Assembly: GCA_900315745.1 (NCBI GenBank)
Contig: ONAG01000006.1
Coordinates: 1 to 64,000 of the forward strand
DNA: 64,000 nucleotides
Direction: 5' to 3'
DNA from: an uncultured Prevotellaceae bacterium
GTDB lineage: Bacteria; Bacteroidota; Bacteroidia; Bacteroidales; Bacteroidaceae
Positions 1 through 64,000 of this stretch are shown here, piece by piece; the first letter of the stretch is position 1, and each line of letters opens with the position of its first letter. Both the position numbers and the translations under genes were made by a program. Below the pieces are notes generated by a model. That model was not told where the DNA came from. It saw only the letters and a program-made list of their open reading frames with translations, and did no database searches.

Positions 1-880
1 CTGCTGCTGTTGCAGTAATCTTGGCTGTACCTGCACCCACGATGTCCACCTCGCCGGTGGTTGGGTTCACTGTTGCCACTTCTTCATTGTCGGAAGCGTA
101 GGTCACAGCGCCGTCACCACTATAGGTGAGCTCTGGTGCCGTGAAGTCATTGCCGAGAACCACTGTGAAGTAGTTGCTGCTGAACTTCATTGTCGGTGTC
201 TCTTTCTCAACAGGGGTGTCGCCGTTGCCGTAGGTCACGGTGATGGTCTTGATCTGCTTGGTGCCGAGGCCGGAATATGTCAGTTCCACGCTTTGGGCAT
301 TGCCTGTCCATTTGCCATCGGCGAATTCGCCCACATTTGCGGTGAATGCCAGACCGGTTCCCGTCATGTCTATCTGGCTGATGGTGTAGCCTTCAGGCAC
401 GGAGATGGTCATCTTCGAGGTCTGCACCTCTTCAACGACATTGTTGTAGAAACGCAGTGAGTTGCCGTTGGCAGCGAACCACCAGCGATACCTTCCGGAG
501 GTGACGAGGGTCACGTTGCCTGCTGTCCAGGTGTTGTCTTCAGTGATATACTCTTGGCTGTCTGATGGCTGTAAGCCTGAACCATAGTCAGTCACATCTG
601 TGAAGTCGAAAATGCCGTCAACAATCTCATGGCTACTTTGTGGCTCGATAACGGTAATCTTGTATGAAGTAGAAACAGCATTGCAAGTGGATGTTTCTGC
701 TGCCGAGGCTGTAATGTTTGCTGTTCCTACGCCAACGATGTCAACAGCGCCCGTTGTCGCATCTACTGTAGCAACGTCTTCTGCGTCAGAGGAGTAGGTT
801 ATGGCTCCATCGCCAGAGTAAGTCAGTGATGGCGCTTCAAAATCCTCACCGAGAATGACTGTGAAAGAGGTGTTGTAAAA
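1..880 (-). repeat. Intragenic duplicated Ig-like module (about 1-180 and 690-880)
   Basis: The DNA encoding the two Ig-like modules of the partial secreted protein is visibly duplicated. Bases 1-180 and roughly 690-880 share the order of features (glycine-rich GVGTANITA strand, VATV, TTGAVDIVG, YSGDGA, ILGEDF) with scattered substitutions. The copies are old enough to have diverged at many third positions, so this is a domain repeat rather than a recent duplication. Confidence 0.6.
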
Positions 881-1417
881 TTGAATTGTGGGAGTATCTT
901 TCACTGTCTGGCCAGCTTTGTAGATGTTGATTTGGCGAATTTGGCTGTTGTAGTTGTTTAGTATTTTCAGCGTGTAAATGGTTCCAGCTGCTTGATATTC
1001 TGTTGGAATGTCATACTTGTTGGTTCCTTTTGCACCTGTTGTCTCAGTACAAATGGCTTCGTCGCCAACAAAAATGTTTTGCTTTACGTTGCCAGAGGCA
1101 CCTTCATTGCCTACCACTTCTATGGTGGCGACATCGAAGTTGAATGCCGGTAACGTTAGAGTGGCGTCTGTCTTGCCTAACATGAGGTAGTTGTTGCCTT
1201 GATATGAACTGAAATAGTAGCCATTGGATGTGGCTTCCAGAGTGATGGCGTAGTCGCCATTGCTGAATGTGGCTGCTGCTGTCCCCCTGTTGCTTGAGCC
1301 TTCGGGGAATTGCCATAAATCATTGGTCGTGAAGTCCAATATGACTTCCTGGGCCATTGCCTGACCGAATGCTGCACATAGCAGGGTCAGAATGAGTAAT
1401 CGTAGCTTTTCTTTCAT
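1..1417 (-). CDS. Secreted Ig-like (BIG_2-type) domain protein, 3' end outside window
   Basis: About 472 codons are visible from the ATG at 1417; the reading frame is still open at base 1, so the C-terminus is missing. The first about 22 residues form a signal peptide (MKEKLRLLILTLLCAAFGQA, then MAQ). After it come about 150 residues that look like a beta-sandwich, then a bacterial Ig-like module (ATYSSD-type strand followed by VATVDATTGAV and GTANITA), a second sandwich segment beginning near FDFTDVTDYGSG, and a second Ig-like module almost identical in plan to the first. Such modules occur in surface-exposed or secreted Bacteroidota adhesins and hydrolases; no catalytic domain is visible here. 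The frame agrees with strong internal DNA similarity between the two modules. The function is not known from what can be seen. Confidence 0.8.
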   Translation of the reverse strand, partial: MKEKLRLLILTLLCAAFGQAMAQEVILDFTTNDLWQFPEGSSNRGTAAATFSNGDYAITLEATSNGYYFSSYQGNNYLMLGKTDATLTLPAFNFDVATIEVVGNEGASGNVKQNIFVGDEAICTETTGAKGTNKYDIPTEYQAAGTIYTLKILNNYNSQIRQINIYKAGQTVKDTPTIQFYNTSFTVILGEDFEAPSLTYSGDGAITYSSDAEDVATVDATTGAVDIVGVGTANITASAAETSTCNAVSTSYKITVIEPQSSHEIVDGIFDFTDVTDYGSGLQPSDSQEYITEDNTWTAGNVTLVTSGRYRWWFAANGNSLRFYNNVVEEVQTSKMTISVPEGYTISQIDMTGTGLAFTANVGEFADGKWTGNAQSVELTYSGLGTKQIKTITVTYGNGDTPVEKETPTMKFSSNYFTVVLGNDFTAPELTYSGDGAVTYASDNEEVATVNPTTGEVDIVGAGTAKITATAA

Positions 1418-1458
1418 AGTTTATTGGTTTGTTGGTATGTGATAGAATAATCTTTTCG

Positions 1459-1466
1459 CAAAATTA
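1459..1466 (-). promoter_or_regulatory. Candidate -7 element of the Ig-domain protein gene
   Basis: The minus strand reads TAATTTTG, matching the TAnnTTTG -7 box of the Bacteroidota primary sigma factor, 41 bases before the ATG at 1417. No good TTTG -33 box is seen at the expected distance, so this is a moderate call. The gap between this gene and the next one (1418-1559) contains nothing else that I can recognise. Confidence 0.45.
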
Positions 1467-1559
1467 GAAAAATAATATAAAAGTTGTTCTCTTTCCTTGC
1501 ATTATTTTGAGAAAGTTATGCAAATTCGTAAATATGATTATTGTTTAATGCTCGCTTGC

Positions 1560-2726
1560 TCATTTCACCAAATATTCCTCAATGCCTTTGTTGTGCTTTG
1601 AAAACAGGTCGCGTGTGTTCTTTAGGTAGGTCTCGCGCTTTGTGCGCTCTGTGGTGGTCATTCCATCCGTGGGATAGCTGGCAGGATATACTACATAGCC
1701 GTGCTTGTTGTTGGAAAGAGGGGGCCTCGACACCCAATATAGGTTGTAGCCACAGTCTGTGAGGATGGTCTTTCCACCTTGTTTGGTAAGTGTCATTCTC
1801 ACCATTGTGCCACCATCTGTGTTGGGGCGAGACTGGTTGCTTACGAAATTGCCCAATGAATAGGCAAGCAGGTGTTTCCCGTCTTCGCCTTCGCGCACTT
1901 CTATCGGTTCCACCACATGGGGGTGACCGCCTATTATGTGGTCCACACCTTTCTCAAACAGCCAATTGGCAAGGTCGCGTTGACCTTGGTTGGGCAATAA
2001 CTTGTATTCATCACCCCAGTGTGGCATGCAGATGATGACATCTGGATTTAGCGACTTGGCTTTGGCTATGTCCTGGGCTATAATGGTGGTATCTATCAGG
2101 TTCACGATATAGGGCTTGGGCACAGGGATGCCATTGGTGCCGTAAGTGTAGTTGAGAAGGCAGATGCGTATGTTGTTGTGTTCGATGACAAAGGGATAGA
2201 GGCTGTCGCGCTCAGCTTGATTGCGATAGGTGCCAAGGTGTTTTGCACCGAGCGAGTCCATCATCGTGATGGTGCGGTCGATGCCTCGTCCGTATGTATC
2301 TACGCTGTGGTTGTTGCAGGTGGTCAGTACGTCAAAGCCACAGTCGATGGCGGCTTGCAGGTACTTGTCTGGTGCGCAAAATTGGGGGTAGCCCTTGTAG
2401 GGGGGACCGCCAAGGGTTACTTCAAAATTGGCAATGGCGATGTCTGCGCGTTGTATCTCGGGTGCCATGAGGTCGAACACTCCACTGTAGTCGTATGTGC
2501 CGTTTGGTCGGGCGGCGGACTGCACTTGACCTATGTGTTGCATTAGGTCGCCACCAAACAATAGTGTTACAGTATGTTTTTTGTCATTTTCCTGGGCTAT
2601 GCTATCGGTACTTGTGGCACTGCCTCCTTGGGCATTGCCCGTGCAGCAGCTGCATGTTATTGCAAGTATTAGCAGGCTGATTTCGCGAAAGCGTCTCGTA
2701 AGATTGATGCGTTTTTCTTCTCTCAT
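1560..2726 (-). CDS. CapA family protein (PGA_cap metallophosphatase-like)
   Basis: The 388-residue product begins at the ATG at 2726; an in-frame ATG 30 bases further upstream lies on top of the -7 box and is rejected. A short N-terminal hydrophobic stretch (SLLILAITCSCC) with several cysteines suggests export and possibly lipid anchoring. The body matches the CapA / PGA synthesis family: FGGDLMQH near the start, IANFEVTLGG, TCNNHSVDTYGRG, CMPHWGDEY and GGHPHVVEPIE. These Asp, Asn and His motifs are those of the calcineurin-like metallophosphoesterase fold. In Bacillus the family is needed for poly-gamma-glutamate capsule attachment. No capBC genes are nearby, so the role here is unknown and probably concerns the cell envelope. 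It is transcribed alone, diverging from hsp20. Confidence 0.85.
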   Translation of the reverse strand: MREEKRINLTRRFREISLLILAITCSCCTGNAQGGSATSTDSIAQENDKKHTVTLLFGGDLMQHIGQVQSAARPNGTYDYSGVFDLMAPEIQRADIAIANFEVTLGGPPYKGYPQFCAPDKYLQAAIDCGFDVLTTCNNHSVDTYGRGIDRTITMMDSLGAKHLGTYRNQAERDSLYPFVIEHNNIRICLLNYTYGTNGIPVPKPYIVNLIDTTIIAQDIAKAKSLNPDVIICMPHWGDEYKLLPNQGQRDLANWLFEKGVDHIIGGHPHVVEPIEVREGEDGKHLLAYSLGNFVSNQSRPNTDGGTMVRMTLTKQGGKTILTDCGYNLYWVSRPPLSNNKHGYVVYPASYPTDGMTTTERTKRETYLKNTRDLFSKHNKGIEEYLVK

Positions 2727-2753
2727 GTTGAGTGGATTGTTGGTTTGTTGTGG

Positions 2754-2761
2754 CAAAGTTA
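2754..2761 (-). promoter_or_regulatory. -7 element of the CapA-family gene
   Basis: The minus strand reads TAACTTTG, a consensus TAnnTTTG box. Transcription would begin near 2748, giving a leader of about 22 nt before the ATG at 2726. A TTTG -33 box is not obvious. Confidence 0.55.
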
Positions 2762-2899
2762 GGCAATAATCTTGATATTTCGTTCCTTATGGCAAAAAAA
2801 CACATTAAAAATAAGTGTCATACCTTTCATATAAATGAAATTCTATGAAGACAATTGTTTGGAATACATCATTATGTGAATAATTTATCATTTGATTTG

Positions 2900-2925
2900 T
2901 GACATTATGTCATGCGTATATGACA
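2900..2925 (+). promoter_or_regulatory. Overlapping palindromes upstream of the hsp20 sigma-54 promoter
   Basis: Two inverted repeats overlap: TGACATTATGTCA (2900-2912, perfect) and TGTCAT-N6-ATGACA (2908-2925). They lie about 50-75 bases upstream of the predicted transcription start. Sigma-54 promoters need an upstream-bound AAA+ activator, which normally binds dyad sites of this kind, so these are candidate upstream activating sequences. A further TGTCAT lies at 2816-2821 and a short dyad (TTTCAT-N4-ATGAAA) at 2825-2840. The activator itself is not in the window. Confidence 0.45.
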
Positions 2926-2945
2926 AAACGGCATTGTTTTTACTC

Positions 2946-2962
2946 TTGGCACGTGTGTTGCA
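2946..2962 (+). promoter_or_regulatory. Sigma-54 (RpoN) promoter of hsp20
   Basis: The sequence TTGGCACGTGTGTTGCA matches the -24/-12 consensus (TTGGCACG, N4, TTGCA). The GG at 2948-2949 and the GC at 2960-2961 are separated by exactly ten bases, as sigma-54 requires. Transcription should start about twelve bases past the GC, near 2973, leaving a leader of about 72 nt before hsp20. No TAnnTTTG box for the primary sigma factor is seen between here and the gene. Confidence 0.8.
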
Positions 2963-3030
2963 TATAGTTAGACGAACGCAAGTCATAACTGAAGCGTTTT
3001 CAACAACGATTATTACAATTAACAAATAAT

Positions 3031-3037
3031 AGGAGGT
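3031..3037 (+). promoter_or_regulatory. Unusually strong Shine-Dalgarno site of hsp20
   Basis: AGGAGGT lies eight bases before the ATG at 3045. Most genes in this window have A-rich leaders with no clear Shine-Dalgarno sequence, as is typical of the phylum. The site fixes the hsp20 start and suggests high translation after stress. Confidence 0.7.
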
Positions 3038-3044
3038 ATAAATT

Positions 3045-3470
3045 ATGAGAACTATGCATGGAAATTATTGGTTGCCAGAATTATTCAACGACTTGATGAA
3101 TGTAGGTATTCAAGCAACAAAACCTTGTACCACGGCACCAGCAACCAATGTTATGGAAAACGACAACATGTATATCGTAGAGCTGGCCGCTCCCGGGCTG
3201 AAGAAGGAGTATTTCTTCGTCAACATCAACGACGAGGGCAATCTCGTAATCAAGATGGAACAAAAAGACGACGAGAAAAAGGATAATGAAAAGACGCACT
3301 ACTTGCGCCGTGAGTTCTCCTACACCAAATATGAGCAGACGCTTATCTTGCCTGATGATGTGGACAAGGAGAAGATAGAGGCTAAGGTTAGCGACGGTAT
3401 TCTCACCGTCAATCTTCCTAAGATTGAAGAGACAAAGGTGAAAGTTGCTCGTTCCATACAAATAAACTAA
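3045..3470 (+). CDS. Small heat shock protein, Hsp20 / alpha-crystallin family
   Basis: The 141-residue protein is an ATP-independent holdase chaperone of the alpha-crystallin family, acting in the cytoplasm on unfolding proteins. The alpha-crystallin domain covers about residues 35-135, starting at TNVMENDNMYIVELAAPGLKK and including LRREFSYTKYEQTLILPDDVD. The diagnostic GILTVNLPK motif follows near residue 120, and a short C-terminal tail ends in IQIN, which resembles the I-x-I anchoring motif. The start is fixed by the AGGAGGT ribosome binding site. It is a single-gene unit with its own sigma-54 promoter and a strong terminator. Control by sigma-54 rather than a heat-shock sigma factor is inferred from the promoter. 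Confidence 0.93.
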   Translation: MRTMHGNYWLPELFNDLMNVGIQATKPCTTAPATNVMENDNMYIVELAAPGLKKEYFFVNINDEGNLVIKMEQKDDEKKDNEKTHYLRREFSYTKYEQTLILPDDVDKEKIEAKVSDGILTVNLPKIEETKVKVARSIQIN

Positions 3471-3516
3471 TTGCCAAGAATATAAGCGGAGAAGGCAAAT
3501 GGGTTGATTTACAATG

Positions 3517-3549
3517 ACGGCTCTCAAGAACGAGAGCCGTTTTTTTTGT
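3517..3549 (+). terminator. Intrinsic terminator of hsp20
   Basis: A perfect nine-base stem (ACGGCTCTC / GAGAGCCGT, loop 3526-3531) is followed at once by a run of seven T. It ends the hsp20 transcript and insulates gpmI. Confidence 0.9.
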
Positions 3550-3586
3550 TTCTTGGCGATTAAAAACAGCGATAATTCAAAAATAG

Positions 3587-3618
3587 TTCGTCACTTATCA
3601 AATAATTGCGTAACTTTG
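3587..3618 (+). promoter_or_regulatory. Promoter of gpmI
   Basis: TTCG (3587-3590), a 20-base spacer and TAACTTTG (3611-3618) match the Bacteroidota -33/-7 arrangement. Transcription would start near 3624, about 88 bases before gpmI. Confidence 0.6.
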
Positions 3619-3711
3619 CAACGGAATTGATACAAGTATTCGGATAAAGATTGAGATTCTTGAAAACTTGTTTATCAAGGATAACCATTCAATACAATTA
3701 TAATAGAAAAT

Positions 3712-5226
3712 ATGGCAAAGAAAGCTTTACTCATGATACTCGACGGATGGGGTATCGGAGAGCATGGCGAGGGTGATGTCATCTTCAGAACACCTACGCC
3801 TTATCTTGATTATTTGAACGCTGTAAGCCCACACTCTAAACTCGATGCTTCAGGTGAGGATGTTGGTCTGCCTGATGGACAGATGGGTAACTCGGAGGTG
3901 GGACACCTAAACATTGGCGCAGGACGCGTGGTTTATCAGGACCTGGTGAAAATCAACCGTGCATGCCGCGACAATTCCATAATGAAAAATCAAGAGGTCG
4001 TTAGAGCCTACTCGTATGCCAAGGAAACAGGAAAAAGGCTGCACCTCATGGGGCTTACCTCCAACGGTGGCGTGCATTCTTCGCTTGACCATCTCTTCAA
4101 ATTGGTGGAAATAAGCAAGGAGTATGGATTGAAAAACACCTTTGTACACTGTTTCATGGACGGACGTGACACCGACCCGAAAAGCGGTATCGGATTCATC
4201 GAGCAGCTGACTGAAGTATGCGAGAAAAACGATGCTGCCATCGCATCAATCGTGGGACGATTCTATGCGATGGACCGAGACAAGAGATGGGAAAGGGTGA
4301 AGGAGGCTTATGACCTGCTTGTTGAAGGCAAGGGAAATCAAGCTGAAGACATGGTGAAGGCTATGAAGGATAGCTACGAGGCAAATGTGACCGACGAGTT
4401 TATCAAACCTATAAACAATTCGAAGGTGGATGGTACCATACAAGAAGGGGATGTGGTGATTTTCATCAACTTCCGCAATGACCGCGCAAAAGAACTTACC
4501 ACCGTGCTCACACAGCAAGACATGCCGGAGGCTGGCATGCATACCATTCCCGGACTGCAATATTTCTGCATGACTCCTTATGATGCCAACTTCAAAGGGG
4601 TGCATGTGCTTTTCCCCAAGGAGAATGTGGAAAATACTCTTGGGGAGTATTTGTCAAAACTCGGAAAGAAACAACTACACACTGCAGAAACCGAGAAGTA
4701 TGCACACGTCACTTTCTTCTTCAATGGTGGGCGTGAAGCTCCTTTCGAAAAGGAAGACCGTATATTGGTGCCCTCTCCAAAGGTGCCTACCTATGACCTC
4801 AAGCCTGAAATGAGTGCATACGAGGTGAAGGACAAGCTTGTTGGGGCTATAAAGACCGAACAATATGATTTCATCGTGGTGAATTTCGCCAATGGTGACA
4901 TGGTGGGACACACAGGTGTGTATAATGCCATAGCAAAGGCCGTATGGGCTGTTGACAACTGCGTGAGAGAAGTGGTGGAAGCTGCAAAAGCTGCTGATTA
5001 TGAGGTTATCATTATTGCTGACCATGGTAATGCAGACAATGCCATCAACCCTGATGGCACACCAAATACCGCACACTCCCTCAATCCTGTGCCTTTCATC
5101 TATGTCACAAACGACAACAATGCACGCGTGAAAGACGGACGACTGGCAGATGTGGCTCCTTCAATCTTGCATATCATGGGATTGGAGAAACCGCAAGACA
5201 TGACTGGAGATAATTTGATTTTCTGA
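3712..5226 (+). CDS. gpmI: 2,3-bisphosphoglycerate-independent phosphoglycerate mutase
   Basis: The 504-residue enzyme interconverts 3- and 2-phosphoglycerate in glycolysis and gluconeogenesis in the cytoplasm. It uses two Mn ions and a phosphoserine intermediate. The N-terminal metal motif DGWG is at residues 11-14 and the catalytic serine is Ser61 in GNSEVGH. The inserted transferase domain carries [11 protein letters not shown] and FINFRNDRA. The C-terminal metal-binding part has [12 protein letters not shown] and ADHGNAD, followed by [10 protein letters not shown]. All expected ligands are present and the length is normal for the family. It has its own promoter. A 31-base hairpin without a T run separates it from ung. 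Confidence 0.97.
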
Positions 5227-5241
5227 AAACTACATATTGGG

Positions 5242-5272
5242 CGGGAGGTCTTGGCAAGGACAAGGCCTCCCG
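5242..5272 (+). other. Stable hairpin between gpmI and ung
   Basis: CGGGAGGTCTTG pairs with CAAGGCCTCCCG around a seven-base loop, giving twelve pairs including one G-U. No T run follows on either strand, so it is not a classical intrinsic terminator. It may protect the gpmI 3' end or reduce read-through into ung. Confidence 0.5.
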
Positions 5273-5294
5273 ACTATGACAGGCTGATCTGCAA

Positions 5295-5960
5295 ATGAAC
5301 GTGTCTATAGAACCTTCGTGGAAGGAAAGATTGGCAAATGAGTTTGAAAAACCTTATTTCGCACAATTGGTGCAAATGGTAAGGCAAGAGTACTCTCACT
5401 TTACTTGTTTCCCGCCAGGAAGATTGATTTTCAATGCCTTCAATCTGTGCCCTTTCGACAAGGTAAAGGTAGTGATTATCGGGCAAGACCCTTACCACGA
5501 GCCGGGCCAAGCCATGGGGTTGAGCTTTTCTGTGCCTGATGGCGTGCCCATGCCCCCTTCCCTTGTAAACATCTTCAAGGAATTGGAACAGGACTTGGGC
5601 GTGCCCATGCCTTTGACTGGAAACCTTACACGATGGGCTGAACAGGGAGTTATGCTGCTAAATGCAACATTGACCGTAAGGGCGCATTATGCGGGAAGCC
5701 ACCAAGGAAAAGGCTGGGAAACTTTTACCGATGCTGCCATAAAGGCTTTGAATGACGGAAGGCAAAACTTGGTGTTTATCTTGTGGGGTGGCTATGCCAG
5801 AAGCAAAGCGAGCCTTATTGACAGGAGAAAACATCTTGTGTTGCAGTCTGTGCATCCTTCGCCTCTCTCTGCCAATAGGGGTGGATGGTTTGGCAATCAT
5901 CATTTTTCACAAGCCAACGCTTTTCTGTCATCTCACAATATAGAACCCATAGAATGGTAA
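5295..5960 (+). CDS. ung: Uracil-DNA glycosylase, family 1
   Basis: The 221-residue protein removes uracil from DNA and starts base excision repair. The water-activating motif GQDPYHEP is at residues 63-70 with catalytic Asp65. FNAFNLCPFD precedes it, and the DNA-minor-groove loop HPSPLSANRGGWFG begins at His187. Length and motifs are typical of the UNG family. It lies 68 bases after gpmI and 42 bases before the DUF3109 gene on the same strand, so it is probably cotranscribed with the latter. No separate promoter is evident. Confidence 0.97.
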   Translation: MNVSIEPSWKERLANEFEKPYFAQLVQMVRQEYSHFTCFPPGRLIFNAFNLCPFDKVKVVIIGQDPYHEPGQAMGLSFSVPDGVPMPPSLVNIFKELEQDLGVPMPLTGNLTRWAEQGVMLLNATLTVRAHYAGSHQGKGWETFTDAAIKALNDGRQNLVFILWGGYARSKASLIDRRKHLVLQSVHPSPLSANRGGWFGNHHFSQANAFLSSHNIEPIEW

Positions 5961-6002
5961 GTCATTGCTTTTGATGCTTGAATCTTTTCATTATTCTTTA
6001 TT

Positions 6003-6611
6003 ATGAACAACAGGACTTTGCCTATCATACAAGTAGGAAATGTGCTCGTCTCTGCTGACATCATTACCAATTTCTTTTGCTGCGACCTCGACAAGTGCCA
6101 AGGGCAATGTTGCGTGGAAGGAGACGCTGGTGCTCCTTTGGACTTGGATGAAATTGCCGAAGTGGAGAGTTGCCTGGATGCAGTATGGGATGACATGGCG
6201 GCTTCTGCTCAAGCTGTGGTAGATAAGCAGGGGGTGGCATATCCTGATGCTGATGGGGAGATGGTAACAAGCATCGTAAATGGCAGAGACTGTGTGTTCA
6301 CTTGCTACGAGAATGGTGTATGCTTGTGTGCACTGGAAAAGGCTTTCAGAAAAGGAATTACTTCTTTCTGCAAACCTATCAGTTGTTCGTTGTATCCTAT
6401 TAGAGAAAAGAGATTTTCCAATGGATGCGTGGGACTCAACTATCATGAATGGAATGTTTGCAGGGATGCTGTCATATTGGGCAGACAGAAAAATATACGT
6501 ATCTACCAGTTCTTGAAGGCTCCTCTGGTGAGACGATTTGGGGAGGATTGGTATGATGAACTGGAATGTGTCGCCAATGAGGTGATTGCAAACCAAGAAT
6601 CGGTGGAGTGA
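6003..6611 (+). CDS. DUF3109 family cysteine-rich protein
   Basis: The 202-residue protein has the cysteine pattern of the DUF3109 / YkgJ-like zinc or iron-sulfur cluster proteins common in Bacteroidota. FFCCDLDKCQGQCCVEGDAG is near residues 24-43. Further cysteines lie in NGRDCVFTCYENGVCLCALE, FCKPISCSLYPI and EWNVCRDA. The conserved SCSLYPI segment and the clustered cysteines suggest metal binding; the biochemical role is not established. The start is the first ATG after an A/T-rich leader. It lies between ung and an AraC-type regulator, with 15 bases to the latter. Confidence 0.85.
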   Translation: MNNRTLPIIQVGNVLVSADIITNFFCCDLDKCQGQCCVEGDAGAPLDLDEIAEVESCLDAVWDDMAASAQAVVDKQGVAYPDADGEMVTSIVNGRDCVFTCYENGVCLCALEKAFRKGITSFCKPISCSLYPIREKRFSNGCVGLNYHEWNVCRDAVILGRQKNIRIYQFLKAPLVRRFGEDWYDELECVANEVIANQESVE

Positions 6612-6626
6612 TTTTGTAGAAAAGGC

Positions 6627-7493
6627 ATGAGAAACGACATCAGCTTGGAAAATGTAAGGTTGGCGCTTGACGATAGCTCGTATATCGACAATGACTTGGT
6701 GCTCTTCAGTAGTTTCAAGGATATTCCTCTTGCTACTGAGCCACGAAAGATGCACTGTCTGTTGGTGGCGTTGTGCATGGAGGGGAGTGCTCGCTATGTT
6801 GTGGACACAAAAGAACATGTGATGAGGAAAAATGATGTCATCATATTGAACAACGGACAGGTGATTGGCAACTACATGCTTAGCCCTGACTGCAAGGGGG
6901 TTGCTATAATGACATCAAATGATTTCTTTGCGGAAATCATAAAAGAGGTGCATGAGATGTCGCAGCTGTTCTTGTTTGCTTACTCTCACCCTGTCTTTAA
7001 CTTGAAACCTGAAAAGGCGGAGGTTTTCATTAGTTACTTTAATATAATAAGGAACAAGGTGGATGACCTGGAGCATTGCTTCAGAAGGGAGTTGGCAATG
7101 TCGCTGCTAAAGGCAATGATTTATGACATAGGTAATGAAATTCACCAAAACCAGATGAATTCGCCTAAACGAACAAGGGCTGATGCCATCTTTAATGACT
7201 TCATAAATCTTGTCAAAAACAATTTCAGGCACAAAAGAAGAGTGAGCTGGTACGGACAACAATTGTGCATCACACCCAAATACTTGTCGGAGACAGTGAA
7301 GCAGGTGAGCCATAAGACTCCCAATGAGTGGATTGACTACTATGTGACATTGGAAATAAGGGTGTTGCTGCGCAATTCCACCATGAGCATCAAGGAAATA
7401 TCACAACATCTCAATTTCCCCAACCAATCTTTCTTGGGGAAATATTTCAAGGAGCATGTCGGCATGTCTCCTTCCAATTATCGCAGGCTGTAA
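6627..7493 (+). CDS. AraC family transcriptional regulator
   Basis: The 288-residue protein has an N-terminal cupin-like sensing part (about residues 25-170) with the short beta strands ARYVVDTKEHVMRKNDVIIL. A C-terminal AraC-type double helix-turn-helix covers about residues 190-288. Its first recognition helix region includes SWYGQQLCITPKYLSETVKQ, and the second ends in the family signature FPNQSFLGKYFKEHVGMSPS followed by NYRRL. This is the Bacteroidota-type AraC regulator with an unknown ligand. It ends only three bases from the convergent GH95 gene. The target is not evident from sequence; the neighbouring fucosidase is only a possibility. Confidence 0.92.
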   Translation: MRNDISLENVRLALDDSSYIDNDLVLFSSFKDIPLATEPRKMHCLLVALCMEGSARYVVDTKEHVMRKNDVIILNNGQVIGNYMLSPDCKGVAIMTSNDFFAEIIKEVHEMSQLFLFAYSHPVFNLKPEKAEVFISYFNIIRNKVDDLEHCFRRELAMSLLKAMIYDIGNEIHQNQMNSPKRTRADAIFNDFINLVKNNFRHKRRVSWYGQQLCITPKYLSETVKQVSHKTPNEWIDYYVTLEIRVLLRNSTMSIKEISQHLNFPNQSFLGKYFKEHVGMSPSNYRRL

Positions 7494-7496
7494 ACG

Positions 7497-9884
7497 TCAA
7501 GGGACGTTATTGAAACGAACCAATCTCGTCTCTCCTTTTTTCACTTTCAGCGTGATTTGCTTCCCTTTATTACTTAACTTGATCTTTCCTTTATTGTCTG
7601 CTGTGATGGTGGCTGACAACAGCTTGCCGTCGAACCATTCCAAGTCAACTGTGTAGCCTCCTCGGGCACGTAAACCTGTCACTTTGCCTTCCTTCCACGC
7701 ATCGGGAATGGCTGGTAACAATACCATCTCTTTTTCATCTCCTTGCAAGAGCATTTCACACACTCCCGCTGTCCCTCCGAAGTTGCCGTCAATTTGAAAT
7801 GGGGGATGGGCATCGAGCAAGTTGGGATAGGTGCCGCCTGAACGACGACGATCTTTGCCTTTGTAGTCATCAGGTGACACGTAGGTGAGCAGTTTCTTGT
7901 AGAGTTGGTAGGCTTGTTCGCCGTCATGCAGCCTTGCCCATAGGTTTATGCGCCATCCTGTGCTCCATCCAGTAGTCTTGTCGCCCTTGATTTCAAGACT
8001 TCTCCTTGCTGCCTTTGCCAGCTCAGGGGTGGTGGATGGTGTTATCTGATGGCCAGGATATAGCCCTATGAGATGCGATTGATGTCGGTGTTGTGGATCC
8101 CAGTCATCCCAGTCGTGATACCATTCGTTTATGTCTCCTTCATGCCCAATTGTGTAGGGGTGCAGGCGTTTCAGACTCGATTTCACTTCTTTTAGGAATG
8201 CCTTGTCGCCACCTACGATTTGTCCTGCTGCAAGTGTGTTTTCAAACAGTTCACGGATGATGGCAAGGTCGGCTGTTCCTCCATAACATGTGGTGCCATG
8301 ATAGTCTTTAGGTGTCTTGTATTCGTTCTCAGGTGATGTGCTTGGAGCTGTGATAAGTTCACCTGGACGTAATGGGTTGTCGATAAGCCAGTCGAGGCAG
8401 AACTCACTTGCTCCACGCAGTAGGGGGTAGGCGGTGTTGGTAAGGAATGTATGGCCGAGTGTGTAGCGGTAATGTTCCCAAAGGGCTTGGGACAGCCATG
8501 CTCCTCCCATGTTCCAGTTGCTCCATTCCGGACTTTCGCGCTTTTCTCCTACAGGGTTTGCCATCGCCCAAATGTCGCTATTGTGGCTTGAGCACCAGCC
8601 TCGATGAATGCCATAGTAGTTGAGGGCAACATGTTTTCCATTGTCGGAAAGCGACTGCATGAAGTTCCAGAGGGGGGTGGTCATCTCGCTTAGGTTGGCT
8701 ACTTCGGCTGGCCAGTAATTCTCTTCGAGATTGATGTTCACTGTGTAGTTGCCTCGCCAAGGGGAGTATTTGTGGTGGGTCCACAGTCCTTGTAGATTGG
8801 CGGGGACGCCTGGAGTGCGCGAACAAGCGATCAGAAGGTATCTGCCATATTGGAAATAAAGGGTTTCCAAATATCGGCTGTCGCATCCATTGTCGGTATA
8901 TCTCTTGAGAAGTGAGTCGGTTGGTATGCTCCGGTCTGCACGCTCTGTATTACTTCCCAAGTGCAATTGCAACCTGTCATAATATTTCTTGTAGTCGCCT
9001 GTGTGGCGTTTGCGGAATTGGTCGTATGTGTAGTTGGCAAGATGCCAGATGTCGTCGGATGCATTGCTCAGGTAGGGGCTTGATTCGTTTACAGGATGAT
9101 GCAGTGCGCCATTGAAGCTTGTCTCATTTATGAAATAAATGGTTAGCTCAGAGGCTTTGCTCACAACTATTGTGGTATCTGTGACCGATAGCTCTCCATC
9201 GCTGTTGGCTTTCATCATGCAGCAGAAATGGATGCTCTCGCTTGGGTCGCCAATGGCATGACCGGTCATCACCATTTGGCCGTTGGACTTGGCTTTTACT
9301 ATATGTGGAACTTGTGAGGTTAGCAATAAGTGGCAATTTATTCCATGACCATCGTGGCATCTTATGCGCATGGCTATCATCTTGTCAGGGTTTGATGCGA
9401 AATATTCTCGTGAATAGCGCTTGCCTCCTTGTGTGTAGCGGTCGTGGCAGAGGGCACTGTCTATGTCGAGTGTCCTGATGTATGATTTTGCTTCTTCTTT
9501 ATTGTCGTTGATGATGTGGAAGGTGCCCAATGGCTGGTAGAATTGTGAGTTTGGTCCCTGGACATGCAGTTGGAGGCTGTCTGCTTTGGCATAGTCTTCA
9601 GCAAACAATGCTTTGCGAATGGGGGTTATCCATTTGCTGGCTCCTGCGTCAAGGTTCGGATCTGCTGGCTTTCCTGTCCACAGTGTAATGTCGTTCAGGT
9701 AGATGATGTTGTCCTCGATGCCTCCAAAGATGCTGGCACCCAATTTCCCATTGCCTATGAGGAGCGACTCTTCATAATAATCTGCAGGCCGCTCATACCA
9801 TAGGGTCATGGGGGCTTGCGATTGGGCTGAGAGCATATTGAAGAAAAGAAGTGACAGTAGTAAAGAAATATCGCGTTTTTTCAT
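7497..9884 (-). CDS. Glycoside hydrolase family 95, alpha-L-fucosidase
   Basis: The ATG at 9884 gives 795 residues beginning with a signal peptide (MKKRDISLLLSLLFFNMLSA). The longer frame upstream would cross the promoter. The GH95 N-terminal beta domain starts with LWYERPADYYEESLLIGNGK and NDITLWTGKP. The (alpha/alpha)6 barrel follows with LQGLWTHHKYSPWRGNYTVN, INLEENYWPAEVANL and the TAPSTSPENEY segment. The C-terminal domain holds GGTYPNLLDAHPPFQIDGNF. The paired Asn residues in TVNINLEENYW and the Glu in the SPENEY loop correspond to the family's catalytic site. It is predicted to remove alpha-1,2-linked fucose or galactose from host or plant glycans in the periplasm. It is transcribed alone from a consensus promoter and has no SusC/SusD pair beside it. 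Confidence 0.93.
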   Translation of the reverse strand: MKKRDISLLLSLLFFNMLSAQSQAPMTLWYERPADYYEESLLIGNGKLGASIFGGIEDNIIYLNDITLWTGKPADPNLDAGASKWITPIRKALFAEDYAKADSLQLHVQGPNSQFYQPLGTFHIINDNKEEAKSYIRTLDIDSALCHDRYTQGGKRYSREYFASNPDKMIAMRIRCHDGHGINCHLLLTSQVPHIVKAKSNGQMVMTGHAIGDPSESIHFCCMMKANSDGELSVTDTTIVVSKASELTIYFINETSFNGALHHPVNESSPYLSNASDDIWHLANYTYDQFRKRHTGDYKKYYDRLQLHLGSNTERADRSIPTDSLLKRYTDNGCDSRYLETLYFQYGRYLLIACSRTPGVPANLQGLWTHHKYSPWRGNYTVNINLEENYWPAEVANLSEMTTPLWNFMQSLSDNGKHVALNYYGIHRGWCSSHNSDIWAMANPVGEKRESPEWSNWNMGGAWLSQALWEHYRYTLGHTFLTNTAYPLLRGASEFCLDWLIDNPLRPGELITAPSTSPENEYKTPKDYHGTTCYGGTADLAIIRELFENTLAAGQIVGGDKAFLKEVKSSLKRLHPYTIGHEGDINEWYHDWDDWDPQHRHQSHLIGLYPGHQITPSTTPELAKAARRSLEIKGDKTTGWSTGWRINLWARLHDGEQAYQLYKKLLTYVSPDDYKGKDRRRSGGTYPNLLDAHPPFQIDGNFGGTAGVCEMLLQGDEKEMVLLPAIPDAWKEGKVTGLRARGGYTVDLEWFDGKLLSATITADNKGKIKLSNKGKQITLKVKKGETRLVRFNNVP

Positions 9885-9906
9885 GATGAGAATGGTTGAT
9901 TGGATG

Positions 9907-9938
9907 CAAATATAGTCTAATTTGGGTGGATTGCAAAA
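9907..9938 (-). promoter_or_regulatory. Consensus Bacteroidota promoter of the GH95 gene
   Basis: On the minus strand TTTTG (9934-9938) and TATATTTG (9907-9914) are separated by 19 bases, a near-perfect match to the primary sigma factor consensus. Transcription would begin about 15 bases before the ATG at 9884, which supports that start. Confidence 0.85.
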
Positions 9939-10034
9939 TAGTAATTCATTTTTTTGTTTTCTTTGCATCTTTTGTGATTTACCCGATTGTATTATAATGC
10001 TGAATACTTGCTTAGGAATAGTATGGATGGTATA

Positions 10035-10072
10035 AAAAAGCGTTCACGGTTGCCTCACGGCAACCGTGAACG
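10035..10072 (-). terminator. Strong intrinsic terminator (minus strand)
   Basis: A perfect 14-base stem (CGTTCACGGTTGCC / GGCAACCGTGAACG, loop 10055-10058) is followed on the minus strand by CTTTTTTATA. It ends transcription entering from the right. It lies about 30 bases after the stop of a possible 29-codon frame and 270 bases after the regulator gene. Confidence 0.88.
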
Positions 10073-10195
10073 AAAAGATAACAAAACTTTACGCTTAATA
10101 CTTATTTCTTGGTCTTAACCAAGCAGATATACATATATAGATGTTCCAGCAAGTAAGTTTGCGTTTTTGTGTCAAGAGTATTCTTGTCCACTAAA
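10041..10195 (-). ncRNA. Candidate small RNA or small-protein transcript
   Basis: Between the hybrid regulator and the GH95 gene, the minus strand carries a -7 box (TAATTTTG, 10202-10209), about 120 bases with short inverted repeats, and then the strong terminator at 10041-10072. The repeats are CAAGA-N4-TCTTG near 10172-10187 and CTTGGT-N4-ACCAAG at 10108-10123. This is the layout of an independent transcript of about 155 nt. Within it a frame of 29 codons (GTG 10191 to TAA 10102), containing an ATG at 10134 (MYICLVKTKK), is open right up to the terminator. Whether it acts as RNA or peptide cannot be decided from one sequence. I do not recognise it. No good -33 box is present, which lowers confidence. 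Confidence 0.35.
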
Positions 10196-10344
10196 CAACT
10201 GCAAAATTACGCTATGGGAGCCAAAAATGGTGGTAATTTTTCTACTTTTAATGGTAAATTTTGGACAAAAGGCACTTCTTTTGAGGGGTTATGACATATG
10301 ATGAACTTTTTGCTACTTTTTATGAAAAATGCTTGGAGCTTGTT

Positions 10345-12525
10345 TCATGAATTTTTGCCTTGTCGCAATTGGGTTGGTGTCATGCCATATTGTTGCTTGA
10401 ATGCCTTTGTGAAATATCCTCCATCTTCAAAACCGCATTTCATTGCCACTTCGGAAACGGGCATGGTAGGGTCGGACATGAGCATCTTGTGTGCCTCCGC
10501 CAAGCGAATCTGCATGATATAGGCTACAGTGGTCTCACCTGTAAGGGCGTATAGCTTCCTGCGGAGTTGCTTGCTGCTGAGGCATAACTGAGAGGCGATA
10601 CTTTCCACATTTGCTTGTCCTTGCATCATTTGTGAACGCACTAAAGTGGATATCTGGTCAAGAAACGCTTGGTCGTTCTCGCTGAGAGGGTTCTCAATGA
10701 CATTGGCATCTTTGCTCAATATGCTTTGAGAATATAGTTCGCGTAATTGCTGGCGTTGTGATATGAGTTTCTCTACCCTCACCAATAGCACATTTGGGTT
10801 GAATGGCTTTGCCAAGTATGCGTCAGCTCCAGCATTTAGTCCTTTGATGCGCTCTTCCTCAGTTACTTTGGCGGTTATCATGATAAATGGGATGTGGGAA
10901 AGCAAGGAGGAGCTTCTGACCAGCTTGCATAGCTCATAGCCATCAAATTTTGGCATCATAAGGTCGCTTATTATTAGGTCTGGCACTTGCTGCTTGGCTA
11001 TATCAAAACCTTCCTCTCCATCTCGGGCGTAGATTATGGCGTATTTTTGACTTAAAAGGCTGCCAATGTATTCTATTACATCCACATTGTCTTCTACAAT
11101 GAGAATTTTTGGTTTCGACTTGTTTTCTGGGTCATCATCAAAGGTCGGTTCCATTATGATGTCGTCTTCTTCTTGAGGCTTGTATGCCTCTATTTCCATG
11201 GTGTAATATGGAGTGTCGTCGTGATATTCGCGAAGTGGTGTGGTGATGGTGAATGTTGTGCCTTTTCCTTCGGTGCTTTTTACTTTAATGTCTCCTCCGA
11301 GTAGGTCAACTATCTGTTTTACAAGTGCAAGGCCTACCCCTGTACTCACACTGGTGGGGTATTGGTCGTTTGTGTAGAATTCCTCAAAAAGGTGAGATAG
11401 AATTTCTTTTTTTATTCCTATGCCTGTGTCTGTGACAGATAATACAAGATGATGACTTTCCAAAGAGGTGCTTACAAAAATATGGCCTCCATCTTTGGTG
11501 TATTTCAAAGAGTTGGCTATGAGGTTGTATAACACTTTGTTGTAATAGTCGGGGACAAAGGCTATTTCTGCTTCCTTTTGTGCTGGTATGTAGTCGAGGC
11601 TGATGTTTCGTTTTTTTGCCAAGTCGCAGAAGCTTTCCACTATCATCTCTGTGTATTTTACTATGTCGCCTCGTTTCCATTCCATCTTGTTGTAGTCTGA
11701 CTTTATTTTTGAAAGGTCGAGCAATTGGTTGGTCAGGCGTTGCATATGGTAGCCATTGCGCTTGATTACTTGTGCTGCTTTCTTCAATTCTTCTTCTGTG
11801 CTTGCGCGGCCTGTCTCAATGTTGTCGCTCAAGCCGATTATCACTGTGAGGGGGGTGCGCAATTCATGTGCCACTTTTGTGAAGAAGTCTTGCTGGAGCT
11901 GACGGAGATGGTTCATGGTCTTGTTGGCTTCCTTACGATCATGAAGTGATTTGTAGGCAAAGCCCAAAAGTACTGCCATCAATAATAATGGCAATACAAA
12001 TATTATTATGAAAAGGACAACGGCTTGTCTTTCTCCTTTGTCCATTTTTTTGAAAAATGTGTTGTCTTGCGCTTCGTCCTGTGTGGTAGATATGGCTTGA
12101 AATGATGTGGATTGGTTGCTGATGGCTTCGTTGAGCGAATCAGTCAACATGTTGCTAATGGATATCTGGTTGAAGGCTTCTAAGGGATTGGTATTGTAAA
12201 TGGCATTTGCAATTTGGCGACGTATGATGCTTTCCAGATGCTTGTTGCCCATATTGGCACACAAAGATATGGCTTCTCTGTAATGGCTTTCTGCTTCTTT
12301 CGCATAGCCTTGGCTTGTCAAGATGTCTGCAATGTGAAGATGGGTCAAGGGCAAGATGTCGCTGAAGTTTTGCACTTCATACCTTATCTTGTCTTTGACG
12401 CCTGATGTGGTTCCAGTCTCACCTCTGTTATACGAGGATTGATCATTGGCGAGAGACGGGATGGCTTTCAATAACACAATGGCACTGAGAAAAAAAGCCA
12501 GAAATGAGTGGTTTAGTTTTAGCAT
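10345..12525 (-). CDS. Hybrid two-component system sensor kinase / AraC-type response regulator
   Basis: The ATG at 12525 gives 726 residues that combine a whole signalling pathway. It starts with a signal anchor (MLKLNHSFLAFFLSAIVLL), followed by a short, partly helical sensor region to about residue 170 and a transmembrane helix (VVLFIIIFVLPLLLMAVLL). The kinase phosphoacceptor is His220 in TKVAHELRTPLT. It is followed by ATPase motifs YNLIANSLKYT, DTGIGI and GVGLALV. The receiver domain (KILIVEDNVDV) carries Asp521 in LIISDLMMPKFDG. A C-terminal AraC helix-turn-helix ends with EVAMKCGFEDGGYFTKAFKQ and QYGMTPTQLR. In Bacteroidota such proteins turn on glycan-use genes. Here the usual beta-propeller sensor is replaced by a small TPR-like region, so the signal is unknown. 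The GH95 gene downstream is a plausible but unproven target. Confidence 0.93.
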   Translation of the reverse strand: MLKLNHSFLAFFLSAIVLLKAIPSLANDQSSYNRGETGTTSGVKDKIRYEVQNFSDILPLTHLHIADILTSQGYAKEAESHYREAISLCANMGNKHLESIIRRQIANAIYNTNPLEAFNQISISNMLTDSLNEAISNQSTSFQAISTTQDEAQDNTFFKKMDKGERQAVVLFIIIFVLPLLLMAVLLGFAYKSLHDRKEANKTMNHLRQLQQDFFTKVAHELRTPLTVIIGLSDNIETGRASTEEELKKAAQVIKRNGYHMQRLTNQLLDLSKIKSDYNKMEWKRGDIVKYTEMIVESFCDLAKKRNISLDYIPAQKEAEIAFVPDYYNKVLYNLIANSLKYTKDGGHIFVSTSLESHHLVLSVTDTGIGIKKEILSHLFEEFYTNDQYPTSVSTGVGLALVKQIVDLLGGDIKVKSTEGKGTTFTITTPLREYHDDTPYYTMEIEAYKPQEEDDIIMEPTFDDDPENKSKPKILIVEDNVDVIEYIGSLLSQKYAIIYARDGEEGFDIAKQQVPDLIISDLMMPKFDGYELCKLVRSSSLLSHIPFIMITAKVTEEERIKGLNAGADAYLAKPFNPNVLLVRVEKLISQRQQLRELYSQSILSKDANVIENPLSENDQAFLDQISTLVRSQMMQGQANVESIASQLCLSSKQLRRKLYALTGETTVAYIMQIRLAEAHKMLMSDPTMPVSEVAMKCGFEDGGYFTKAFKQQYGMTPTQLRQGKNS

Positions 12526-12554
12526 CCTTTTGTTTTGGGAAAGGTGTCTTTCTG

Positions 12555-12591
12555 AAAAATGGATGGCGGAGCAGTGTCTTATTGCTCCGCC
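12555..12591 (-). terminator. Intrinsic terminator of gyrB
   Basis: The nine-base stem GGCGGAGCA / TGCTCCGCC (12565-12573 and 12583-12591) is followed on the minus strand by ATCCATTTTTC. It lies just downstream of gyrB and only 30 bases before the hybrid regulator start. The regulator therefore either uses an unseen promoter inside this gap or depends on read-through. Confidence 0.75.
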
Positions 12592-12627
12592 TTGCACTTT
12601 TGTTTATTAGATTGCTTCTACTTTGTG

Positions 12628-14646
12628 TTATGCATCAATGTTGGCGTATGTGGCATTGGCCTCAATGAATTCTCGTCTTGGCTCCACATCGTCTCCCATT
12701 AGCATTGAGAAAATCTCGTCTGCCTCGGCGGCATTTTGAATGCTTACCTGACGCAATAGCCGCTTTGAGGGGTCCATGGTAGTATCCCACAGCTGTTCGG
12801 GGTTCATCTCGCCAAGACCTTTGTAGCGCTGGGTGTGGATGCTGGAGTTCTCCTTGCCCTCTCCATACTTGTCGAGGAATGCTTGCCGTTGCTGTTCTGT
12901 ATAGCAGTATTCCTTCACTTTGTTCTTGTACGTGCATAGGTAGAGTGGTGGAGTGGCTATGTAGAGGTGGCCTTCTTGTATCACCTTGGGCATAAATCGG
13001 TAGAATAATGTCATGATGAGGGTGTCGATGTGTGAGCCATCGACATCGGCATCGGTCATGATGATGATCTTGTCATAACGCAACTTGTCTATGTTGGCTT
13101 CTTTGTCGCCTTCTCCATCCACGCCAAATCTTACACCGATGCTTTGTATGATGTTCATCACCGACTCGCTTTCGAACACTTTGTGCCACATCACTTTCTC
13201 CACATTCAGAATCTTGCCACGAAGAGGAAGAATGGCTTGGGTGTACCTGTCACGACCTTGTTTTGCAGAGCCACCAGCAGAGTCGCCCTCCACAAGGAAT
13301 ATCTCGCATTCTTTCGGGTCCTTGTTTGAACAGTCTGCCAACTTGCCTGGCAAACCTCCACCCGACATCACGTTCTTTCGCTGGACGCTTTCACGTGCCT
13401 TGCGTGCGGCTATGCGTGCCGTGGCTGCCAGAACCACCTTGTCGCATATTTGCTTGGCTTCCTTGGGATGCTCTTCCAAATAGAAGGAAAGGGCTTCGCC
13501 TACTGCTTGTTGAACGGCACCTGCCACCTCGCTATTGCCCAATTTGGTTTTCGTCTGACCTTCAAATTGAGGTTCTGCCACCTTGATGGATATCACGGCG
13601 GTCAAACCTTCACGGAAGTCTTCACCCGTAATCTCTATCTTCGCCTTCTCTATTTGCTTTGAAATGACCGGGTCGTTGTCGGCATATTTCTTCAGCGTGC
13701 GAGTCAGTGCCATGCGGAAACCCTGCAAGTGGGTGCCGCCTTCTATGGTGTTGATGTTGTTAACATAAGAGTGTATGTTTTCTGAATAGTCTGTGTTGTA
13801 CATCACTGCCACTTCGATGGGTATGCCTTGCTTTTCTGTCTTCAGGTAGATGACGTCGTTAAACAGGTGGGTGCGATGGCGGTCGATGAATCTGACAAAT
13901 GCCTTCAGACCATCCTTGGCATGGAACACTTCTTCGCGTGTGTCGCCATTCTCGTCGGGACGAAGGTCGCGGAGCGTGATGGTGATGCCTGCATTGAGGT
14001 ATGCCAACTCGCGCATGCGGCGGGCTATGATGTCATACTGATATACTGTAGTGGTGAATATGGTCTTGTCGGGCCAAAATTGCTGGCGGGTGCCTTGACG
14101 GTCGGTTTCTCCAACTACCTTTACAGGATACAATGGCTTGCCACACTCGTATTCTTGTTGATATATCTTGCCATCTCGGAATACTTGAGACATCATGTGT
14201 GATGACAATGCGTTTACGCAACTTACGCCCACGCCATGGAGACCACCACTAACTTTATAGGAGCCTTTGTCAAATTTGCCACCTGCATGGAGAACCGTCA
14301 TTACCACTTCCAATGCCGATTTATGAAGTTTCTTGTGCTCATCCACTGGAATACCACGACCGTTGTCTTGCACTGTAATCGAGTTGTCTTCGTTGATGGT
14401 CACCTCAATGTGTGTGCAGTAGCCTGCCATTGCTTCATCGATGGAATTGTCCACAGTCTCGTTTACCAAATGGTGCAGACCTTTCTCGCTAATATCACCA
14501 ATATACATGGCTGGGCGTTTGCGAACGGCTTCCAAGCCTTCAAGCACCTGAATGTTTTTTGCAGAATAATTGCTTTCTGGGTTTTGTATTTCTGGCATTT
14601 TTTTGTTGTTTTTGTGGCCCACCGAGTCGCTTTTTGCCATCAGCAT
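12628..14646 (-). CDS. gyrB: DNA gyrase subunit B
   Basis: The 672-residue protein is the ATPase subunit of gyrase, which with GyrA introduces negative supercoils. The GHKL ATPase starts with NIQVLEGLEAVRKRPAMYIG, then has NETVDNSIDEA, DNGRGIPV and GGLHGVGVSCVNALS. The TOPRIM domain has EGDSAGGSAKQGRDR and MTDADVDGSHI. The C-terminus has TQRYKGLGEMNPEQLW. The start at 14646 follows AGGAAAT at a good distance; the ATGs at 14640 and 14598 are alternatives. The TTG at 14703 lies inside the -7 box and is excluded. GyrA is not in the window. The gene order gyrB, rpsT, tRNA-Glu, recO is usual in the phylum. Confidence 0.96.
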   Translation of the reverse strand: MLMAKSDSVGHKNNKKMPEIQNPESNYSAKNIQVLEGLEAVRKRPAMYIGDISEKGLHHLVNETVDNSIDEAMAGYCTHIEVTINEDNSITVQDNGRGIPVDEHKKLHKSALEVVMTVLHAGGKFDKGSYKVSGGLHGVGVSCVNALSSHMMSQVFRDGKIYQQEYECGKPLYPVKVVGETDRQGTRQQFWPDKTIFTTTVYQYDIIARRMRELAYLNAGITITLRDLRPDENGDTREEVFHAKDGLKAFVRFIDRHRTHLFNDVIYLKTEKQGIPIEVAVMYNTDYSENIHSYVNNINTIEGGTHLQGFRMALTRTLKKYADNDPVISKQIEKAKIEITGEDFREGLTAVISIKVAEPQFEGQTKTKLGNSEVAGAVQQAVGEALSFYLEEHPKEAKQICDKVVLAATARIAARKARESVQRKNVMSGGGLPGKLADCSNKDPKECEIFLVEGDSAGGSAKQGRDRYTQAILPLRGKILNVEKVMWHKVFESESVMNIIQSIGVRFGVDGEGDKEANIDKLRYDKIIIMTDADVDGSHIDTLIMTLFYRFMPKVIQEGHLYIATPPLYLCTYKNKVKEYCYTEQQRQAFLDKYGEGKENSSIHTQRYKGLGEMNPEQLWDTTMDPSKRLLRQVSIQNAAEADEIFSMLMGDDVEPRREFIEANATYANIDA

Positions 14647-14700
14647 TTTGTTATTTCCTGTATGATTTACAGACGTGGAGGGCTTATTTCTTTTCACGTG

Positions 14701-14708
14701 CAAAGTTA
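14701..14708 (-). promoter_or_regulatory. -7 element of gyrB
   Basis: The minus strand reads TAACTTTG, a consensus -7 box 54 bases before the chosen start. No TTTG lies at the -33 position. Between here and the rpsT terminator (14709-14953) I see no gene; a minus-strand frame there has no recognisable family. Confidence 0.6.
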
Positions 14709-14943
14709 AGAAAAAAATGCCTATTTTAGAAATTATTCTACCCTAAAAAGTGATAAAAAAGAGGGATAAAATACATATTTTGAGCCATGTCACCAACCAT
14801 GTTGTTTGATGGCTTGTTCTGTGGCTTTCGGTCGTATGGATTTGTGTCGGGGTGTTCTTCGTTATGCGAAACAAACTGTCTTTTGACTGGTATCCTGAAG
14901 TGTGGGTTGGACAAGACGAATGTGACGGAATGTATCCTGTGGA

Positions 14944-14982
14944 TATGACAAATAAAGCCGCAACCTGTGAGGTCGCGGCTTT
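14944..14982 (-). terminator. Intrinsic terminator of tRNA-Glu / rpsT
   Basis: On the minus strand AAAGCCGCGACCT pairs with AGGTTGCGGCTTT around a three-base loop (13 pairs including one G-U), followed by ATTTGT. It lies 20 bases after the rpsT stop codon. Confidence 0.8.
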
Positions 14983-15002
14983 CCAATATGTGTATAGTTA
15001 AG

Positions 15003-15257
15003 TTAAGCCATCTTGTTGATCTGGCGTGAAAGGCTTGATTTGAGGTTGGCAGCCTTATTCTTGTGAATAATGTTGGTCTTTGCCAATTTGTCAAGCATTT
15101 TCTGAACGCTGGGATAGAGCTTCGCAGCCTCTTCCTTGTTGGTCATAGCACGTAGTTTACGTACCGCATTACGCATGGTCTTAGCGTAGTATTTGTTGTG
15201 AAGTTGTTTCTTCTTGTCCTGACGGATTCTCTTTAATGATGATTTGTGATTTGCCAT
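15003..15257 (-). CDS. rpsT: 30S ribosomal protein S20
   Basis: The 84-residue basic protein binds 16S rRNA during early 30S assembly. The family start [17 protein letters not shown] is at 15257; the twelve residues upstream in the same frame are leader sequence. It is rich in Lys and Arg and largely helical, with the expected [20 protein letters not shown] near the end. It lies 28 bases after tRNA-Glu and shares its promoter and terminator. Confidence 0.96.
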
Positions 15258-15285
15258 CTTTGTTGTGATCTTTTTATTGTTTTTG

Positions 15286-15357
15286 TAGTCCATAGCAGAG
15301 TCGAACTGCTCTTTAGAGAATGAAAATCTCTCGTCCTAACCGATAGACGAATGGACC
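15286..15357 (-). tRNA. tRNA-Glu (anticodon UUC)
   Basis: The minus strand gives a full cloverleaf of 72 nt beginning GGTCCATTCGTCTATCGG and ending in CTATGGACTA. The anticodon TTC is at 15322-15324 in a seven-base loop. The T-loop TTCGACT is intact. The first pair of the acceptor stem is G-U, as in other Bacteroidota tRNA-Glu, and CCA is not encoded. Confidence 0.95.
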
Positions 15358-15377
15358 ATTGACGTGTTTAGCGGATG

Positions 15378-15409
15378 CAAAGGTATTGCTTTTCTTCTTT
15401 CCTGCCAAA
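15378..15409 (-). promoter_or_regulatory. Consensus promoter of tRNA-Glu / rpsT
   Basis: The minus strand has TTTG (15406-15409), a 20-base spacer and TACCTTTG (15378-15385), a full match to the Bacteroidota consensus. The start would be near 15372, 15 bases before the tRNA. rpsT has no separate promoter, so the two are probably one transcript. Confidence 0.85.
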
Positions 15410-15466
15410 TTTTATCTCTCATTTTTTTATAAATTGCATTGTTTTTATCGTTTTTTCACAATTTTC

Positions 15467-15497
15467 TTGGTTTTGAAGATGAATTGACGTACCTTTA
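15467..15497 (+). promoter_or_regulatory. Promoter of recO
   Basis: TTG (15467-15469), a 20-base spacer and TACCTTTA (15490-15497) form a promoter with one mismatch in the -7 box. Transcription would start at about 15502, which is the ATG of recO itself. Confidence 0.5.
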
Positions 15498-15501
15498 CAG
15501 C

Positions 15502-16230
15502 ATGTTGATGATTAAATCAAGAGCCATTGTGCTTCGTGCAATGAAATATGGTGATAGCCGTCTTATAGTGGATATGTTCACCGAAGAGCAGGGCAGAGTC
15601 TCTTTTGCCGTGTCTGTATCCAAGTCACCCAAAGGACGCATGAAAAAACCTCTTTTCATGCCTATGACAATTGTTGAGGTTAATTATGATTTCAGGATGA
15701 AATCGGAACTGCAAAAGTTGCGTGACATTAGGATTTTCTTGCCCTTGACATCGTTGTCAATGCATCCATATAAGTTGTCAATAGGTCTTTTCATTTCAGA
15801 GTTTCTCTTGTATGCCACTCGTGGTGAGAGGGAAAATCGACCTCTGTTCAATTTCGTGGCATTTAGCTTGGAATGGCTCGATGGGGTGGATGATGGCTTT
15901 TCCAATTTTCACCTTGTATTCATGATTCGGCTCACGCGTTTTTTAGGTTTTTCGCCTAATACGGATTCTGGGGTGGAAGGTGGCTATTTTGACTTGCTCA
16001 ATGCCTGTTTCACTTCAGAAATGCCTTTGCATGGTCATTTCCTCCATCCTCATGAGGCTTCGAAGATTGGCTTGTTGATGCGTTTGAATTTTCAAACAAT
16101 GCACCTCTGTGCCATGTCGCGAGACGAGCGCAACAGATGCACAGAGGTGATCTTGGAGTATTACAGGCTTCATGTGCCAGGGTTCCCAACAATGAAGTCG
16201 CTTGATGTCTTGAAAGAGCTGTTCGTGTGA
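15502..16230 (+). CDS. recO: DNA repair protein RecO
   Basis: The 242-residue protein acts with RecF and RecR to load RecA at single-strand gaps. The N-terminal OB-fold starts IKSRAIVLRAMKYGDSRLIV and continues with MFTEEQGRVSFAVSVSKSP. The helical C-terminal part has LFISEFLLYATRGERENRPLF, typical of the Bacteroidota branch. The zinc-binding cysteine cluster of some RecO proteins is not present. Starts at 15502 and 15508 are both possible; 15502 coincides with the predicted transcription start, suggesting a leaderless message. It ends three bases from the convergent yqeY-like gene. Confidence 0.9.
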   Translation: MLMIKSRAIVLRAMKYGDSRLIVDMFTEEQGRVSFAVSVSKSPKGRMKKPLFMPMTIVEVNYDFRMKSELQKLRDIRIFLPLTSLSMHPYKLSIGLFISEFLLYATRGERENRPLFNFVAFSLEWLDGVDDGFSNFHLVFMIRLTRFLGFSPNTDSGVEGGYFDLLNACFTSEMPLHGHFLHPHEASKIGLLMRLNFQTMHLCAMSRDERNRCTEVILEYYRLHVPGFPTMKSLDVLKELFV

Positions 16231-16233
16231 CGA

Positions 16234-16683
16234 TTAAGCAAGTAGTCGCTTCACAATGGTGGAAATGGCACGTCCGTCAGCTTTTCCTGCCATTTGCTTG
16301 CTGGCGATTCCCATGACCTTGCCCATGTCCTTCATGCCTGTGGCGCCTGTATCGGAAATGATGGCTTTCACGGCAGCTTCAATTTCTGCTTCACTAAGTG
16401 GCTGTGGCAGATAGCTCTCGATTACTGCAACTTGTGCCAACTCTCCATCAGCCAGGTCTTGCCTGTTCTTTTCAGCAAAAGTGGCTGCTGCCTCACGGCC
16501 TTGCTTGGCGAGCTTCTGAATTATCTTCAAGGCATCGGCATCTTCCAGGGTGTCGTTGGCACCTGGTGCTGTCTTTGCCTCTATGAATACTTTCTTAATG
16601 TTGCGAAGGGTCTCAAGACGAACTTTGTCGCGTGCTTTCATCGCAGACTTTATGTCTTCGCTTATTTGGTCGTATAATGTCAT
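16234..16683 (-). CDS. GatB/YqeY domain-containing protein
   Basis: The 149-residue protein belongs to the YqeY family, which resembles the C-terminal tRNA-binding domain of the amidotransferase subunit GatB. It begins MTLYDQISEDIKSAMKARDK and contains LETLRNIKKVFIEAK, SYLPQPLSEAEIEAAVKAII and GKVMGIASKQMAGKADGRAI. Its exact function is unknown. It is the last gene of the division cluster, 32 bases after ftsZ, and probably belongs to the same transcript. Confidence 0.92.
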   Translation of the reverse strand: MTLYDQISEDIKSAMKARDKVRLETLRNIKKVFIEAKTAPGANDTLEDADALKIIQKLAKQGREAAATFAEKNRQDLADGELAQVAVIESYLPQPLSEAEIEAAVKAIISDTGATGMKDMGKVMGIASKQMAGKADGRAISTIVKRLLA

Positions 16684-16715
16684 TTTCTTTTTATAAATAG
16701 AGTTGGGAATGCTGT

Positions 16716-18032
16716 TTAACCGAAGACAATTTTCGACGATGGGGTGTTGCTCTCGCTCTCGGTGTCTTTGTTTTCATTTTCGCCTGTTGATGTGCGGCAA
16801 ATGTCTTCAAGCAACTTGCGTGTTCTGCGGAGTGTTGGTGTGCTCTCCACTGCCAGGATGACATCCTCGTTGTCCAAGTCTTCTGGTTTGAAGATGAAGA
16901 TAGGTGGGCGACGCTTGTGAGGAGTGGGGTTGGTGTCACCGTAATAGTGGCCGCGACGATTTTCCCTGCGTATGCGGTCGTCCTCTTTCTTGGCTTGCAT
17001 TGTGGGGTCTATGGGCTTTCTTATATGAGAGCTCATGCCTTCTACGTCCTCAATGCCAAAGCCCGTAGCCAATATGGTGACCTTCACTTTCTTGCCCAAG
17101 TCTGGGTCAACAGCAAGACCCCACTTGATTTCGAAATCGTCTCCGAATTTCGCCATGAAGTCGTTCACATCGTTCATCTCTTCCATCATCAGACCGCCTG
17201 TCTCCTTGTCGTTTGCAAACGATATGCTGAGCAGGATCTTCTTAGAGTTGAACACGTCGTTGTCATTGAGCAATGGTGAGTGAAGTGCATCCTCAATGGC
17301 TTTTTTCACTCTGCCGTCACCCTCTCCATAACCTGTACTCATGATGGCGACGCCACCATCTTTCAAAACGGTGCGTACATCGTTGAAGTCAAGGTTGATT
17401 AGTCCGTGGACGGTGATGATTTCAGCAATGCTCCTGGCTGCCACACTCAATGTGTCGTCTGCTTTTGCAAAGGCATTGAGTACAGAGTAGTCGGGGTATA
17501 TCTCGCGAAGGCGCTCATTGTTGATTACAAGGAGGGCGTCCACATGTTTCGACATTTCTTCCACACCGTCGAGGGCTTGGTCTATCTTGTTGGAACCTTC
17601 AAAGCGGAATGGGATGGTTACTATGCCTACTGTGAGGATTCCCAGTTCTTTGGAAACGCGGGCGATGACGGGGGCTGCACCAGTGCCGGTGCCACCACCC
17701 ATGCCGGCGGTGATGAAAGACATCTTTGTGCCGTCGTTGAGCATGCGGCGGATGTCATCTTCACTTTCTTCGGCTGCTTTGCGGGCACGTTCAGGCTTGT
17801 TGCCTGCTCCCAGTCCCTCCTTGCCTAATTGGATGTGTACGGGTACGGGGGAGTCGTTGAGTGCTTGGCGGTCGGTATTGCATAATACGAAAGTCACCTC
17901 ATGGATGCCTTCTCGGTACATGTGGTTGACGGCATTGCCGCCGCCGCCACCCACGCCGATGACCTTGATGATGCAGTTCTCTTTTGGCAGTTCTTCGAAA
18001 TCGAGAACTTCTTGCTTATTGTCTTCTGCCAT
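16716..18032 (-). CDS. ftsZ: Cell division protein FtsZ
   Basis: The 438-residue tubulin-like GTPase forms the Z ring. The N-terminal nucleotide-binding domain has VIGVGGGGGNAVNHM, and the tubulin signature AGMGGGTGTGAAPVIA is near residue 105. The T7 loop region NLDFNDVRTVLKDGG follows. The C-terminal linker contains KKEDDRIRRENRRGHYYGD, a conserved-looking segment FKPEDLDNEDVILAVESTPT and then about 40 acidic, Ser/Thr-rich residues. The usual short FtsA-binding peptide at the extreme C-terminus is not obvious. It is 51 bases downstream of ftsA. Confidence 0.97.
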   Translation of the reverse strand: MAEDNKQEVLDFEELPKENCIIKVIGVGGGGGNAVNHMYREGIHEVTFVLCNTDRQALNDSPVPVHIQLGKEGLGAGNKPERARKAAEESEDDIRRMLNDGTKMSFITAGMGGGTGTGAAPVIARVSKELGILTVGIVTIPFRFEGSNKIDQALDGVEEMSKHVDALLVINNERLREIYPDYSVLNAFAKADDTLSVAARSIAEIITVHGLINLDFNDVRTVLKDGGVAIMSTGYGEGDGRVKKAIEDALHSPLLNDNDVFNSKKILLSISFANDKETGGLMMEEMNDVNDFMAKFGDDFEIKWGLAVDPDLGKKVKVTILATGFGIEDVEGMSSHIRKPIDPTMQAKKEDDRIRRENRRGHYYGDTNPTPHKRRPPIFIFKPEDLDNEDVILAVESTPTLRRTRKLLEDICRTSTGENENKDTESESNTPSSKIVFG

Positions 18033-18083
18033 GATAGTTGGTTTTTATATGTGCGACTATGAATGTTATCTGTCAAGTATTGA

Positions 18084-19541
18084 TTAGCGGTTTTCCTCAT
18101 CTGACTCTTCGGAAATCAGTTTCTTTCCGAATTCTTCAAAGGATTTTCTTGCACGTTGGAAGAAGCTTCCTTTCTTTTTCCCTGTTTGTGTCTCTTCAGA
18201 GGAGAGTTGTTCGTTTTCGCGTTTTGTCTGTTCTATTTTGCGCTGGCGCTCCTCTTCCATTCTCTTTTTCTCAGCTTCGGTCATCACCGTGCCTGGCCTT
18301 ATGTCACTCACAGGACGTGGCTTGGAGTGAAGGTCGCCAGTGGTGTTGCTGCCTGGCTGTTGGGTGAACAGGTCGGTATTGGGGTTGATTGTCTGACCAG
18401 CACAGTTGATGTCGCCTTTTGCAAGAAGTCCCAATGCTGTGTTCATCATGCCGTTGCGGGCATTGATGTCCTTGTCGGTGGAGGTGACATTTTGCACGAC
18501 CGTACCAGCAATGCGAATCTTCTGTATGTGGGTTTCGTTGGCGAATGCCTTCTTGATGTTGTTCAGGTTGGAGCCACCGCCGGTGAGGATGATGCCGCCA
18601 AGCAATTTGTCGTTGTATTCTTGTGGAACTTGATACCATGCATTTTGTACGATTTCGTTTACACGGGCTTCTACGATGTCAACGAAATCTTGCATCAAGA
18701 CAGTGCGTTCATTATCTATTGGAATCGTCTTGCCTGGCTCAATGTCATTGTTGTCGGTATATGCAGAGGCATATTTCAACTTCATTTCCTCTGCCTCGCT
18801 TTCTTCCATCTGAAGAGACGAAATGTCCTTGGTGATGTTGTTTCCACCCAGTGGGATGACAACAAGATGGCGAAGTATGTTCTTGTAATACACCAAGACG
18901 GTGGTGGTGTCGGCACCCAAATCTACGAGCATGCATCCGCTACGCATCTCAGCTTCGTTCAGCACGCTGTGTGCAAGAGCGATGGGCGACAAGTACATTT
19001 CTGCTATTGCAATATTTGCATTCTCGAAGCACTTGTTGAGATTGCGGTAGAACGACTTGCGGCACAAGATGTTGAGGAAATTGCCTTCAAGCTTGTTGCT
19101 CTGGATTCCCACAGGGTCGATTTGGTATTGTGTGCCAACCTTGTACTCCTGAGTGGCGGCATCCAATATCTCCAAGTCGGGATAAGACATGCTCCTGTTG
19201 TTATCCATCAATTCGTTGATGGTGTCTTGAGAGATTATGGTGTCGTCGGGCAGGGTCTTGACAATGACATTGCGGACACTGCGGATGGACTGGCCGCCTA
19301 CGCCTACGTACACTTGAGAGATTTCGGATTTGAGGAGGGTCTTCAACTTCTTGATGATGTTGATCAGACAAGCACTTGTCTTGTCTATGTTGTAAACAAC
19401 GCCTTTACGTATGCACGAGGTGGCGTCTTCCCTCACGACAGCCAGCACCTGGATGCTGCCGTCCATGCTCTTCTTGCCGGCGATGCCGGTAATCTTTGAA
19501 GAACCAAGTTCAATAGCTACGATGAATTCCTTTGCTGCCAT
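18084..19541 (-). CDS. ftsA: Cell division protein FtsA
   Basis: The 485-residue actin-like protein tethers FtsZ to the membrane. It begins with FIVAIELGSSKITGIAGKKS (phosphate-1 motif), then has the SHS2-inserted 1C region, LVDLGADTTTVLVYYKNI (phosphate-2) and GGIILTGGGSNLNNIKKAF (adenosine motif). The C-terminal 90 residues are a charged linker (EAEKKRMEEERQRKIEQTKR) ending in SFFQRARKSFEEFGKKLISE, a likely amphipathic membrane-targeting helix. It lies between ftsQ and ftsZ, as expected. Confidence 0.96.
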   Translation of the reverse strand: MAAKEFIVAIELGSSKITGIAGKKSMDGSIQVLAVVREDATSCIRKGVVYNIDKTSACLINIIKKLKTLLKSEISQVYVGVGGQSIRSVRNVIVKTLPDDTIISQDTINELMDNNRSMSYPDLEILDAATQEYKVGTQYQIDPVGIQSNKLEGNFLNILCRKSFYRNLNKCFENANIAIAEMYLSPIALAHSVLNEAEMRSGCMLVDLGADTTTVLVYYKNILRHLVVIPLGGNNITKDISSLQMEESEAEEMKLKYASAYTDNNDIEPGKTIPIDNERTVLMQDFVDIVEARVNEIVQNAWYQVPQEYNDKLLGGIILTGGGSNLNNIKKAFANETHIQKIRIAGTVVQNVTSTDKDINARNGMMNTALGLLAKGDINCAGQTINPNTDLFTQQPGSNTTGDLHSKPRPVSDIRPGTVMTEAEKKRMEEERQRKIEQTKRENEQLSSEETQTGKKKGSFFQRARKSFEEFGKKLISEESDEENR

Positions 19542-19599
19542 ATTATTTTGAATATATTTTTTTTGTTCAGTTGCTGCTGAAAATTAATAGTATCTTGTG

Positions 19600-20487
19600 T
19601 TATGCTTGTGGCTTTGCCTCTGTTGTTTTATTGGTCGTTTCTTTCTTTTCTGCATTGGGATTTTCTGGTATTGCTGTCTTGGTGCTTGCACCTCCAGACT
19701 TGTTCCGTCTGCAGATTATCTGGTTGTCAAACTCCAGGTTCACGTATTCGTATTTGTTCCATCCCACCTTGTCGAGACCATAACGGTAGAATTTCAAGAG
19801 ACGATTGAATTTGTTCTCTACAAATCTGTTGATATTGCGCTCGCGACGTGACTTGTCGCTGCTTTCCGGCAATCTGCCAAGACATACTATGTGGTCTCCC
19901 ACTCGTGGGACGATTTCAATGCTTTTGTCGGGGAGTATGTTCACCTGTTCCACTTGGTTCTTCCATAGGTCGTTCCCTAATATCCATTCCACCAATTTTG
20001 TCACATAATTCTGGGCATACCGCTTGCTTATGGCACCTGTGACCACTATCAAGTCTGAAGAGTAGTGCTCACCCTGCATGATTTCTCCATCTACATCAAT
20101 GAAGTAGTCTTCTCCATTGTTGCTCATGACCCTGTACATTGGTAGGCGTTGGGTAACTCTTATTCCCACACTGCCTGATTGAGTCTTGAAACACTCCACG
20201 CTATTGATGAAGCTGTTGGATTGGAGGGTGTTCTCTATGCTCCTTAAATCTACAAGCGACATCTTTTTACCATTGGGATAGAGATGCTGGTTGGTGAGCA
20301 AGCGTTTCACTTCCGACGCACTGAGAAATCCACATGAATCCTTGTCAGCAATGGATATGTTCACTTTGTTGCATACCTCATTGCTTCTTTCAGGTTTGTT
20401 GAAAGCAGTCATAGCCAACACCAGATAGATGGCAAGTATGGTGTTGAGTATTGCAAATGTGGTCTTCTTCCAGTTGATATACATCAT
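19600..20487 (-). CDS. ftsQ: Cell division protein FtsQ
   Basis: The 295-residue bitopic membrane protein links early and late divisome parts. It has a short cytoplasmic start, a transmembrane helix (FAILNTILAIYLVLAMTAF, about residues 11-29), and a periplasmic POTRA-like region around CGFLSASEVKRLLTNQHLYP. The FtsQ beta domain includes YFIDVDGEIMQ and NLEFDNQIICRRNK. The final 30 residues are a low-complexity Lys/Thr/Glu/Pro tail. Its ATG overlaps the murC stop by four bases, so translation is probably coupled. Confidence 0.92.
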   Translation of the reverse strand: MMYINWKKTTFAILNTILAIYLVLAMTAFNKPERSNEVCNKVNISIADKDSCGFLSASEVKRLLTNQHLYPNGKKMSLVDLRSIENTLQSNSFINSVECFKTQSGSVGIRVTQRLPMYRVMSNNGEDYFIDVDGEIMQGEHYSSDLIVVTGAISKRYAQNYVTKLVEWILGNDLWKNQVEQVNILPDKSIEIVPRVGDHIVCLGRLPESSDKSRRERNINRFVENKFNRLLKFYRYGLDKVGWNKYEYVNLEFDNQIICRRNKSGGASTKTAIPENPNAEKKETTNKTTEAKPQA

Positions 20488-21860
20488 TTTTCCTTTAGAA
20501 TGTTTGCTATGGAGGATGCATAATTGTCCAAATCACCGGCACCAAGAATGATGAGAACATCGAAATCACGACTTTTTACATAGTCGAGCACTTCCTCCTT
20601 CTTGATCAGGTGGCGCTCTATGCCAGGGCGTAAGTTGTCGTAGATGAGGCGTGACGTCACACCTGGTATCGGTTTTTCTCGTGCAGGGTAGATTTCGCAT
20701 AGTATCACCTCGTCGAGCAGGCTCAGGCTATCAGCAAATTCCTTGTAGAAGTCGTGTGTGCGACTGTACAGATGTGGTTGGAAAAGTGCGGTGACCTTGC
20801 GGTTGCGGTATAGCTCGCGGATGCTTTTTGCACTTTGGTATATTTCGATGGGGTGGTGGGCGTAGTCGCTTAGCACCACATGGCGGTTGTCTTTCAGCTT
20901 GAAGTCAAACCTGCGTTCCACTCCTTGGTAGGTGCGCATGCCCTCGCGAAGTTCTTCATCGGTGCATCCGCTCAACTGCGCCATGCCCATGGCGGCTATG
21001 GCATTGTCTATGTTGATGGGTACAGGCTGCCCCAGGGAGATGTCCTTCACACAGCTGATGGGCGAGATGAAGTCGAAGGTGATTTCTCCATTCTCGATTA
21101 CTATGTTTTCAGCATGGAAGTCGCCTTCGTCGCGACTGTATGTGTAGGTGCGTACACCTTCTCCAACATCAGCTTTCATTTCCAAGCCAACATGGATGAT
21201 GAGTGCGCCGCCTGGCTGTATCAGTGTGGTGTAATGGCGGAAGCTTTCAAGGTATGCTTCTTTTGTGCCATAGATGTCGAGATGGTCTGGGTCTGTTGCT
21301 GTGATGACGGTTGCCCATGGCCTAAGCCAGTGGAACGAACGGTCGTACTCGTCAGCTTCAATCACCACATAGTCGCTGTCAGAGAGTATGTAGTTGGTTC
21401 CGTAGTTCTTTGTTATGCCCCCAAGGAATGCGTTGCAGTCCAGGTGGCTTTGGTGCATTATATGGGCACACATAGACGACGTGGTGGTCTTGCCATGAGT
21501 GCCTGCCACACACAAACCTTTGTGAGACCTTGTTAGGGTGCCCAGCACCTGTGCTCGTTTCTGAAGGTCGAATCCTCCTTTTTTGAAATAGGCGAGTTCG
21601 CTGTGGTCTTCAGGGATGGCAGGGGTATATATCACAAGTGTTGTGTCTGCATCTCGGCATGGCTCGGGGATGAGTTTTGTGTCGTCCACATAATGCAGGT
21701 GCATGCCTTCTTCTTCCAGGTGGGAAGTTAGTGGGGTAGGGGTCTTGTCATATCCTGCCACAAACATTCCCTTGTGAAGGAAATAGCGAGCCAGTGCGCT
21801 CATGCCGATGCCACCCGCTCCTATAAAATATACTGACTGTATTTCTTTTCTTGTGCTCAT
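20484..21860 (-). CDS. murC: UDP-N-acetylmuramate--L-alanine ligase
   Basis: The 458-residue cytoplasmic ATP-dependent ligase adds L-Ala to UDP-MurNAc. The UDP-binding Rossmann start is YFIGAGGIGMSALARYFLHK, the ATP loop GTHGKTTTSSMCAHI, and the central domain has EADEYDRSFHWLRPWATVIT and TDPDHLDIYG. The C-terminal domain has SDYAHHPIEI and LFQPHLYSRT. It lies four bases after murG and overlaps ftsQ by four bases. Confidence 0.97.
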   Translation of the reverse strand: MSTRKEIQSVYFIGAGGIGMSALARYFLHKGMFVAGYDKTPTPLTSHLEEEGMHLHYVDDTKLIPEPCRDADTTLVIYTPAIPEDHSELAYFKKGGFDLQKRAQVLGTLTRSHKGLCVAGTHGKTTTSSMCAHIMHQSHLDCNAFLGGITKNYGTNYILSDSDYVVIEADEYDRSFHWLRPWATVITATDPDHLDIYGTKEAYLESFRHYTTLIQPGGALIIHVGLEMKADVGEGVRTYTYSRDEGDFHAENIVIENGEITFDFISPISCVKDISLGQPVPINIDNAIAAMGMAQLSGCTDEELREGMRTYQGVERRFDFKLKDNRHVVLSDYAHHPIEIYQSAKSIRELYRNRKVTALFQPHLYSRTHDFYKEFADSLSLLDEVILCEIYPAREKPIPGVTSRLIYDNLRPGIERHLIKKEEVLDYVKSRDFDVLIILGAGDLDNYASSIANILKEK

Positions 21861-21863
21861 GTA

Positions 21864-22985
21864 TCAGTATGTTGTCGTTTTTCTTGCAAGTTCTATCACT
21901 CTGTCTGCTATTATTTCAGCAGAATTTTTCTTGCCAAGCGAAAGGATGTTTTTGCTAAGGGATGCCAGATGTGCGGAATCGCCCACTGTCTCAATGGCTG
22001 TCCTCAGCAGAATGTCTGCGGCTTGGTCGTCGGCAACATGAATGGCGGCACCCTTGTTCACAAGTGCCATGGCATTGTGATATTGGTGATTCTCTGCCAC
22101 ATTGGGTGATGGTACCAGAATGACTGGCTTGCCCAAAAGGCAAAACTCTGAAATGCTGCTGGCTCCAGCACGGCTTACCACCAAGTCGGCTGCTCGATAG
22201 GCGGCACCCATGTCGTCTATGAAGGCTGTAACCTTGAGGTTTTTTATGGGCTTGTGCTGACCAAGGGCTTCCTTGATGCTCTCATGATAATATTTGCCTG
22301 TCTGCCATAGTATCTCTACATCGCTTCCCTCTACCATTTCAAGATGTTGAAGCACACTTTGGTTCAGGGTGCGGGCTCCAAGGCTTCCTCCTACTATGAG
22401 GACGATTTTGCGGGATGGGTCAAGCCCAAGCTTTTGTGCTGCGGCTTCGCGAGTAAGGGTCGTCTCAAGTAATTGCTGACGCACGGGATTTCCCAAATTC
22501 TCTATCTTCTCTGCAGGGAAGAATTTCTCCATGCCATCATAGGCTACGCATATCTTCTGAACTTTCTTTGCCAATAGCTTGTTGGTCACTCCTGCGTATG
22601 AGTTTTGCTCTTGTATGAGGCATGGTATGCCCATTGAGGCGCATTGGTTGAGAGTGGGACCGCTGGCATAGCCTCCTACGCCTACTGCCACCATTGGACG
22701 GAATTGGCGAATGATGCTCTTTGCCATACGCTGGCTTTTCCAAATCTTCCAAAGCACAACAAAGTTGCGTAGATAGTTCTTCCTGTCGAAACCACAGATG
22801 GGTAGCCCCTTGATGGCATATCCTGCTGCAGGGACACGCTCCATCTCCATGCGGCCTTGGGCTCCTACAAAGAGGATTTCTGCTTCTGGCTGCTTGGATT
22901 TTATGGCATTGGCTATCGAAATGGCAGGGAAAATATGGCCTCCCGTGCCACCACCACTGATTATCAATCTTAACTTTTCGCTCAT
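21864..22985 (-). CDS. murG: UDP-GlcNAc:undecaprenyl-PP-MurNAc-pentapeptide GlcNAc transferase
   Basis: The 373-residue GT28 glycosyltransferase converts lipid I to lipid II at the inner face of the membrane. It has the N-terminal glycine-rich loop ISGGGTGGHIFPAISIA, the second loop VGVGGYASGPTL, the C-terminal VGGSLGARTLNQSV, and the donor-binding SRAGASSISEF and VPSPNVAENHQYHNA. All expected loops are intact. A candidate vegetative promoter lies just upstream at 23003-23034, so murG and the genes after it may also be expressed independently of the mraZ promoter. Confidence 0.97.
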   Translation of the reverse strand: MSEKLRLIISGGGTGGHIFPAISIANAIKSKQPEAEILFVGAQGRMEMERVPAAGYAIKGLPICGFDRKNYLRNFVVLWKIWKSQRMAKSIIRQFRPMVAVGVGGYASGPTLNQCASMGIPCLIQEQNSYAGVTNKLLAKKVQKICVAYDGMEKFFPAEKIENLGNPVRQQLLETTLTREAAAQKLGLDPSRKIVLIVGGSLGARTLNQSVLQHLEMVEGSDVEILWQTGKYYHESIKEALGQHKPIKNLKVTAFIDDMGAAYRAADLVVSRAGASSISEFCLLGKPVILVPSPNVAENHQYHNAMALVNKGAAIHVADDQAADILLRTAIETVGDSAHLASLSKNILSLGKKNSAEIIADRVIELARKTTTY

Positions 22986-23002
22986 AGCTTGAGTTTTAAC
23001 TG

Positions 23003-23034
23003 CAAAAGTAACTATTTTTTTCCTCTTTATGCAA
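23003..23034 (-). promoter_or_regulatory. Candidate internal promoter before murG
   Basis: In the 126-base ftsW-murG gap, the widest in the cluster, the minus strand has TTG (23032-23034), a 21-base spacer and TACTTTTG (23003-23010). This fits the primary sigma consensus. The start would be about 12 bases before the murG ATG. Confidence 0.65.
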
Positions 23035-23111
23035 TTTTATTTGCATTTTATTTGGCTACACTTAACAAAAAAAACTTCCTTCTTGTTTCTTTGTCACATC
23101 GACAACAAGTC

Positions 23112-24374
23112 TCAGGCAAGTTTGCTTCCCATTGTAGTGGAACTCTTGCGTTTTGCAGAAATGCTTACGCTGAGAATGGCTCCGATGTAGATGCAGTTGA
23201 TTATTGTAGAGGTGCCGCCTTTGCTTATTAGTGGCAGTGGCTGTCCTGTGACAGGTGCCAGTCCCACGGCAACCATCATGTTGAACATGGCTTGCAGGAC
23301 AAGCAGCAGGGCGAGTCCCATTACCAAAAAGGCTGGGAAATTGTTGGCGCAACGATCGGCTATTCTACCAGAACGCCAAAGCAGGAAAATGTAGAGAAAC
23401 ATTACGAAGATGCCTCCGGCGAGTCCCAATTCCTCTATGATGATGGCATAGATGAAGTCGGAAAATGCTTGTGGCAGAAGGTCGCGTGCTTCGGAATTGC
23501 CAGGACCCTTGCCCACGATTTCTGAAGAAGCGATGGCTATGTTGGAATATCCTACTTGTGCGTCAACGTTGAGGTCGAATTCCTCTGGAGACACGTCTTT
23601 CCTGTCTGTGAATTTCAAGATGCGTCCTTTCCATGTGTCTGCCCTGTGGAAGAGTTTCTCAATTGCATTGGCTTCTTTCTTCGTTTTTCCTTCCACTTGC
23701 TCTGTGAGGTTGTTCTTGTCATTGACATTTTTTACGCCGTTGTCTTTTCCTATAAGCAGGACAAGCGACAGTATTATTAGCCCTGTCAATGCAAGGAAGC
23801 CCACAAGTCGCCCTATTTTCTTGAGAGATACTCCACCATAGAACATCATGCAGATGACCACAAGGCTTATAAGTGCGGCTGTTGAGAAGTTCTCGAAGAA
23901 GATGAGAAATATAAGGGGGCACGATACGATGAGCACGTATTTGAATGTTTTTTCTTCAGTACCGTTTTCTGTCTGCATGGCACTGAGAATCTGCGCCACG
24001 GCAAGAACAATCGTGCCTTTGGCTATTTCGGATGGCTGAAATTGTATTCCTAATATTGACACCCATCGTTGTGCTCCATTCGTTGTTTGGCCTGCGGCAA
24101 GCACCCATAAGAGTGACAGGGCTGAAAAGATTATCAAGAAGATTGTAGCTATCTTGAAATACTTGCAGTCTATGTTTTGAACTACTACCATAAGCACCAA
24201 CCCTACAAACAGGATGCCGCCGTGCTTGAGGATGGGACCCCAGTAGTTGGGCTTGTTGTATGTAAGGGTGCTACTTGAGCTGAACACCTCGATAAGACTG
24301 ATAATGCAAAGGAAAAAGAATATCATCCAGATGACCTTGTCTCCCTTGAATATGTTGCCAATAGATATTTTCAT
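23112..24374 (-). CDS. ftsW: Lipid II polymerase FtsW (SEDS family)
   Basis: The 420-residue multi-pass membrane protein of the SEDS family polymerises septal peptidoglycan with FtsI. Conserved segments include ISLIEVFSSSSTLTY, QRWVSILGIQFQPSEIAKG, PGNSEARDLLPQAFSDFIYA and PLISKGGTSTIINC. Compared with Escherichia coli FtsW, a hydrophilic insertion of about 60 residues (from VKNVNDKNNLTEQVEG to SPEEFDLNVDAQ) precedes GYSNIAIASSEIVGKGPGNS. Similar insertions are common in Bacteroidota. It lies between murD and murG. Confidence 0.95.
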   Translation of the reverse strand: MKISIGNIFKGDKVIWMIFFFLCIISLIEVFSSSSTLTYNKPNYWGPILKHGGILFVGLVLMVVVQNIDCKYFKIATIFLIIFSALSLLWVLAAGQTTNGAQRWVSILGIQFQPSEIAKGTIVLAVAQILSAMQTENGTEEKTFKYVLIVSCPLIFLIFFENFSTAALISLVVICMMFYGGVSLKKIGRLVGFLALTGLIILSLVLLIGKDNGVKNVNDKNNLTEQVEGKTKKEANAIEKLFHRADTWKGRILKFTDRKDVSPEEFDLNVDAQVGYSNIAIASSEIVGKGPGNSEARDLLPQAFSDFIYAIIIEELGLAGGIFVMFLYIFLLWRSGRIADRCANNFPAFLVMGLALLLVLQAMFNMMVAVGLAPVTGQPLPLISKGGTSTIINCIYIGAILSVSISAKRKSSTTMGSKLA

Positions 24375-24424
24375 GTGCTCTTGTTCACTTGTTTAGCAAT
24401 GATTTGTGGAGTTTCTTCGTGATG

Positions 24425-25756
24425 TTAAAGGCTGCGAACCAAGGATTTGAATTGGTCGCCTCGGTCTTCCATGTTCTTGAACAAGTCGAAACTTGCACAG
24501 CATGGGCTGAGGAGAACGGTGTCGCCTGGTTGGGCAAGTTCATAACATGCTGATACGCAGTCGTTCATGCTGTGAGTGTCGCGGATGGGTATGCCCATTC
24601 CGTCGAAGAAATTGTGCAACTTGCTGTTATCGGCTCCCAAAAAGACCAATGCGCGGCATTTCTTTTGCACCAATTCCCTTATTTCCTCATAGTCGTTGCC
24701 TTTGTCCTTGCCGCCGATGATGAGCACTGTGGGTGAGTCCATGCTTTCCAATGCATACCAGCAGGCATCCACATTGGTGGCCTTGGAATCGTTCACATAG
24801 CGCACGCCACGCACGGTGGCTACTCGTTCCAGACGATGCTCCACACCGGGGAAGTCGCTGAGGCTCTTGCGGATATAATCCTTGTGGATGCCGGCAATGT
24901 TGGATGCCAGTCCTGCGGCAAGTGAGTTGTATATGTTGTGCTTGCCTGTGAGGCTTAGCTCTTCTTGCTCCATGTTGAAGGGGGTGGGCTCCTCCAGTTT
25001 GTACATGCCTTCTTCGATATAGCCTATCGAGCCTTTTTCCTTTAACTCGGAGAATGGGTATTGGATGGCTTTGATGTCATATTTTTCCAATTCTCTCTTT
25101 ATGATGGGGTCGTCGTTCCAGTAAATGAAACTGTCGTCGCTTGTCTGGTTTTGAATGATTCGCATCTTTGAGTCAACATAGTTCTGCATGCAGTTGCCAT
25201 AACGGTCCAGATGGTCTGGAGTGATGTTTAGCAGAATGGCTATGTTGGCGCGGAAATCATACATGTTGTCCAGCTGGAATGAGCTAAGTTCTATGATGTA
25301 ATACTCATGTGGCTCTTCTGCCACTTGCAAGGCGAGGCTCCTGCCTATGTTGCCTGCAAGGCCTACGTTGTATCCGGCTGTCTTGAAAATGTGGTAGATA
25401 AGCGATGTTGTTGTGGTCTTGCCGTTGCTGCCGGTGATGCATATCATCTTGGAGTGAGTGTAGCGCCCAGCAAACTCTATTTCGCTTATTATGTGAATGC
25501 CTTTCTCGATGGCTTTTTTCACAATGGGGGCTTCGTTGGGGATGCCGGGGCTTTTTATTATCTCCTCGGATGCAAGTATCTTGTCCTCGCTGTGATGGCA
25601 TTCTTCCCACTCTATGCCGTGGCTGTCGAGCATTTGCTTGTACTTGTCCTTTATGGACGACATGTCTGATACGAATACGTCGTAACCTTCTTTCTTTGCC
25701 AAGACGGCGGCACCTGCGCCACTCTCGCCTGCGCCAAGTATTGCTATTTTCTTCAT
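24425..25756 (-). CDS. murD: UDP-N-acetylmuramoylalanine--D-glutamate ligase
   Basis: The ATG at 25756 gives 443 residues and the normal MurD start MKKIAILGAGESGAGAAVLA. The extra 23 codons upstream are not conserved in the family. The enzyme adds D-Glu to UDP-MurNAc-L-Ala. The ATP loop is ICITGSNGKTTTTSLIYHI, followed by ELSSFQLDNMYDFRANIAIL, NITPDHLDRYG and NDSKATNVDACWYALE. The C-terminus has VLLSPCCASFDLFKNMEDRG. It lies 82 bases after mraY. Confidence 0.97.
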   Translation of the reverse strand: MKKIAILGAGESGAGAAVLAKKEGYDVFVSDMSSIKDKYKQMLDSHGIEWEECHHSEDKILASEEIIKSPGIPNEAPIVKKAIEKGIHIISEIEFAGRYTHSKMICITGSNGKTTTTSLIYHIFKTAGYNVGLAGNIGRSLALQVAEEPHEYYIIELSSFQLDNMYDFRANIAILLNITPDHLDRYGNCMQNYVDSKMRIIQNQTSDDSFIYWNDDPIIKRELEKYDIKAIQYPFSELKEKGSIGYIEEGMYKLEEPTPFNMEQEELSLTGKHNIYNSLAAGLASNIAGIHKDYIRKSLSDFPGVEHRLERVATVRGVRYVNDSKATNVDACWYALESMDSPTVLIIGGKDKGNDYEEIRELVQKKCRALVFLGADNSKLHNFFDGMGIPIRDTHSMNDCVSACYELAQPGDTVLLSPCCASFDLFKNMEDRGDQFKSLVRSL

Positions 25757-25838
25757 TTCCAATCTTTTGTTTTCGCTTTTTGTTCTTGTTCTTCTATTAA
25801 TATGATTCATGTTGGGCATTCTCACGAATGCAAAGAGT

Positions 25839-27110
25839 TCATCTAATCTTCAGAGTTATGATTGTGAGTGCTGCCAGGATTATCGTGGTGATCCAGAAGC
25901 GCACTGTGATTTTCGATTCGTGGAATTGTCGTTGGGGCCACCCCTTGAGGATGAAACGGCTTGTGGGGTCAAGGTCTTTGTCAAGTTTGCGGAAATTGTC
26001 GTGGATGGGGGTGGCACGGAATATTCTTACGCGCTCCCCTTTTCGCAAACGATATTTGAAATAGGCGGTTTGCAATATCACACTGAGGCTTTCCACAAAG
26101 AATATGCCACAAAGGATGGGCAACATCAGTTCCTTGTGCACAATGACGGCGCAAACGCCTATCACCCCGCCTATCATTAATGAGCCGGTGTCGCCCATGA
26201 ACACTTGGGCTGGGTATGCATTATACCATAGGAAACCAATCATCGCACCAATGAACGCACACATGAACACCACCAACTCTTGTGAGCCTGGTATGTACAT
26301 TATGTTGAGATAGGAGGCATATTCTATGTGGCTGCTCACATAGGCAAATATGCCTAATGCTACTCCTATGATGGCGGAATTGCCGGCGCACATCCCATCC
26401 ATGCCGTCATTAAGGTTGGCTCCGTTGCTCACTGCTGTCACCACAAGGATTGTTATGATGACAAAAAGCACCCAACCGGCAGCATTCTTGTATTTGCCCA
26501 TCCAGTTGAAAGCCATCGAATAGTCCAAATTATGGTTCTTTACAAATGGGATGGTGGTCTTGAGGGATTTTTCCGACTCCGACTTGTGGGTGACTTTGAC
26601 ATTCCCTTCTACTTGTTCTGTTACTATGGTCTCGTTGATTGTGGCATCAGGACTTGCCCATAATGTCAAGCCTACTACGAGACCAAGGATGATTTGTCCA
26701 ACCAACTTGAATTTTGGTTTCAGACCATCCTTGTTGTTCTTGAAAATCTTGATGTAGTCGTCGAGGAAACCAAGAAAGCCCAGCCATAATGTGGTGACTA
26801 TCATCAGCAACAAGTATATGTTGCGCATCCTGCCGAAAAGAAGTGTGGGGATTAATATGGATACAAGAATGATTATGCCACCCATCGACGGCACATTCTT
26901 TTTCTTCTCGCCAAATGGGTCGATGGATGCATCACGTTGTTTCTCCGTTATGTGCTTCTTCTTCATATAGACAATGAATTTCTCGCCAAACCATGCGGAT
27001 ATTATTAGCGAGAGAATCAAGGCTGCAAGAGAGCGGAACGATATGTAGTGCCACATGTGTGACCCTGGTATGTCGAATTGCTCGAAAAATCTGAAAATAT
27101 AGTATAGCAT
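25839..27110 (-). CDS. mraY: Phospho-N-acetylmuramoyl-pentapeptide transferase
   Basis: The ATG at 27110 gives 423 residues; the longer frame starts inside the intergenic leader. This integral membrane enzyme transfers phospho-MurNAc-pentapeptide to undecaprenyl phosphate, making lipid I. The catalytic motifs are GFLDDYIKIFKNNKDGLKPK, NGANLNDGMDGMCAGNSAII and VFMGDTGSLMIGG. Between transmembrane helices, around residues 165-215, there is a polar insertion (ETIVTEQVEGNVKVTHKSES) absent from the 360-residue E. coli enzyme but usual in Bacteroidota. It lies 31 bases after murE. Confidence 0.97.
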   Translation of the reverse strand: MLYYIFRFFEQFDIPGSHMWHYISFRSLAALILSLIISAWFGEKFIVYMKKKHITEKQRDASIDPFGEKKKNVPSMGGIIILVSILIPTLLFGRMRNIYLLLMIVTTLWLGFLGFLDDYIKIFKNNKDGLKPKFKLVGQIILGLVVGLTLWASPDATINETIVTEQVEGNVKVTHKSESEKSLKTTIPFVKNHNLDYSMAFNWMGKYKNAAGWVLFVIITILVVTAVSNGANLNDGMDGMCAGNSAIIGVALGIFAYVSSHIEYASYLNIMYIPGSQELVVFMCAFIGAMIGFLWYNAYPAQVFMGDTGSLMIGGVIGVCAVIVHKELMLPILCGIFFVESLSVILQTAYFKYRLRKGERVRIFRATPIHDNFRKLDKDLDPTSRFILKGWPQRQFHESKITVRFWITTIILAALTIITLKIR

Positions 27111-27141
27111 GTTCTTTGATTTTGTCTTGTTGTGTTTCGTG

Positions 27142-28602
27142 TCAGTTAGCTTGTGTTGCAAAGAGTTTCAGCAGTTCTTCGCGGTCGTCAAAGTGATGCT
27201 TCACACCGCAAATCTCTTGGTAGTCCTCATGGCCTTTACCTGCTACAAGTATCACGTCGCCCTTGCTTGCCATGAGGCAAGCTGTACGTATGGCTTCACG
27301 GCGGTCCACCACTGATAACACTTTGCGCCGTTGCTGTGGAGTGAGGCCGGCGAGCATGTCGTCGATGATGGATTGTGGTTCTTCAAAACGAGGATTGTCG
27401 CTGGTGATGATCACGCGGTCGCTTTGGCGCACCGCCTCACGTGCCATCAGTGGACGCTTGCCCTTGTCGCGATTGCCACCGGCGCCGCAAACGGTTATCA
27501 CCTTGCCTTTGCCATCGAGCACCTCGTGGATGGCGTTGAGCACGTTCTCCAGGGCGTCGGGAGTATGTGCATAGTCAACGATGGCGGTATATCCCTCTGG
27601 AGATTTTACCGGTTGCAGCCTGCCGCTGACACTGTGGAGTGTGCTCATCACCACCAGAACGTCATCGGCTTTTTTCCCAAGCATCAGCGCGGCGCCATAG
27701 ACGGCAAGCAGATTGCTTACATTGAATTTGCCAATGAACTGAACTCCTACTTCCCTTCCGTCCACTTCCAAATACATTCCTTCGAAATGGCATTCCAAAA
27801 TCCTTGCCCTATAGTCGGCCATGCTTCGTGTGGAGTATGTCTTCACTGTCGCCTTGGTGTTCTGCACCATCACCATGCCATTCTTGTCATCGGCATTGGT
27901 GATGGCAAAGGAGCCTTTGGGGAGCATGTCGAAAAATGCTTTCTTGGCATCACGGTAGTTCTCGAAAGTGCCGTGATAGTCAAGGTGGTCGCGTGTCAGG
28001 TTGGTGAATATGCCTCCCGTGAAGTGCAAACCTCCGATACGGTGCTGGTGGATGGCATGGCTGCTGCATTCCATGAATACGTATTCGCATCCTGCTTCTA
28101 CCATTTTGGATAGAAGATGGTTGAGCTGTATCGGGTCTGGAGTGGTGTGCGTGGCTGGGACGGCTTCGCTATCGATGTAGTTGCATACAGTGGATAGCAG
28201 ACCGCATTTGTGACCCATTGAGCGAAACATATTATATAATAAGGTGGCGATGGTGGTTTTCCCATTGGTGCCTGTCACGCCAACCAATTTCGTGTGCTCG
28301 GATGGATAACCATAGAAAGCGGTAGCTACCGGACCAACACATTGCTCTGTTGATTCTACTACAACATAGGTCGTAGCAGGCGACTTGGTCTCGGGCAAAT
28401 GTTCGCAAAGGATGGCTGAAGCTCCTTGGGCAGAAGCCTTGTCCATGAACTGATGACCATCTACCTGTGTGCCTTTCAGGGCAATGAAAAGGTGACCTGG
28501 CGCTACTTTGCGCGAATCAATGTTCACATTGGATATTTCCACATCCATGCTGCCGGACACAGTCACTGTCTTGATGTCCTTTAGTAGTGTTCTTAATATC
28601 AT
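27142..28602 (-). CDS. murE: UDP-MurNAc-L-Ala-D-Glu--2,6-diaminopimelate ligase
   Basis: The 486-residue ligase adds the third amino acid of the stem peptide. It has [20 protein letters not shown] near the N-terminus, the ATP loop [19 protein letters not shown], then [16 protein letters not shown] and [12 protein letters not shown]. The substrate-selecting motif is DNPR (in [12 protein letters not shown]), which marks enzymes using meso-diaminopimelate rather than L-lysine. The cell wall of this organism is therefore predicted to be of the DAP type. It lies 21 bases after ftsI. Confidence 0.97.
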
Positions 28603-28623
28603 ATCTTTGTCTTTTTCAAATTG

Positions 28624-30777
28624 TCATTGATATTGCATCTTCAACACGCATGTGCTTCCTTTTACGATTTTCTTGCCTGCCGCGATGCTTTGGGACACCA
28701 CTTTGCCGCGTCCCTGGACGCGAGTGTGAAGGCCTCGTCGTTCCATTTCGTAAACTGCATCCCGAGCACCCATGCCCACCACGTCGGGCACCATGTCCAT
28801 CTCTTCTGGCTCGGACTGTGTCAGTATGTATTGGTTGGCGTCCATTCCCACTGTGCCCCAAAATGGCATGTTGCCGTTGTTGGTGGCCCATCGGTTGATG
28901 GTGCGGAATCCCAAATAGTTTAGCACTGTGCTTGCTGATTCAAGATTGCCTTTCATGCTCATTGGCCGATGCTCTTGCTGTTCGTCGCGTGCACTGGTGA
29001 TGTCCATGTTCAGGTTGTGTGCCATGATGCCTTCGGCAATATTGTGGAATACCCAACCGCTCATCGTTCCTCCGGAAGCGGGCAAGCCTGCTTTCTGGAT
29101 GCATACTATGCAGCTGTAGCGTGGGGCGTCTGCTGGGAAATAGCCCACAAAGCTTACCAGATAATGTGTCACACCACTTTTGTAGCCAATGTTGCCTTTG
29201 GAAATCTGGGCTGTTCCTGTCTTTCCTGCAATGGCAAATGATTCTGATCTCACTTTCTTTCCTGTCCCGTTGTTCACAACACGGAGCAGCATGTCTTTTA
29301 TCTTTGCCAAGGTGGAAGGACGACAAATATGCTCCTTGATCACTTCTGTGGGGTATTCTGCCGTCACTTCGCCATCTTTCAACTTCATTTTCACAAAGCG
29401 TGGCTTCATCATTCTGCCGTTGTTGGCTATGGCATTGTAGAATGCCAGTGTGGAGATGGGGGGCACTTGCGACTCGTAGCCGATGCTCATCCATGGCAGG
29501 GTGGTGCGGCTCCAGTTGGTATATTGTCCTCTGGAATTCTTGTGGGGCATGCGGATGCGTGGGGGGGCTGAGCCTTTGATGGGCACGTTGAGGTCTTCGG
29601 CTATTCCCACACGGTGTAGTCCTTCCACAAACTTTTCTGGCGTATCCTTGTAGTATTTGTCTATTACGCGGCTGATGCCTATGTTTGAACTAACTTGCAG
29701 GGCACGGCTTAGCGATATGGTACCGCTACCGCCAGAAGCGCGGTTGTGGTCGTTCATCTGTGCTCCATGCATCATGTATTGGCCGTTGCCAGTCTCCACC
29801 ATGTATGATGTGTCCACTTTTTGGTCATCGAGAGCCACCATCAATGATGCTGTCTTGAATACAGAACCAGGTTCGAGCAAGTCGGCTACTGCATGGTTGC
29901 GACGCTCACGGTAGAGACCATCGCCACACTTCTCAAGGTTGACAATGGCTTTCACGTCGCCTGTGTTCACTTCCATCACAATGGCTACTCCTACGTCTGC
30001 GTTGATTTCCTTCAACTCTTCATGGAGTGCTTTTTCTGCTATGTCCTGCATTTGCACGTTGATGGTGGTCACAATGTCTTCTCCATCTACAGGTGCCTGA
30101 TCCACGATGTTCAGAAACTTGTTCATCACCTTGTGCATGTGTGAGCTGCCTTCTTTTCCGCGTAAAACGCTGTCGAATGACTGCTCAAGTCCAAAACGTG
30201 CACTGTCTTTCTCGCCATACATGTCGCCTATGGTGCGTAGGGCAAGTGTCCCAAATGGGCGCCTGCGTGCATTGTTGTCTGTATAGTGGAATCCACCAAC
30301 GTATTTGTGCAACTTGAAAATGGGTAATTTTTTTACACGTTGTAAGGTGTTGTAGTCCACGCGTCGTGGCCATATTGCAAAATTCTGGTTGGTGTCATTA
30401 TACCCTGTCATTAGGTGGCTCCTGAATTCCAGGGCGCTCTTGTCAGGGAAAATTTCGCTTAGGCCATTGCATATGCTGTCCAACTTGTCGTGCCATAGGG
30501 AATCGCTTTGTTCTCTGCACACTTTGAAATCCATGAACAGCTTGTATTCGGGCAGCGAGCTGGCCATGAGTTCTCCATGGTCGCTCAGTATGTTGCCACG
30601 ATTGGCTTTCTCGATTCTGCCGGCAGGCTTCTTTTGGTTGGCAACTTCCATCCAATAATCATGCTTGGCTGTCATGATGTAGATGGTCTTTGCTATCACT
30701 ACCACCCCAAGAATGGTCATCAGGCATGCCAGGTATGAATAGCGTGAAGTGGCGTTTCTGTTTCCTTGTTTGTTCAT
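28624..30777 (-). CDS. ftsI: Septal penicillin-binding protein FtsI (PBP3) with C-terminal PASTA domain
   Basis: The 717-residue bitopic transpeptidase crosslinks septal peptidoglycan. A transmembrane anchor is near residues 16-36 (YLACLMTILGVVVIAKTIY). The PBP dimerisation region includes GNILSDHGELMASSLPEYKL. The transpeptidase motifs are the serine nucleophile in EPGSVFKTASLMV, SSN in LQVSSNIGISRV and KTG in FAIAGKTGTAQIS. The last 60 residues (DMVPDVVGMGARDAVYEMER onward) form one PASTA module, which E. coli FtsI lacks. Its ATG overlaps the ftsL-like stop by four bases. Confidence 0.95.
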   Translation of the reverse strand: MNKQGNRNATSRYSYLACLMTILGVVVIAKTIYIMTAKHDYWMEVANQKKPAGRIEKANRGNILSDHGELMASSLPEYKLFMDFKVCREQSDSLWHDKLDSICNGLSEIFPDKSALEFRSHLMTGYNDTNQNFAIWPRRVDYNTLQRVKKLPIFKLHKYVGGFHYTDNNARRRPFGTLALRTIGDMYGEKDSARFGLEQSFDSVLRGKEGSSHMHKVMNKFLNIVDQAPVDGEDIVTTINVQMQDIAEKALHEELKEINADVGVAIVMEVNTGDVKAIVNLEKCGDGLYRERRNHAVADLLEPGSVFKTASLMVALDDQKVDTSYMVETGNGQYMMHGAQMNDHNRASGGSGTISLSRALQVSSNIGISRVIDKYYKDTPEKFVEGLHRVGIAEDLNVPIKGSAPPRIRMPHKNSRGQYTNWSRTTLPWMSIGYESQVPPISTLAFYNAIANNGRMMKPRFVKMKLKDGEVTAEYPTEVIKEHICRPSTLAKIKDMLLRVVNNGTGKKVRSESFAIAGKTGTAQISKGNIGYKSGVTHYLVSFVGYFPADAPRYSCIVCIQKAGLPASGGTMSGWVFHNIAEGIMAHNLNMDITSARDEQQEHRPMSMKGNLESASTVLNYLGFRTINRWATNNGNMPFWGTVGMDANQYILTQSEPEEMDMVPDVVGMGARDAVYEMERRGLHTRVQGRGKVVSQSIAAGKKIVKGSTCVLKMQYQ

Positions 30778-31340
30778 TTCACTGGGCTTTGGGGTACGAC
30801 AACAATATATGGGGGCTGGTCTGCAGCGTGGATGGTACTGTCGCTGTTTGCCTTGAGCAACTCTTCCACGTGGCTCTCGCGACTACGTTCGGTAAGCACA
30901 CTCGACAATGACAATGTCTTGTATTTCGATTTCTTCAACTCATCGTTGAGATTGTCGATTCTTATTTGCTGCTTCTGGCAACTATATCTGTTTGAAACAT
31001 ATAGTATGGAGAAAAACGTAATAAGTAGTATCAGCCATACTTGACGGCGTATGGCTTGGGTGTTGAGAATGTCGCCACCAAGAATGGTGCGCAGCGTGAG
31101 GGAAGAAGAAAATGGCTTCTCATCCTCACGTGCATTCTCTTCTATTACTTCCTTCAGCGAGGGGCGTGTGTGCTCGGCAACCTCTTCATCACGAGTGTAA
31201 TTATCATACATGGCTTCATCGTCGGATGCCGTGTCTGACGTTGATTGATGAAGGATTTCCTCGTTTGAAATGGCCGCTGCCAAATTGTCTTTCTCTTCTA
31301 TTTCCAATCTTTCGCTTTCGATGTCTTCTTTCTTGTTCAT
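30774..31340 (-). CDS. FtsL-like cell division protein
   Basis: The 188-residue protein has a long acidic cytoplasmic N-terminus, a single transmembrane helix at about residues 101-117 (VWLILLITFFSILYVSN), then a short coiled-coil segment QKQQIRIDNLNDELKKSKYK. This matches the Bacteroidota FtsL-like family found between rsmH and ftsI. FtsL with FtsB and FtsQ controls FtsWI activity. Identification rests on topology and position, since FtsL sequences diverge strongly. The 100-residue N-terminal extension is longer than in proteobacterial FtsL. Confidence 0.85.
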   Translation of the reverse strand: MNKKEDIESERLEIEEKDNLAAAISNEEILHQSTSDTASDDEAMYDNYTRDEEVAEHTRPSLKEVIEENAREDEKPFSSSLTLRTILGGDILNTQAIRRQVWLILLITFFSILYVSNRYSCQKQQIRIDNLNDELKKSKYKTLSLSSVLTERSRESHVEELLKANSDSTIHAADQPPYIVVVPQSPVK

Positions 31341-31395
31341 TTTCTTTTCTTTTCTTCGGTTCTTTTAGCGTCGTCTTGCAGGTTTTCACTTTTTA

Positions 31396-32319
31396 TCATA
31401 TCTTCTCGGCAACTCGTAGCTTGGCACTCCTGCTGCGAGGATTGGCTTCTTGTTCCTCCGCACTGGGCTGAGTGACTTTGTTGCTCAGTGGCTTTAGAGG
31501 TGAGGAAACACGGCCGAAGAAGTCTTCGTCTGCCAGGCCGTTTACATGCCCGGTTTTCATCACATTCTTCACAATACGGTCTTCCAGACTATGGTAGGTG
31601 ATGACAGACAGCCTGCCTCCTGTGGCAAGCAGGGCTGTGGCGCTTTCAAGCATTTCCTGAAGGGCGGCCATCTCGTGGTTCACCTCTATGCGTAGGGCTT
31701 GAAACACTTTTGTCATCTCCTTTTTTTCCCGTTCGCGTGGCATCAGCCTCGACACCGTGTCCCACAATTGTGTGGTGGTGGTGATGGGGCGCTGTTGGCG
31801 TGATTTCACTATCGCGGCTGCCAATTTGCGGGATTGCCTCAGCTCTCCATAAAGGTAGAGTATGTCGGCCAATTGACCTTCTGAATATCCGTTGACAATG
31901 TCTGCTGCCGTGAGGCGGGCATCTTGGTTCATCCGCATGTCGAGAGGAGCCTCAAAACGGAAAGAGAATCCTCGTGTGCTGTCGTCGAAATGATGGCTCG
32001 ATACGCCCAGGTCGGCAAGCAACCCGTCAATGTGGTCTATGCCATAGTAGTGCATCCAGTTTCGCAGATACCTGAAATTGCTTCTTACAAAGACGAAACG
32101 CTTGTCATCATTGGGTATGTTGCTCATGCTGTCTGCGTCCTGGTCGAAACCAAAAAGCCTGCCGCTTGCACCTAACCTCGATAGTATTTCACGACTATGG
32201 CCGCCACCACCAAAGGTCACATCCACATATGTACCGTCTGGACGAATGCACAACCCATCTACGCTCTCCTTCAACAAGACGGGGACGTGGTATGCGGGGA
32301 GGGGGGAGCTTATTTGCAT
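31396..32319 (-). CDS. rsmH: 16S rRNA (cytosine(1402)-N(4))-methyltransferase
   Basis: The 307-residue SAM-dependent enzyme methylates C1402 of 16S rRNA in the decoding centre. It begins YHVPVLLKESVDGL, with the SAM loop YVDVTFGGGGHSREIL, then DGLLADLGVSSHHFDDSTRG and FSFRFEAPLDMRMN. The C-terminal part has LRIEVNHEMAALQEML and VITYHSLEDRIVKN. It overlaps mraZ by ten bases, so the two are likely translationally coupled. Confidence 0.97.
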   Translation of the reverse strand: MQISSPLPAYHVPVLLKESVDGLCIRPDGTYVDVTFGGGGHSREILSRLGASGRLFGFDQDADSMSNIPNDDKRFVFVRSNFRYLRNWMHYYGIDHIDGLLADLGVSSHHFDDSTRGFSFRFEAPLDMRMNQDARLTAADIVNGYSEGQLADILYLYGELRQSRKLAAAIVKSRQQRPITTTTQLWDTVSRLMPREREKKEMTKVFQALRIEVNHEMAALQEMLESATALLATGGRLSVITYHSLEDRIVKNVMKTGHVNGLADEDFFGRVSSPLKPLSNKVTQPSAEEQEANPRSRSAKLRVAEKI

Positions 32320-32786
32320 GGCTGTCCTCCTGATGTGGGTGCTTGGTCGCTCAAGAGGTGCTCCAATGCATCTGTGAATTCCTCATGGCTCACAAATGGC
32401 TTGACTGTGTTTTCGCTGCTCCATATTTCAATGTAGTCACCCATGCCTATAAAACGTATGCCTTGGCGTATTTCCGCTGATTCCAACAAACGCTTGGGGA
32501 TGAGTATGCGTCCACTGCTGTCAGGAGTGACTAATTCCACAGCCGAGAGAAACTGACGGTAAATCTGCTGATGGGCGGGATTCCAGCGGTTTATCTTGCT
32601 GCATAGGAAATCCATTTGCTTGCTCCATGCTGATTCAGGATAGAGAGTGAGGCAGGGCTGGTAAACGTCCTTGCGAAGCACAAGCGTGTCGCTGCTCTCT
32701 CCTTGCAGCACTTTGCGAAATGCGGCTGGAAGAAATACACGTCCTTTGGAGTCGGTCTTGGCTTCTATGTTGCCTAATAATCTCAT
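32310..32786 (-). CDS. mraZ: Transcriptional regulator MraZ
   Basis: The ATG at 32786 gives 158 residues beginning MRLLGNIEAKTDSKGRVFLP; the longer frame would run through the operator and promoter. MraZ is a ring-forming AbrB-like DNA-binding protein that represses its own dcw operon. The two swapped-hairpin DNA-binding motifs are KTDSKGRVFLPAAFRK and TPDSSGRILIPKRLLE. Three tandem ten-base repeats directly upstream are the expected binding site. It is the first gene of the 14-gene cluster. Confidence 0.95.
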   Translation of the reverse strand: MRLLGNIEAKTDSKGRVFLPAAFRKVLQGESSDTLVLRKDVYQPCLTLYPESAWSKQMDFLCSKINRWNPAHQQIYRQFLSAVELVTPDSSGRILIPKRLLESAEIRQGIRFIGMGDYIEIWSSENTVKPFVSHEEFTDALEHLLSDQAPTSGGQPCK

Positions 32787-32813
32787 TTTTGTCAGTCCTC
32801 TTGAAATCGGCTT

Positions 32814-32821
32814 CAAAATTA
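32814..32821 (-). promoter_or_regulatory. -7 element of the dcw operon
   Basis: The minus strand reads TAATTTTG 28 bases before the mraZ ATG. The expected -33 position falls inside the MraZ repeats at 32826-32855, so MraZ binding would block RNA polymerase. Confidence 0.65.
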
Positions 32822-32825
32822 CACA

Positions 32826-32855
32826 TTTTCCTCCACTTTCCCCCATTTTCCTCCA
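32826..32855 (-). promoter_or_regulatory. MraZ operator: three tandem 10-bp repeats
   Basis: On the minus strand three direct repeats follow without a gap: TGGAGGAAAA, TGGGGGAAAG and TGGAGGAAAA. MraZ in other bacteria binds tandem TGGG-type boxes spaced by ten bases at the mra promoter. Position, period and sequence all agree. Confidence 0.8.
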
Positions 32856-33030
32856 CTTTTTTTTAAAAAAAATCAAGTGCCTGCAATATGGGTTGAAAAG
32901 CTCTTTTTCTACAAAAATAAAATATATCGAAATCCTTGTTGAAATCTATCTTTGTGTATTGCTTTTTTAACAAAAAACATGATTTTTGAACTTTTTTCGC
33001 CCAAGATGCTAAAAAATTGAAAAAGATGAT

Positions 33031-33038
33031 TATTTTTG
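33031..33038 (+). promoter_or_regulatory. Candidate -7 element of the acyltransferase pair
   Basis: TATTTTTG fits TAnnTTTG and lies 28 bases before the ATG at 33066. The -33 region is A-rich without TTTG, so the call is tentative. The 280-base gap to mraZ holds this, the MraZ operator and A/T-rich sequence only. Confidence 0.45.
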
Positions 33039-33065
33039 CATCTTATTAGAGAAAGTACTCGTATC

Positions 33066-33893
33066 ATGACCGAGATATCAGAAAAAACCATTGATATTAA
33101 TAAAATTCTTAATGACAAGATGGGTGCTCGGGCAAAGATGGTGCCTTCTGTGGCAACCAACTGGCTCAAAAGCATCATTCATCAAGACGAGGTGAACAGA
33201 TTCTTGTGGGAGTCGCGCGACAAGGTGGGAGTGGACTGGCTTGAGGAATGTGTGAGGTATTTGGACATGACCTTGAAATTGGAAGGTGAAGAAAACCTGC
33301 CTGCAAAGGATGATGGAAAACTCTACACTTTCGTGAGCAACCATCCTCTTGGAGGCCAGGATGGTGTCGCCTTGGGTGCCATCATTGGCAGACACTATGA
33401 TGGCAATTTCAAATATTTGGTAAATGACCTGCTTATGAACTTGCCCGGACTGGCGCCATTGTGCATACCTATCAACAAAACAGGAAACCAAAGCAGAAGT
33501 TTCCCTGCCATGGTAAATGCAGGATTCAATAGCGACAGCCACATGCTGATGTTCCCTGCTGGCTTGTGTTCCAGAAAAACCAATGGAGAAATAAGGGACT
33601 TGCCATGGAAAAAGACTTTCATATCGAAAAGTGTGGCTACTCATAGAGATGTTGTCCCAATTCATTTCAGTGGCAGAAATTCAAACCGTTTCTATCGTAT
33701 AGCAAATATTTGCAAAACCTTGGGAATAAAGGTGAATATAGCAATGTTATTCCTTGTGGACGAAATGTATAAAAACGTACACAAAACATTTAGAGTGGCA
33801 ATAGGAAAACCTATACCGTGGCAAACTTTCGACAAATCGAAGACACCTGCCCAATGGGCACAATTTGTACAAGACACGGTGTACAAACTCTAA
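33066..33893 (+). CDS. PlsC-type O-acyltransferase, probable glycine-lipid GlsA homologue
   Basis: The ATG at 33066 gives 275 residues of the lysophospholipid acyltransferase (PlsC-like) superfamily. The active-site motif is SNHPLGGQDG with His93, followed by the substrate-side segment PINKTGNQSRSF and MLMFPAGLCSRK. It lacks transmembrane helices and ends KPIPWQTFDKS. It is followed 76 bases later by a GNAT-type acyltransferase. In Bacteroides thetaiotaomicron such a pair, glsA and glsB, makes acyloxyacyl glycine lipids, GlsA being the O-acyltransferase. Function here is inferred from family and pairing. An ornithine-lipid type product is the alternative. Confidence 0.82.
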   Translation: MTEISEKTIDINKILNDKMGARAKMVPSVATNWLKSIIHQDEVNRFLWESRDKVGVDWLEECVRYLDMTLKLEGEENLPAKDDGKLYTFVSNHPLGGQDGVALGAIIGRHYDGNFKYLVNDLLMNLPGLAPLCIPINKTGNQSRSFPAMVNAGFNSDSHMLMFPAGLCSRKTNGEIRDLPWKKTFISKSVATHRDVVPIHFSGRNSNRFYRIANICKTLGIKVNIAMLFLVDEMYKNVHKTFRVAIGKPIPWQTFDKSKTPAQWAQFVQDTVYKL

Positions 33894-33969
33894 TCTACAC
33901 ATAATGAATCCTTAATGATTTATAAAACTAAAGCAATCTCCCAAAAACCTAACACTATCCCTATAACCC

Positions 33970-34977
33970 ATGGAACAAATCATACCACCTGTTGACAAAG
34001 AATTGCTGATAAGTGAGCTTACACCTGACAAACGCTTGCGAATGACCAACAAAAGCCACAATCATATATATGTTGTGGATATCCACGACTCGCCAAATGT
34101 TGTCAGGGAAATAGGACGTCAAAGGGAAGAGGTGTTCCGAGCTGCAGGAGGTGGCACTGGAAAAGCACTCGACCTTGATGAGTTCGACTTGATGGACAAT
34201 TGCTATAAGCAACTGTTGGTGTGGAATCCTGAAGAGAATGAGATAATAGGTGGATACCGATACAAACTGGGCAACGAGGTGGATTTCGATGAGAAGGGAC
34301 AGCCTGTTCTCGCTACAAGCCACATGTTTCATTTCTCTGATAAGTTTATCAAGGATTATTTGCCACGAACCGTCGAACTGGCTCGCTCTTATGTCACATT
34401 GCCATATCAAAGCAGCAAACGGGGGGCAAAGAGTATTTTCGCACTCGACAACTTATGGGATGGTTTGGGGGCTTTGACTGTCATCATGCCCAATGTGAAG
34501 TATTTTTTTGGGAAAATGACAATGTATCCTTCATACGTCAGAAAAGGACGAGACATGATTCTCTTTTTCCTAAACAAACACTTCGGAGACAAGGATGATT
34601 TGATTTTGCCTGTCAAGCCTCTGAAACTTGACACTGATCCCAAGGAACTTGAACGTATATTGTGCAAGGATGACTTAAGGGAAGATTACAGAATACTGAA
34701 TGGGGAAATCAGAAAACTTGGCATCAATATACCACCATTGGTGAATGCTTACATGGGCCTTAGCCCAACAATGAAGATGTTCGGCACTGCCATAAACGAC
34801 GGATTTGGGGATGTGGAGGAAACTGGTATCCTTATTGCTGTGGATGAGATTCTTGAGGAAAAGCGAATAAGACACATTGACTCTTTCATCAAGGAGCATC
34901 CGGAGGTGTTGCATTTCTCATCTGGTGGCGACGTGGGTAAGATTCTGTCACACAGATTTGACAAGGGCAATGGCTGA
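33970..34977 (+). CDS. GNAT/hemolysin-family N-acyltransferase, probable GlsB homologue
   Basis: The 335-residue protein belongs to the OlsB-like GNAT family (often annotated as putative hemolysin), which moves a 3-hydroxyacyl chain from ACP onto an amino acid. Features are REIGRQREEVFRAAGGGTGK, LDEFDLMDNCYKQLLVWNPE, EIIGGYRYKLG and ELARSYVTLPYQSSKRGAKS, then LWDGLGALTVIMPNVKYFFG. The C-terminal third (NIPPLVNAYMGLSPTMKMFG) also fits the family. With the preceding PlsC-type gene it makes a two-step N- then O-acylation pathway for an amino-acid lipid of the membrane. Glycine as the amino acid is inferred from Bacteroides. Confidence 0.83.
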   Translation: MEQIIPPVDKELLISELTPDKRLRMTNKSHNHIYVVDIHDSPNVVREIGRQREEVFRAAGGGTGKALDLDEFDLMDNCYKQLLVWNPEENEIIGGYRYKLGNEVDFDEKGQPVLATSHMFHFSDKFIKDYLPRTVELARSYVTLPYQSSKRGAKSIFALDNLWDGLGALTVIMPNVKYFFGKMTMYPSYVRKGRDMILFFLNKHFGDKDDLILPVKPLKLDTDPKELERILCKDDLREDYRILNGEIRKLGINIPPLVNAYMGLSPTMKMFGTAINDGFGDVEETGILIAVDEILEEKRIRHIDSFIKEHPEVLHFSSGGDVGKILSHRFDKGNG

Positions 34978-35014
34978 CAAGGTGATTGCATAATTTTTTT
35001 CCAAGAAAACGCCT

Positions 35015-37531
35015 ATGAACAAACTATTCTTAACCATGGCTTTTGCTATGGCTTGTTTGCTTGTTTGTCCTGCTGTTGCACAAGGAAGTGGAAATGATGG
35101 ACAGCTGCTGAATCATCCTCTCGACATGATGAGACCTGTGGAAGTTAAAAAAACAGACAGCTTCATGTTCGATGGAATGAATTACAAACTCGATTCGCTG
35201 CATTTCCTGCTTGATGCCACTTTGTCGGATGATGTGGTGAAGGATAATCCTTTTGTTTTCAATAATTTCAAAATTGCTGTAGAGCATTTGGTCGATGGTA
35301 CGGATGATAATCCTATGGTGCTGTACATCGCACCTAATGTCTATTGGGTGGACGACCCTCTTAATCCAGATGTAGTTGAAGGGGTAAACGGGCATGAACC
35401 TTTCGGCATGGTTGTTAGGTGCCAGAATCTTCATCTGGTAGGCTTGACTTATGATGCAAAGAATGTTGTACTGGCATCACAAAGGGGGCAAACACAGGGG
35501 GCTGTGGGAAATTTCACTATGTTCGATTTCCATGGTGACGGATTGCAAGTAAAAAATCTTACAATGGGCAACTATTGCAATGTGGACTTGGATTACCCTC
35601 TTTCTCCTTCGCTTTCACATCCTAAACGAAGTGCTACCATAACACAAGCTCATGTGGCTTATTGCCATGGCGATAGGGTGGTGGCTCGAAACGTAAGGTT
35701 CATCAGCCGTCTCAACATGAATCCCCTTAATGGTGCACGAAGAATTCTTTTCGACAGTTGTCATTTCGAATGCACAGACGATGCCCTGACAGGAAATGGG
35801 GTTTATGTGCATTGTGATTTTGATTTTTTCGGACAAAAACCATTTTATACCACTCATCCTGCAGGTGCTGTGATGATGGATTGTGATTTCAACATCAAGG
35901 GGAATAGCCACAATTCTTATTTCTGCAAGGCTTCTGGACCCGTGACTTTGGTTGACTGCAGGTTTCATGCACCAGCGCAGACTTATGTAGGGTGGACTGC
36001 ATACCCTTCTTCTGGTCTGCGATGTTATTACAGTAATGTTACAATGAATGGCATGCCTTATCTGGTAGAACAGAAACACCCCGAAACATCGGTGTGCCTT
36101 GATGGGTTGCCATTGTTGAGTGCTTTTAAGGAAAATGGAGAGTATAATGTTTGTGGGCTTCTGGCAGGGGACGATGGATGGGTTCCTGACGGATGCGGGA
36201 AAAAGGCAGGTGTCCCGTCGCAATGCACGGCATTGAAAGTTGTTGCGAATGTAACTACAGTGTTTGGCAGCGGAGAGAAACTCAGACTTGAAGCCAAACA
36301 GATGCTCCATGCTGGTTTTGTACCTTACCACCAACAACCAGTCATCTGGAAAATCCAAGATGGGTACGATGGCTTTTTGGATATTTCTCCAAATGGAGAA
36401 ACTTGTTGGGTGTCATCCTGCTATGATGGAGACAGTCCCGTGGATGTGCTTGTAACTGCTTCTACGCCAACTGGATTGCAATCAGCCATAATGATTCGTG
36501 TGGAAGGAAAGCCTCTGCCTGAACCTTCATTCAAGATGAAGCCCAAAATATCAATTGATGGGAATAAGGCAAATGTTGTGTATGCTCTTTCGCCTGATGA
36601 CCATGGCGACAGTTCTGTCATCACTTGGCTCGTTTCCGACAGCAAGGACATGGCTAATGCCTTGCCTCTTGCCACTACGCATTCTGCACCAGAGAGGGAT
36701 TTCTCCTTGCAATGGTTCATGAAAAACAAATGGATTGGTGCCGTCATTGCACCACGTCATGCAAGAAGCCCTTTGGGAAAAGAGCAATTTGCTATATATC
36801 CCAAAAGGATTGGAAACAAACATGTGGCAAAGGAAAGGGTGCTTGAGACAGACTTTCATGATTTCCCATGCAAGTGGCAGACTGTGGTGAAAGAGGGATG
36901 CTGGACTGTGGATGGAAACAAACCTGATGACACGGCTGAATACCCTTGGACTTTTGACATGAGTAAACCAATGTGGACTTACGACAAAGGCTTCAATGGA
37001 GCTGTGGGAATGGGGTTGCTTCAGGCGCAACGCGGGGCTCGCATGAGATTTACACCACCAAAAGGGAATTATGGCGACATGGTGGTGAAACTTGATGTGG
37101 ATCCCACAAAGACGGCAGGACAAGGTTTCGGAAGTGCTACCGGACAATATATGGATATAGGACTGAAATTCGACAACCACACGTTGTCGGGGTATGCCTT
37201 GCGCATCATCAGAACCACAAAATATGCCAATGCTGTGGATTTCTTGCTCGTTAGATATGAAAATGGCAAGGTGACACCGCTAACAGAGCCTGTAAGTGCC
37301 ATTTGTTATGTCACGGGCTGTCATATTATTGTTGACTTCCATAATGGCATGCTGACAGCGGATGTTCATACCGACAAAGATTTGAAAATGCCTGATGACA
37401 CTAATCTGAAAGACCATGTGCACTTGTCTGCACCTGTTGAGGGCAATTTGTATGGTGGCTTCTTATTGCAACACACAGGGTCGTGTGGTGAAAGCACCAC
37501 CATGCTTCACAAACTGAGGATTGAATGGTGA
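35015..37531 (+). CDS. Secreted right-handed beta-helix protein of unknown function
   Basis: The 838-residue protein has a clear signal peptide (MNKLFLTMAFAMACLLVCPA then VAQG). Residues about 110-380 show short repeated strands with regularly spaced Asp, Cys and Asn (VVARNVRFISRLNMNP, ILFDSCHFECTDDALTG, VMMDCDFNIKGN, VTLVDCRFHAPAQTYVG), which is typical of a pectin-lyase-like parallel beta-helix. About 400-520 looks like Ig-like strands, and the last 230 residues a jelly-roll domain (from ERVLETDFHDFPCKWQTV). It may bind or cleave a polysaccharide, but I cannot name a family or a catalytic site. It follows the acyltransferases by 37 bases and could be cotranscribed. Confidence 0.72.
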   Translation: MNKLFLTMAFAMACLLVCPAVAQGSGNDGQLLNHPLDMMRPVEVKKTDSFMFDGMNYKLDSLHFLLDATLSDDVVKDNPFVFNNFKIAVEHLVDGTDDNPMVLYIAPNVYWVDDPLNPDVVEGVNGHEPFGMVVRCQNLHLVGLTYDAKNVVLASQRGQTQGAVGNFTMFDFHGDGLQVKNLTMGNYCNVDLDYPLSPSLSHPKRSATITQAHVAYCHGDRVVARNVRFISRLNMNPLNGARRILFDSCHFECTDDALTGNGVYVHCDFDFFGQKPFYTTHPAGAVMMDCDFNIKGNSHNSYFCKASGPVTLVDCRFHAPAQTYVGWTAYPSSGLRCYYSNVTMNGMPYLVEQKHPETSVCLDGLPLLSAFKENGEYNVCGLLAGDDGWVPDGCGKKAGVPSQCTALKVVANVTTVFGSGEKLRLEAKQMLHAGFVPYHQQPVIWKIQDGYDGFLDISPNGETCWVSSCYDGDSPVDVLVTASTPTGLQSAIMIRVEGKPLPEPSFKMKPKISIDGNKANVVYALSPDDHGDSSVITWLVSDSKDMANALPLATTHSAPERDFSLQWFMKNKWIGAVIAPRHARSPLGKEQFAIYPKRIGNKHVAKERVLETDFHDFPCKWQTVVKEGCWTVDGNKPDDTAEYPWTFDMSKPMWTYDKGFNGAVGMGLLQAQRGARMRFTPPKGNYGDMVVKLDVDPTKTAGQGFGSATGQYMDIGLKFDNHTLSGYALRIIRTTKYANAVDFLLVRYENGKVTPLTEPVSAICYVTGCHIIVDFHNGMLTADVHTDKDLKMPDDTNLKDHVHLSAPVEGNLYGGFLLQHTGSCGESTTMLHKLRIEW

Positions 37532-37545
37532 GTGGGCTTGTGGGC

Positions 37546-38883
37546 TCAGACAAGTGGAAGGGACATTCCCTTTATCTTCTGGTAGATGTCAAGCGCATAG
37601 ACATCTGTCATGCCGCTGATGAAATCGATGACCGCCATGATGCGGGTTTCCAGGTCTTCTGAGTGTATGTCGTATTGGTTGCTCACCCTGTTGATGAGTT
37701 GTTGGGAGTAATACAGATCTGGAAATACGGCTGCATGTATCATCTTTTCCATCAGGGTTTCTATAATCTGATATCCTGACAGTTCTACGTCGAGAACAGG
37801 TTTGCTGTTGTATATGCGTTGCCTCGACACTTCCACGCAATGGCGGTAGGCGCTGTGTATGTGGCTGTTGGCATGATCCAACAGGCTGCCTTCAAAGCTG
37901 CCATGCAATATGTCATGTTCATTTGTGACAAATACCGACACGCATTCGTGTATGAGTGTCCCGATGGCAGATGCACGCATATAGACCACTCGCTCGTTTA
38001 AGTCTGTGATTCCTTCATCGATGATGCGTTTCCTCATCTTTGCCTTCACTTCGTCACTGAAAAAACCAAGCAATAACTGTTCGGTCTCATCGTATGTCAA
38101 AATCCTTAGCTTGTGCGCATCTTCAATGTCCATTATCTCGTAGCAGATGTCGTCGGCTGCTTCCACAAGATACACTAATGGGTGGCGTGCATATTTCACC
38201 CCTTCAGGCGTTTCCGATGTCTGCAGAATGCCAAGGTCACGGGCTATTTTCTTATATGTGGCTTCCTCGGAATGGAAAAAGCCGAACTTCCCCTTCCTTC
38301 CTGAGCAGTTGGAAGGATATGGATATTTCACTATGGATGCCAAGGTGGAATATGTGAGTACGAAACCACCATCTCGGCGACCCAAAAAACGATGTGCCAA
38401 CAGCCGGAAAGCATTGGCGTTGCCTTCAAAATGGGTGATGTCGCTCCAAAAGTCTCCACTTACTTTGTCCTTGAGAAACATGCCTGGGCCTTCCTTGAAA
38501 AATGACTGGATGGCTTTTTCGCCAGAATGACCAAATGGAGGGTTGCCCATGTCGTGGGCGAGGCAGGCAGAGGATACTATTGTGCCTATTTCTTCAAACA
38601 AGGTGCCTGCCAACTCGGGATGGATGGCTTTCAACAAGTGGCATACCTCGTTGCCCAAAGACATGCCCACACTCGACACTTCAAGACTGTGGGTGAGGCG
38701 GTTATGCACAAACACACTTCCTGGAAGTGGAAATACTTGGGTCTTGCTTTGAAGACGGCGAAACGGTGCGGAAAACAGCAAACGGTCGCTGTCTCGCTTG
38801 AACTCAGAACGGTCGTCATGACGTTCGATATGACGATGTTCTTGGCCAAGGCGTTTGTTGGAGATGAGTTGCAGCCAATTCAT
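37546..38883 (-). CDS. dgt: Deoxyguanosinetriphosphate triphosphohydrolase (dGTPase)
   Basis: The 445-residue HD-domain phosphohydrolase releases triphosphate from dGTP or other dNTPs. It begins NWLQLISNKRLGQEHR, with DSDRLLFSAPFRRLQSKTQV. The first HD ligand is in NRLTHSLEVSSVG and the HD pair in SACLAHDMGNPPFGHSGEKA. YLVEAADDICYEIMDIEDAH supplies the later ligand Asp. The -7 box (38888-38895) lies so close that the predicted transcript begins at the ATG, implying a leaderless message. It diverges from dut and converges with the beta-helix gene. Confidence 0.93.
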   Translation of the reverse strand: MNWLQLISNKRLGQEHRHIERHDDRSEFKRDSDRLLFSAPFRRLQSKTQVFPLPGSVFVHNRLTHSLEVSSVGMSLGNEVCHLLKAIHPELAGTLFEEIGTIVSSACLAHDMGNPPFGHSGEKAIQSFFKEGPGMFLKDKVSGDFWSDITHFEGNANAFRLLAHRFLGRRDGGFVLTYSTLASIVKYPYPSNCSGRKGKFGFFHSEEATYKKIARDLGILQTSETPEGVKYARHPLVYLVEAADDICYEIMDIEDAHKLRILTYDETEQLLLGFFSDEVKAKMRKRIIDEGITDLNERVVYMRASAIGTLIHECVSVFVTNEHDILHGSFEGSLLDHANSHIHSAYRHCVEVSRQRIYNSKPVLDVELSGYQIIETLMEKMIHAAVFPDLYYSQQLINRVSNQYDIHSEDLETRIMAVIDFISGMTDVYALDIYQKIKGMSLPLV

Positions 38884-38887
38884 ACCG

Positions 38888-38895
38888 CAAAAGTA
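38888..38895 (-). promoter_or_regulatory. -7 element of dgt
   Basis: The minus strand reads TACTTTTG, ending five bases before the ATG at 38883. With the usual distance from box to start, transcription begins on the start codon itself. No clear -33 box is seen. Confidence 0.5.
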
Positions 38896-38960
38896 ATCTA
38901 AAATAATCTAAAAACCGTCTTTTTCAACATTATTTATGGTGAAATGTCTTGGGAAATGGC

Positions 38961-38968
38961 TATTTTTG
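38961..38968 (+). promoter_or_regulatory. -7 element of the dut operon
   Basis: TATTTTTG fits the TAnnTTTG consensus and gives a leader of about 22 nt before the dut ATG at 38996. The -33 box is not clear. Confidence 0.5.
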
Positions 38969-38995
38969 CAATTCAATTCGTATCAATCATTAATT

Positions 38996-39433
38996 ATGGT
39001 GCAAATAAAAGTTGTCAATAAAAGCCGTCATGCTTTGCCTGAATACGCCACGTTGCTGAGTGCTGGCATGGATTTGAGGGCCAATATAAGCGAACCTGTC
39101 ATCCTAAAACCTTTGGAGAGAAAACTTATTCCCACAGGGTTGTATATGGCATTGCCTCCAGGATATGAAGCACAAGTGAGACCCAGAAGTGGTCTGGCAT
39201 TCAAACATGGTATATCGGTGCTTAACACTCCTGGTACCATCGACGCCGACTATCGGGGGGAAGTGAAGGTGCTGCTGGTGAATTTTTCCAATGATGACTT
39301 TATCGTGGAAGATGGAGAGCGCGTAGCCCAAATGATAGTGGCGCGTCACGAAAAGGGTGAATGGGTGGAAACTGATACACTCGATGAAACAGAACGAGGC
39401 GAGGGTGGTTACGGACACACTGGTGTGAAATGA
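38996..39433 (+). CDS. dut: dUTP diphosphatase
   Basis: The ATG at 38996 gives 145 residues of the trimeric dUTPase, which hydrolyses dUTP to dUMP and keeps uracil out of DNA. All five motifs are present: [34 protein letters not shown] (with the catalytic Asp), [11 protein letters not shown] and the C-terminal [10 protein letters not shown]. The longer frame reads back through the promoter and is rejected. Its stop overlaps the ATG of the TPR gene by four bases, tying it to an envelope-protein operon. Confidence 0.97.
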
Positions 39434-41280
39434 ACGACATTAAGAAGTTATTGGCTGTTTTTTTGCCTAAGTGCTTGAGTCTTGTCATTGCCGTGGTGAT
39501 GACAACAACGGTAATGGCTCACAAAAAACCACGTTATCAAAAGAATGTGGCGCCAATTGTCGTTGGTGTTGAGCTCGACGATAATGATGCCAGGCGATTT
39601 GAGTATTTCTTTCTTGAAGCCACAAGGCAACATCAATTGGGTAACTATGATGCTGCCTTCGGATTGCTAAAACACTGCTTGGATATCAACCCTTCAGCTT
39701 CTGAAGTGTATTACACTTTGTCAACTTATTATACAGTCATGGGCAATAGTCAGGCTGCTCTTGATTGTGTGAGAAAGGCTGCCGAGATCAATCCAAACAA
39801 TGATACTTATCTCGAACAACTGGGTGCTGCTTACCTGGAGGCTCATAATTATGAAGCTGCTATCACCGCATTTGAGAAATTGGCTGATAATGCACCCGCA
39901 CGAACAGAGGTATTATCTGTATTGTTGCAACTTTATCAGTGGAGACCCGACTACCCCAAGATGATAGAAACTTTGGACAAGATAGAAACCATCGAAGGAA
40001 GCGGAGAGGAGATAACATTGTCGAAAATGCAGGTCTATGCGCAGCAAGGTGACAAAAAAAGAGAATTCAAGGAATTGAAAAGTCTGGCAAAGCAGCATCC
40101 CAATGATCAGAACTATAGAGTGATGATGGGAAACTGGTTGTTGCAAAATGGAAAGCAAAAACAGGCTTTGGCTGAATATTCGGCTGTCTTGAAGAAGGAA
40201 CCTGACAATATCATGGCGCAAATGTCGATGCTCGACTACTACAAGTCGCAAAAACAAGACTCGTTGGCGATGTCGCAAACCGTGGAGTTGTTGCTTAACA
40301 AAAACACGGAGATGAAAAGCAAGTTGTTGTTGATGAGGCAGTTCATAAGCGATAACGAGGCTGAAGGAAGCGACAGCACGATAGTGCTTAATCTCTTCGA
40401 CAAAATTCTGCAGCAACCACAGAGCGAACCTACTATGGCTGAACTCAAGGCTGCATACATGTCGGTGAAGAAAATGCCGCAAGATACTATCAATAAGGCT
40501 CTTGAACGTGTGCTTGAAATAGACCCAAGCAACGTGGGAGCACGACTGCAGCTGCTTCAAACGGCATGGGATGAAAAGAATTTCGAGCGTGTGGTTAGTT
40601 TGGCAAAACCTGGAACAGAGTATAATCCTGATGAAATAGTGTTCTACTATTTTCAAGGACTGGCTTTTGTACAGCAAGACAAGGATGACGATGCTCTCGA
40701 CACTTTCAGAAAAGGCGTGGGACAGACTGGTGAGGGGAGCAACAAGGACTTGGTCTCTGACTTCTATGCCATTATGGGCGATATACTGCACCAAAAACAT
40801 TTGAACGATGAGGCTTTTGCAGCCTATGACAGTTGCCTGCAATGGAAGTCTGACAATATAGGTTGTCTCAATAATTATGCTTATTACCTTAGCGTGGAAA
40901 ACAAAGACTTGGCTAAGGCAGAACAGATGAGTTACAGGACTGTGAAGGCAGAACCCAACAATGCCACTTATCTTGATACCTACGCATGGATTCTTTTTAT
41001 GCAGCAACGTTATGAGGAAGCCAAAATATATATAGACCAAGCCTTGGCATCTGATTCATTGCCTGGAAGTGTGATAACGGAACATGCTGGGGATATCTAT
41101 GCAAAAGTGGGCGACATAGACAAGGCGGTGGAGTTTTGGCAGAAGGCTTTGGAACTGAACAAGGAGGAAAAGGCTCAGAACAACAAGGAAAATGCATTGG
41201 AGCAGGACGAAGAAGAAAATGCTTTGCTGCAGGAAAAGATAAGATTGAAAAAATATATTGAGGATAATACAAAACATTGA
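39430..41280 (+). CDS. Exported tetratricopeptide repeat protein
   Basis: The 616-residue protein has an N-terminal signal sequence ([17 protein letters not shown]) and then many TPR units from about residue 55, such as [40 protein letters not shown] and [21 protein letters not shown] second block at the C-terminus has [20 protein letters not shown] and [20 protein letters not shown]. The end is a charged helix. It is a periplasmic or outer-membrane-facing protein-interaction scaffold. The conserved order dut, TPR, DUF4292, EnvC in Bacteroidota suggests a shared envelope role. It is coupled to dut by a four-base overlap. Confidence 0.9.
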
Positions 41281-41282
41281 TT

Positions 41283-42194
41283 ATGAATAGTGGAGACATT
41301 CTTAAGATTGCCTTGGTTGCTATGGCGTTCGTCGTGGCTTCATGTGGCAGCAAGAAAAATCTTGTGGACACAAACAAGGGGGTGGATGCTACGACAGCAG
41401 CAACAAATACTACAGGCAAACCAACAGAGAACAACAATATCAGCGGGGCAAAAAATGTGACAAATGCCGAAATGCTTGCCAAGGTGATGGCTAATGCTTC
41501 GTCTTCAAACTGCCTCGTGGCAAGCATCGACTTCAATCTCAAGTCGGGTAGCAAGGATATTTCTGTAGATGGAAAACTAAGCATGAAACGAGATGAGGTG
41601 ATACGCATACAGCTGGTACCTATGGGACTTATGGAGGTTGGACGTATGGAGTTTACTCAAGATTCAGTGCTCATCATCGACAGGATTCACAAACAATTCT
41701 TGAAAAGCAGCTACTCGCAAGTGAGCTTCCTCAGAAACAATGGCATTGACTTCAATGCTCTACAGGCTCTATTCTGGAACCAGCTTTTTGTGCCAGGGGA
41801 AAAGTCATTCGGACAGTCGCAACTCGAACAGTTGGAGGTGAAAGGTAATCAAGCGTCGCTGCAAAAGGGGAAAATGAACTATCTCTGGGTGATGAACGAA
41901 GGAATGGACCATATTGATTCTGCTACGGCTACGTATAAAAGTAATGATAATGGCACTTCCAAAATGGCTTGGGAATATGCGGATTTCAAAAAGTTTGGCG
42001 AACAGTTGTTTCCTACCAAACAGAATATCGCCCTTTCTACAAAAGCTAAAGGCACCAACAAGGTCATCAATTTTGGGATGTACTTGAAAAACATGAAAGC
42101 TGACAGTAAATGGGACTCTTTTACAAAAGTGTCTTCAAAATATAAACCAGTGGATATCGACCACGTGATTAATCAAATATTGAATATAAAATGA
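41283..42194 (+). CDS. DUF4292 domain lipoprotein
   Basis: The ATG at 41283, two bases after the TPR gene stop, gives 303 residues; an in-frame TTG at 41277 is a weaker choice. The N-terminus is a lipoprotein signal with lipobox VASC (IALVAMAFVVASCGSKKN), then a Thr/Asn-rich linker. The DUF4292 body follows: VASIDFNLKSGSKDISVDGK, LSMKRDEVIRIQLVPMGLME and VLIIDRIHKQFLKSSYSQ. The fold is thought to be LolA/LppX-like, so lipid or lipoprotein handling is possible but unproven. The stop overlaps the EnvC-like gene by four bases. Confidence 0.88.
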   Translation: MNSGDILKIALVAMAFVVASCGSKKNLVDTNKGVDATTAATNTTGKPTENNNISGAKNVTNAEMLAKVMANASSSNCLVASIDFNLKSGSKDISVDGKLSMKRDEVIRIQLVPMGLMEVGRMEFTQDSVLIIDRIHKQFLKSSYSQVSFLRNNGIDFNALQALFWNQLFVPGEKSFGQSQLEQLEVKGNQASLQKGKMNYLWVMNEGMDHIDSATATYKSNDNGTSKMAWEYADFKKFGEQLFPTKQNIALSTKAKGTNKVINFGMYLKNMKADSKWDSFTKVSSKYKPVDIDHVINQILNIK

Positions 42195-44080
42195 AAAGAT
42201 ACTTGTTCCTTGTCATGGCTGTCCTTATGCTTGTGCCTGTAAATGCTCAAAATAGGCAAAGAGGCCATGGCACAAGACGTACCCAGACTTCGCAGACCAC
42301 TAAAAGGCAAAAACAGCAGACGAAGAAGGGGACGAACAGCACAAAGGGCACAAAAAACAACTATACAACAAATGAAATAAGGGGACTGCAAAGTCAAAGG
42401 CAAAAGATAGAACAAGATATACGCAATCAGCAGAACAGGTTGAGAGCGAACAAGGAAGATGTGGAGAATCGACTCAATAATCTTATGGTGCTAAATGGCG
42501 AAATTGACGCCAAGCAAAAGGATATTGAGGGATATGAAACAGAGATCCAAAACCTTGACGGCAACATAGGCATCCTAAAGTCCCAGATGAACACTTTGCA
42601 AGGACAACTGAAGGAAAGGCAGGAAAAGTTCATCAAGTCGATGAGGTATATGGCAAAGCATCGCTCCATTCAGGACAAACTGATGTTCATCTTTAGTGCC
42701 AATAGCCTAACACAGGCTTATCGCAGACTTCGCTTCGTTCAGGAATATGCTGCGTATCAACGGGCACAAGGTGAACAAATTCGCCAAAAACAAGAGGAGA
42801 TTAATGTTAAGGACAAGCAGCTGAAGGTGGCAAGAAACCAAAAAAACCAACTCTTGAGCAAAGGGAAGGCGGCTAAGGCTGACTTGCAGGTGAAGCATGG
42901 CGAACAACAAAGGATTGTAAGCGATTTGCAAAAAGAACAAAAGACCATACAGGTGATTATCGCTGAACAGGAGCGGAAAAATTCTCAAATCAATGCCGAA
43001 ATAGACAGACTTGTAGCCGTGGAGGTGGAAAAGGCTCGTGCTCGTGCCGCTGCCGAGGCTAAACGAAAGGCTGAGGCGGAAGCAGCAAAGAAAAGAGCTG
43101 AAGAGGCCGCACGCAAGAAAGAGGCTGCCGAGAGGGCAAAACGTGAGGAGGAAAAGCGTATCGCTACTGCCAAGGCTGAGGAGGCAAGGGCAAAGGCTGC
43201 GGCTGAGCAGGCGAGAAGGGAGGCTGAGCGACGTGCTGCCGCCGAACGTGCCGCCGCCGAACGAAAGGCCGCCGCCGAACGTGCCGTGGCTGAGGCAAGG
43301 GCAAAGGAAAAGGCTGCTGCTGAAGCAAGGGCAAAAGCTGAACAGGAATTCGCAAATAGACGCGAGGCGGAGAGAAAGGCTAAAAGGGATGCTGAAGCCA
43401 AGGCAAGGAGAGAGGCTGAGGCTGCCGCTAAACGTGAGGCGGAAAAGTTGGCTAAGGCTGCCGCAGAAGAGGCAAGGGCTGCTGAGGAGGCTGCAAGACA
43501 AGCTGCTGCAGAAAGGAGAAAGGCAGAAGAGGCAGCTCAGGCTGCACGTGAGGCGGAGGCTGCACGTGTGGCTGCAGAAAAAAAGGCTGTGGCTGACGCT
43601 GAGCGTAGGGAAAAAGAGGCTGCCTCTGCAGCCAAAGAGGAAGAGAGGCTTGAAACAATGTCGGCTGTAGATAGGCAAATCAGTGGCAGCTTCGAAAGCA
43701 ATAGGGGCAGATTGCCAATGCCTGTGACAGGAAGCTACAAGATTGTTAGCCATTTCGGTCAATACAACGTGGAAGGGCTAAGCAATGTGAAGCTCGACAA
43801 CAAAGGCATAAACATACAATGTCAGCCTGGCGCAAGCGCAAGATCCATTTTCGATGGTGAAGTGAGTGCTGTGGTTAGTGTCGCTGGACAGCTGGTCGTG
43901 ATGGTGAGGCATGGCGACTTCATCTCTGTCTATTGCAATCTTAAGAACGTAAATGTAAGGAAAGGACAAAGGGTGTCCACAAGACAAGTGCTCGGCACAA
44001 TAGGACAAGACAACATTTTGCAATTCCAATTGCGACGCGAAACTTCCAAACTAAATCCTGAAAGTTGGCTTGGAAGATAG
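42191..44080 (+). CDS. EnvC-like murein hydrolase activator with degenerate LytM domain
   Basis: The 629-residue exported protein begins with a signal peptide (YLFLVMAVLMLVPVNAQ). A long coiled coil spans about residues 55-280 (RGLQSQRQKIEQDIRNQQNR onward), followed by an extended Ala/Glu/Arg-rich helix (repeats such as AEAKRKAEAEAAKKRAEEAA) to about residue 490. The C-terminal 115 residues are a peptidase M23 / LytM domain (GSYKIVSHFGQYNVEGLSNV). The zinc ligands are missing: KLDNKGINI stands where HxGxD should be, and LQFQLRRE where LHFE is expected. As with E. coli EnvC, it should activate amidases rather than cut the wall itself. Confidence 0.9.
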   Translation: MKRYLFLVMAVLMLVPVNAQNRQRGHGTRRTQTSQTTKRQKQQTKKGTNSTKGTKNNYTTNEIRGLQSQRQKIEQDIRNQQNRLRANKEDVENRLNNLMVLNGEIDAKQKDIEGYETEIQNLDGNIGILKSQMNTLQGQLKERQEKFIKSMRYMAKHRSIQDKLMFIFSANSLTQAYRRLRFVQEYAAYQRAQGEQIRQKQEEINVKDKQLKVARNQKNQLLSKGKAAKADLQVKHGEQQRIVSDLQKEQKTIQVIIAEQERKNSQINAEIDRLVAVEVEKARARAAAEAKRKAEAEAAKKRAEEAARKKEAAERAKREEEKRIATAKAEEARAKAAAEQARREAERRAAAERAAAERKAAAERAVAEARAKEKAAAEARAKAEQEFANRREAERKAKRDAEAKARREAEAAAKREAEKLAKAAAEEARAAEEAARQAAAERRKAEEAAQAAREAEAARVAAEKKAVADAERREKEAASAAKEEERLETMSAVDRQISGSFESNRGRLPMPVTGSYKIVSHFGQYNVEGLSNVKLDNKGINIQCQPGASARSIFDGEVSAVVSVAGQLVVMVRHGDFISVYCNLKNVNVRKGQRVSTRQVLGTIGQDNILQFQLRRETSKLNPESWLGR

Positions 44081-44093
44081 ACATGATGCTTGA

Positions 44094-45161
44094 CTAAGAC
44101 AGTGTAAGGCCATCGAGAATCTTTATGTATTCCTCGATGGCTTTTTCTATTTCGCTGAAGCAGATGTATTCATCAGCTGAGTGGGAACGGGAGGATTGAC
44201 CTGGTCCCATCTTCAACGAAGGAAAGGACATAAGGGCTTGGTCACTCAAGGTTGGCGAACCAAATGGCTCTTTACCCATTGACAGACAACGAGCTACTAT
44301 AGGATGGCTGATGTCAATGTGGGATGATTTCAGGCGAAATGAGCGGGCCTTCACCTCGCTTGCAACATTGCTCCGGATCAGGGCGAAAACCTCTTCATTG
44401 TCATATAATTCATTGGTGCGTACGTCGATAACAGCCTTGCAGATATCTGGTACGACATTGTGCTGGGTGCCTGCATTGAGCACGGTCACATTCATCACCG
44501 TGGGACCAAGTAGCGGACTTACCTTCTCGAAACGATAGTCACGAAGCCATGTCAAGTCGTTGAGCATCTTGTATATGGCGTTTACTCCTTCGTTGCGGGC
44601 AGCGTGACCTGAACGGCCATATGATGTCATGTCTATTACCATGAGGCCTTTTTCAGCAATGGCTGGCTGCATGCCTGTCGGCTCTCCTACGAGTGCGACA
44701 GTAATTGGAGGTAGCAAGGGCAGGACACTGGATATGCCGTTAACTCCAGAGACTTCTTCTTCTGCTGATGCCAAATATATAAGGTTGTAGGATTGGTGGG
44801 TGGATGAAAGGTATTTGAATACTTCCAACAAAGACACGAGGCCGCCACCGCAATCGTTGCTTCCCAAGCCGTAGAGCCGGTCTCCATCTGTGAATGGCTT
44901 GTATGGGTCGTATGTCCATGATGCCACAGGACGAACAGTGTCGATATGAGCATTGAGCAGCAGGGTGGGGCGGTCGAGGGAGTAGTCTGGGGCGATTGCC
45001 CAGATGTTGTTGTTTTCACGGCGTGGAGCCAACCCCCACTTCCTCATCATGTCTTCCAATAGGTCGGCTGCTGCTGCCTCTTCTCGGCTAACACTTGGTG
45101 TCGCTATCAACTGGTTTAGCAAACTTACTGCTTGTTGTACTTGTTGGGTGATGGCTTTCAT
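44094..45161 (-). CDS. M20 family metallopeptidase (acetylornithine deacetylase-like)
   Basis: The ATG at 45161 gives 355 residues. Zinc ligands of the M20 family are visible: LLLNAHIDTVRP (His), YGLGSNDCGGGL (Asp) and YLASAEEEVSG (catalytic Glu and ligand), with GEPTGMQPAIAEKG next and PGQSSRSHSADEYI supplying the last His. The length is that of the short ArgE / DapE branch. Bacteroidota members are usually assigned to deacylation of acetyl- or succinyl-ornithine in arginine synthesis, but no arg genes are nearby, so the substrate is open. Its 3' end contains the terminator of the opposing operon. Confidence 0.9.
   Translation of the reverse strand: MKAITQQVQQAVSLLNQLIATPSVSREEAAAADLLEDMMRKWGLAPRRENNNIWAIAPDYSLDRPTLLLNAHIDTVRPVASWTYDPYKPFTDGDRLYGLGSNDCGGGLVSLLEVFKYLSSTHQSYNLIYLASAEEEVSGVNGISSVLPLLPPITVALVGEPTGMQPAIAEKGLMVIDMTSYGRSGHAARNEGVNAIYKMLNDLTWLRDYRFEKVSPLLGPTVMNVTVLNAGTQHNVVPDICKAVIDVRTNELYDNEEVFALIRSNVASEVKARSFRLKSSHIDISHPIVARCLSMGKEPFGSPTLSDQALMSFPSLKMGPGQSSRSHSADEYICFSEIEKAIEEYIKILDGLTLS
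44109..44146 (+). terminator. Terminator of the dut-EnvC operon, inside the M20 coding region
   Basis: On the plus strand GCCATCGAG-AAT pairs with ATTC-CTCGATGGC and is followed by TTTTTCTATTT. It lies 28 bases after the EnvC-like stop, but within the last 18 codons of the convergent M20 gene. On the minus strand there is no T run, so it acts in one direction only. Confidence 0.7.
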
Positions 45162-45200
45162 GAGTTGTTGGTGGTGAAAGGATTGTCTGTTGTTTGTTTG

Positions 45201-45232
45201 CAAAAGTAACTTTATTCTTCCAACTTCGCAAA
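45201..45232 (-). promoter_or_regulatory. Consensus promoter of the M20 peptidase gene
   Basis: The minus strand has TTTG (45229-45232), 20 bases, then TACTTTTG (45201-45208). The transcript would start about 35 bases before the ATG at 45161, which supports that start over the longer frame. Confidence 0.8.
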
Positions 45233-45240
45233 TTTTCCAA

Positions 45241-45283
45241 TAAAAAACAATGCCGTGCCTCATCTGTTGTGAGAGCACGGCAT
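45241..45283 (-). terminator. Intrinsic terminator of the 120-residue protein gene
   Basis: On the minus strand ATGCCGTGC-TCTCA pairs with TGAGGCACGGCAT around a short loop, followed by TGTTTTTTA. It lies 22 bases after the stop codon and just upstream of the M20 promoter. Confidence 0.85.
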
Positions 45284-45304
45284 AGGTTTGTCTGATATTC
45301 TTGA

Positions 45305-45667
45305 TTATTTGAGCAGACCGCGATTGTGGAGTGTCGCATTAAGCAACATCAGGTATTTGCGGTATTGGCTTTTTGACATCACCATGCGCGTGGCGGCAAG
45401 GTTGCGATTTATTGCCTTTTCCATCAGAGATTTGCGCTCGTCGGCTGATGCATAGGCAGCGATTTGCATGTCATTGCCAAAAGCATACATCACATCGGTT
45501 ACAAATTCTCTTTGGTCACAACTCAATTCAAGTGCGTAGCTCAACTGGTTCATGTTAACATTGAACTCATAGCGGCTGGCTTCGTTCACTGATTCGTTTT
45601 CTTCATTTTCTGCAAATGCCATAGTCATGCTCAGCATGACGATGACTGACATAAACAATCTTTTCAT
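45305..45667 (-). CDS. Small secreted protein, unknown function
   Basis: The 120-residue product begins with a signal peptide (MKRLFMSVIVMLSMTMAFA, cleaved before ENEE). The mature part of about 100 residues is mostly helical, with SRYEFNVNMNQLSYALELS, FVTDVMYAFGNDMQIAAYAS and RKSLMEKAINRNLAATRMVM, ending SQYRKYLMLLNATLHNRGLL. The spacing of charged and hydrophobic residues recalls small periplasmic CpxP-like helical proteins, but I cannot assign a family. It is a single-gene unit with a consensus promoter, a structured leader of about 95 nt and its own terminator. Confidence 0.8.
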   Translation of the reverse strand: MKRLFMSVIVMLSMTMAFAENEENESVNEASRYEFNVNMNQLSYALELSCDQREFVTDVMYAFGNDMQIAAYASADERKSLMEKAINRNLAATRMVMSKSQYRKYLMLLNATLHNRGLLK

Positions 45668-45691
45668 CTTTTTACCTTTCTTTTTTTTAAT

Positions 45692-45727
45692 GGAGCCTTG
45701 TTCGTTATCCTTCTTTTTTGTGGCTCC
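45692..45727 (-). promoter_or_regulatory. Stem-loop in the leader of the 120-residue protein gene
   Basis: GGAGCC (45722-45727, minus) pairs with GGCTCC (45692-45697) around a 24-base loop containing AAGGATAAC. The same AAGGATAAC occurs again about 35 bases upstream in the leader. A role in translation or stability is possible; it matches no riboswitch that I know. Confidence 0.35.
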
Positions 45728-45770
45728 TTAGTGAAATAATTGTGTTATCCTTTTTGTCTTTTTGACGATG

Positions 45771-45800
45771 CAAAGGTAGGGCGTTTTTTTACTTCACCAA
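45771..45800 (-). promoter_or_regulatory. Promoter of the 120-residue protein gene
   Basis: The minus strand has TTG (45798-45800), 19 bases, then TACCTTTG (45771-45778), a consensus arrangement. The gap 45801-45902 to the next terminator is A/T-rich without other features. Confidence 0.75.
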
Positions 45801-45902
45801 TGCTTTTCTGTGATAGTTTGCATAATAATCTTCTCTTTTTTGACTAAAGTCAAGAAAAAATGGCCATTTTTCTTTTTTTTTCTTCTTGGAACTCGTGACA
45901 AT

Positions 45903-45939
45903 AAAACATGATGCCGTGGCTCCTTGTAAAGCCACGGCA
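45903..45939 (-). terminator. Intrinsic terminator of the M6 protease gene
   Basis: A ten-base perfect stem TGCCGTGGCT / AGCCACGGCA (45912-45921, 45930-45939) is followed on the minus strand by CATGTTTTATTG. It lies 30 bases after the protease stop. Confidence 0.8.
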
Positions 45940-45969
45940 CCGATTATGTTTGAGTATTACTCCTTTATG

Positions 45970-48900
45970 CTAATCGTTCAAAATCATGTTCACGATGCTT
46001 GTCACGTCATTCACGGAAATTGTTCCATCGCCGTCAATGTCTGCATTCTCAAATATAAAGACCTCTAACTCATCGCCTCCTTCAAGAACATAATCCACAG
46101 CCAAGCTCACGTCGGCCACAGATACGACTCCGTCACCATTGACATCGCCAAGTACTGCCTTCATCTTGCGGTAAATCTTCACTGCTTTCATGTTGCCTGG
46201 GGCGTAGCAAGCGAAGATGGGGTTTCCATTGTTGTAGTTGAATCGCAAATCGTTGCGGTTATAATCCTGGAACTTGATTGAAGCGGTGGTGTTTTCGACA
46301 GAAATTGTGGCAATAGTGCTGCTTAACGTGTTGTCTTCTGTTGTGGCAAGAATATTGCTGCTGCTCGAAGAGCTGCAAAGATATCCATTGCCCACGTTCA
46401 ACTGCCAGCCATTTTCCGTCTTTTCGAGGATGATGTTCTGGGTTTCGTCTGTAGAGCTGATGCTGTTGTCGTCGTTGGGGGTTACTGACACGGCGGAGCG
46501 GTTCCTGTTGTTTTGTGTCCTGCCCAAAGCATAGTAGTTGCCGTTGTTCTCTGCCACGATGATTAACATGTCTTTGTCTTTCAATTGGCTTGTGTTTTGA
46601 ACCAGGACGTATGTCACCTCTTCCATCTTCACATTCAGCGTATATGATGCAGAACCGCTGTAATGGGTTTCGGTGGCTGCAGAAGTGGCGGTGATGATTG
46701 TGGTTCCGCTACCAACAAGTGTAATCGCACCCGTTGTGGCATTCACGGTGGCTACGGAAGTGTTGCTGCTCGTATATGTCACGGTGAGATCGGATGGCGT
46801 TACAGTTAAAGTTGGTGTCACGAACTCTTTGCCTTCTACGGCATTTACTTCAGTCTCGCTGAATGATAGAGTGGGTGCAGCCTTGGGGAGTTCGTACTCC
46901 ATGTATAGGTTGGCATATATCATATTGTTGTTGGGGCTGCTCTTGTAGTTCAAGAATCTTGGACTTTGCACATTGTACAGAATCGTTCCATAATCTGTTG
47001 TCGTAGTGCCCCACCATGAGCTGGAGGTGACTTTGTAGCTTAAGGTCACTCCACTGGCGTCGTCGTTTAGTGTCCAATTGTTTCCTGTTGTGGCAAGGGC
47101 AAGCTTCTTTTCCGCTGTAGCATTGAGGTATTTCCCATCTTGAGTTGCCAACTTGTAGCTTGTGCCGCTACCTGTCAGGGTGAACACATTCACATTGGTG
47201 TTTTCGCCCACTATGATGAAGTCACCATCTGCTGTAACGTCAACGCTTGTCAAGTAGTTGCTGGATAGTGAGCTTGCTGCCTTGCTCTTGCTGCCGCAAG
47301 CGATGATGTATTTCTTTCCACTGACAATCTCGCTGGTGGAAGTGACGCGCTTGTACATGGTGCTGCCTGATACAGGAGTGACAATTGAATAATTCGCAGT
47401 TACAACATCGCTTGATTCTCCATCCGCCACGGAAATGGCCTTGATGGTGGTGCTGCTCTCTACTGTGATGGGACCTGTGTATCGTGTGCTGTTGGTAGTA
47501 GGTGTTGAGCCATCAACTGTATAGTATATTACGGCTCCTTCTTGAGCGCAGCTGATGGTGACCTGGACGGCATCTGTGTATGCACCTGCTGCAGGAGTGA
47601 ATGTAGGTGGTGCTACCAGGCTCAGTCCCCTGAAGTTGAATGAGATGGTCTTGTCGCTGTTCTGGGTGATGTCCTCAACTGATGAGTCAAGGTAGTATGA
47701 GCCATCGCTGTTTTTGTTGTATAACTTTGCTGCAGGTGTCGTGTTCTTTCCAAAAGAATTTACATTGCCATAGGGGAATGGGTCGTTTGCCATACCTTCA
47801 GAAGAATAGTATCTTGTGCCCATATATGTGGTGTATTGGTATTGGTTGTCAGCAGGAATCCATGTCATGCGTTGGTGTGAAGGGTCGTCATTCGGTTGGT
47901 TGTTGCTCCATACGCTTTCGTCATAATCGACGTGCAGGATGAGCAGGCCGGCACCTGGCAGACTGGCGTCCCAACCTTGCTTTTGGCGGTTCTCCAATAG
48001 GTAGAATTCATTGTTGTTGCCATTATTATAAATAATGTAAGATTCTCCGCCATTCTGCAGTGACTTCAAGCCTGTTACTGCAGTGCTGTAAGTGAGGGTG
48101 ATTGGTTCTTTCCATCCAGCCACCCAACGCTCATAACTGGTGTATCCTGATGGCTGGTATCCGTCGCCGTTGTAACTACCACTATCCATCAGGTCCCATT
48201 CGCCCATTCCTTGACCGCCGCTGTAGTCGGTATCGTAAAAGTCGGGATAACCTAAGCAGTGGCTGAACTCATGGCACATGGTGCCTATTCCTGCTATGGT
48301 TCCTGTCGAGCCGTTAAGCTCGCCACCACATGCATAGGTGTCTATTTTCACGCCATCGAGAGTGAGAGTGCCAGAACCATCACCATAATATGATGCACTA
48401 CTAAGGCTCCATTCATGGGGCCAGATGGTGGTTGAGGCTCCTCCGTCGGCTTCGCCTTTGCCGGCATAAACCACATAAACTTGATCTACATAACCATCAC
48501 CATCCCAGTCGTAGTCGGCAAAATTCACGCTCGAATCTGCTTTTTTGCAAGCTTCAATAACCATTGTGGCTGGGTATTTGTCGTTGCCTTGCGAGTCGTT
48601 GCTTCCATAATATGATTGGGCCATTGATACGGTGACAGGACCTACAACATCAAATTCCAATTCAAATTGGCCCTCGCTTTGGGCATAGAAATAGTCATAC
48701 ATCGAACCTTTGAAATTGCCGTAAGAGAAATTCCTTTCGTTGGCTATGCGTTGATATAGGGCGTTGTTGTTGGCAGACTGGAATTTCACGTCGGCGAAAT
48801 TGACAAGGATGATGATGCCTTTCTTCTTGCCTGTATAGTTGCCCACATTGCCTACCTTTTTGGGTGCTGCGAGGCGATTGCTGCGGCGGCTGTTGGCTTC

Positions 48901-49182
48901 TTTACGGCGTGTTTCTGCCACTTTTTTTACTGACTGTATATCTACTGAACGGAAAATTTCGGTGTTTCCTTCAGACCTGTATGCCTTGCCGTTGGAAGAA
49001 AGCCAATAGTGACCATGCTCATCGCCTACAAGGCGTGCCTGAACGGTAGTTCCATCACTTAATTTCAAAGTGCGAACCAATCCTGGTTTTGCTGGTACTG
49101 CGTTGATGGCAAGTGTCATTGTTGCCATCCAAAGCAATAGCATTCCTTTTTTCAAAATGTTGTAAGTTTGATTTTTGTTCAT
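45970..49182 (-). CDS. Secreted M6 family metalloprotease with Ig-like and dockerin-like modules
   Basis: The 1070-residue protein has a signal peptide (MLLLWMATMTLAINAVPA). The M6 (immune inhibitor A type) peptidase domain covers about residues 115-520, with the zinc site HEFSH at 304-308 followed by CLGYPDFYDTDYSGG and an upstream Asp-rich calcium loop YDWDGDGYVDQVYVVY. A chitobiase-type C-terminal module (IYYTVDGSTPTTNSTRYTG) follows near 575-640, then a lectin-like part, an Ig-like module (SSNTSVATVNATTGAITLVG), and a final dockerin-like pair of calcium loops (GDVNGDGVVSVADVSLAVDY and ADIDGDGTISVNDVTSIVNM). It should digest proteins outside the cell. It lies 48 bases after a 69-codon gene with which it shares the only visible promoter. 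Confidence 0.93.
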   Translation of the reverse strand: MNKNQTYNILKKGMLLLWMATMTLAINAVPAKPGLVRTLKLSDGTTVQARLVGDEHGHYWLSSNGKAYRSEGNTEIFRSVDIQSVKKVAETRRKEANSRRSNRLAAPKKVGNVGNYTGKKKGIIILVNFADVKFQSANNNALYQRIANERNFSYGNFKGSMYDYFYAQSEGQFELEFDVVGPVTVSMAQSYYGSNDSQGNDKYPATMVIEACKKADSSVNFADYDWDGDGYVDQVYVVYAGKGEADGGASTTIWPHEWSLSSASYYGDGSGTLTLDGVKIDTYACGGELNGSTGTIAGIGTMCHEFSHCLGYPDFYDTDYSGGQGMGEWDLMDSGSYNGDGYQPSGYTSYERWVAGWKEPITLTYSTAVTGLKSLQNGGESYIIYNNGNNNEFYLLENRQKQGWDASLPGAGLLILHVDYDESVWSNNQPNDDPSHQRMTWIPADNQYQYTTYMGTRYYSSEGMANDPFPYGNVNSFGKNTTPAAKLYNKNSDGSYYLDSSVEDITQNSDKTISFNFRGLSLVAPPTFTPAAGAYTDAVQVTISCAQEGAVIYYTVDGSTPTTNSTRYTGPITVESSTTIKAISVADGESSDVVTANYSIVTPVSGSTMYKRVTSTSEIVSGKKYIIACGSKSKAASSLSSNYLTSVDVTADGDFIIVGENTNVNVFTLTGSGTSYKLATQDGKYLNATAEKKLALATTGNNWTLNDDASGVTLSYKVTSSSWWGTTTTDYGTILYNVQSPRFLNYKSSPNNNMIYANLYMEYELPKAAPTLSFSETEVNAVEGKEFVTPTLTVTPSDLTVTYTSSNTSVATVNATTGAITLVGSGTTIITATSAATETHYSGSASYTLNVKMEEVTYVLVQNTSQLKDKDMLIIVAENNGNYYALGRTQNNRNRSAVSVTPNDDNSISSTDETQNIILEKTENGWQLNVGNGYLCSSSSSSNILATTEDNTLSSTIATISVENTTASIKFQDYNRNDLRFNYNNGNPIFACYAPGNMKAVKIYRKMKAVLGDVNGDGVVSVADVSLAVDYVLEGGDELEVFIFENADIDGDGTISVNDVTSIVNMILND

Positions 49183-49230
49183 TTCTTAATTCTTGTTATT
49201 TAGTTTTTTTTGTTTTTTATTTTTCGTACT

Positions 49231-49440
49231 TCATGTCTTGGGCAAGTGGCTTTGCTCTTCTCCTGCTTTAAGTTCTGCATCTTCCTTTTCTATTTCGGCA
49301 AGTCTTTGCATGGCAAGCGAGATCCTCCTGTCTCTGCGTATCTGTCGAAGGGCTTTCAGGGCTTGTTCCATCAGAACTTCATCTGTCACGATGTAACTTA
49401 GTTCACGGTGCAATGCCGCATTGATTTGTACTGCGTTCAT
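49231..49440 (-). CDS. Small 69-residue protein upstream of the M6 protease
   Basis: The short product (MNAVQINAALHRELSYIVTD start) is charged and helical, with EVLMEQALKALRQIRRDRRI and LAMQRLAEIEKEDAELKAGE. The N-terminal half resembles short Bacteroidota proteins often found in antitoxin-like positions, but no toxin gene lies beside it and I cannot name a family. A consensus -7 box directly upstream and normal codon use support a real gene. It lies 48 bases before the protease and there is no promoter between them, so the two are probably cotranscribed. Confidence 0.65.
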   Translation of the reverse strand: MNAVQINAALHRELSYIVTDEVLMEQALKALRQIRRDRRISLAMQRLAEIEKEDAELKAGEEQSHLPKT

Positions 49441-49466
49441 ATCTGCTTAGTTTAAGTTCAGGATTG

Positions 49467-49474
49467 CAAAAGTA
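49467..49474 (-). promoter_or_regulatory. -7 element of the 69-codon gene / M6 protease unit
   Basis: The minus strand reads TACTTTTG 27 bases before the ATG at 49440. The -33 region is not well matched. It is the only promoter-like element before the protease. Confidence 0.6.
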
Positions 49475-49632
49475 GATAAATTTTCTATAATTCATGTATT
49501 TTTTTTTATTTTATAACTATATTTAAATAAGGTGTGATATAAAGAGTTTACATTTTTGCTTTTTTTGCCCTTATTCTCACTTTTGTTACCTATGCATGTT
49601 TTATGTTAGGTGAAAAATAGACGTCCGATACC

Positions 49633-49830
49633 CTAATGCCTATGGACTTGGTGAATGCCTTTGAAATTGGATATTTCTTTTGCCTTTTTCTCATGCTCTT
49701 CGGTGCCGATGGTTAGTCTGTTCATCTCCATGGTGAGTTTTCGAACCTAAGCACGAATACTGTTCTCGCTGCCGTCAATCTCCTTGCTGCCAAGGTAGAG
49801 TTCTGTGCTTTTCTTTGCACTTCTGTCCAT
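49633..49830 (-). pseudogene. Gene remnant with in-frame stop, possibly phage tape-measure derived
   Basis: From an ATG at 49830 the frame reads MDRSAKKSTELYLGSKEIDG then SENSIRA, meets TAG at codon 28, and continues with VRKLTMEMNRLTIGTEEHEK, KAKEISNFKGIHQVHRH to a second stop. Both halves are charged, coiled-coil-like and read as one broken protein. The wording LTIGTEEHEKKAKEISN resembles the helical start of tail tape-measure proteins of Bacteroidota phages, but this is a guess. It is too short to be functional. Confidence 0.5.
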
Positions 49831-49857
49831 GATATGTTAAATAACATGTTGTTTTTG

Positions 49858-49889
49858 TTTGCCTATTTCAGAAATCATTCTTATCTTTG
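49858..49889 (+). promoter_or_regulatory. Perfect Bacteroidota promoter in the remnant region
   Basis: TTTG (49858-49861), exactly 20 bases, then TATCTTTG (49882-49889) match both consensus boxes. Transcription would start near 49895 and run rightward over a 21-codon frame toward rpsL. Confidence 0.65.
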
Positions 49890-49912
49890 CAACATAAAAA
49901 ATAGACATCACA

Positions 49913-49978
49913 ATGGTAATACTTTCAATTCTTACATTAGCCTATTTTATTTATTGTTGCAAAGACGTATTCTATTAA
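49913..49978 (+). CDS. Possible 21-residue hydrophobic peptide
   Basis: A 21-codon frame starts 18 bases after the predicted transcription start. Its product MVILSILTLAYFIYCCKDVF (last residue Y) would span a membrane once. It may be the surviving 5' end of a deleted membrane-protein gene, a small membrane peptide such as a type I toxin, or a chance frame. The perfect promoter is the only support. It overlaps the remnant on the other strand by four bases. Confidence 0.3.
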   Translation: MVILSILTLAYFIYCCKDVFY

Positions 49979-50190
49979 AAGATGTCTTTCTTCTTCCCTA
50001 TAGTCATCTTGTTGACCATTTCCAACAGTCTTTCCATCTCATGGTCTCCGTAGTACTCGGCAGCAATGTTGTCCAGCGCGTCCACGTGTTGCACAAACAT
50101 GGAGTCATACCTGTCCACGGGCTTTCTTGTTTCTCCGTATGCGGTGGCTACGCCGCCGCTATAGTCTGGAGTACAGATTTCATGCCCTTT
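49975..50190 (-). pseudogene. Gene remnant, open frame without a start
   Basis: The minus strand is open from an in-frame stop at 50191-50193 to TAA at 49975. It encodes 71 residues that look like real protein: DYSGGVATAYGETRKPVDRY, DSMFVQHVDALDNIAAEYYG and MERLLEMVNKMTIGKKKDIF. There is no usable start codon before the middle. A different frame just upstream reads GMKSVLQTIAAA and stops, suggesting a frameshift. With the tape-measure-like remnant after it, the pair resembles the tail-chaperone / tape-measure order of phages, which is an inference only. Confidence 0.5.
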
Positions 50191-50199
50191 TTAATTGGC

Positions 50200-50342
50200 T
50201 GATGACAGGTTTGGACTGAAAGATTCCATTTTAATGTGATGTAAAATGATTAAACTATGCAATATTTAGTTAAATAATGCAAAATTTACCAATGTTGAAA
50301 GAATTGGAGTTTATAAAATTAGGATAATTAAGGCTAAGTTAG
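50200..50342. other. A/T-rich gap before rpsL
   Basis: No gene, repeat or stable structure is visible between the remnant and the rpsL -7 box. Together with 49475-49632, which is also A/T-rich and empty, it looks like decayed sequence. Confidence 0.5.
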
Positions 50343-50350
50343 TACCTTTG
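50343..50350 (+). promoter_or_regulatory. -7 element of the str operon (rpsL)
   Basis: TACCTTTG matches the consensus -7 box 83 bases before rpsL. The -33 position (near 50319) has no TTTG. It probably drives rpsL-rpsG-fusA and perhaps the whole ribosomal cluster. Confidence 0.6.
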
Positions 50351-50432
50351 CAGCCCAAATGGTGTGCCATGACATGCCAAGGTCTAATGTGTAAACAACA
50401 ATACAACAATATAATAATTAAAAATTCAAACA

Positions 50433-50813
50433 ATGCCTACAATTTCGCAATTAGTAAGAAAAGGCAGAAAGGAACTTGTTGACAAGAGCAAATCACCAGC
50501 TTTGGATTCATGTCCTCAGCGCCGTGGCGTTTGTGTTCGCGTCTATACAACAACTCCTAAAAAGCCTAATTCGGCAATGAGAAAAGTTGCCCGTGTAAGA
50601 CTGACCAACCAAAAGGAAGTGAACTCATACATACCAGGTGAGGGTCACAACCTGCAGGAGCACAGCATCGTGCTCGTAAGAGGTGGTCGTGTAAAAGACC
50701 TTCCTGGCGTGCGCTATCATATTGTACGTGGCACGCTCGACACTGCCGGCGTCGCAAATCGTACACAGCGTCGCTCGAAATATGGAGCTAAGCGTCCTAA
50801 GCAGAAGAAGTAA
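50433..50813 (+). CDS. rpsL: 30S ribosomal protein S12
   Basis: The 126-residue protein sits at the decoding centre of the 30S subunit. It starts [15 protein letters not shown] and carries the conserved [20 protein letters not shown] and [16 protein letters not shown]. The two lysines where streptomycin resistance mutations usually arise (in TPKKPNS and RVKDLPG) are wild type. It is the first gene of the str operon, followed by a 146-base gap to rpsG with only weak hairpins. Confidence 0.98.
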
Positions 50814-50959
50814 CAGCCGGAGAAGGCCTATTTCTTAGGACTACATTATTTTATTTAAACGTTTTGCTGGAGATTTGTTAGATAGGTTGAGTAAATGCTC
50901 TCGTGTGAGCGTTGAAGAACAAGAAATACAGCCCCAAGCAGAATTTATTTCAAATTAAA

Positions 50960-51436
50960 ATGAGAAAAGCAAAACCAAAAAAACGTCTGGTACTGCCAGA
51001 TCCAGTCTTCAATGACCAGAAGGTCTCCAAATTTGTGAATCATCTGATGTATGATGGCAAAAAGTCCATCTCTTACGAGATCTTCTACAATGCCCTTGAC
51101 ATAGTTAAAAATAAAATGTCGAAGGAAGAGAAATCACCTCTCGAGATTTGGAAAACTGCTCTCGACAACATCACACCACAAGTGGAGGTGAAGAGCCGCC
51201 GTATTGGTGGTGCCACTTTCCAGGTGCCAACAGAAATCCGTCCTGACAGGAAGGAAAGTGTGTCGATGAAGAACATGATCAACTTTGCACGCAAACGCGG
51301 AGGAAAGAGCATGGCTGAGAAGCTGGCTGCTGAGATAATGGACGCATTCAACAATCAAGGTGGTGCATTCAAGCGTAAGGAAGACATGCACCGCATGGCT
51401 GAGGCCAACCGTGCTTTCGCACATTTCAGGTTTTAA
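50960..51436 (+). CDS. rpsG: 30S ribosomal protein S7
   Basis: The 158-residue primary 16S rRNA binder nucleates the 30S head. The ATG at 50960 gives the family start [20 protein letters not shown]; an in-frame TTG at 50912 is not needed. Other conserved parts are [40 protein letters not shown] and [15 protein letters not shown] at the end. It lies 35 bases before fusA. Confidence 0.98.
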
Positions 51437-51471
51437 CAACAATAGGTAGCAATTAAGGTAAAAAGAGAAAA

Positions 51472-53586
51472 ATGGCAAAGCAAGATCTTCATCTCACTCG
51501 AAACATCGGCATCATGGCTCACATTGATGCTGGTAAGACAACAACATCCGAGCGCATTCTCTACTATACGGGAAAAACCCACAAAATTGGGGAAGTGCAC
51601 GACGGTGCTGCTACCATGGACTGGATGGCACAAGAGCAGGAGAGGGGTATAACCATCACTTCCGCTGCCACTACTTGTTCGTGGGACTGGAATGGAAAGA
51701 AGTTCAAAATCAACCTCATCGACACTCCGGGACACGTTGACTTCACTGCTGAGGTGGAGCGCTCGTTGAGAGTTCTCGATGGTGCGGTCGCTACTTATTC
51801 TGCCGCTGATGGAGTACAGCCACAGTCGGAAACTGTTTGGCGCCAAGCTGACAAATACAATGTTCCACGTATTGGATATGTGAACAAGATGGACCGCTCT
51901 GGTGCTGACTTCTTTGAGACTGTACAGCAGATGAAAGACATCCTGGGTGCTAATCCATGCCCAGTGCAAATTCCTATTGGGGCTGAAGAGCATTTCAAAG
52001 GAGTGGTTGACCTCATCAAAATGAAGGCCATTATTTGGAACGACGAGAGCATGGGTGCCGAATACGACATCGAGGACATCCCCGCTGACCTCATCGACGA
52101 GGCAGAGGAGTGGCGCGACAAAATGCTCGAGTGCGCATCCAACTACGACGATGCCCTCATGGAGAAGTATCTCGACGGACAGGAAATATCTGAGGAGGAA
52201 ATCATCGCTGCATTGCGCAAAGGCACAGTGTCAATGGAAATCACTCCTATGGTGTGCGGTTCGTCATACAAGAACAAGGGCGTACAACCATTGCTCGATT
52301 ACGTGTGCGCTTTCTTGCCTTCACCTATTGACGCCATCAACATCGAAGGTACCAATCCTGATACAGAAGAGGTAGAGGAGCGCAAACCTTCCGAGGATGA
52401 GCCCACGGCTGCCCTGGCATTCAAAATCGCTACCGACCCATACATGGGAAGACTCGTGTTCTTCCGCGTGTATTCAGGCAAAGTGGAGGCTGGCTCTTAC
52501 GTCTATAACCCACGCTCGGGTAAAAAGGAACGCATTAGCCGTCTCTTCCAGATGAACTCCAACAAGGAGATTCCAATGGAATCAATCGATGCTGGAGACA
52601 TAGGTGCAGGAGTGGGATTCAAGGACATCCATACTGGTGACACCCTTTGCGATGAAAACCATCCCATCGTGCTTGAGTCAATGACATTCCCCGACCCAGT
52701 GATTGGTATCGCTGTGGAACCAAAATCACAAGCTGACATCGACAAGCTGGGTATCGGATTGGCAAAACTCGCCGAGGAAGACCCCACTTTCACAGTGCGT
52801 ACCGACGAGCAGAGCGGACAAACCATCATCTCTGGTATGGGCGAGCTGCATCTCGACATCATCATCGACCGTCTCAAGAGGGAATTCAAGGTGGAGTGCA
52901 ACCAAGGCAAGCCACAAGTGAACTACAAAGAGGCTATCACGAAGACTGTCAACTTGCGCGAAGTCTATAAAAAGCAGAGTGGTGGTAGAGGTAAGTTTGC
53001 TGACATCATCGTAAACGTCGGGCCTGTGGATGATGACTTCAAGGAGGGCGGATTGCAGTTCGTCAACGAGGTCAAGGGTGGCAACATTCCAAAGGAATTC
53101 ATTCCTTCCATTCAGAAGGGCTTTGAAAATGCCATGAAGAATGGTGTGCTCGGTGGATATCCAATGGACTCCCTGAAAGTGACCGTCATTGATGGCTCGT
53201 TCCATCCCGTTGACTCCGACCAGCTCTCGTTCGAAATCGCTGCCATGCAAGCCTACAAGAACGCATGCGTAAAGGCAGCTCCTGTGCTCATGGAGCCTAT
53301 CATGAAACTCGAGGTGGTGACACCAGAGGAAAGCATGGGCGACGTGATCGGAGACCTCAACAAGCGCCGCGGACAAGTTCAAGGCATGGACGAGGCTCGC
53401 TCAGGTGGAAGAATAGTGAAGGCACTCGTGCCACTGTCGGAAACTTTCGGCTATGTCACAGCACTGCGCACCATCACTTCCGGACGTGCAACTTCTTCAA
53501 TGGAGTATGACCACCATGCACCTCTCAGCAGCTCAATAGCCAAGGCTGTACTGCAAGAGGTTAACGGCAGAGCCGACTTGGTGTGA
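51472..53586 (+). CDS. fusA: Elongation factor G
   Basis: The 704-residue translational GTPase moves tRNAs and mRNA through the ribosome and helps recycling. G motifs are [26 protein letters not shown] and [11 protein letters not shown]. The switch I region is [20 protein letters not shown]-like (HDGAATMDW). Domains II to V follow in order with normal length. The C-terminus includes [20 protein letters not shown] and [14 protein letters not shown]. Unlike in enterobacteria, tuf does not follow; rpsJ does, as is usual in the phylum. Confidence 0.98.
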
Positions 53587-53613
53587 TATTCAAATAATCA
53601 TTTATCTAATTCG

Positions 53614-53671
53614 GATGGCAGCCACAAACCTGCTTAGCGTATGACTCTTAAACAGGGGAATGGGTGCCATC
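53614..53671 (+). promoter_or_regulatory. Leader stem-loop before rpsJ
   Basis: GATGGCA (53614-53620) pairs with TGCCATC (53665-53671); CC/GG and CCTG/CAGG extend the stem inward. The structure lies in the fusA-rpsJ gap and ends 14 bases before the rpsJ ATG. It may be the site of S10-operon autoregulation, which in E. coli is done by L4. Confidence 0.4.
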
Positions 53672-53685
53672 GTAAAAAAACTATT

Positions 53686-53991
53686 ATGAGTCAAAAAATC
53701 AGAATCAAACTGAAGTCCTACGACCACAAACTCGTGGACAAGTCGGCCGAGAAAATCGTAAAGGCCGTGAAAGCTACAGACGCTGTTGTGAGCGGACCAA
53801 TCCCTCTCCCAACTCGCAAGCGCATCTACACAGTGAACAGAAGCACCTTCGTTAACAAGAAGGCTCGCGAGCAGTTCCAACTCTCAGACTACAAACGCTT
53901 GATCGACATCTACAGCACAACCGCTAAGACTATCGACGCTCTCATGAAACTCGAACTGCCCAGCGGCGTGGAAGTGGAAATCAAAGTATAG
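53686..53991 (+). CDS. rpsJ: 30S ribosomal protein S10
   Basis: The 101-residue protein starts [20 protein letters not shown] at 53686; the upstream 15 codons of the same frame lie in the leader hairpin. It has [20 protein letters not shown] and ends [13 protein letters not shown]. Besides its place in the 30S head, S10 is NusE in transcription antitermination. It opens the S10 operon. Confidence 0.98.
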
Positions 53992-54053
53992 TAGCAAAAA
54001 TGATTGCATAAGCAATAAATATTTACAACAAACATTTTTAATTCATAATTGAA

Positions 54054-54668
54054 ATGCCAGGATTAATAGGAAGAAAAATCGGAATGACATCCGTTTTCAG
54101 TGCCGACGGCAAAAACGTGCCGTGCACTGTTATCGAAGCTGGTCCTTGTGTTGTAACCCAGGTGAAGACTAATGAGGTGGATGGCTATAGCGCTTACCAA
54201 CTCGCCTTTGGAGAAGCTAAGGAGAAAAGAACCACCAAAGCTCTCATGGGTATCTTCAAAAAGGCAGGCACAACACCAAAAAAGCACTTGGCCGAGTTCA
54301 CATTTGACACAGAGTACAACCTCGGTGACACCATCACCGTGGAACTATTCAACGACACCGCCTTTGTCGATGTGGTAGGTATCTCTAAAGGTAAAGGTTT
54401 CCAAGGCGTCATCAAACGCCATGGTTTCGGCGGCGTAGGCCAGCAGACTCACGGACAGGACGACCGCGCACGCAAGCCGGGTTCTATCGGTGCTTGCTCG
54501 TATCCTGCCAAAGTGTTCAAGGGTATGCGCATGGCAGGCCACATGGGATGTGACAGGGTCACTACCAAGAATCTCAGAGTGTTAAAAGTTATACCAGAGC
54601 ACAACCTCCTCCTCGTGAAAGGTTCTGTGGCTGGTTGCAATGGCTCAACCGTCTTAATCAAGAAATAA
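54054..54668 (+). CDS. rplC: 50S ribosomal protein L3
   Basis: The 204-residue early assembly protein of the 50S subunit starts [20 protein letters not shown] and has the methylated-loop region [20 protein letters not shown] and [20 protein letters not shown]. Its stop overlaps the rplD start by one base. Confidence 0.98.
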
Positions 54669-55297
54669 TGGAAATCAACGTTTATAACATCAATGGTCAG
54701 CAGACCGGACGCCAGGCTACGCTCAATGACGAGATCTATGCCATCGAGCCAAATGACCATGTTCTCTACCTGGACGTCAAACAGTATCTGGGCAACCAAC
54801 GCCAGGGCACACACAAGGCCAAAGAAAGAAGCGAGCACAAGGGTAGTACCCGTAAACTCGGAAGACAAAAGGGCGGCGGCGGCGCACGTCATGGTGACAT
54901 CAACTCACCTCTGATGAGAGGTGGTGGTAGGGTGTTCGGACCAAGACCACGCGACTATCGCACCAAACTCAATAAAAAAGTGAAGGTTCTTGCACGCAAG
55001 AGCGCTCTCAGCTACAAGGCACAAGAAAATGCCATCATCGTGGTGGAAGATTTTACTTTTGCAGCTCCAAAGACTAAAGATTTCATAAATGTTGTTAAAA
55101 ATCTGAAAGTCGAGGGCAAGAAACTGCTTCTTGTTTTGCCAGAACCTAATAAAAACGTATATTTGTCGGCTCGAAACTTGCAGCGTTCCGAGATTATGCT
55201 TGCATCATCACTCAATTCTTACAAAGTATTGAATGCTGATGTGCTTGTCATGACTGAAAATTCGCTGAAGACTATCGACGAAATCTTAACAAAATAA
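54668..55297 (+). CDS. rplD: 50S ribosomal protein L4
   Basis: The 209-residue protein lines the exit tunnel. The ATG at 54668 shares its first base with the rplC stop (TAATG), indicating coupling. The loop [20 protein letters not shown] and [19 protein letters not shown] is typical of the family. In E. coli L4 represses the S10 operon; a leader hairpin before rpsJ may allow the same here. Confidence 0.98.
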
Positions 55298-55315
55298 TCA
55301 AGGAGACTTATAGAC

Positions 55316-55609
55316 ATGGCATTCATTTTGAGACCATTGGTCACTGAGAAGATGACCAAGATAACAGAAAAATTCCCAAATCGTTATGGGTTCGTCGTGC
55401 GTCCTGACGCTAACAAGCTCCAGATTAAGCAAGAGGTCGAGCAATTGTATAATGTTACAGTAATCGACGTGAACACAATGCTCTATTCAGGTAAGCGCAC
55501 AGGTCGCTACACCAAGGCAGGGCTCGTGAAGGGTCATAAGAGCGCGTTCAAAAAAGCTATCGTCACGCTGAAAGAGGGCGACACAATCGATTTTTACAGC
55601 AATATTTAA
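55316..55609 (+). CDS. rplW: 50S ribosomal protein L23
   Basis: The 97-residue protein sits at the tunnel exit and docks trigger factor and SRP. It starts AFILRPLVTEKMTKITEKFP, followed by RYGFVVRPDANKLQIKQEVE, and has the basic loop YSGKRTGRYTKAGLVKGHKS. Eight bases separate it from rplB. Confidence 0.97.
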   Translation: MAFILRPLVTEKMTKITEKFPNRYGFVVRPDANKLQIKQEVEQLYNVTVIDVNTMLYSGKRTGRYTKAGLVKGHKSAFKKAIVTLKEGDTIDFYSNI

Positions 55610-55617
55610 AATAAAAA

Positions 55618-56448
55618 ATGGCAGTACGTAAATTAAAGCCCGTAACACCGGGCCAAAGACACAGAATTATTGGTACGTTCGAAGAGATTACTGCATCCGT
55701 ACCAGAAAAGTCTCTCGTTAAGGGTAAACGCTCGACCGGTGGACGCAACAATTCGGGTAAGATGACCGTTCGCTACAGAGGTGGCGGCCACAAGAGAAAG
55801 TTGCGCGACATCGATTTCAAGCGAGAGAAAGATGGTGTGCCAGCAACTGTGAAGACTATCGAATACGATCCAAACCGCTCGGCTCGTATCGCTCTGCTCT
55901 TCTATGCTGATGGCGAAAAACGTTACATTATTGCTCCTATCGGACTGCAAGTGGGCGACAAGTTGTACTCAGGTCCCGACGCCGCTCCCGAAGTGGGCAA
56001 TGCTCTGCCACTGGCCAACATTCCCGTGGGTACGGTGATTCACAACATCGAACTCAGACCAGGCCAGGGCGCCAAGCTCGTTCGTGCAGCTGGCAATTTC
56101 GCTCAGTTGACTTCACGCGAGGGTGACTATTGTGTAGTCAAACTTCCCTCAGGTGAAATTCGTAAGATTCTCAGTGCTTGCAAGGCTACTGTAGGTAGCG
56201 TAGGAAACTCCGACCACGCTCTCGAGCAGTCCGGTAAAGCTGGACGCTCTCGCTGGCTCGGCCGCAGACCTCACAACCGCGGTGTCGTTATGAACCCACA
56301 TGATCACCCAATGGGTGGTGGTGAAGGACGCCAGTCTGGTGGACACCCACGTTCACGTACAGGACTCTATGCAAAGGGACTCAAGACAAGAGCTCCTAAG
56401 AAGCATTCAAACAAGTACATCATTGAGAGAGCTAACAAGAAAAAATAG
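55618..56448 (+). CDS. rplB: 50S ribosomal protein L2
   Basis: The 276-residue protein supports subunit joining and the peptidyl transferase centre. It contains [40 protein letters not shown] and the C-terminal [20 protein letters not shown] with the conserved His. Length is normal. Confidence 0.98.
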
Positions 56449-56464
56449 TTAACAAGAGCAAATT

Positions 56465-56731
56465 ATGAGTCGTTCACTTAAGAAAGGTCCATACATCAAT
56501 GTCTCTCTCGAGAAGAAAATTCTCGCAATGAATGAGAGCGGCAAGAAGACTGTCGTCAAGACTTGGGCCAGAGCATCAATGATCTCACCAGATTTCGTGG
56601 GACACACTGTTGCAGTTCATAACGGAAATAAGTTTATACCTGTTTACATCACCGAGAACATGGTAGGGCACAAGCTCGGAGAGTTCTCACCTACTCGTAG
56701 GTTTGGCGGACATGCCGGAAACAAAAAGTAA
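56465..56731 (+). CDS. rpsS: 30S ribosomal protein S19
   Basis: The 88-residue protein of the 30S head starts [20 protein letters not shown] and has the conserved [20 protein letters not shown] and [20 protein letters not shown]. It lies 16 bases after rplB. Confidence 0.98.
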
Positions 56732-56765
56732 GCAGAACAACCATTGAAACAAATAATAATATATA

Positions 56766-57173
56766 ATGGGAGCAAGAAAAAAATTAGCGGCCAATAAAAG
56801 AAAAGAGGCCGCCGAAAAACTCTACTACGCTAAGTTGGTAGGGGTGCCCTCCTCACCACGAAAAATGCGCTATGTCGTAGATATGATACGTGGCATGGAG
56901 GTGAACAAGGCACTCGGTGTGCTTAAGTTCTCCAACAAGAAGGCTGCCATCGACGTGGAGAAACTTCTCCGCTCGGCTGTCGCCAACTGGGAAGCCAAGA
57001 ATGATCGCAAGGCTGAGGATGGTGAACTCTTCGTATCGCGCGTGTTCGTTGACGAGGGTGTAACGTGGAAGAGAATGAGACCCGCACCTCAAGGTCGTGG
57101 CTACAGAATCCGCAAACGCAGCAACCATGTCACACTTTTCGTAGATTCAAGAACTAATGACGATAAACAATAA
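56766..57173 (+). CDS. rplV: 50S ribosomal protein L22
   Basis: The 135-residue protein reaches into the exit tunnel with its beta-hairpin. It has [40 protein letters not shown] and the hairpin [20 protein letters not shown] followed by SNHVTLFV. It lies five bases before rpsC. Confidence 0.98.
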
Positions 57174-57178
57174 GTAGA

Positions 57179-57907
57179 ATGGGACAGAAAGTTAATCCAA
57201 TTAGCAACCGTTTAGGTATCATCAGAGGATGGGATTCCAATTGGTTCGGAGGCAAGAACTTCGGAGACAATCTCGTGGAAGACCAGAAAATCCGCAAGTA
57301 TCTCAACGAGCGCCTGGCTAAAGCCAGCTTGTCAAGAATCGTCATCGAACGCACACTCAAGCTTGTCACCATCACCATCTGCACTGCCAGACCGGGCATC
57401 GTGATCGGACGTGGTGGACAAGACGTGGATAAACTCAAGGAGGAACTTAAGAAACTCTCCAACAAGGAAATCCAAATCAACATCTACGAGGTGAAAAAAC
57501 CAGATGTGGATGCCAACATCGTGGCTTACAACATCGCTCGCCAGGTGGAAGGCAAGATTGCCTATCGTAGGGCTATCAAGCAGGCCATCGCTAACGCCAT
57601 GAGAGCAGGGGCTGAAGGCATCAAGGTGCAAATCACCGGACGTCTCAACGGAGCTGAAATGGCTCGCAAGGAGATGTATAAGGAAGGACGTACTCCTCTA
57701 CACACTTTCAGGGCTGACGTGGACTATTGCCAAGCTGAGGCTCTCACAAAGGTGGGTATCCTGGGTATCAAGGTCTGGATCTGCCGTGGCGAAATCTATG
57801 GCAAGGTGGACCTCGCACCAAACTTCACACAGGAGAAGCAGGGTGGACGCCAAGGTAATGCCGGACGCCAAGGACGTGGCGGACGCAAGAGAAACAATAA
57901 CCGTTAA
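57179..57907 (+). CDS. rpsC: 30S ribosomal protein S3
   Basis: The 242-residue protein forms part of the mRNA entry helicase. It starts [20 protein letters not shown], with the KH domain around [20 protein letters not shown] and the C-terminal domain [20 protein letters not shown]. The end is a Gly/Arg/Gln-rich tail typical of Bacteroidota. Confidence 0.98.
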
Positions 57908-57922
57908 AAGTAAGAAGCTACA

Positions 57923-58351
57923 ATGTTACAGCCAAAAAGAGTAAAATATAGAAGACCTCAAGACGGACGTGGCAAGAAAGGCAACTCCCAAAGAGGTACA
58001 CAGCTGGCATTCGGTTCATTTGGCATCAAGACTCTTGAGCACAAGTGGATCGACAGCCGCCAGATTGAGGCTGCCCGTGTCGCCGTGAACAGGTACATGC
58101 AGCGCGAGGGACAGGTATGGATCAGAATCTTCCCCGACAAACCCATCACTCGCAAGCCTGCTGATGTACGTATGGGTAAAGGTAAAGGTGACCCTGCTGG
58201 ATGGGTGGCTCCTGTACAGCCCGGACGTATCCTCTTCGAAGTGGAAGGTGTTAGTTTCGACATCGCTAAGGAGGCTCTGCGCCTCGCAGCACAGAAACTT
58301 CCCGTGAAAACTAAGTTTGTGGTAAGACGTGACTACGATAAAAACGCATAA
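57923..58351 (+). CDS. rplP: 50S ribosomal protein L16
   Basis: The 142-residue protein helps position the A-site tRNA. It starts [20 protein letters not shown], with the [20 protein letters not shown] and [20 protein letters not shown] segments. The site of arginine hydroxylation in this family (near RKPADVRMG) is conserved. Confidence 0.98.
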
Positions 58352-58354
58352 GAC

Positions 58355-58549
58355 ATGAAGATTAATGAAATAAAGGAACTCACTACTCAGGACTTGGTAG
58401 AGAGACTTGAGGAGACTGTTGCAAATCTCCACACCATGAGGCTCAATCATGCCATCACTCCTCTGGAGAATCCATCTCAGATTAAGTTGATGCGTAAAGA
58501 CATTGCTCGTATGAAAACCGTACTGCGTCAAAGAGAACTTAACAAATAA
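58355..58549 (+). CDS. rpmC: 50S ribosomal protein L29
   Basis: The 64-residue two-helix protein starts [20 protein letters not shown] and contains [37 protein letters not shown]. It sits three bases after rplP. Confidence 0.96.
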
Positions 58550-58551
58550 CA

Positions 58552-58818
58552 ATGGGCCAGATGGAAACAAGAAATTTAAGAAAAACAAGAACGGGTGTCG
58601 TAGTCAGCAACAAAATGGATAAAACCATCGTTATTGCATCAAAGTTCAAGGAGATGCACCCTATCTATGGTAAATTTGTGCAGAAGACTAAGAAATATCA
58701 CGCACACGACGAGAAGAACGAGGCCAATATTGGCGACACCGTCCTCATCATGGAAACTCGACCTCTGAGCAAAACCAAGAGATGGAGACTAGTTCAAATA
58801 ATCGAAAAAGCTAAGTAA
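58552..58818 (+). CDS. rpsQ: 30S ribosomal protein S17
   Basis: The 88-residue OB-fold protein binds 16S rRNA helix 11. The ATG at 58552 gives [20 protein letters not shown]; the internal ATG at 58561 (METRNLRK) fits the phylum's usual start and is an equal choice. It has [20 protein letters not shown] and ends [20 protein letters not shown]. Confidence 0.96.
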
Positions 58819-58820
58819 TC

Positions 58821-59186
58821 ATGATACAGACAGAAACAAGACTCACAGTTTGCGACAACAGCGGCGCACGCGAGGCACTTTGCATCAAGGTGCTCGGTGG
58901 TACACGCCGTCGTTACGCCAGTGTTGGCGACATCATCGTGGTCGCTGTCAAGAACGTAATACCGTCAAGCGACCTCAAGAAAGGAGCTGTTTCGAAGGCT
59001 TTGATCGTGCGTACAAAGAAAGAGATTCGTAGAGCCGACGGCTCTTACATCCGCTTCGACGACAACGCCTGTGTGCTGCTCAACAATGCCGGTGAACTTC
59101 GCGGTAGCCGTATCTTCGGCCCAGTCGCTCGTGAACTCCGTGCAGTGAATATGAAAGTCGTTTCACTCGCACCTGAAGTGCTTTAA
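58821..59186 (+). CDS. rplN: 50S ribosomal protein L14
   Basis: The 121-residue protein bridges the subunits. It starts [20 protein letters not shown] and has [20 protein letters not shown] and [20 protein letters not shown]. It is two bases after rpsQ. Confidence 0.98.
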
Positions 59187-59207
59187 TAATTTCAAAGGAT
59201 TATACTA

Positions 59208-59528
59208 ATGATAAAGTTACATATAAAGAAAGGCGACAAAGTCATCGTCCTCGCAGGTGATGACAAGGGCAAGACTGGAAAGGTGCTCAACGTGGACCGT
59301 GAGAAAATGCGCGCCACCGTAGAGGGGGTCAACATTGTCACTAAGAGCACTAAACCTTCAGCTAAGAACCCGCAAGGTGGATTCGTGAAGGTTGAGGCTC
59401 CTATTCATATCTCCAACCTGAGCCTGATCGACCCGAAAACCAAAAAGGCCACCCGTATCGCCATCAAGGTTAATGCCGACGGCAAAAAAGTTCGTATCGC
59501 TAAAAGTTCTGGGGAGGAAATCAAGTAA
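59208..59528 (+). CDS. rplX: 50S ribosomal protein L24
   Basis: The 106-residue assembly initiator has the KOW motif in [20 protein letters not shown] and [20 protein letters not shown]. Its stop overlaps the rplE ATG by one base (TAATG). Confidence 0.97.
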
Positions 59529-60082
59529 TGAATACAGCACAATTAAAAACACAATACAAGGAGGTGATTGCTCCGGCACTGATGAAGCAGTTCAACTACT
59601 CTTCACCTATGCAGATTCCTGTACTCAAGAAAATCGTCATCAACCAAGGACTTGGAGACGCTACTCAGGAAAAGAAAATCATCGACGTGGCTGTCAATGA
59701 GTTGACTACCATCACAGGACAGAAGGCCGTTGCTACTTATTCTAAAAAGGATATAGCTAACTTCAAGCTTCGTAAAAAAATGCCTATCGGCGTCATGGTT
59801 ACTCTCAGACGCGACCGCATGTATGAGTTCCTCGAGAAACTCGTGCGCATCGCTCTCCCACGTATCCGCGACTTCAAAGGCATCGAGACCAAGCTGGACG
59901 GAAGAGGAAACTATACTCTCGGTATTGACGAGCAAATCATCTTCCCGGAAATCAACCTCGACACCATCGAGCGCATCCAGGGTATGAACATCACCTTTGT
60001 CACATCAGCCAACACCGACGAGGAGGGCTTCGCCCTGCTTAAGGCTTTTGGCCTCCCATTCAAAAACGCTAAAAACGCATAA
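59528..60082 (+). CDS. rplE: 50S ribosomal protein L5
   Basis: The 184-residue protein binds 5S rRNA. It has [40 protein letters not shown] and [20 protein letters not shown], ending with [18 protein letters not shown]. Normal length. Confidence 0.98.
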
Positions 60083-60084
60083 CA

Positions 60085-60387
60085 ATGGCAAAAGAATCAA
60101 TGAAGGCCCGCGAGGTCAAAAGAGCAAGACTGGTGGCCAAGTATGCTGAGAAACGCGCTGCACTAAAGAAAATCATCGCCACAGCAAACGATCCCGCTGA
60201 GGCTTATGAGGCTGCACGCAAACTGCAGAGCATACCACGCAATGCCAATCCTATCAGATTGCACAACAGATGCAAAATCACCGGACGTCCAAAGGGATAT
60301 ATCAGGCAATTCGGCATCTCGCGTATCCAATTCAGGGAAATGGCTTCTGCTGGTCTCATCCCAGGTGTGAAAAAGGCCAGTTGGTAA
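60085..60387 (+). CDS. rpsN: 30S ribosomal protein S14 (long, zinc-free type)
   Basis: The 100-residue protein is the long form without the zinc-ribbon Cys pairs; only one Cys is present, in [20 protein letters not shown]. It starts [20 protein letters not shown] and ends [18 protein letters not shown]. Two bases separate it from rplE; a short hairpin (TCGGG / CCCGA, 60412-60426) lies in the 59-base gap to rpsH. Confidence 0.97.
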
Positions 60388-60446
60388 GATTTCTTCACTT
60401 ATTTAATATTGTCGGGGGAGTCCCGATTAATTAAACATTTTATTAT

Positions 60447-60842
60447 ATGACAGATCCAATAGCAGATTATCTGACGAGGCTCAGAAACGCAATCATGGCT
60501 CATCACCGTGTTGTGGAAGTTCCTGCCTCAAACTTGAAGAAGGAAATCACAAAAATCCTCTTCGAGAAAGGTTACATCCTCAACTACAAGTTCATTGAGG
60601 ATGGACCACAAGGAACCATCAAGGTCGCGCTCAAGTATGACCCGACCACAAAGGCTAACGCCATCAAGAAGCTCAAGAGAGTTTCCACTCCTGGTCTCCG
60701 CAAATACACCGGATACAAGGACATGCCGAGAGTAATCAATGGATTGGGCATCGCAATCTTGTCCACATCCAAAGGTGTAATGACCGACAAGGAAGCTGCC
60801 GAACTCAAAATCGGTGGCGAGGTACTTTGCTTTGTCTATTAA
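60447..60842 (+). CDS. rpsH: 30S ribosomal protein S8
   Basis: The 131-residue protein binds the centre of 16S rRNA. It starts MTDPIADYLTRLRNAIMAHH, with FEKGYILNYKFIEDGPQGTI and the C-terminal GLGIAILSTSKGVMTDKEAA ending in EVLCFVY. In E. coli S8 represses the spc operon. Confidence 0.98.
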   Translation: MTDPIADYLTRLRNAIMAHHRVVEVPASNLKKEITKILFEKGYILNYKFIEDGPQGTIKVALKYDPTTKANAIKKLKRVSTPGLRKYTGYKDMPRVINGLGIAILSTSKGVMTDKEAAELKIGGEVLCFVY

Positions 60843-60859
60843 TTCAGGGAGGATACATT

Positions 60860-61426
60860 ATGTCAAGAATAGGTAAATTGCCAATTGTAATCCCCGCTGG
60901 TGTAGAAATCAAGCAGGACAAGAATGTCGTTTCTGTGAAAGGTCCAAAAGGCGAACTTTCGCAATATGTGGATCCTTCCATCGACATGAAAATTGAAAAT
61001 GGGGAAATCACTTTCTCTATCAAAGAGGACAGCCCGGTAAACCTCAAGCAGAAGCAAGCTTTCCATGGCCTTTATCGCGCTCTGGTCAACAACATGGTTG
61101 TAGGCGTTAGCGAAGGCTTCAAGAAAACTCTGGAACTTGTAGGTGTTGGTTACCGTGTCTCAAACCAAGGCAATCTCCTCGAGTTTGCTCTGGGTTATAC
61201 ACACCCCATCTTCCTCATGCTGCCGCCTGAGGTGAAAGTGGAGACAAAATCTGAGAGAAATCAGAATCCTGTCATCAATTTGGAGTCATGCGACAAGCAG
61301 TTGCTCGGACTCATCTGTGCTAAAATTCGCTCTTTCCGCAAGCCTGAGCCTTACAAGGGCAAGGGTATCCTGTTCAAGGGTGAGGTCATCCGCAGGAAGT
61401 CTGGTAAGTCGGCTTCTGCCAAGTAA
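60860..61426 (+). CDS. rplF: 50S ribosomal protein L6
   Basis: The 188-residue protein starts MSRIGKLPIVIPAGVEIKQD at 60860, fixed by a clear GGGAGG ribosome binding site; the longer frame overlaps rpsH. It has two related domains, the second with LELVGVGYRVSNQGNLLEFA and AKIRSFRKPEPYKGKGILF. Confidence 0.98.
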   Translation: MSRIGKLPIVIPAGVEIKQDKNVVSVKGPKGELSQYVDPSIDMKIENGEITFSIKEDSPVNLKQKQAFHGLYRALVNNMVVGVSEGFKKTLELVGVGYRVSNQGNLLEFALGYTHPIFLMLPPEVKVETKSERNQNPVINLESCDKQLLGLICAKIRSFRKPEPYKGKGILFKGEVIRRKSGKSASAK

Positions 61427-61444
61427 CTTTAATAATTTACGATT

Positions 61445-61870
61445 ATGACAACGAAAAAAGAAGAAAGACGAATTAAGATAAAATTCAGAATCCGCAAAAA
61501 GGTCAACGGTACTCCTGAACGCCCACGCATGTCTGTTTTCCGCAGCAACAAGGGCATCTATGTTCAGATTATTGACGACTCTTGGGTAAACAAGGACAAG
61601 CCTTTTACTACCTTGGTGAAGAAAAACCACTCAAAGAACAAGGTGGAAATGAAGAACTATCCGAAAGGAAAGACACTCGTTTCAGCTTCATCACTGGGTT
61701 TGGAAAAAATGTCCAAGGCTCAGCAGGCTGAGAAGGTTGGCGAGTTGATCGCTGAGAAGGCTCTTGCCGCAGGCATCACCTCTGTAGTGTTCGACCGTAA
61801 TGGATACCTTTATCATGGTAGAGTGAAGCAACTGGCTGATGCAGCCCGTAAAGGTGGACTAAATTTTTAA
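61445..61870 (+). CDS. rplR: 50S ribosomal protein L18 with an internal insertion
   Basis: The 141-residue protein binds 5S rRNA. The family core is intact: [20 protein letters not shown] near residues 27-45, [11 protein letters not shown] near 75 and [20 protein letters not shown] near the end. L18 proteins are normally 110-120 residues. Here about 28 extra, basic residues (about 46-74, [20 protein letters not shown] and following) lie between the first strand pair. The frame is clean on both sides and the flanking genes are normal, so the insertion is real coding sequence. Confidence 0.96.
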
Positions 61871-61876
61871 GCGATT

Positions 61877-62389
61877 ATGGCAATCAATAGAGTAAAAATC
61901 AATAGTGACGCAGAGTTGAAAGATCGCCTCGTGGCCATCAACCGTGTTACAAAGGTGACAAAGGGTGGTCGCACGTTCACATTTGCTGCCATCGTCGTTG
62001 TAGGTGACGGTAACGGAGTCATCGGTTGGGGTCTCGGCAAGGCTGGTGAGGTTACTGCAGCCATCGCAAAAGGTGTTGAGGCTGCCAAGAAAAATCTGGT
62101 TAAGGTGCCCGTTTTGAAAGGTACTATTCCTCATGAGATGGAAATGGCCTTCGGTGGCGCTAAAGTGTTCCTCAAGCCTGCCGCTCCTGGTACAGGAATG
62201 GTGGCTGGTGGTGCCATGCGTGCCGTGCTCGAGAGCGCCGGCATCACTGATGTGTTGGCAAAGTCAAAAGGCTCTTCCAATGCTCACAACCTTGTGAAGG
62301 CTACTATCAAGGCCTTGTGTGAGATGCGCGACGCTTACACCATCGCTGGAGAGCGTGGCATATCAATGCAAAAAGTATTTAGAGGATAA
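61877..62389 (+). CDS. rpsE: 30S ribosomal protein S5
   Basis: The 170-residue protein has the double-stranded RNA-binding fold with [20 protein letters not shown] and [20 protein letters not shown], then [20 protein letters not shown]. It affects decoding accuracy. It lies six bases after rplR. Confidence 0.98.
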
Positions 62390-62400
62390 GGAGGTTCGAT

Positions 62401-62577
62401 ATGGCTACAATCAAGATTAAGCAAATAAAGAGTAAAATTGGTTATCCAGTTGATCAAAAACGTACCCTCCAAGCACTTGGCTTGCACAAAATCTCACAGG
62501 TAGTTGAGAAAGAGGACACTCCTGCCATCCGTGGCATGATACGCAAAGTTCACCATCTGGTAACCATAGTTGAGTAA
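62401..62577 (+). CDS. rpmD: 50S ribosomal protein L30
   Basis: The 58-residue protein ([20 protein letters not shown] start) matches L30, with [20 protein letters not shown], and ends [12 protein letters not shown]-like ([12 protein letters not shown]). A strong AAGGAGG site eight bases before the ATG fixes the start. It lies between rpsE and rplO, its usual place, and bacteria that keep L30 have it here. Confidence 0.96.
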
Positions 62578-62606
62578 ACAATAAGACATTTAATAGCTTT
62601 AGACTT

Positions 62607-63053
62607 ATGAAATTGCATACTTTAAAGCCTGCAGCAGGGTCAACACACTCACGCAGACGCCTCGGACGTGGTACCGGTTCTGGACTTGGTGGCACTTCCA
62701 CACGTGGTCACAAAGGTGCTAAGGCGCGCTCAGGATATAAGAGAAAGATTGGATTTGAAGGTGGTCAGATGCCTTTGCAACGCCGTCTGCCCAAAACCGG
62801 ATTCAAGAATATCAACCATAAGGAGTATCATGCCATCAACTTGTCTTCACTGCAGAAGATTGCTGAGAAAACAGGTGTTGCAAAGATCGGTATCGAGGAA
62901 CTCAAGGCTGCTGGCTTGACCAATGGCAGGGAACTCGTTAAGATTCTTGGCAATGGAGAACTCACTATCAAGGTTGATGTGGAAGCTAATGCTTTCTCTA
63001 AAACTGCCGAAGAAGCTATCAAGGCAGTTGGTGGTAACACAACTATAATCTAA
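62607..63053 (+). CDS. rplO: 50S ribosomal protein L15
   Basis: The 148-residue late assembly protein starts MKLHTLKPAAGSTHSRRRLG and has the glycine-rich RGTGSGLGGTSTRGHKGAKA, RSGYKRKIGFEGGQMPLQRR and LPKTGFKN. It lies four bases before secY. Confidence 0.98.
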   Translation: MKLHTLKPAAGSTHSRRRLGRGTGSGLGGTSTRGHKGAKARSGYKRKIGFEGGQMPLQRRLPKTGFKNINHKEYHAINLSSLQKIAEKTGVAKIGIEELKAAGLTNGRELVKILGNGELTIKVDVEANAFSKTAEEAIKAVGGNTTII

Positions 63054-63057
63054 GTAA

Positions 63058-64000
63058 ATGAAAAAGTTTATCGAAACACTGAAGAACATCTGGAAGGTGG
63101 AGGATTTGCGCCAACGAATCCTCATCACCATCCTGTTCACGGCAATCTACCGTTTTGGCTCGTTCGTCGTACTTCCTGGTATTGACCCGGACAAGTTGGA
63201 AAATCTGCAAAAACAGACTACGGGTGGCCTGATGTCGTTGCTCGACATGTTCTCCGGTGGTGCATTTTCCAATGCTTCCATTTTCGCATTGGGGATCATG
63301 CCTTACATCTCGGCATCCATCGTGATGCAGCTGCTGGCTGTGGCTGTGCCGTATTTCCAAAAAATGCAGCGTGAGGGTGAGAGCGGAAGAAAGAAGATCA
63401 TGTGGTACACACGTATCCTTACTGTGGCTATCTTGCTCTTCCAGGCTCCTTCATATCTCATCAACCTCAAGATCCAATCTGCAGGAGCTCTGAACCCAGC
63501 CATTTCATGGAACTGGTTCATGTGGACCGGACTGATCATCTTGGCAGCAGGCAGCATGTTCATCCTTTGGCTCGGTGAGCGTATCACCGACAGGGGTGTG
63601 GGTAATGGTATTTCGCTCATCATTATGATTGGTATCATCGCAAGGCTCCCGAGTGCTTTCATGCAGGAGGTTACCAACCGCTTCGTGGAGACTAAGGGTG
63701 GTGGTGCTGTGTTCCTCATCATCGAATTGCTCATACTCTTCGCTGTAGTGTGCGCCTCTATCCTTCTGGTGCAGGCGGTACGCAAGGTTCCAGTGGAGTA
63801 TGCGCGTCGTGTACAGGGCAACAAGACTTATGGTGGCGCACGCCAATATATCCCCTTGAAACTTTTTGCCGCTAACGTGATGCCTATCATCTTTGCCCAG
63901 GCATTGATGTTCATCCCATTGGCATTGGTGCAATATTCGTCGAACAGTACCAATTATGTGGTTCGTTCTTTGCTCGACCACACCAGCTTGATGTATAACG
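63058..64000 (+). CDS. secY: Protein translocase subunit SecY, 3' end outside window
   Basis: The first 314 codons of the Sec channel are visible from the ATG at 63058. The start MKKFIETLKNIWKVEDLRQR is followed by the first transmembrane helix and SLLDMFSGGAFSNASIFALG, IMPYISASIVMQLL, and the conserved KMQREGESGRKKIMWYTRIL. The cytoplasmic loop with ERITDRGVGNGISLIIMIGI and RKVPVEYARRVQGNKTYGGA is normal. With SecE and SecG it moves proteins across or into the membrane. It ends the visible spc operon. Confidence 0.97.
   Translation, partial: MKKFIETLKNIWKVEDLRQRILITILFTAIYRFGSFVVLPGIDPDKLENLQKQTTGGLMSLLDMFSGGAFSNASIFALGIMPYISASIVMQLLAVAVPYFQKMQREGESGRKKIMWYTRILTVAILLFQAPSYLINLKIQSAGALNPAISWNWFMWTGLIILAAGSMFILWLGERITDRGVGNGISLIIMIGIIARLPSAFMQEVTNRFVETKGGGAVFLIIELLILFAVVCASILLVQAVRKVPVEYARRVQGNKTYGGARQYIPLKLFAANVMPIIFAQALMFIPLALVQYSSNSTNYVVRSLLDHTSLMYN

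Follow-up and report, generated by a model that had tools for sequence, protein, structure and literature searches.

What controls the small heat-shock gene at this locus, and which protein would act at its promoter? The gene lies at 3045-3470 on the forward strand of the window, by which the whole stretch of 64,000 nucleotides that was analysed is meant. Its open reading frame (141 aa) was assigned to the Hsp20 family with PF00011 (73.4 bits, curated cut-off 20.8). An earlier note, made from the sequence alone, had described a strong ribosome binding site and a strong terminator, and both are present: the Shine-Dalgarno sequence AGGAGGT (3031-3037, + strand) was read directly, and the intrinsic terminator (3516-3547, + strand) consists of a 10-pair stem (3516-3541) followed by a run of T. 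The divergent gene upstream encodes a PGA_cap protein (scanned as 1560-2726), and genes for a phosphoglycerate mutase and a uracil-DNA glycosylase are found downstream. At the edge of the window, positions 1-1420 resemble by eye a minus-strand coding sequence with imperfect repeats.

A sigma-54 promoter of the form TGGCACG-N4-TTGCA (-24/-12) was read from the sequence at 2947-2962 on the + strand, 82 nt ahead of the gene start at 3045, and it is conserved in orthologues. The bases are as the earlier note had described them: TTGGCACG occupies 2946-2953 and TTGCA occupies 2958-2962, the GG (2948-2949) and the GC (2960-2961) are 10 nt apart (GG-N10-GC), and both TGGCAY and TTGC are matched. Because of this spacing of 10 nt, the transcript is expected to start near 2973 (+ strand). 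Within the window the exact pattern TGGCACG-N4-TTGCA was found once, and the number of matches with up to two mismatches (6, versus 7.9 in shuffles) is not above chance. In the source genome as a whole (4.59 Mb, 166 contigs, 93% complete), TGGCACGNNNNTTGCW (TGGCACG-N4-TTGCW) has exactly two exact matches, the window promoter and C73:47705-47720, each ahead of an hsp20 gene. With up to one mismatch allowed, 62 matches were obtained, versus 35 for the reversed control pattern.

Conservation was examined in the best 30 hsp20 matches, window included, from a set in which 136 of 150 genomes have a match. At least 9 of the 12 consensus positions are present upstream of hsp20 in 28 of these 30 loci, several of the 9/12 sites being only marginal against shuffles (0.03-0.11). 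The best upstream boxes of the other two (L031, 7/12; L019, 8/12) are indistinguishable from shuffles, and the 12-position consensus scan gave no recognisable sigma-54 promoter upstream of L031. The gene rpoN, on which the RpoN control proposed in the earlier note depends, is present in the source genome. A coincidental -24/-12 match, with hsp20 served instead by a vegetative or ECF promoter or by an RNA thermometer, is very improbable given the 28 conserved loci and the confinement of the exact genome-wide matches to hsp20.

Direct scans for such alternatives gave the same picture. The box TAnnTTTG, described as the vegetative -7 box of F. psychrophilum in the main text of PMC9723704, is absent from the + strand between 2700 and 3044. 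Weak sigma-70-like matches do exist: a scan for E. coli-type promoters over 2700-3720 gave 4 sites, one of which (2939-2968, 9/12) overlaps the sigma-54 element, but their number is not above shuffles (mean 3.6). Neither scan supports a vegetative or E. coli-type promoter for hsp20, which was rejected, and the earlier statement that no primary-sigma promoter is visible stands. A ROSE-type or other RNA thermometer was likewise rejected: the leader has no Rfam match at gathering score, and in a predicted single-sequence fold 4 of the 7 Shine-Dalgarno bases are unpaired, the remaining 3 being paired in weak helices. A short hairpin near the 5' end of the transcript could be counted in favour of such a thermometer. 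It is predicted directly after the -12 box (window 2963-3010) and recurs in many hsp20 leaders whose sequences differ widely; it is possibly a 5' stabiliser, for which no claim is made because RNAalifold gave no consensus pair on the hsp20 leaders.

Directly upstream of the -24 box, the orthologue alignment contains two TGNCA-N3-TGNCA dyads, about 21-22 nt apart. In the window the distal operator dyad TGACATTATGTCA (2900-2912, + strand, centre about -67) was read directly and aligned with 26 other hsp20 promoters; the proximal operator dyad TGACAAAACGGCA (2921-2933, + strand), centred near -46, leaves a gap of 13 nt to the -24 box. The distance between dyad and box was determined for 29 hsp20 promoters of the genus (the 30 loci with the window, L031 left out), which had been selected by gene and promoter box and not by dyad. 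In 27 of them a dyad with at least 7 of the 8 fixed bases precedes NGG by 11-13 nt; 0.06% of shuffled upstream regions carry a dyad at 12-14 nt.

A sequence-only profile, R1, was built from 27 hsp20 promoters, including 2 rows from the source genome; its alignment omits L012 and L014 for their unusual spacing, L024, in which no dyad was seen, and L031. In the source genome its top matches lie at three hsp20 genes and at clpB. Weaker matches stand 50-80 nt before dnaK (17.0 bits) and htpG (13.7 bits), with scores no higher than those of some intragenic matches (C83, 17.4 bits; C128, 13.7 bits). The end of the dnaK dyad lies 24 nt from the TGG, and the htpG and clpB dyads have 6 and 7 of the 8 bases, respectively. 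The clpB promoter was counted twice by R1 because two contig ends overlap: it stands at both in opposite orientation (G000:C26:1-110 and G000:C48:1-70), as in an assembly overlap or a repeat end.

In the genus, R1 gave a match at E<=0.001 in 110 of 120 genomes, the other 10 having the activator gene described below and no such match. Twenty R1 regions, hand-picked as having no hsp20 listed, were assigned to clpB (13), groES (2), a NUDIX/NrtR-like gene (1), a DUF2971 gene (1) and, in three cases, to hsp20 after all. The matches before the NUDIX/NrtR-like regulator gene (L333) and the DUF2971 gene (L336) mark possible non-chaperone targets. In the order, 38 of 199 genomes, the source genome included, have an R1 match. 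Among the 29 loci fetched, 22 belong to groES (6), htpG (8), dnaK (2), clpB (1) or hsp20 (5), one to rsfS-ftsH and one to a META-domain gene that is followed by groEL at a distance of about 0.8 kb; five (L158, L162, L164, L172, L175) have no assigned chaperone. Two of these, L158 and L162, match the dyad part of R1 only, and the gene behind the L162 match resembles an M16 peptidase by eye.

For the phylum a broader profile, R2, was prepared from 30 sites of this order, five promoters of the source genome (three hsp20, clpB and htpG) among them. Matches at E<=0.003 were found in 52 of 296 genomes. The 28 newly fetched loci, each the best of its genome, comprise dnaK (10), hsp20 (7), htpG (6), grpE (2) and clpB (1), 26 in all; L199, which repeats the source genome, and L220, which repeats an order-level locus, were not counted. 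No chaperone gene was identified at L225 and L227. The hsp20 promoter thus appears, from these profile searches, to be part of a Bacteroidota set of chaperone promoters with one common DNA operator. The sigma-54 promoter claimed for hsp20 is borne out; it is not peculiar to that gene, which is one member of a chaperone regulon. In E. coli, the small heat-shock gene ibpB has a sigma-54 promoter, and hsp20 resembles it in both respects, although ibpB belongs to another phylum.

The spacing was also counted in a wider set of 104 promoters, partly chosen with the dyad in the profile. In 74 of them the gap to the nearest dyad is 12-13 nt; in 4 it is larger by roughly one helical turn (22 or 24 nt), and in 10 the nearest dyad stands at another distance. 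The remaining 16 lack a dyad at 7/8 bases. Since R1 and R2 contain the dyad, the spacing in profile-selected sites is partly conditioned. The count omits the sites whose box the regular expression did not accept, namely L031, 12 clpB sites, 7 groES clusters and 5 phylum sites; for L014, L016, L018 and L019 the expression was relaxed manually.

Sigma-54 promoters need an AAA+ activator, and the source genome has one clear match to PF00158, the family of sigma-54 activators (EBPs), at 219 bits. Six other matches reach at most 34 bits with partial domain coverage, one of them (C48) inside the clpB gene; matches to this family occur in all 14 control genomes. The EBP (407 aa) is encoded at G000:C84, and the next gene is lptE. 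Its AAA+ domain begins at residue 13 and a Fis-type HTH (PF02954) occupies residues 365-403, the layout of a bEBP lacking a sensor, with the AAA+ domain at the N-terminus and the Fis HTH at the C-terminus. Between the two, about residues 276-310 are strongly conserved and are followed by a variable linker in 18 genus sequences; 20 EBP regions had been picked by hand, and L180, L184 and L186 were excluded from the alignment (A3). The GAFTGA loop reads GSFTGA in 14 of the 18 rows, GAFTDA in 2 (source genome and L190), GAYTGA in 1 and GAFTGA in 1. Conservation of the promoter, the presence of rpoN and the single clear EBP in a genome 93% complete strongly support RpoN control and, with it, the AAA+ activator that the earlier note had deduced.

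PspF is an EBP that starts at the AAA+ domain, has no N-terminal sensor and represses its own gene. The EBP of the source genome shares with it the AAA+ domain at the start and the absence of an N-terminal sensor. It differs from PspF in its score against TIGR02974 (268.4 bits, far below the cut-off of 443.55), in the conserved stretch and variable linker before the HTH, and in its likely targets, which are chaperones. None of the cut-offs of the 25 NCBIfam families listed, PspF included, was reached.

The surroundings of the EBP gene were compared in 80 named loci. The gene lptE follows on the same strand in 77 of them. Downstream, again on that strand, groES is found in 33 loci, 2.9-5.8 kb from the EBP start, and groEL in 32. 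In L265, examined in detail, the gene order is miaB, EBP, lptE, an ORF with no match in Pfam, secG, groES, groEL. Of the 24 R2 matches with E<=0.1 in the 80 loci, 21 have their end 33-80 nt ahead of groES; such a site is present in 21 of the 33 groES clusters and absent from 12. In L304 an R2 site (12840-12882) marks the beginning of a ClpB/ClpC-like ATPase ORF that directly follows an ORF which by eye is SecG-like; the ATPase ORF occupies the place that groES has in other genomes. The set of chaperone promoters is probably served by one activator protein without a sensor domain.

The strongest concentration of exact dyads in the 80 loci was found upstream of the operon of the EBP itself. Counted in 250-nt bins, the dyads peak at 1.5-1.75 kb ahead of the EBP, where 25 were found among the 73 loci that cover this bin, every other bin holding at most 9; the next-highest bins lie 2.75-3.25 kb downstream (6 and 9 dyads), near the groES start in many clusters. 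The zone of enrichment, 1.5-1.9 kb upstream, corresponds to the miaB start in L265. Upstream of the EBP, 31 of 72 loci have an exact dyad a short way ahead of a TAnnTTTG box, versus 3 of 1178 control windows, and in 21 of these 31 loci the gap measures exactly 18 nt; with 7/8 bases allowed, the counts are 35 of 72 and 13 of 1178. These loci are not independent, since most belong to Flavobacteriia or their kin. Within 600 nt of the EBP gene, 3 of 78 loci have an exact dyad, which is about the background level (2.9%). In the genus a degenerate dyad, TGNCANNNTTGCA, precedes TAnnTTTG ahead of the EBP in 10 of 21 cases. A pattern of this type was not matched before the EBP in the source genome, where the gene has only the degenerate dyad TGACAAAATTGCA before TAATTTTG.

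By its position the dyad sits where a bound protein would block the operon promoter. Autorepression by the EBP would be the simplest reading: the protein would limit its own level through the dyad over the -33 region of the vegetative promoter of its operon. A vegetative promoter on the miaB side of this operon is not confirmed in F. psychrophilum.

The dyads might also be the operator of another regulator, for instance a repressor, at promoters that are sigma-54 dependent and activated by the EBP without binding to the dyads. We regard this as improbable. Classical EBP sites lie near -80 to -150, and the dyad is unusually near the -24 box for an enhancer; it also lies over a vegetative promoter, as expected of a repressor site, and the lptE-linked EBP was not found in 3 of the 120 genus genomes (G175, G200, G216), although these three have sites; they may have assembly gaps or use another factor. 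Against it weigh the enrichment of the dyad upstream of the EBP's own operon, the C-terminal Fis-type HTH of the EBP, and the nearly constant spacing between dyad and -24 box among the genus hsp20 promoters. We favour an EBP that would bind the TGNCA-N3-TGNCA dyads directly upstream of the promoter and act at a fixed distance, not from a remote enhancer.

CIRCE is a dyad operator common to chaperone promoters, and HrcA is a repressor of vegetative promoters. The operator described here resembles the HrcA/CIRCE system in being a dyad common to chaperone promoters; it differs in that hrcA was found in 0 of the 76 genomes sampled from the source class (own 1, family 2, class 73; the source genome being 93% complete). 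HrcA is present in 170 of the 296 phylum genomes, i.e., in 170 of the 220 outside this class. R2 sites were detected in 38 of the 76 genomes inside the class and in 14 of the 220 outside it; set against HrcA, this contrast is suggestive only, because the training sites of R2 come from this order and bias it towards the class. Co-occurrence of rpoN and the sites was discarded as evidence; it is uninformative because rpoN is present in all 296 sampled genomes.

Sigma-54 promoters at chaperone genes of Bacteroidota are, as a class, already published, as far as the available text of two papers goes (PMC9723704, PMC12316311). The sigma factors listed for F. psychrophilum in the main text of PMC9723704 are a primary factor, a sigma-54 factor and seven ECF factors. 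Transcript starts preceded by a sigma-54 motif (SM4) were mapped there ahead of groESL, lon, dnaK, grpE-dnaJ, htpG and clpB. As here, sigma-54 promoters serve chaperone genes, and a sigma-54 regulator gene followed by lptE stands in the same table; unlike here, the main text is without the word hsp20 (PMC9723704). The same main text assigns sigma-54 promoters to gliding motility and many exported-protein genes as well, leaves the activator open among three PF00158 proteins, and lists the promoter of the EBP-LptE genes in another class, SM5 (PMC9723704); one activator therefore need not serve all promoters. The terms palindrom-, inverted repeat and upstream activ- were not found in that main text (PMC9723704). 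In the available text of a PSSM survey, predicted sigma-54 promoters are enriched before the genes of IbpA (COG0071), GroES, GroEL, GrpE, DnaK and DnaJ in Bacteroidota and before that of HSP90 in Bacteroidia (PMC12316311). The survey agrees with the present work in placing sigma-54 at chaperone genes and differs from it in that it predicts promoters (PMC12316311). The operator, its fixed spacing, the assignment of the activator and the dyad of the EBP operon were not found in print in open-licence papers (without supplements), titles and starts of abstracts. In the literature found, chaperone control in Bacteroidota, a major phylum of gut, soil and sea, is not settled; the evidence from sequence points to one class of promoter, an operator, a regulon and just one candidate for the activator.

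Taken together, sigma-54, the lptE-linked EBP, the TGNCA-N3-TGNCA operator and the chaperone regulon probably explain the control of hsp20. Sigma-54 RNA polymerase would transcribe the gene from 2947-2962, activated by the 407-aa bEBP encoded elsewhere (G000:C84, followed by lptE). In the source genome the same bEBP would drive clpB and also, though the evidence is weaker, dnaK and htpG; in relatives it would drive groES and grpE, and perhaps rsfS-ftsH, which was seen once. It would be an example of a sigma-54 activator that lacks a sensor domain and whose binding site is fixed and very close, and so relevant to polymerase contact and to activator switching.

The earlier note had tied the chaperone, through such an activator, to a specific signal. 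The activator is supported; the signal is not straightforward, because the one clear EBP has no N-terminal sensor domain. For the same reason a switch by a partner is proposed: the bEBP would be kept inactive by a chaperone or a client-titrated partner, perhaps docked on the conserved stretch at about residues 276-310 between AAA+ and HTH, and released as unfolded protein accumulates. Chaperone titration is speculative and held tentatively, and is nevertheless our preferred model of the switch. The main rival, which concerns the signal alone and is otherwise compatible with the sigma-54/EBP/operator reading, is an activator of envelope stress, by which chaperones would be induced within an outer-membrane response and not by cytoplasmic unfolding. 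The presence in the EBP operon of lptE (in those 77 loci) and of secG (cluster of L265) fits it, but the products behind the detected sites are nearly all cytoplasmic chaperones, and we consider it rather unlikely.

For the source class (presumably Bacteroidia) we lean slightly towards a general form of the preferred reading, in which the core heat-shock response would run through sigma-54 and one sensorless activator at a fixed, promoter-adjacent operator, the activator using that operator also to autorepress its operon miaB-EBP-lptE-secG, often with groESL behind it. If true, this would be a third main heat-shock architecture in bacteria, beside sigma-32 and HrcA/CIRCE, with an activator placed at one helical phase beside the polymerase in place of long-range looping.

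In two of the loci excluded from the EBP alignment, L184 (870-2600, - strand) and L186 (259-1989, + strand), the EBP and the downstream sequence form one open frame of 577 aa. The Pfam domains of the EBP and LptE are both present in the L184 frame. These frames are either a fusion of the regulator with an outer-membrane lipoprotein or the result of a missed stop.
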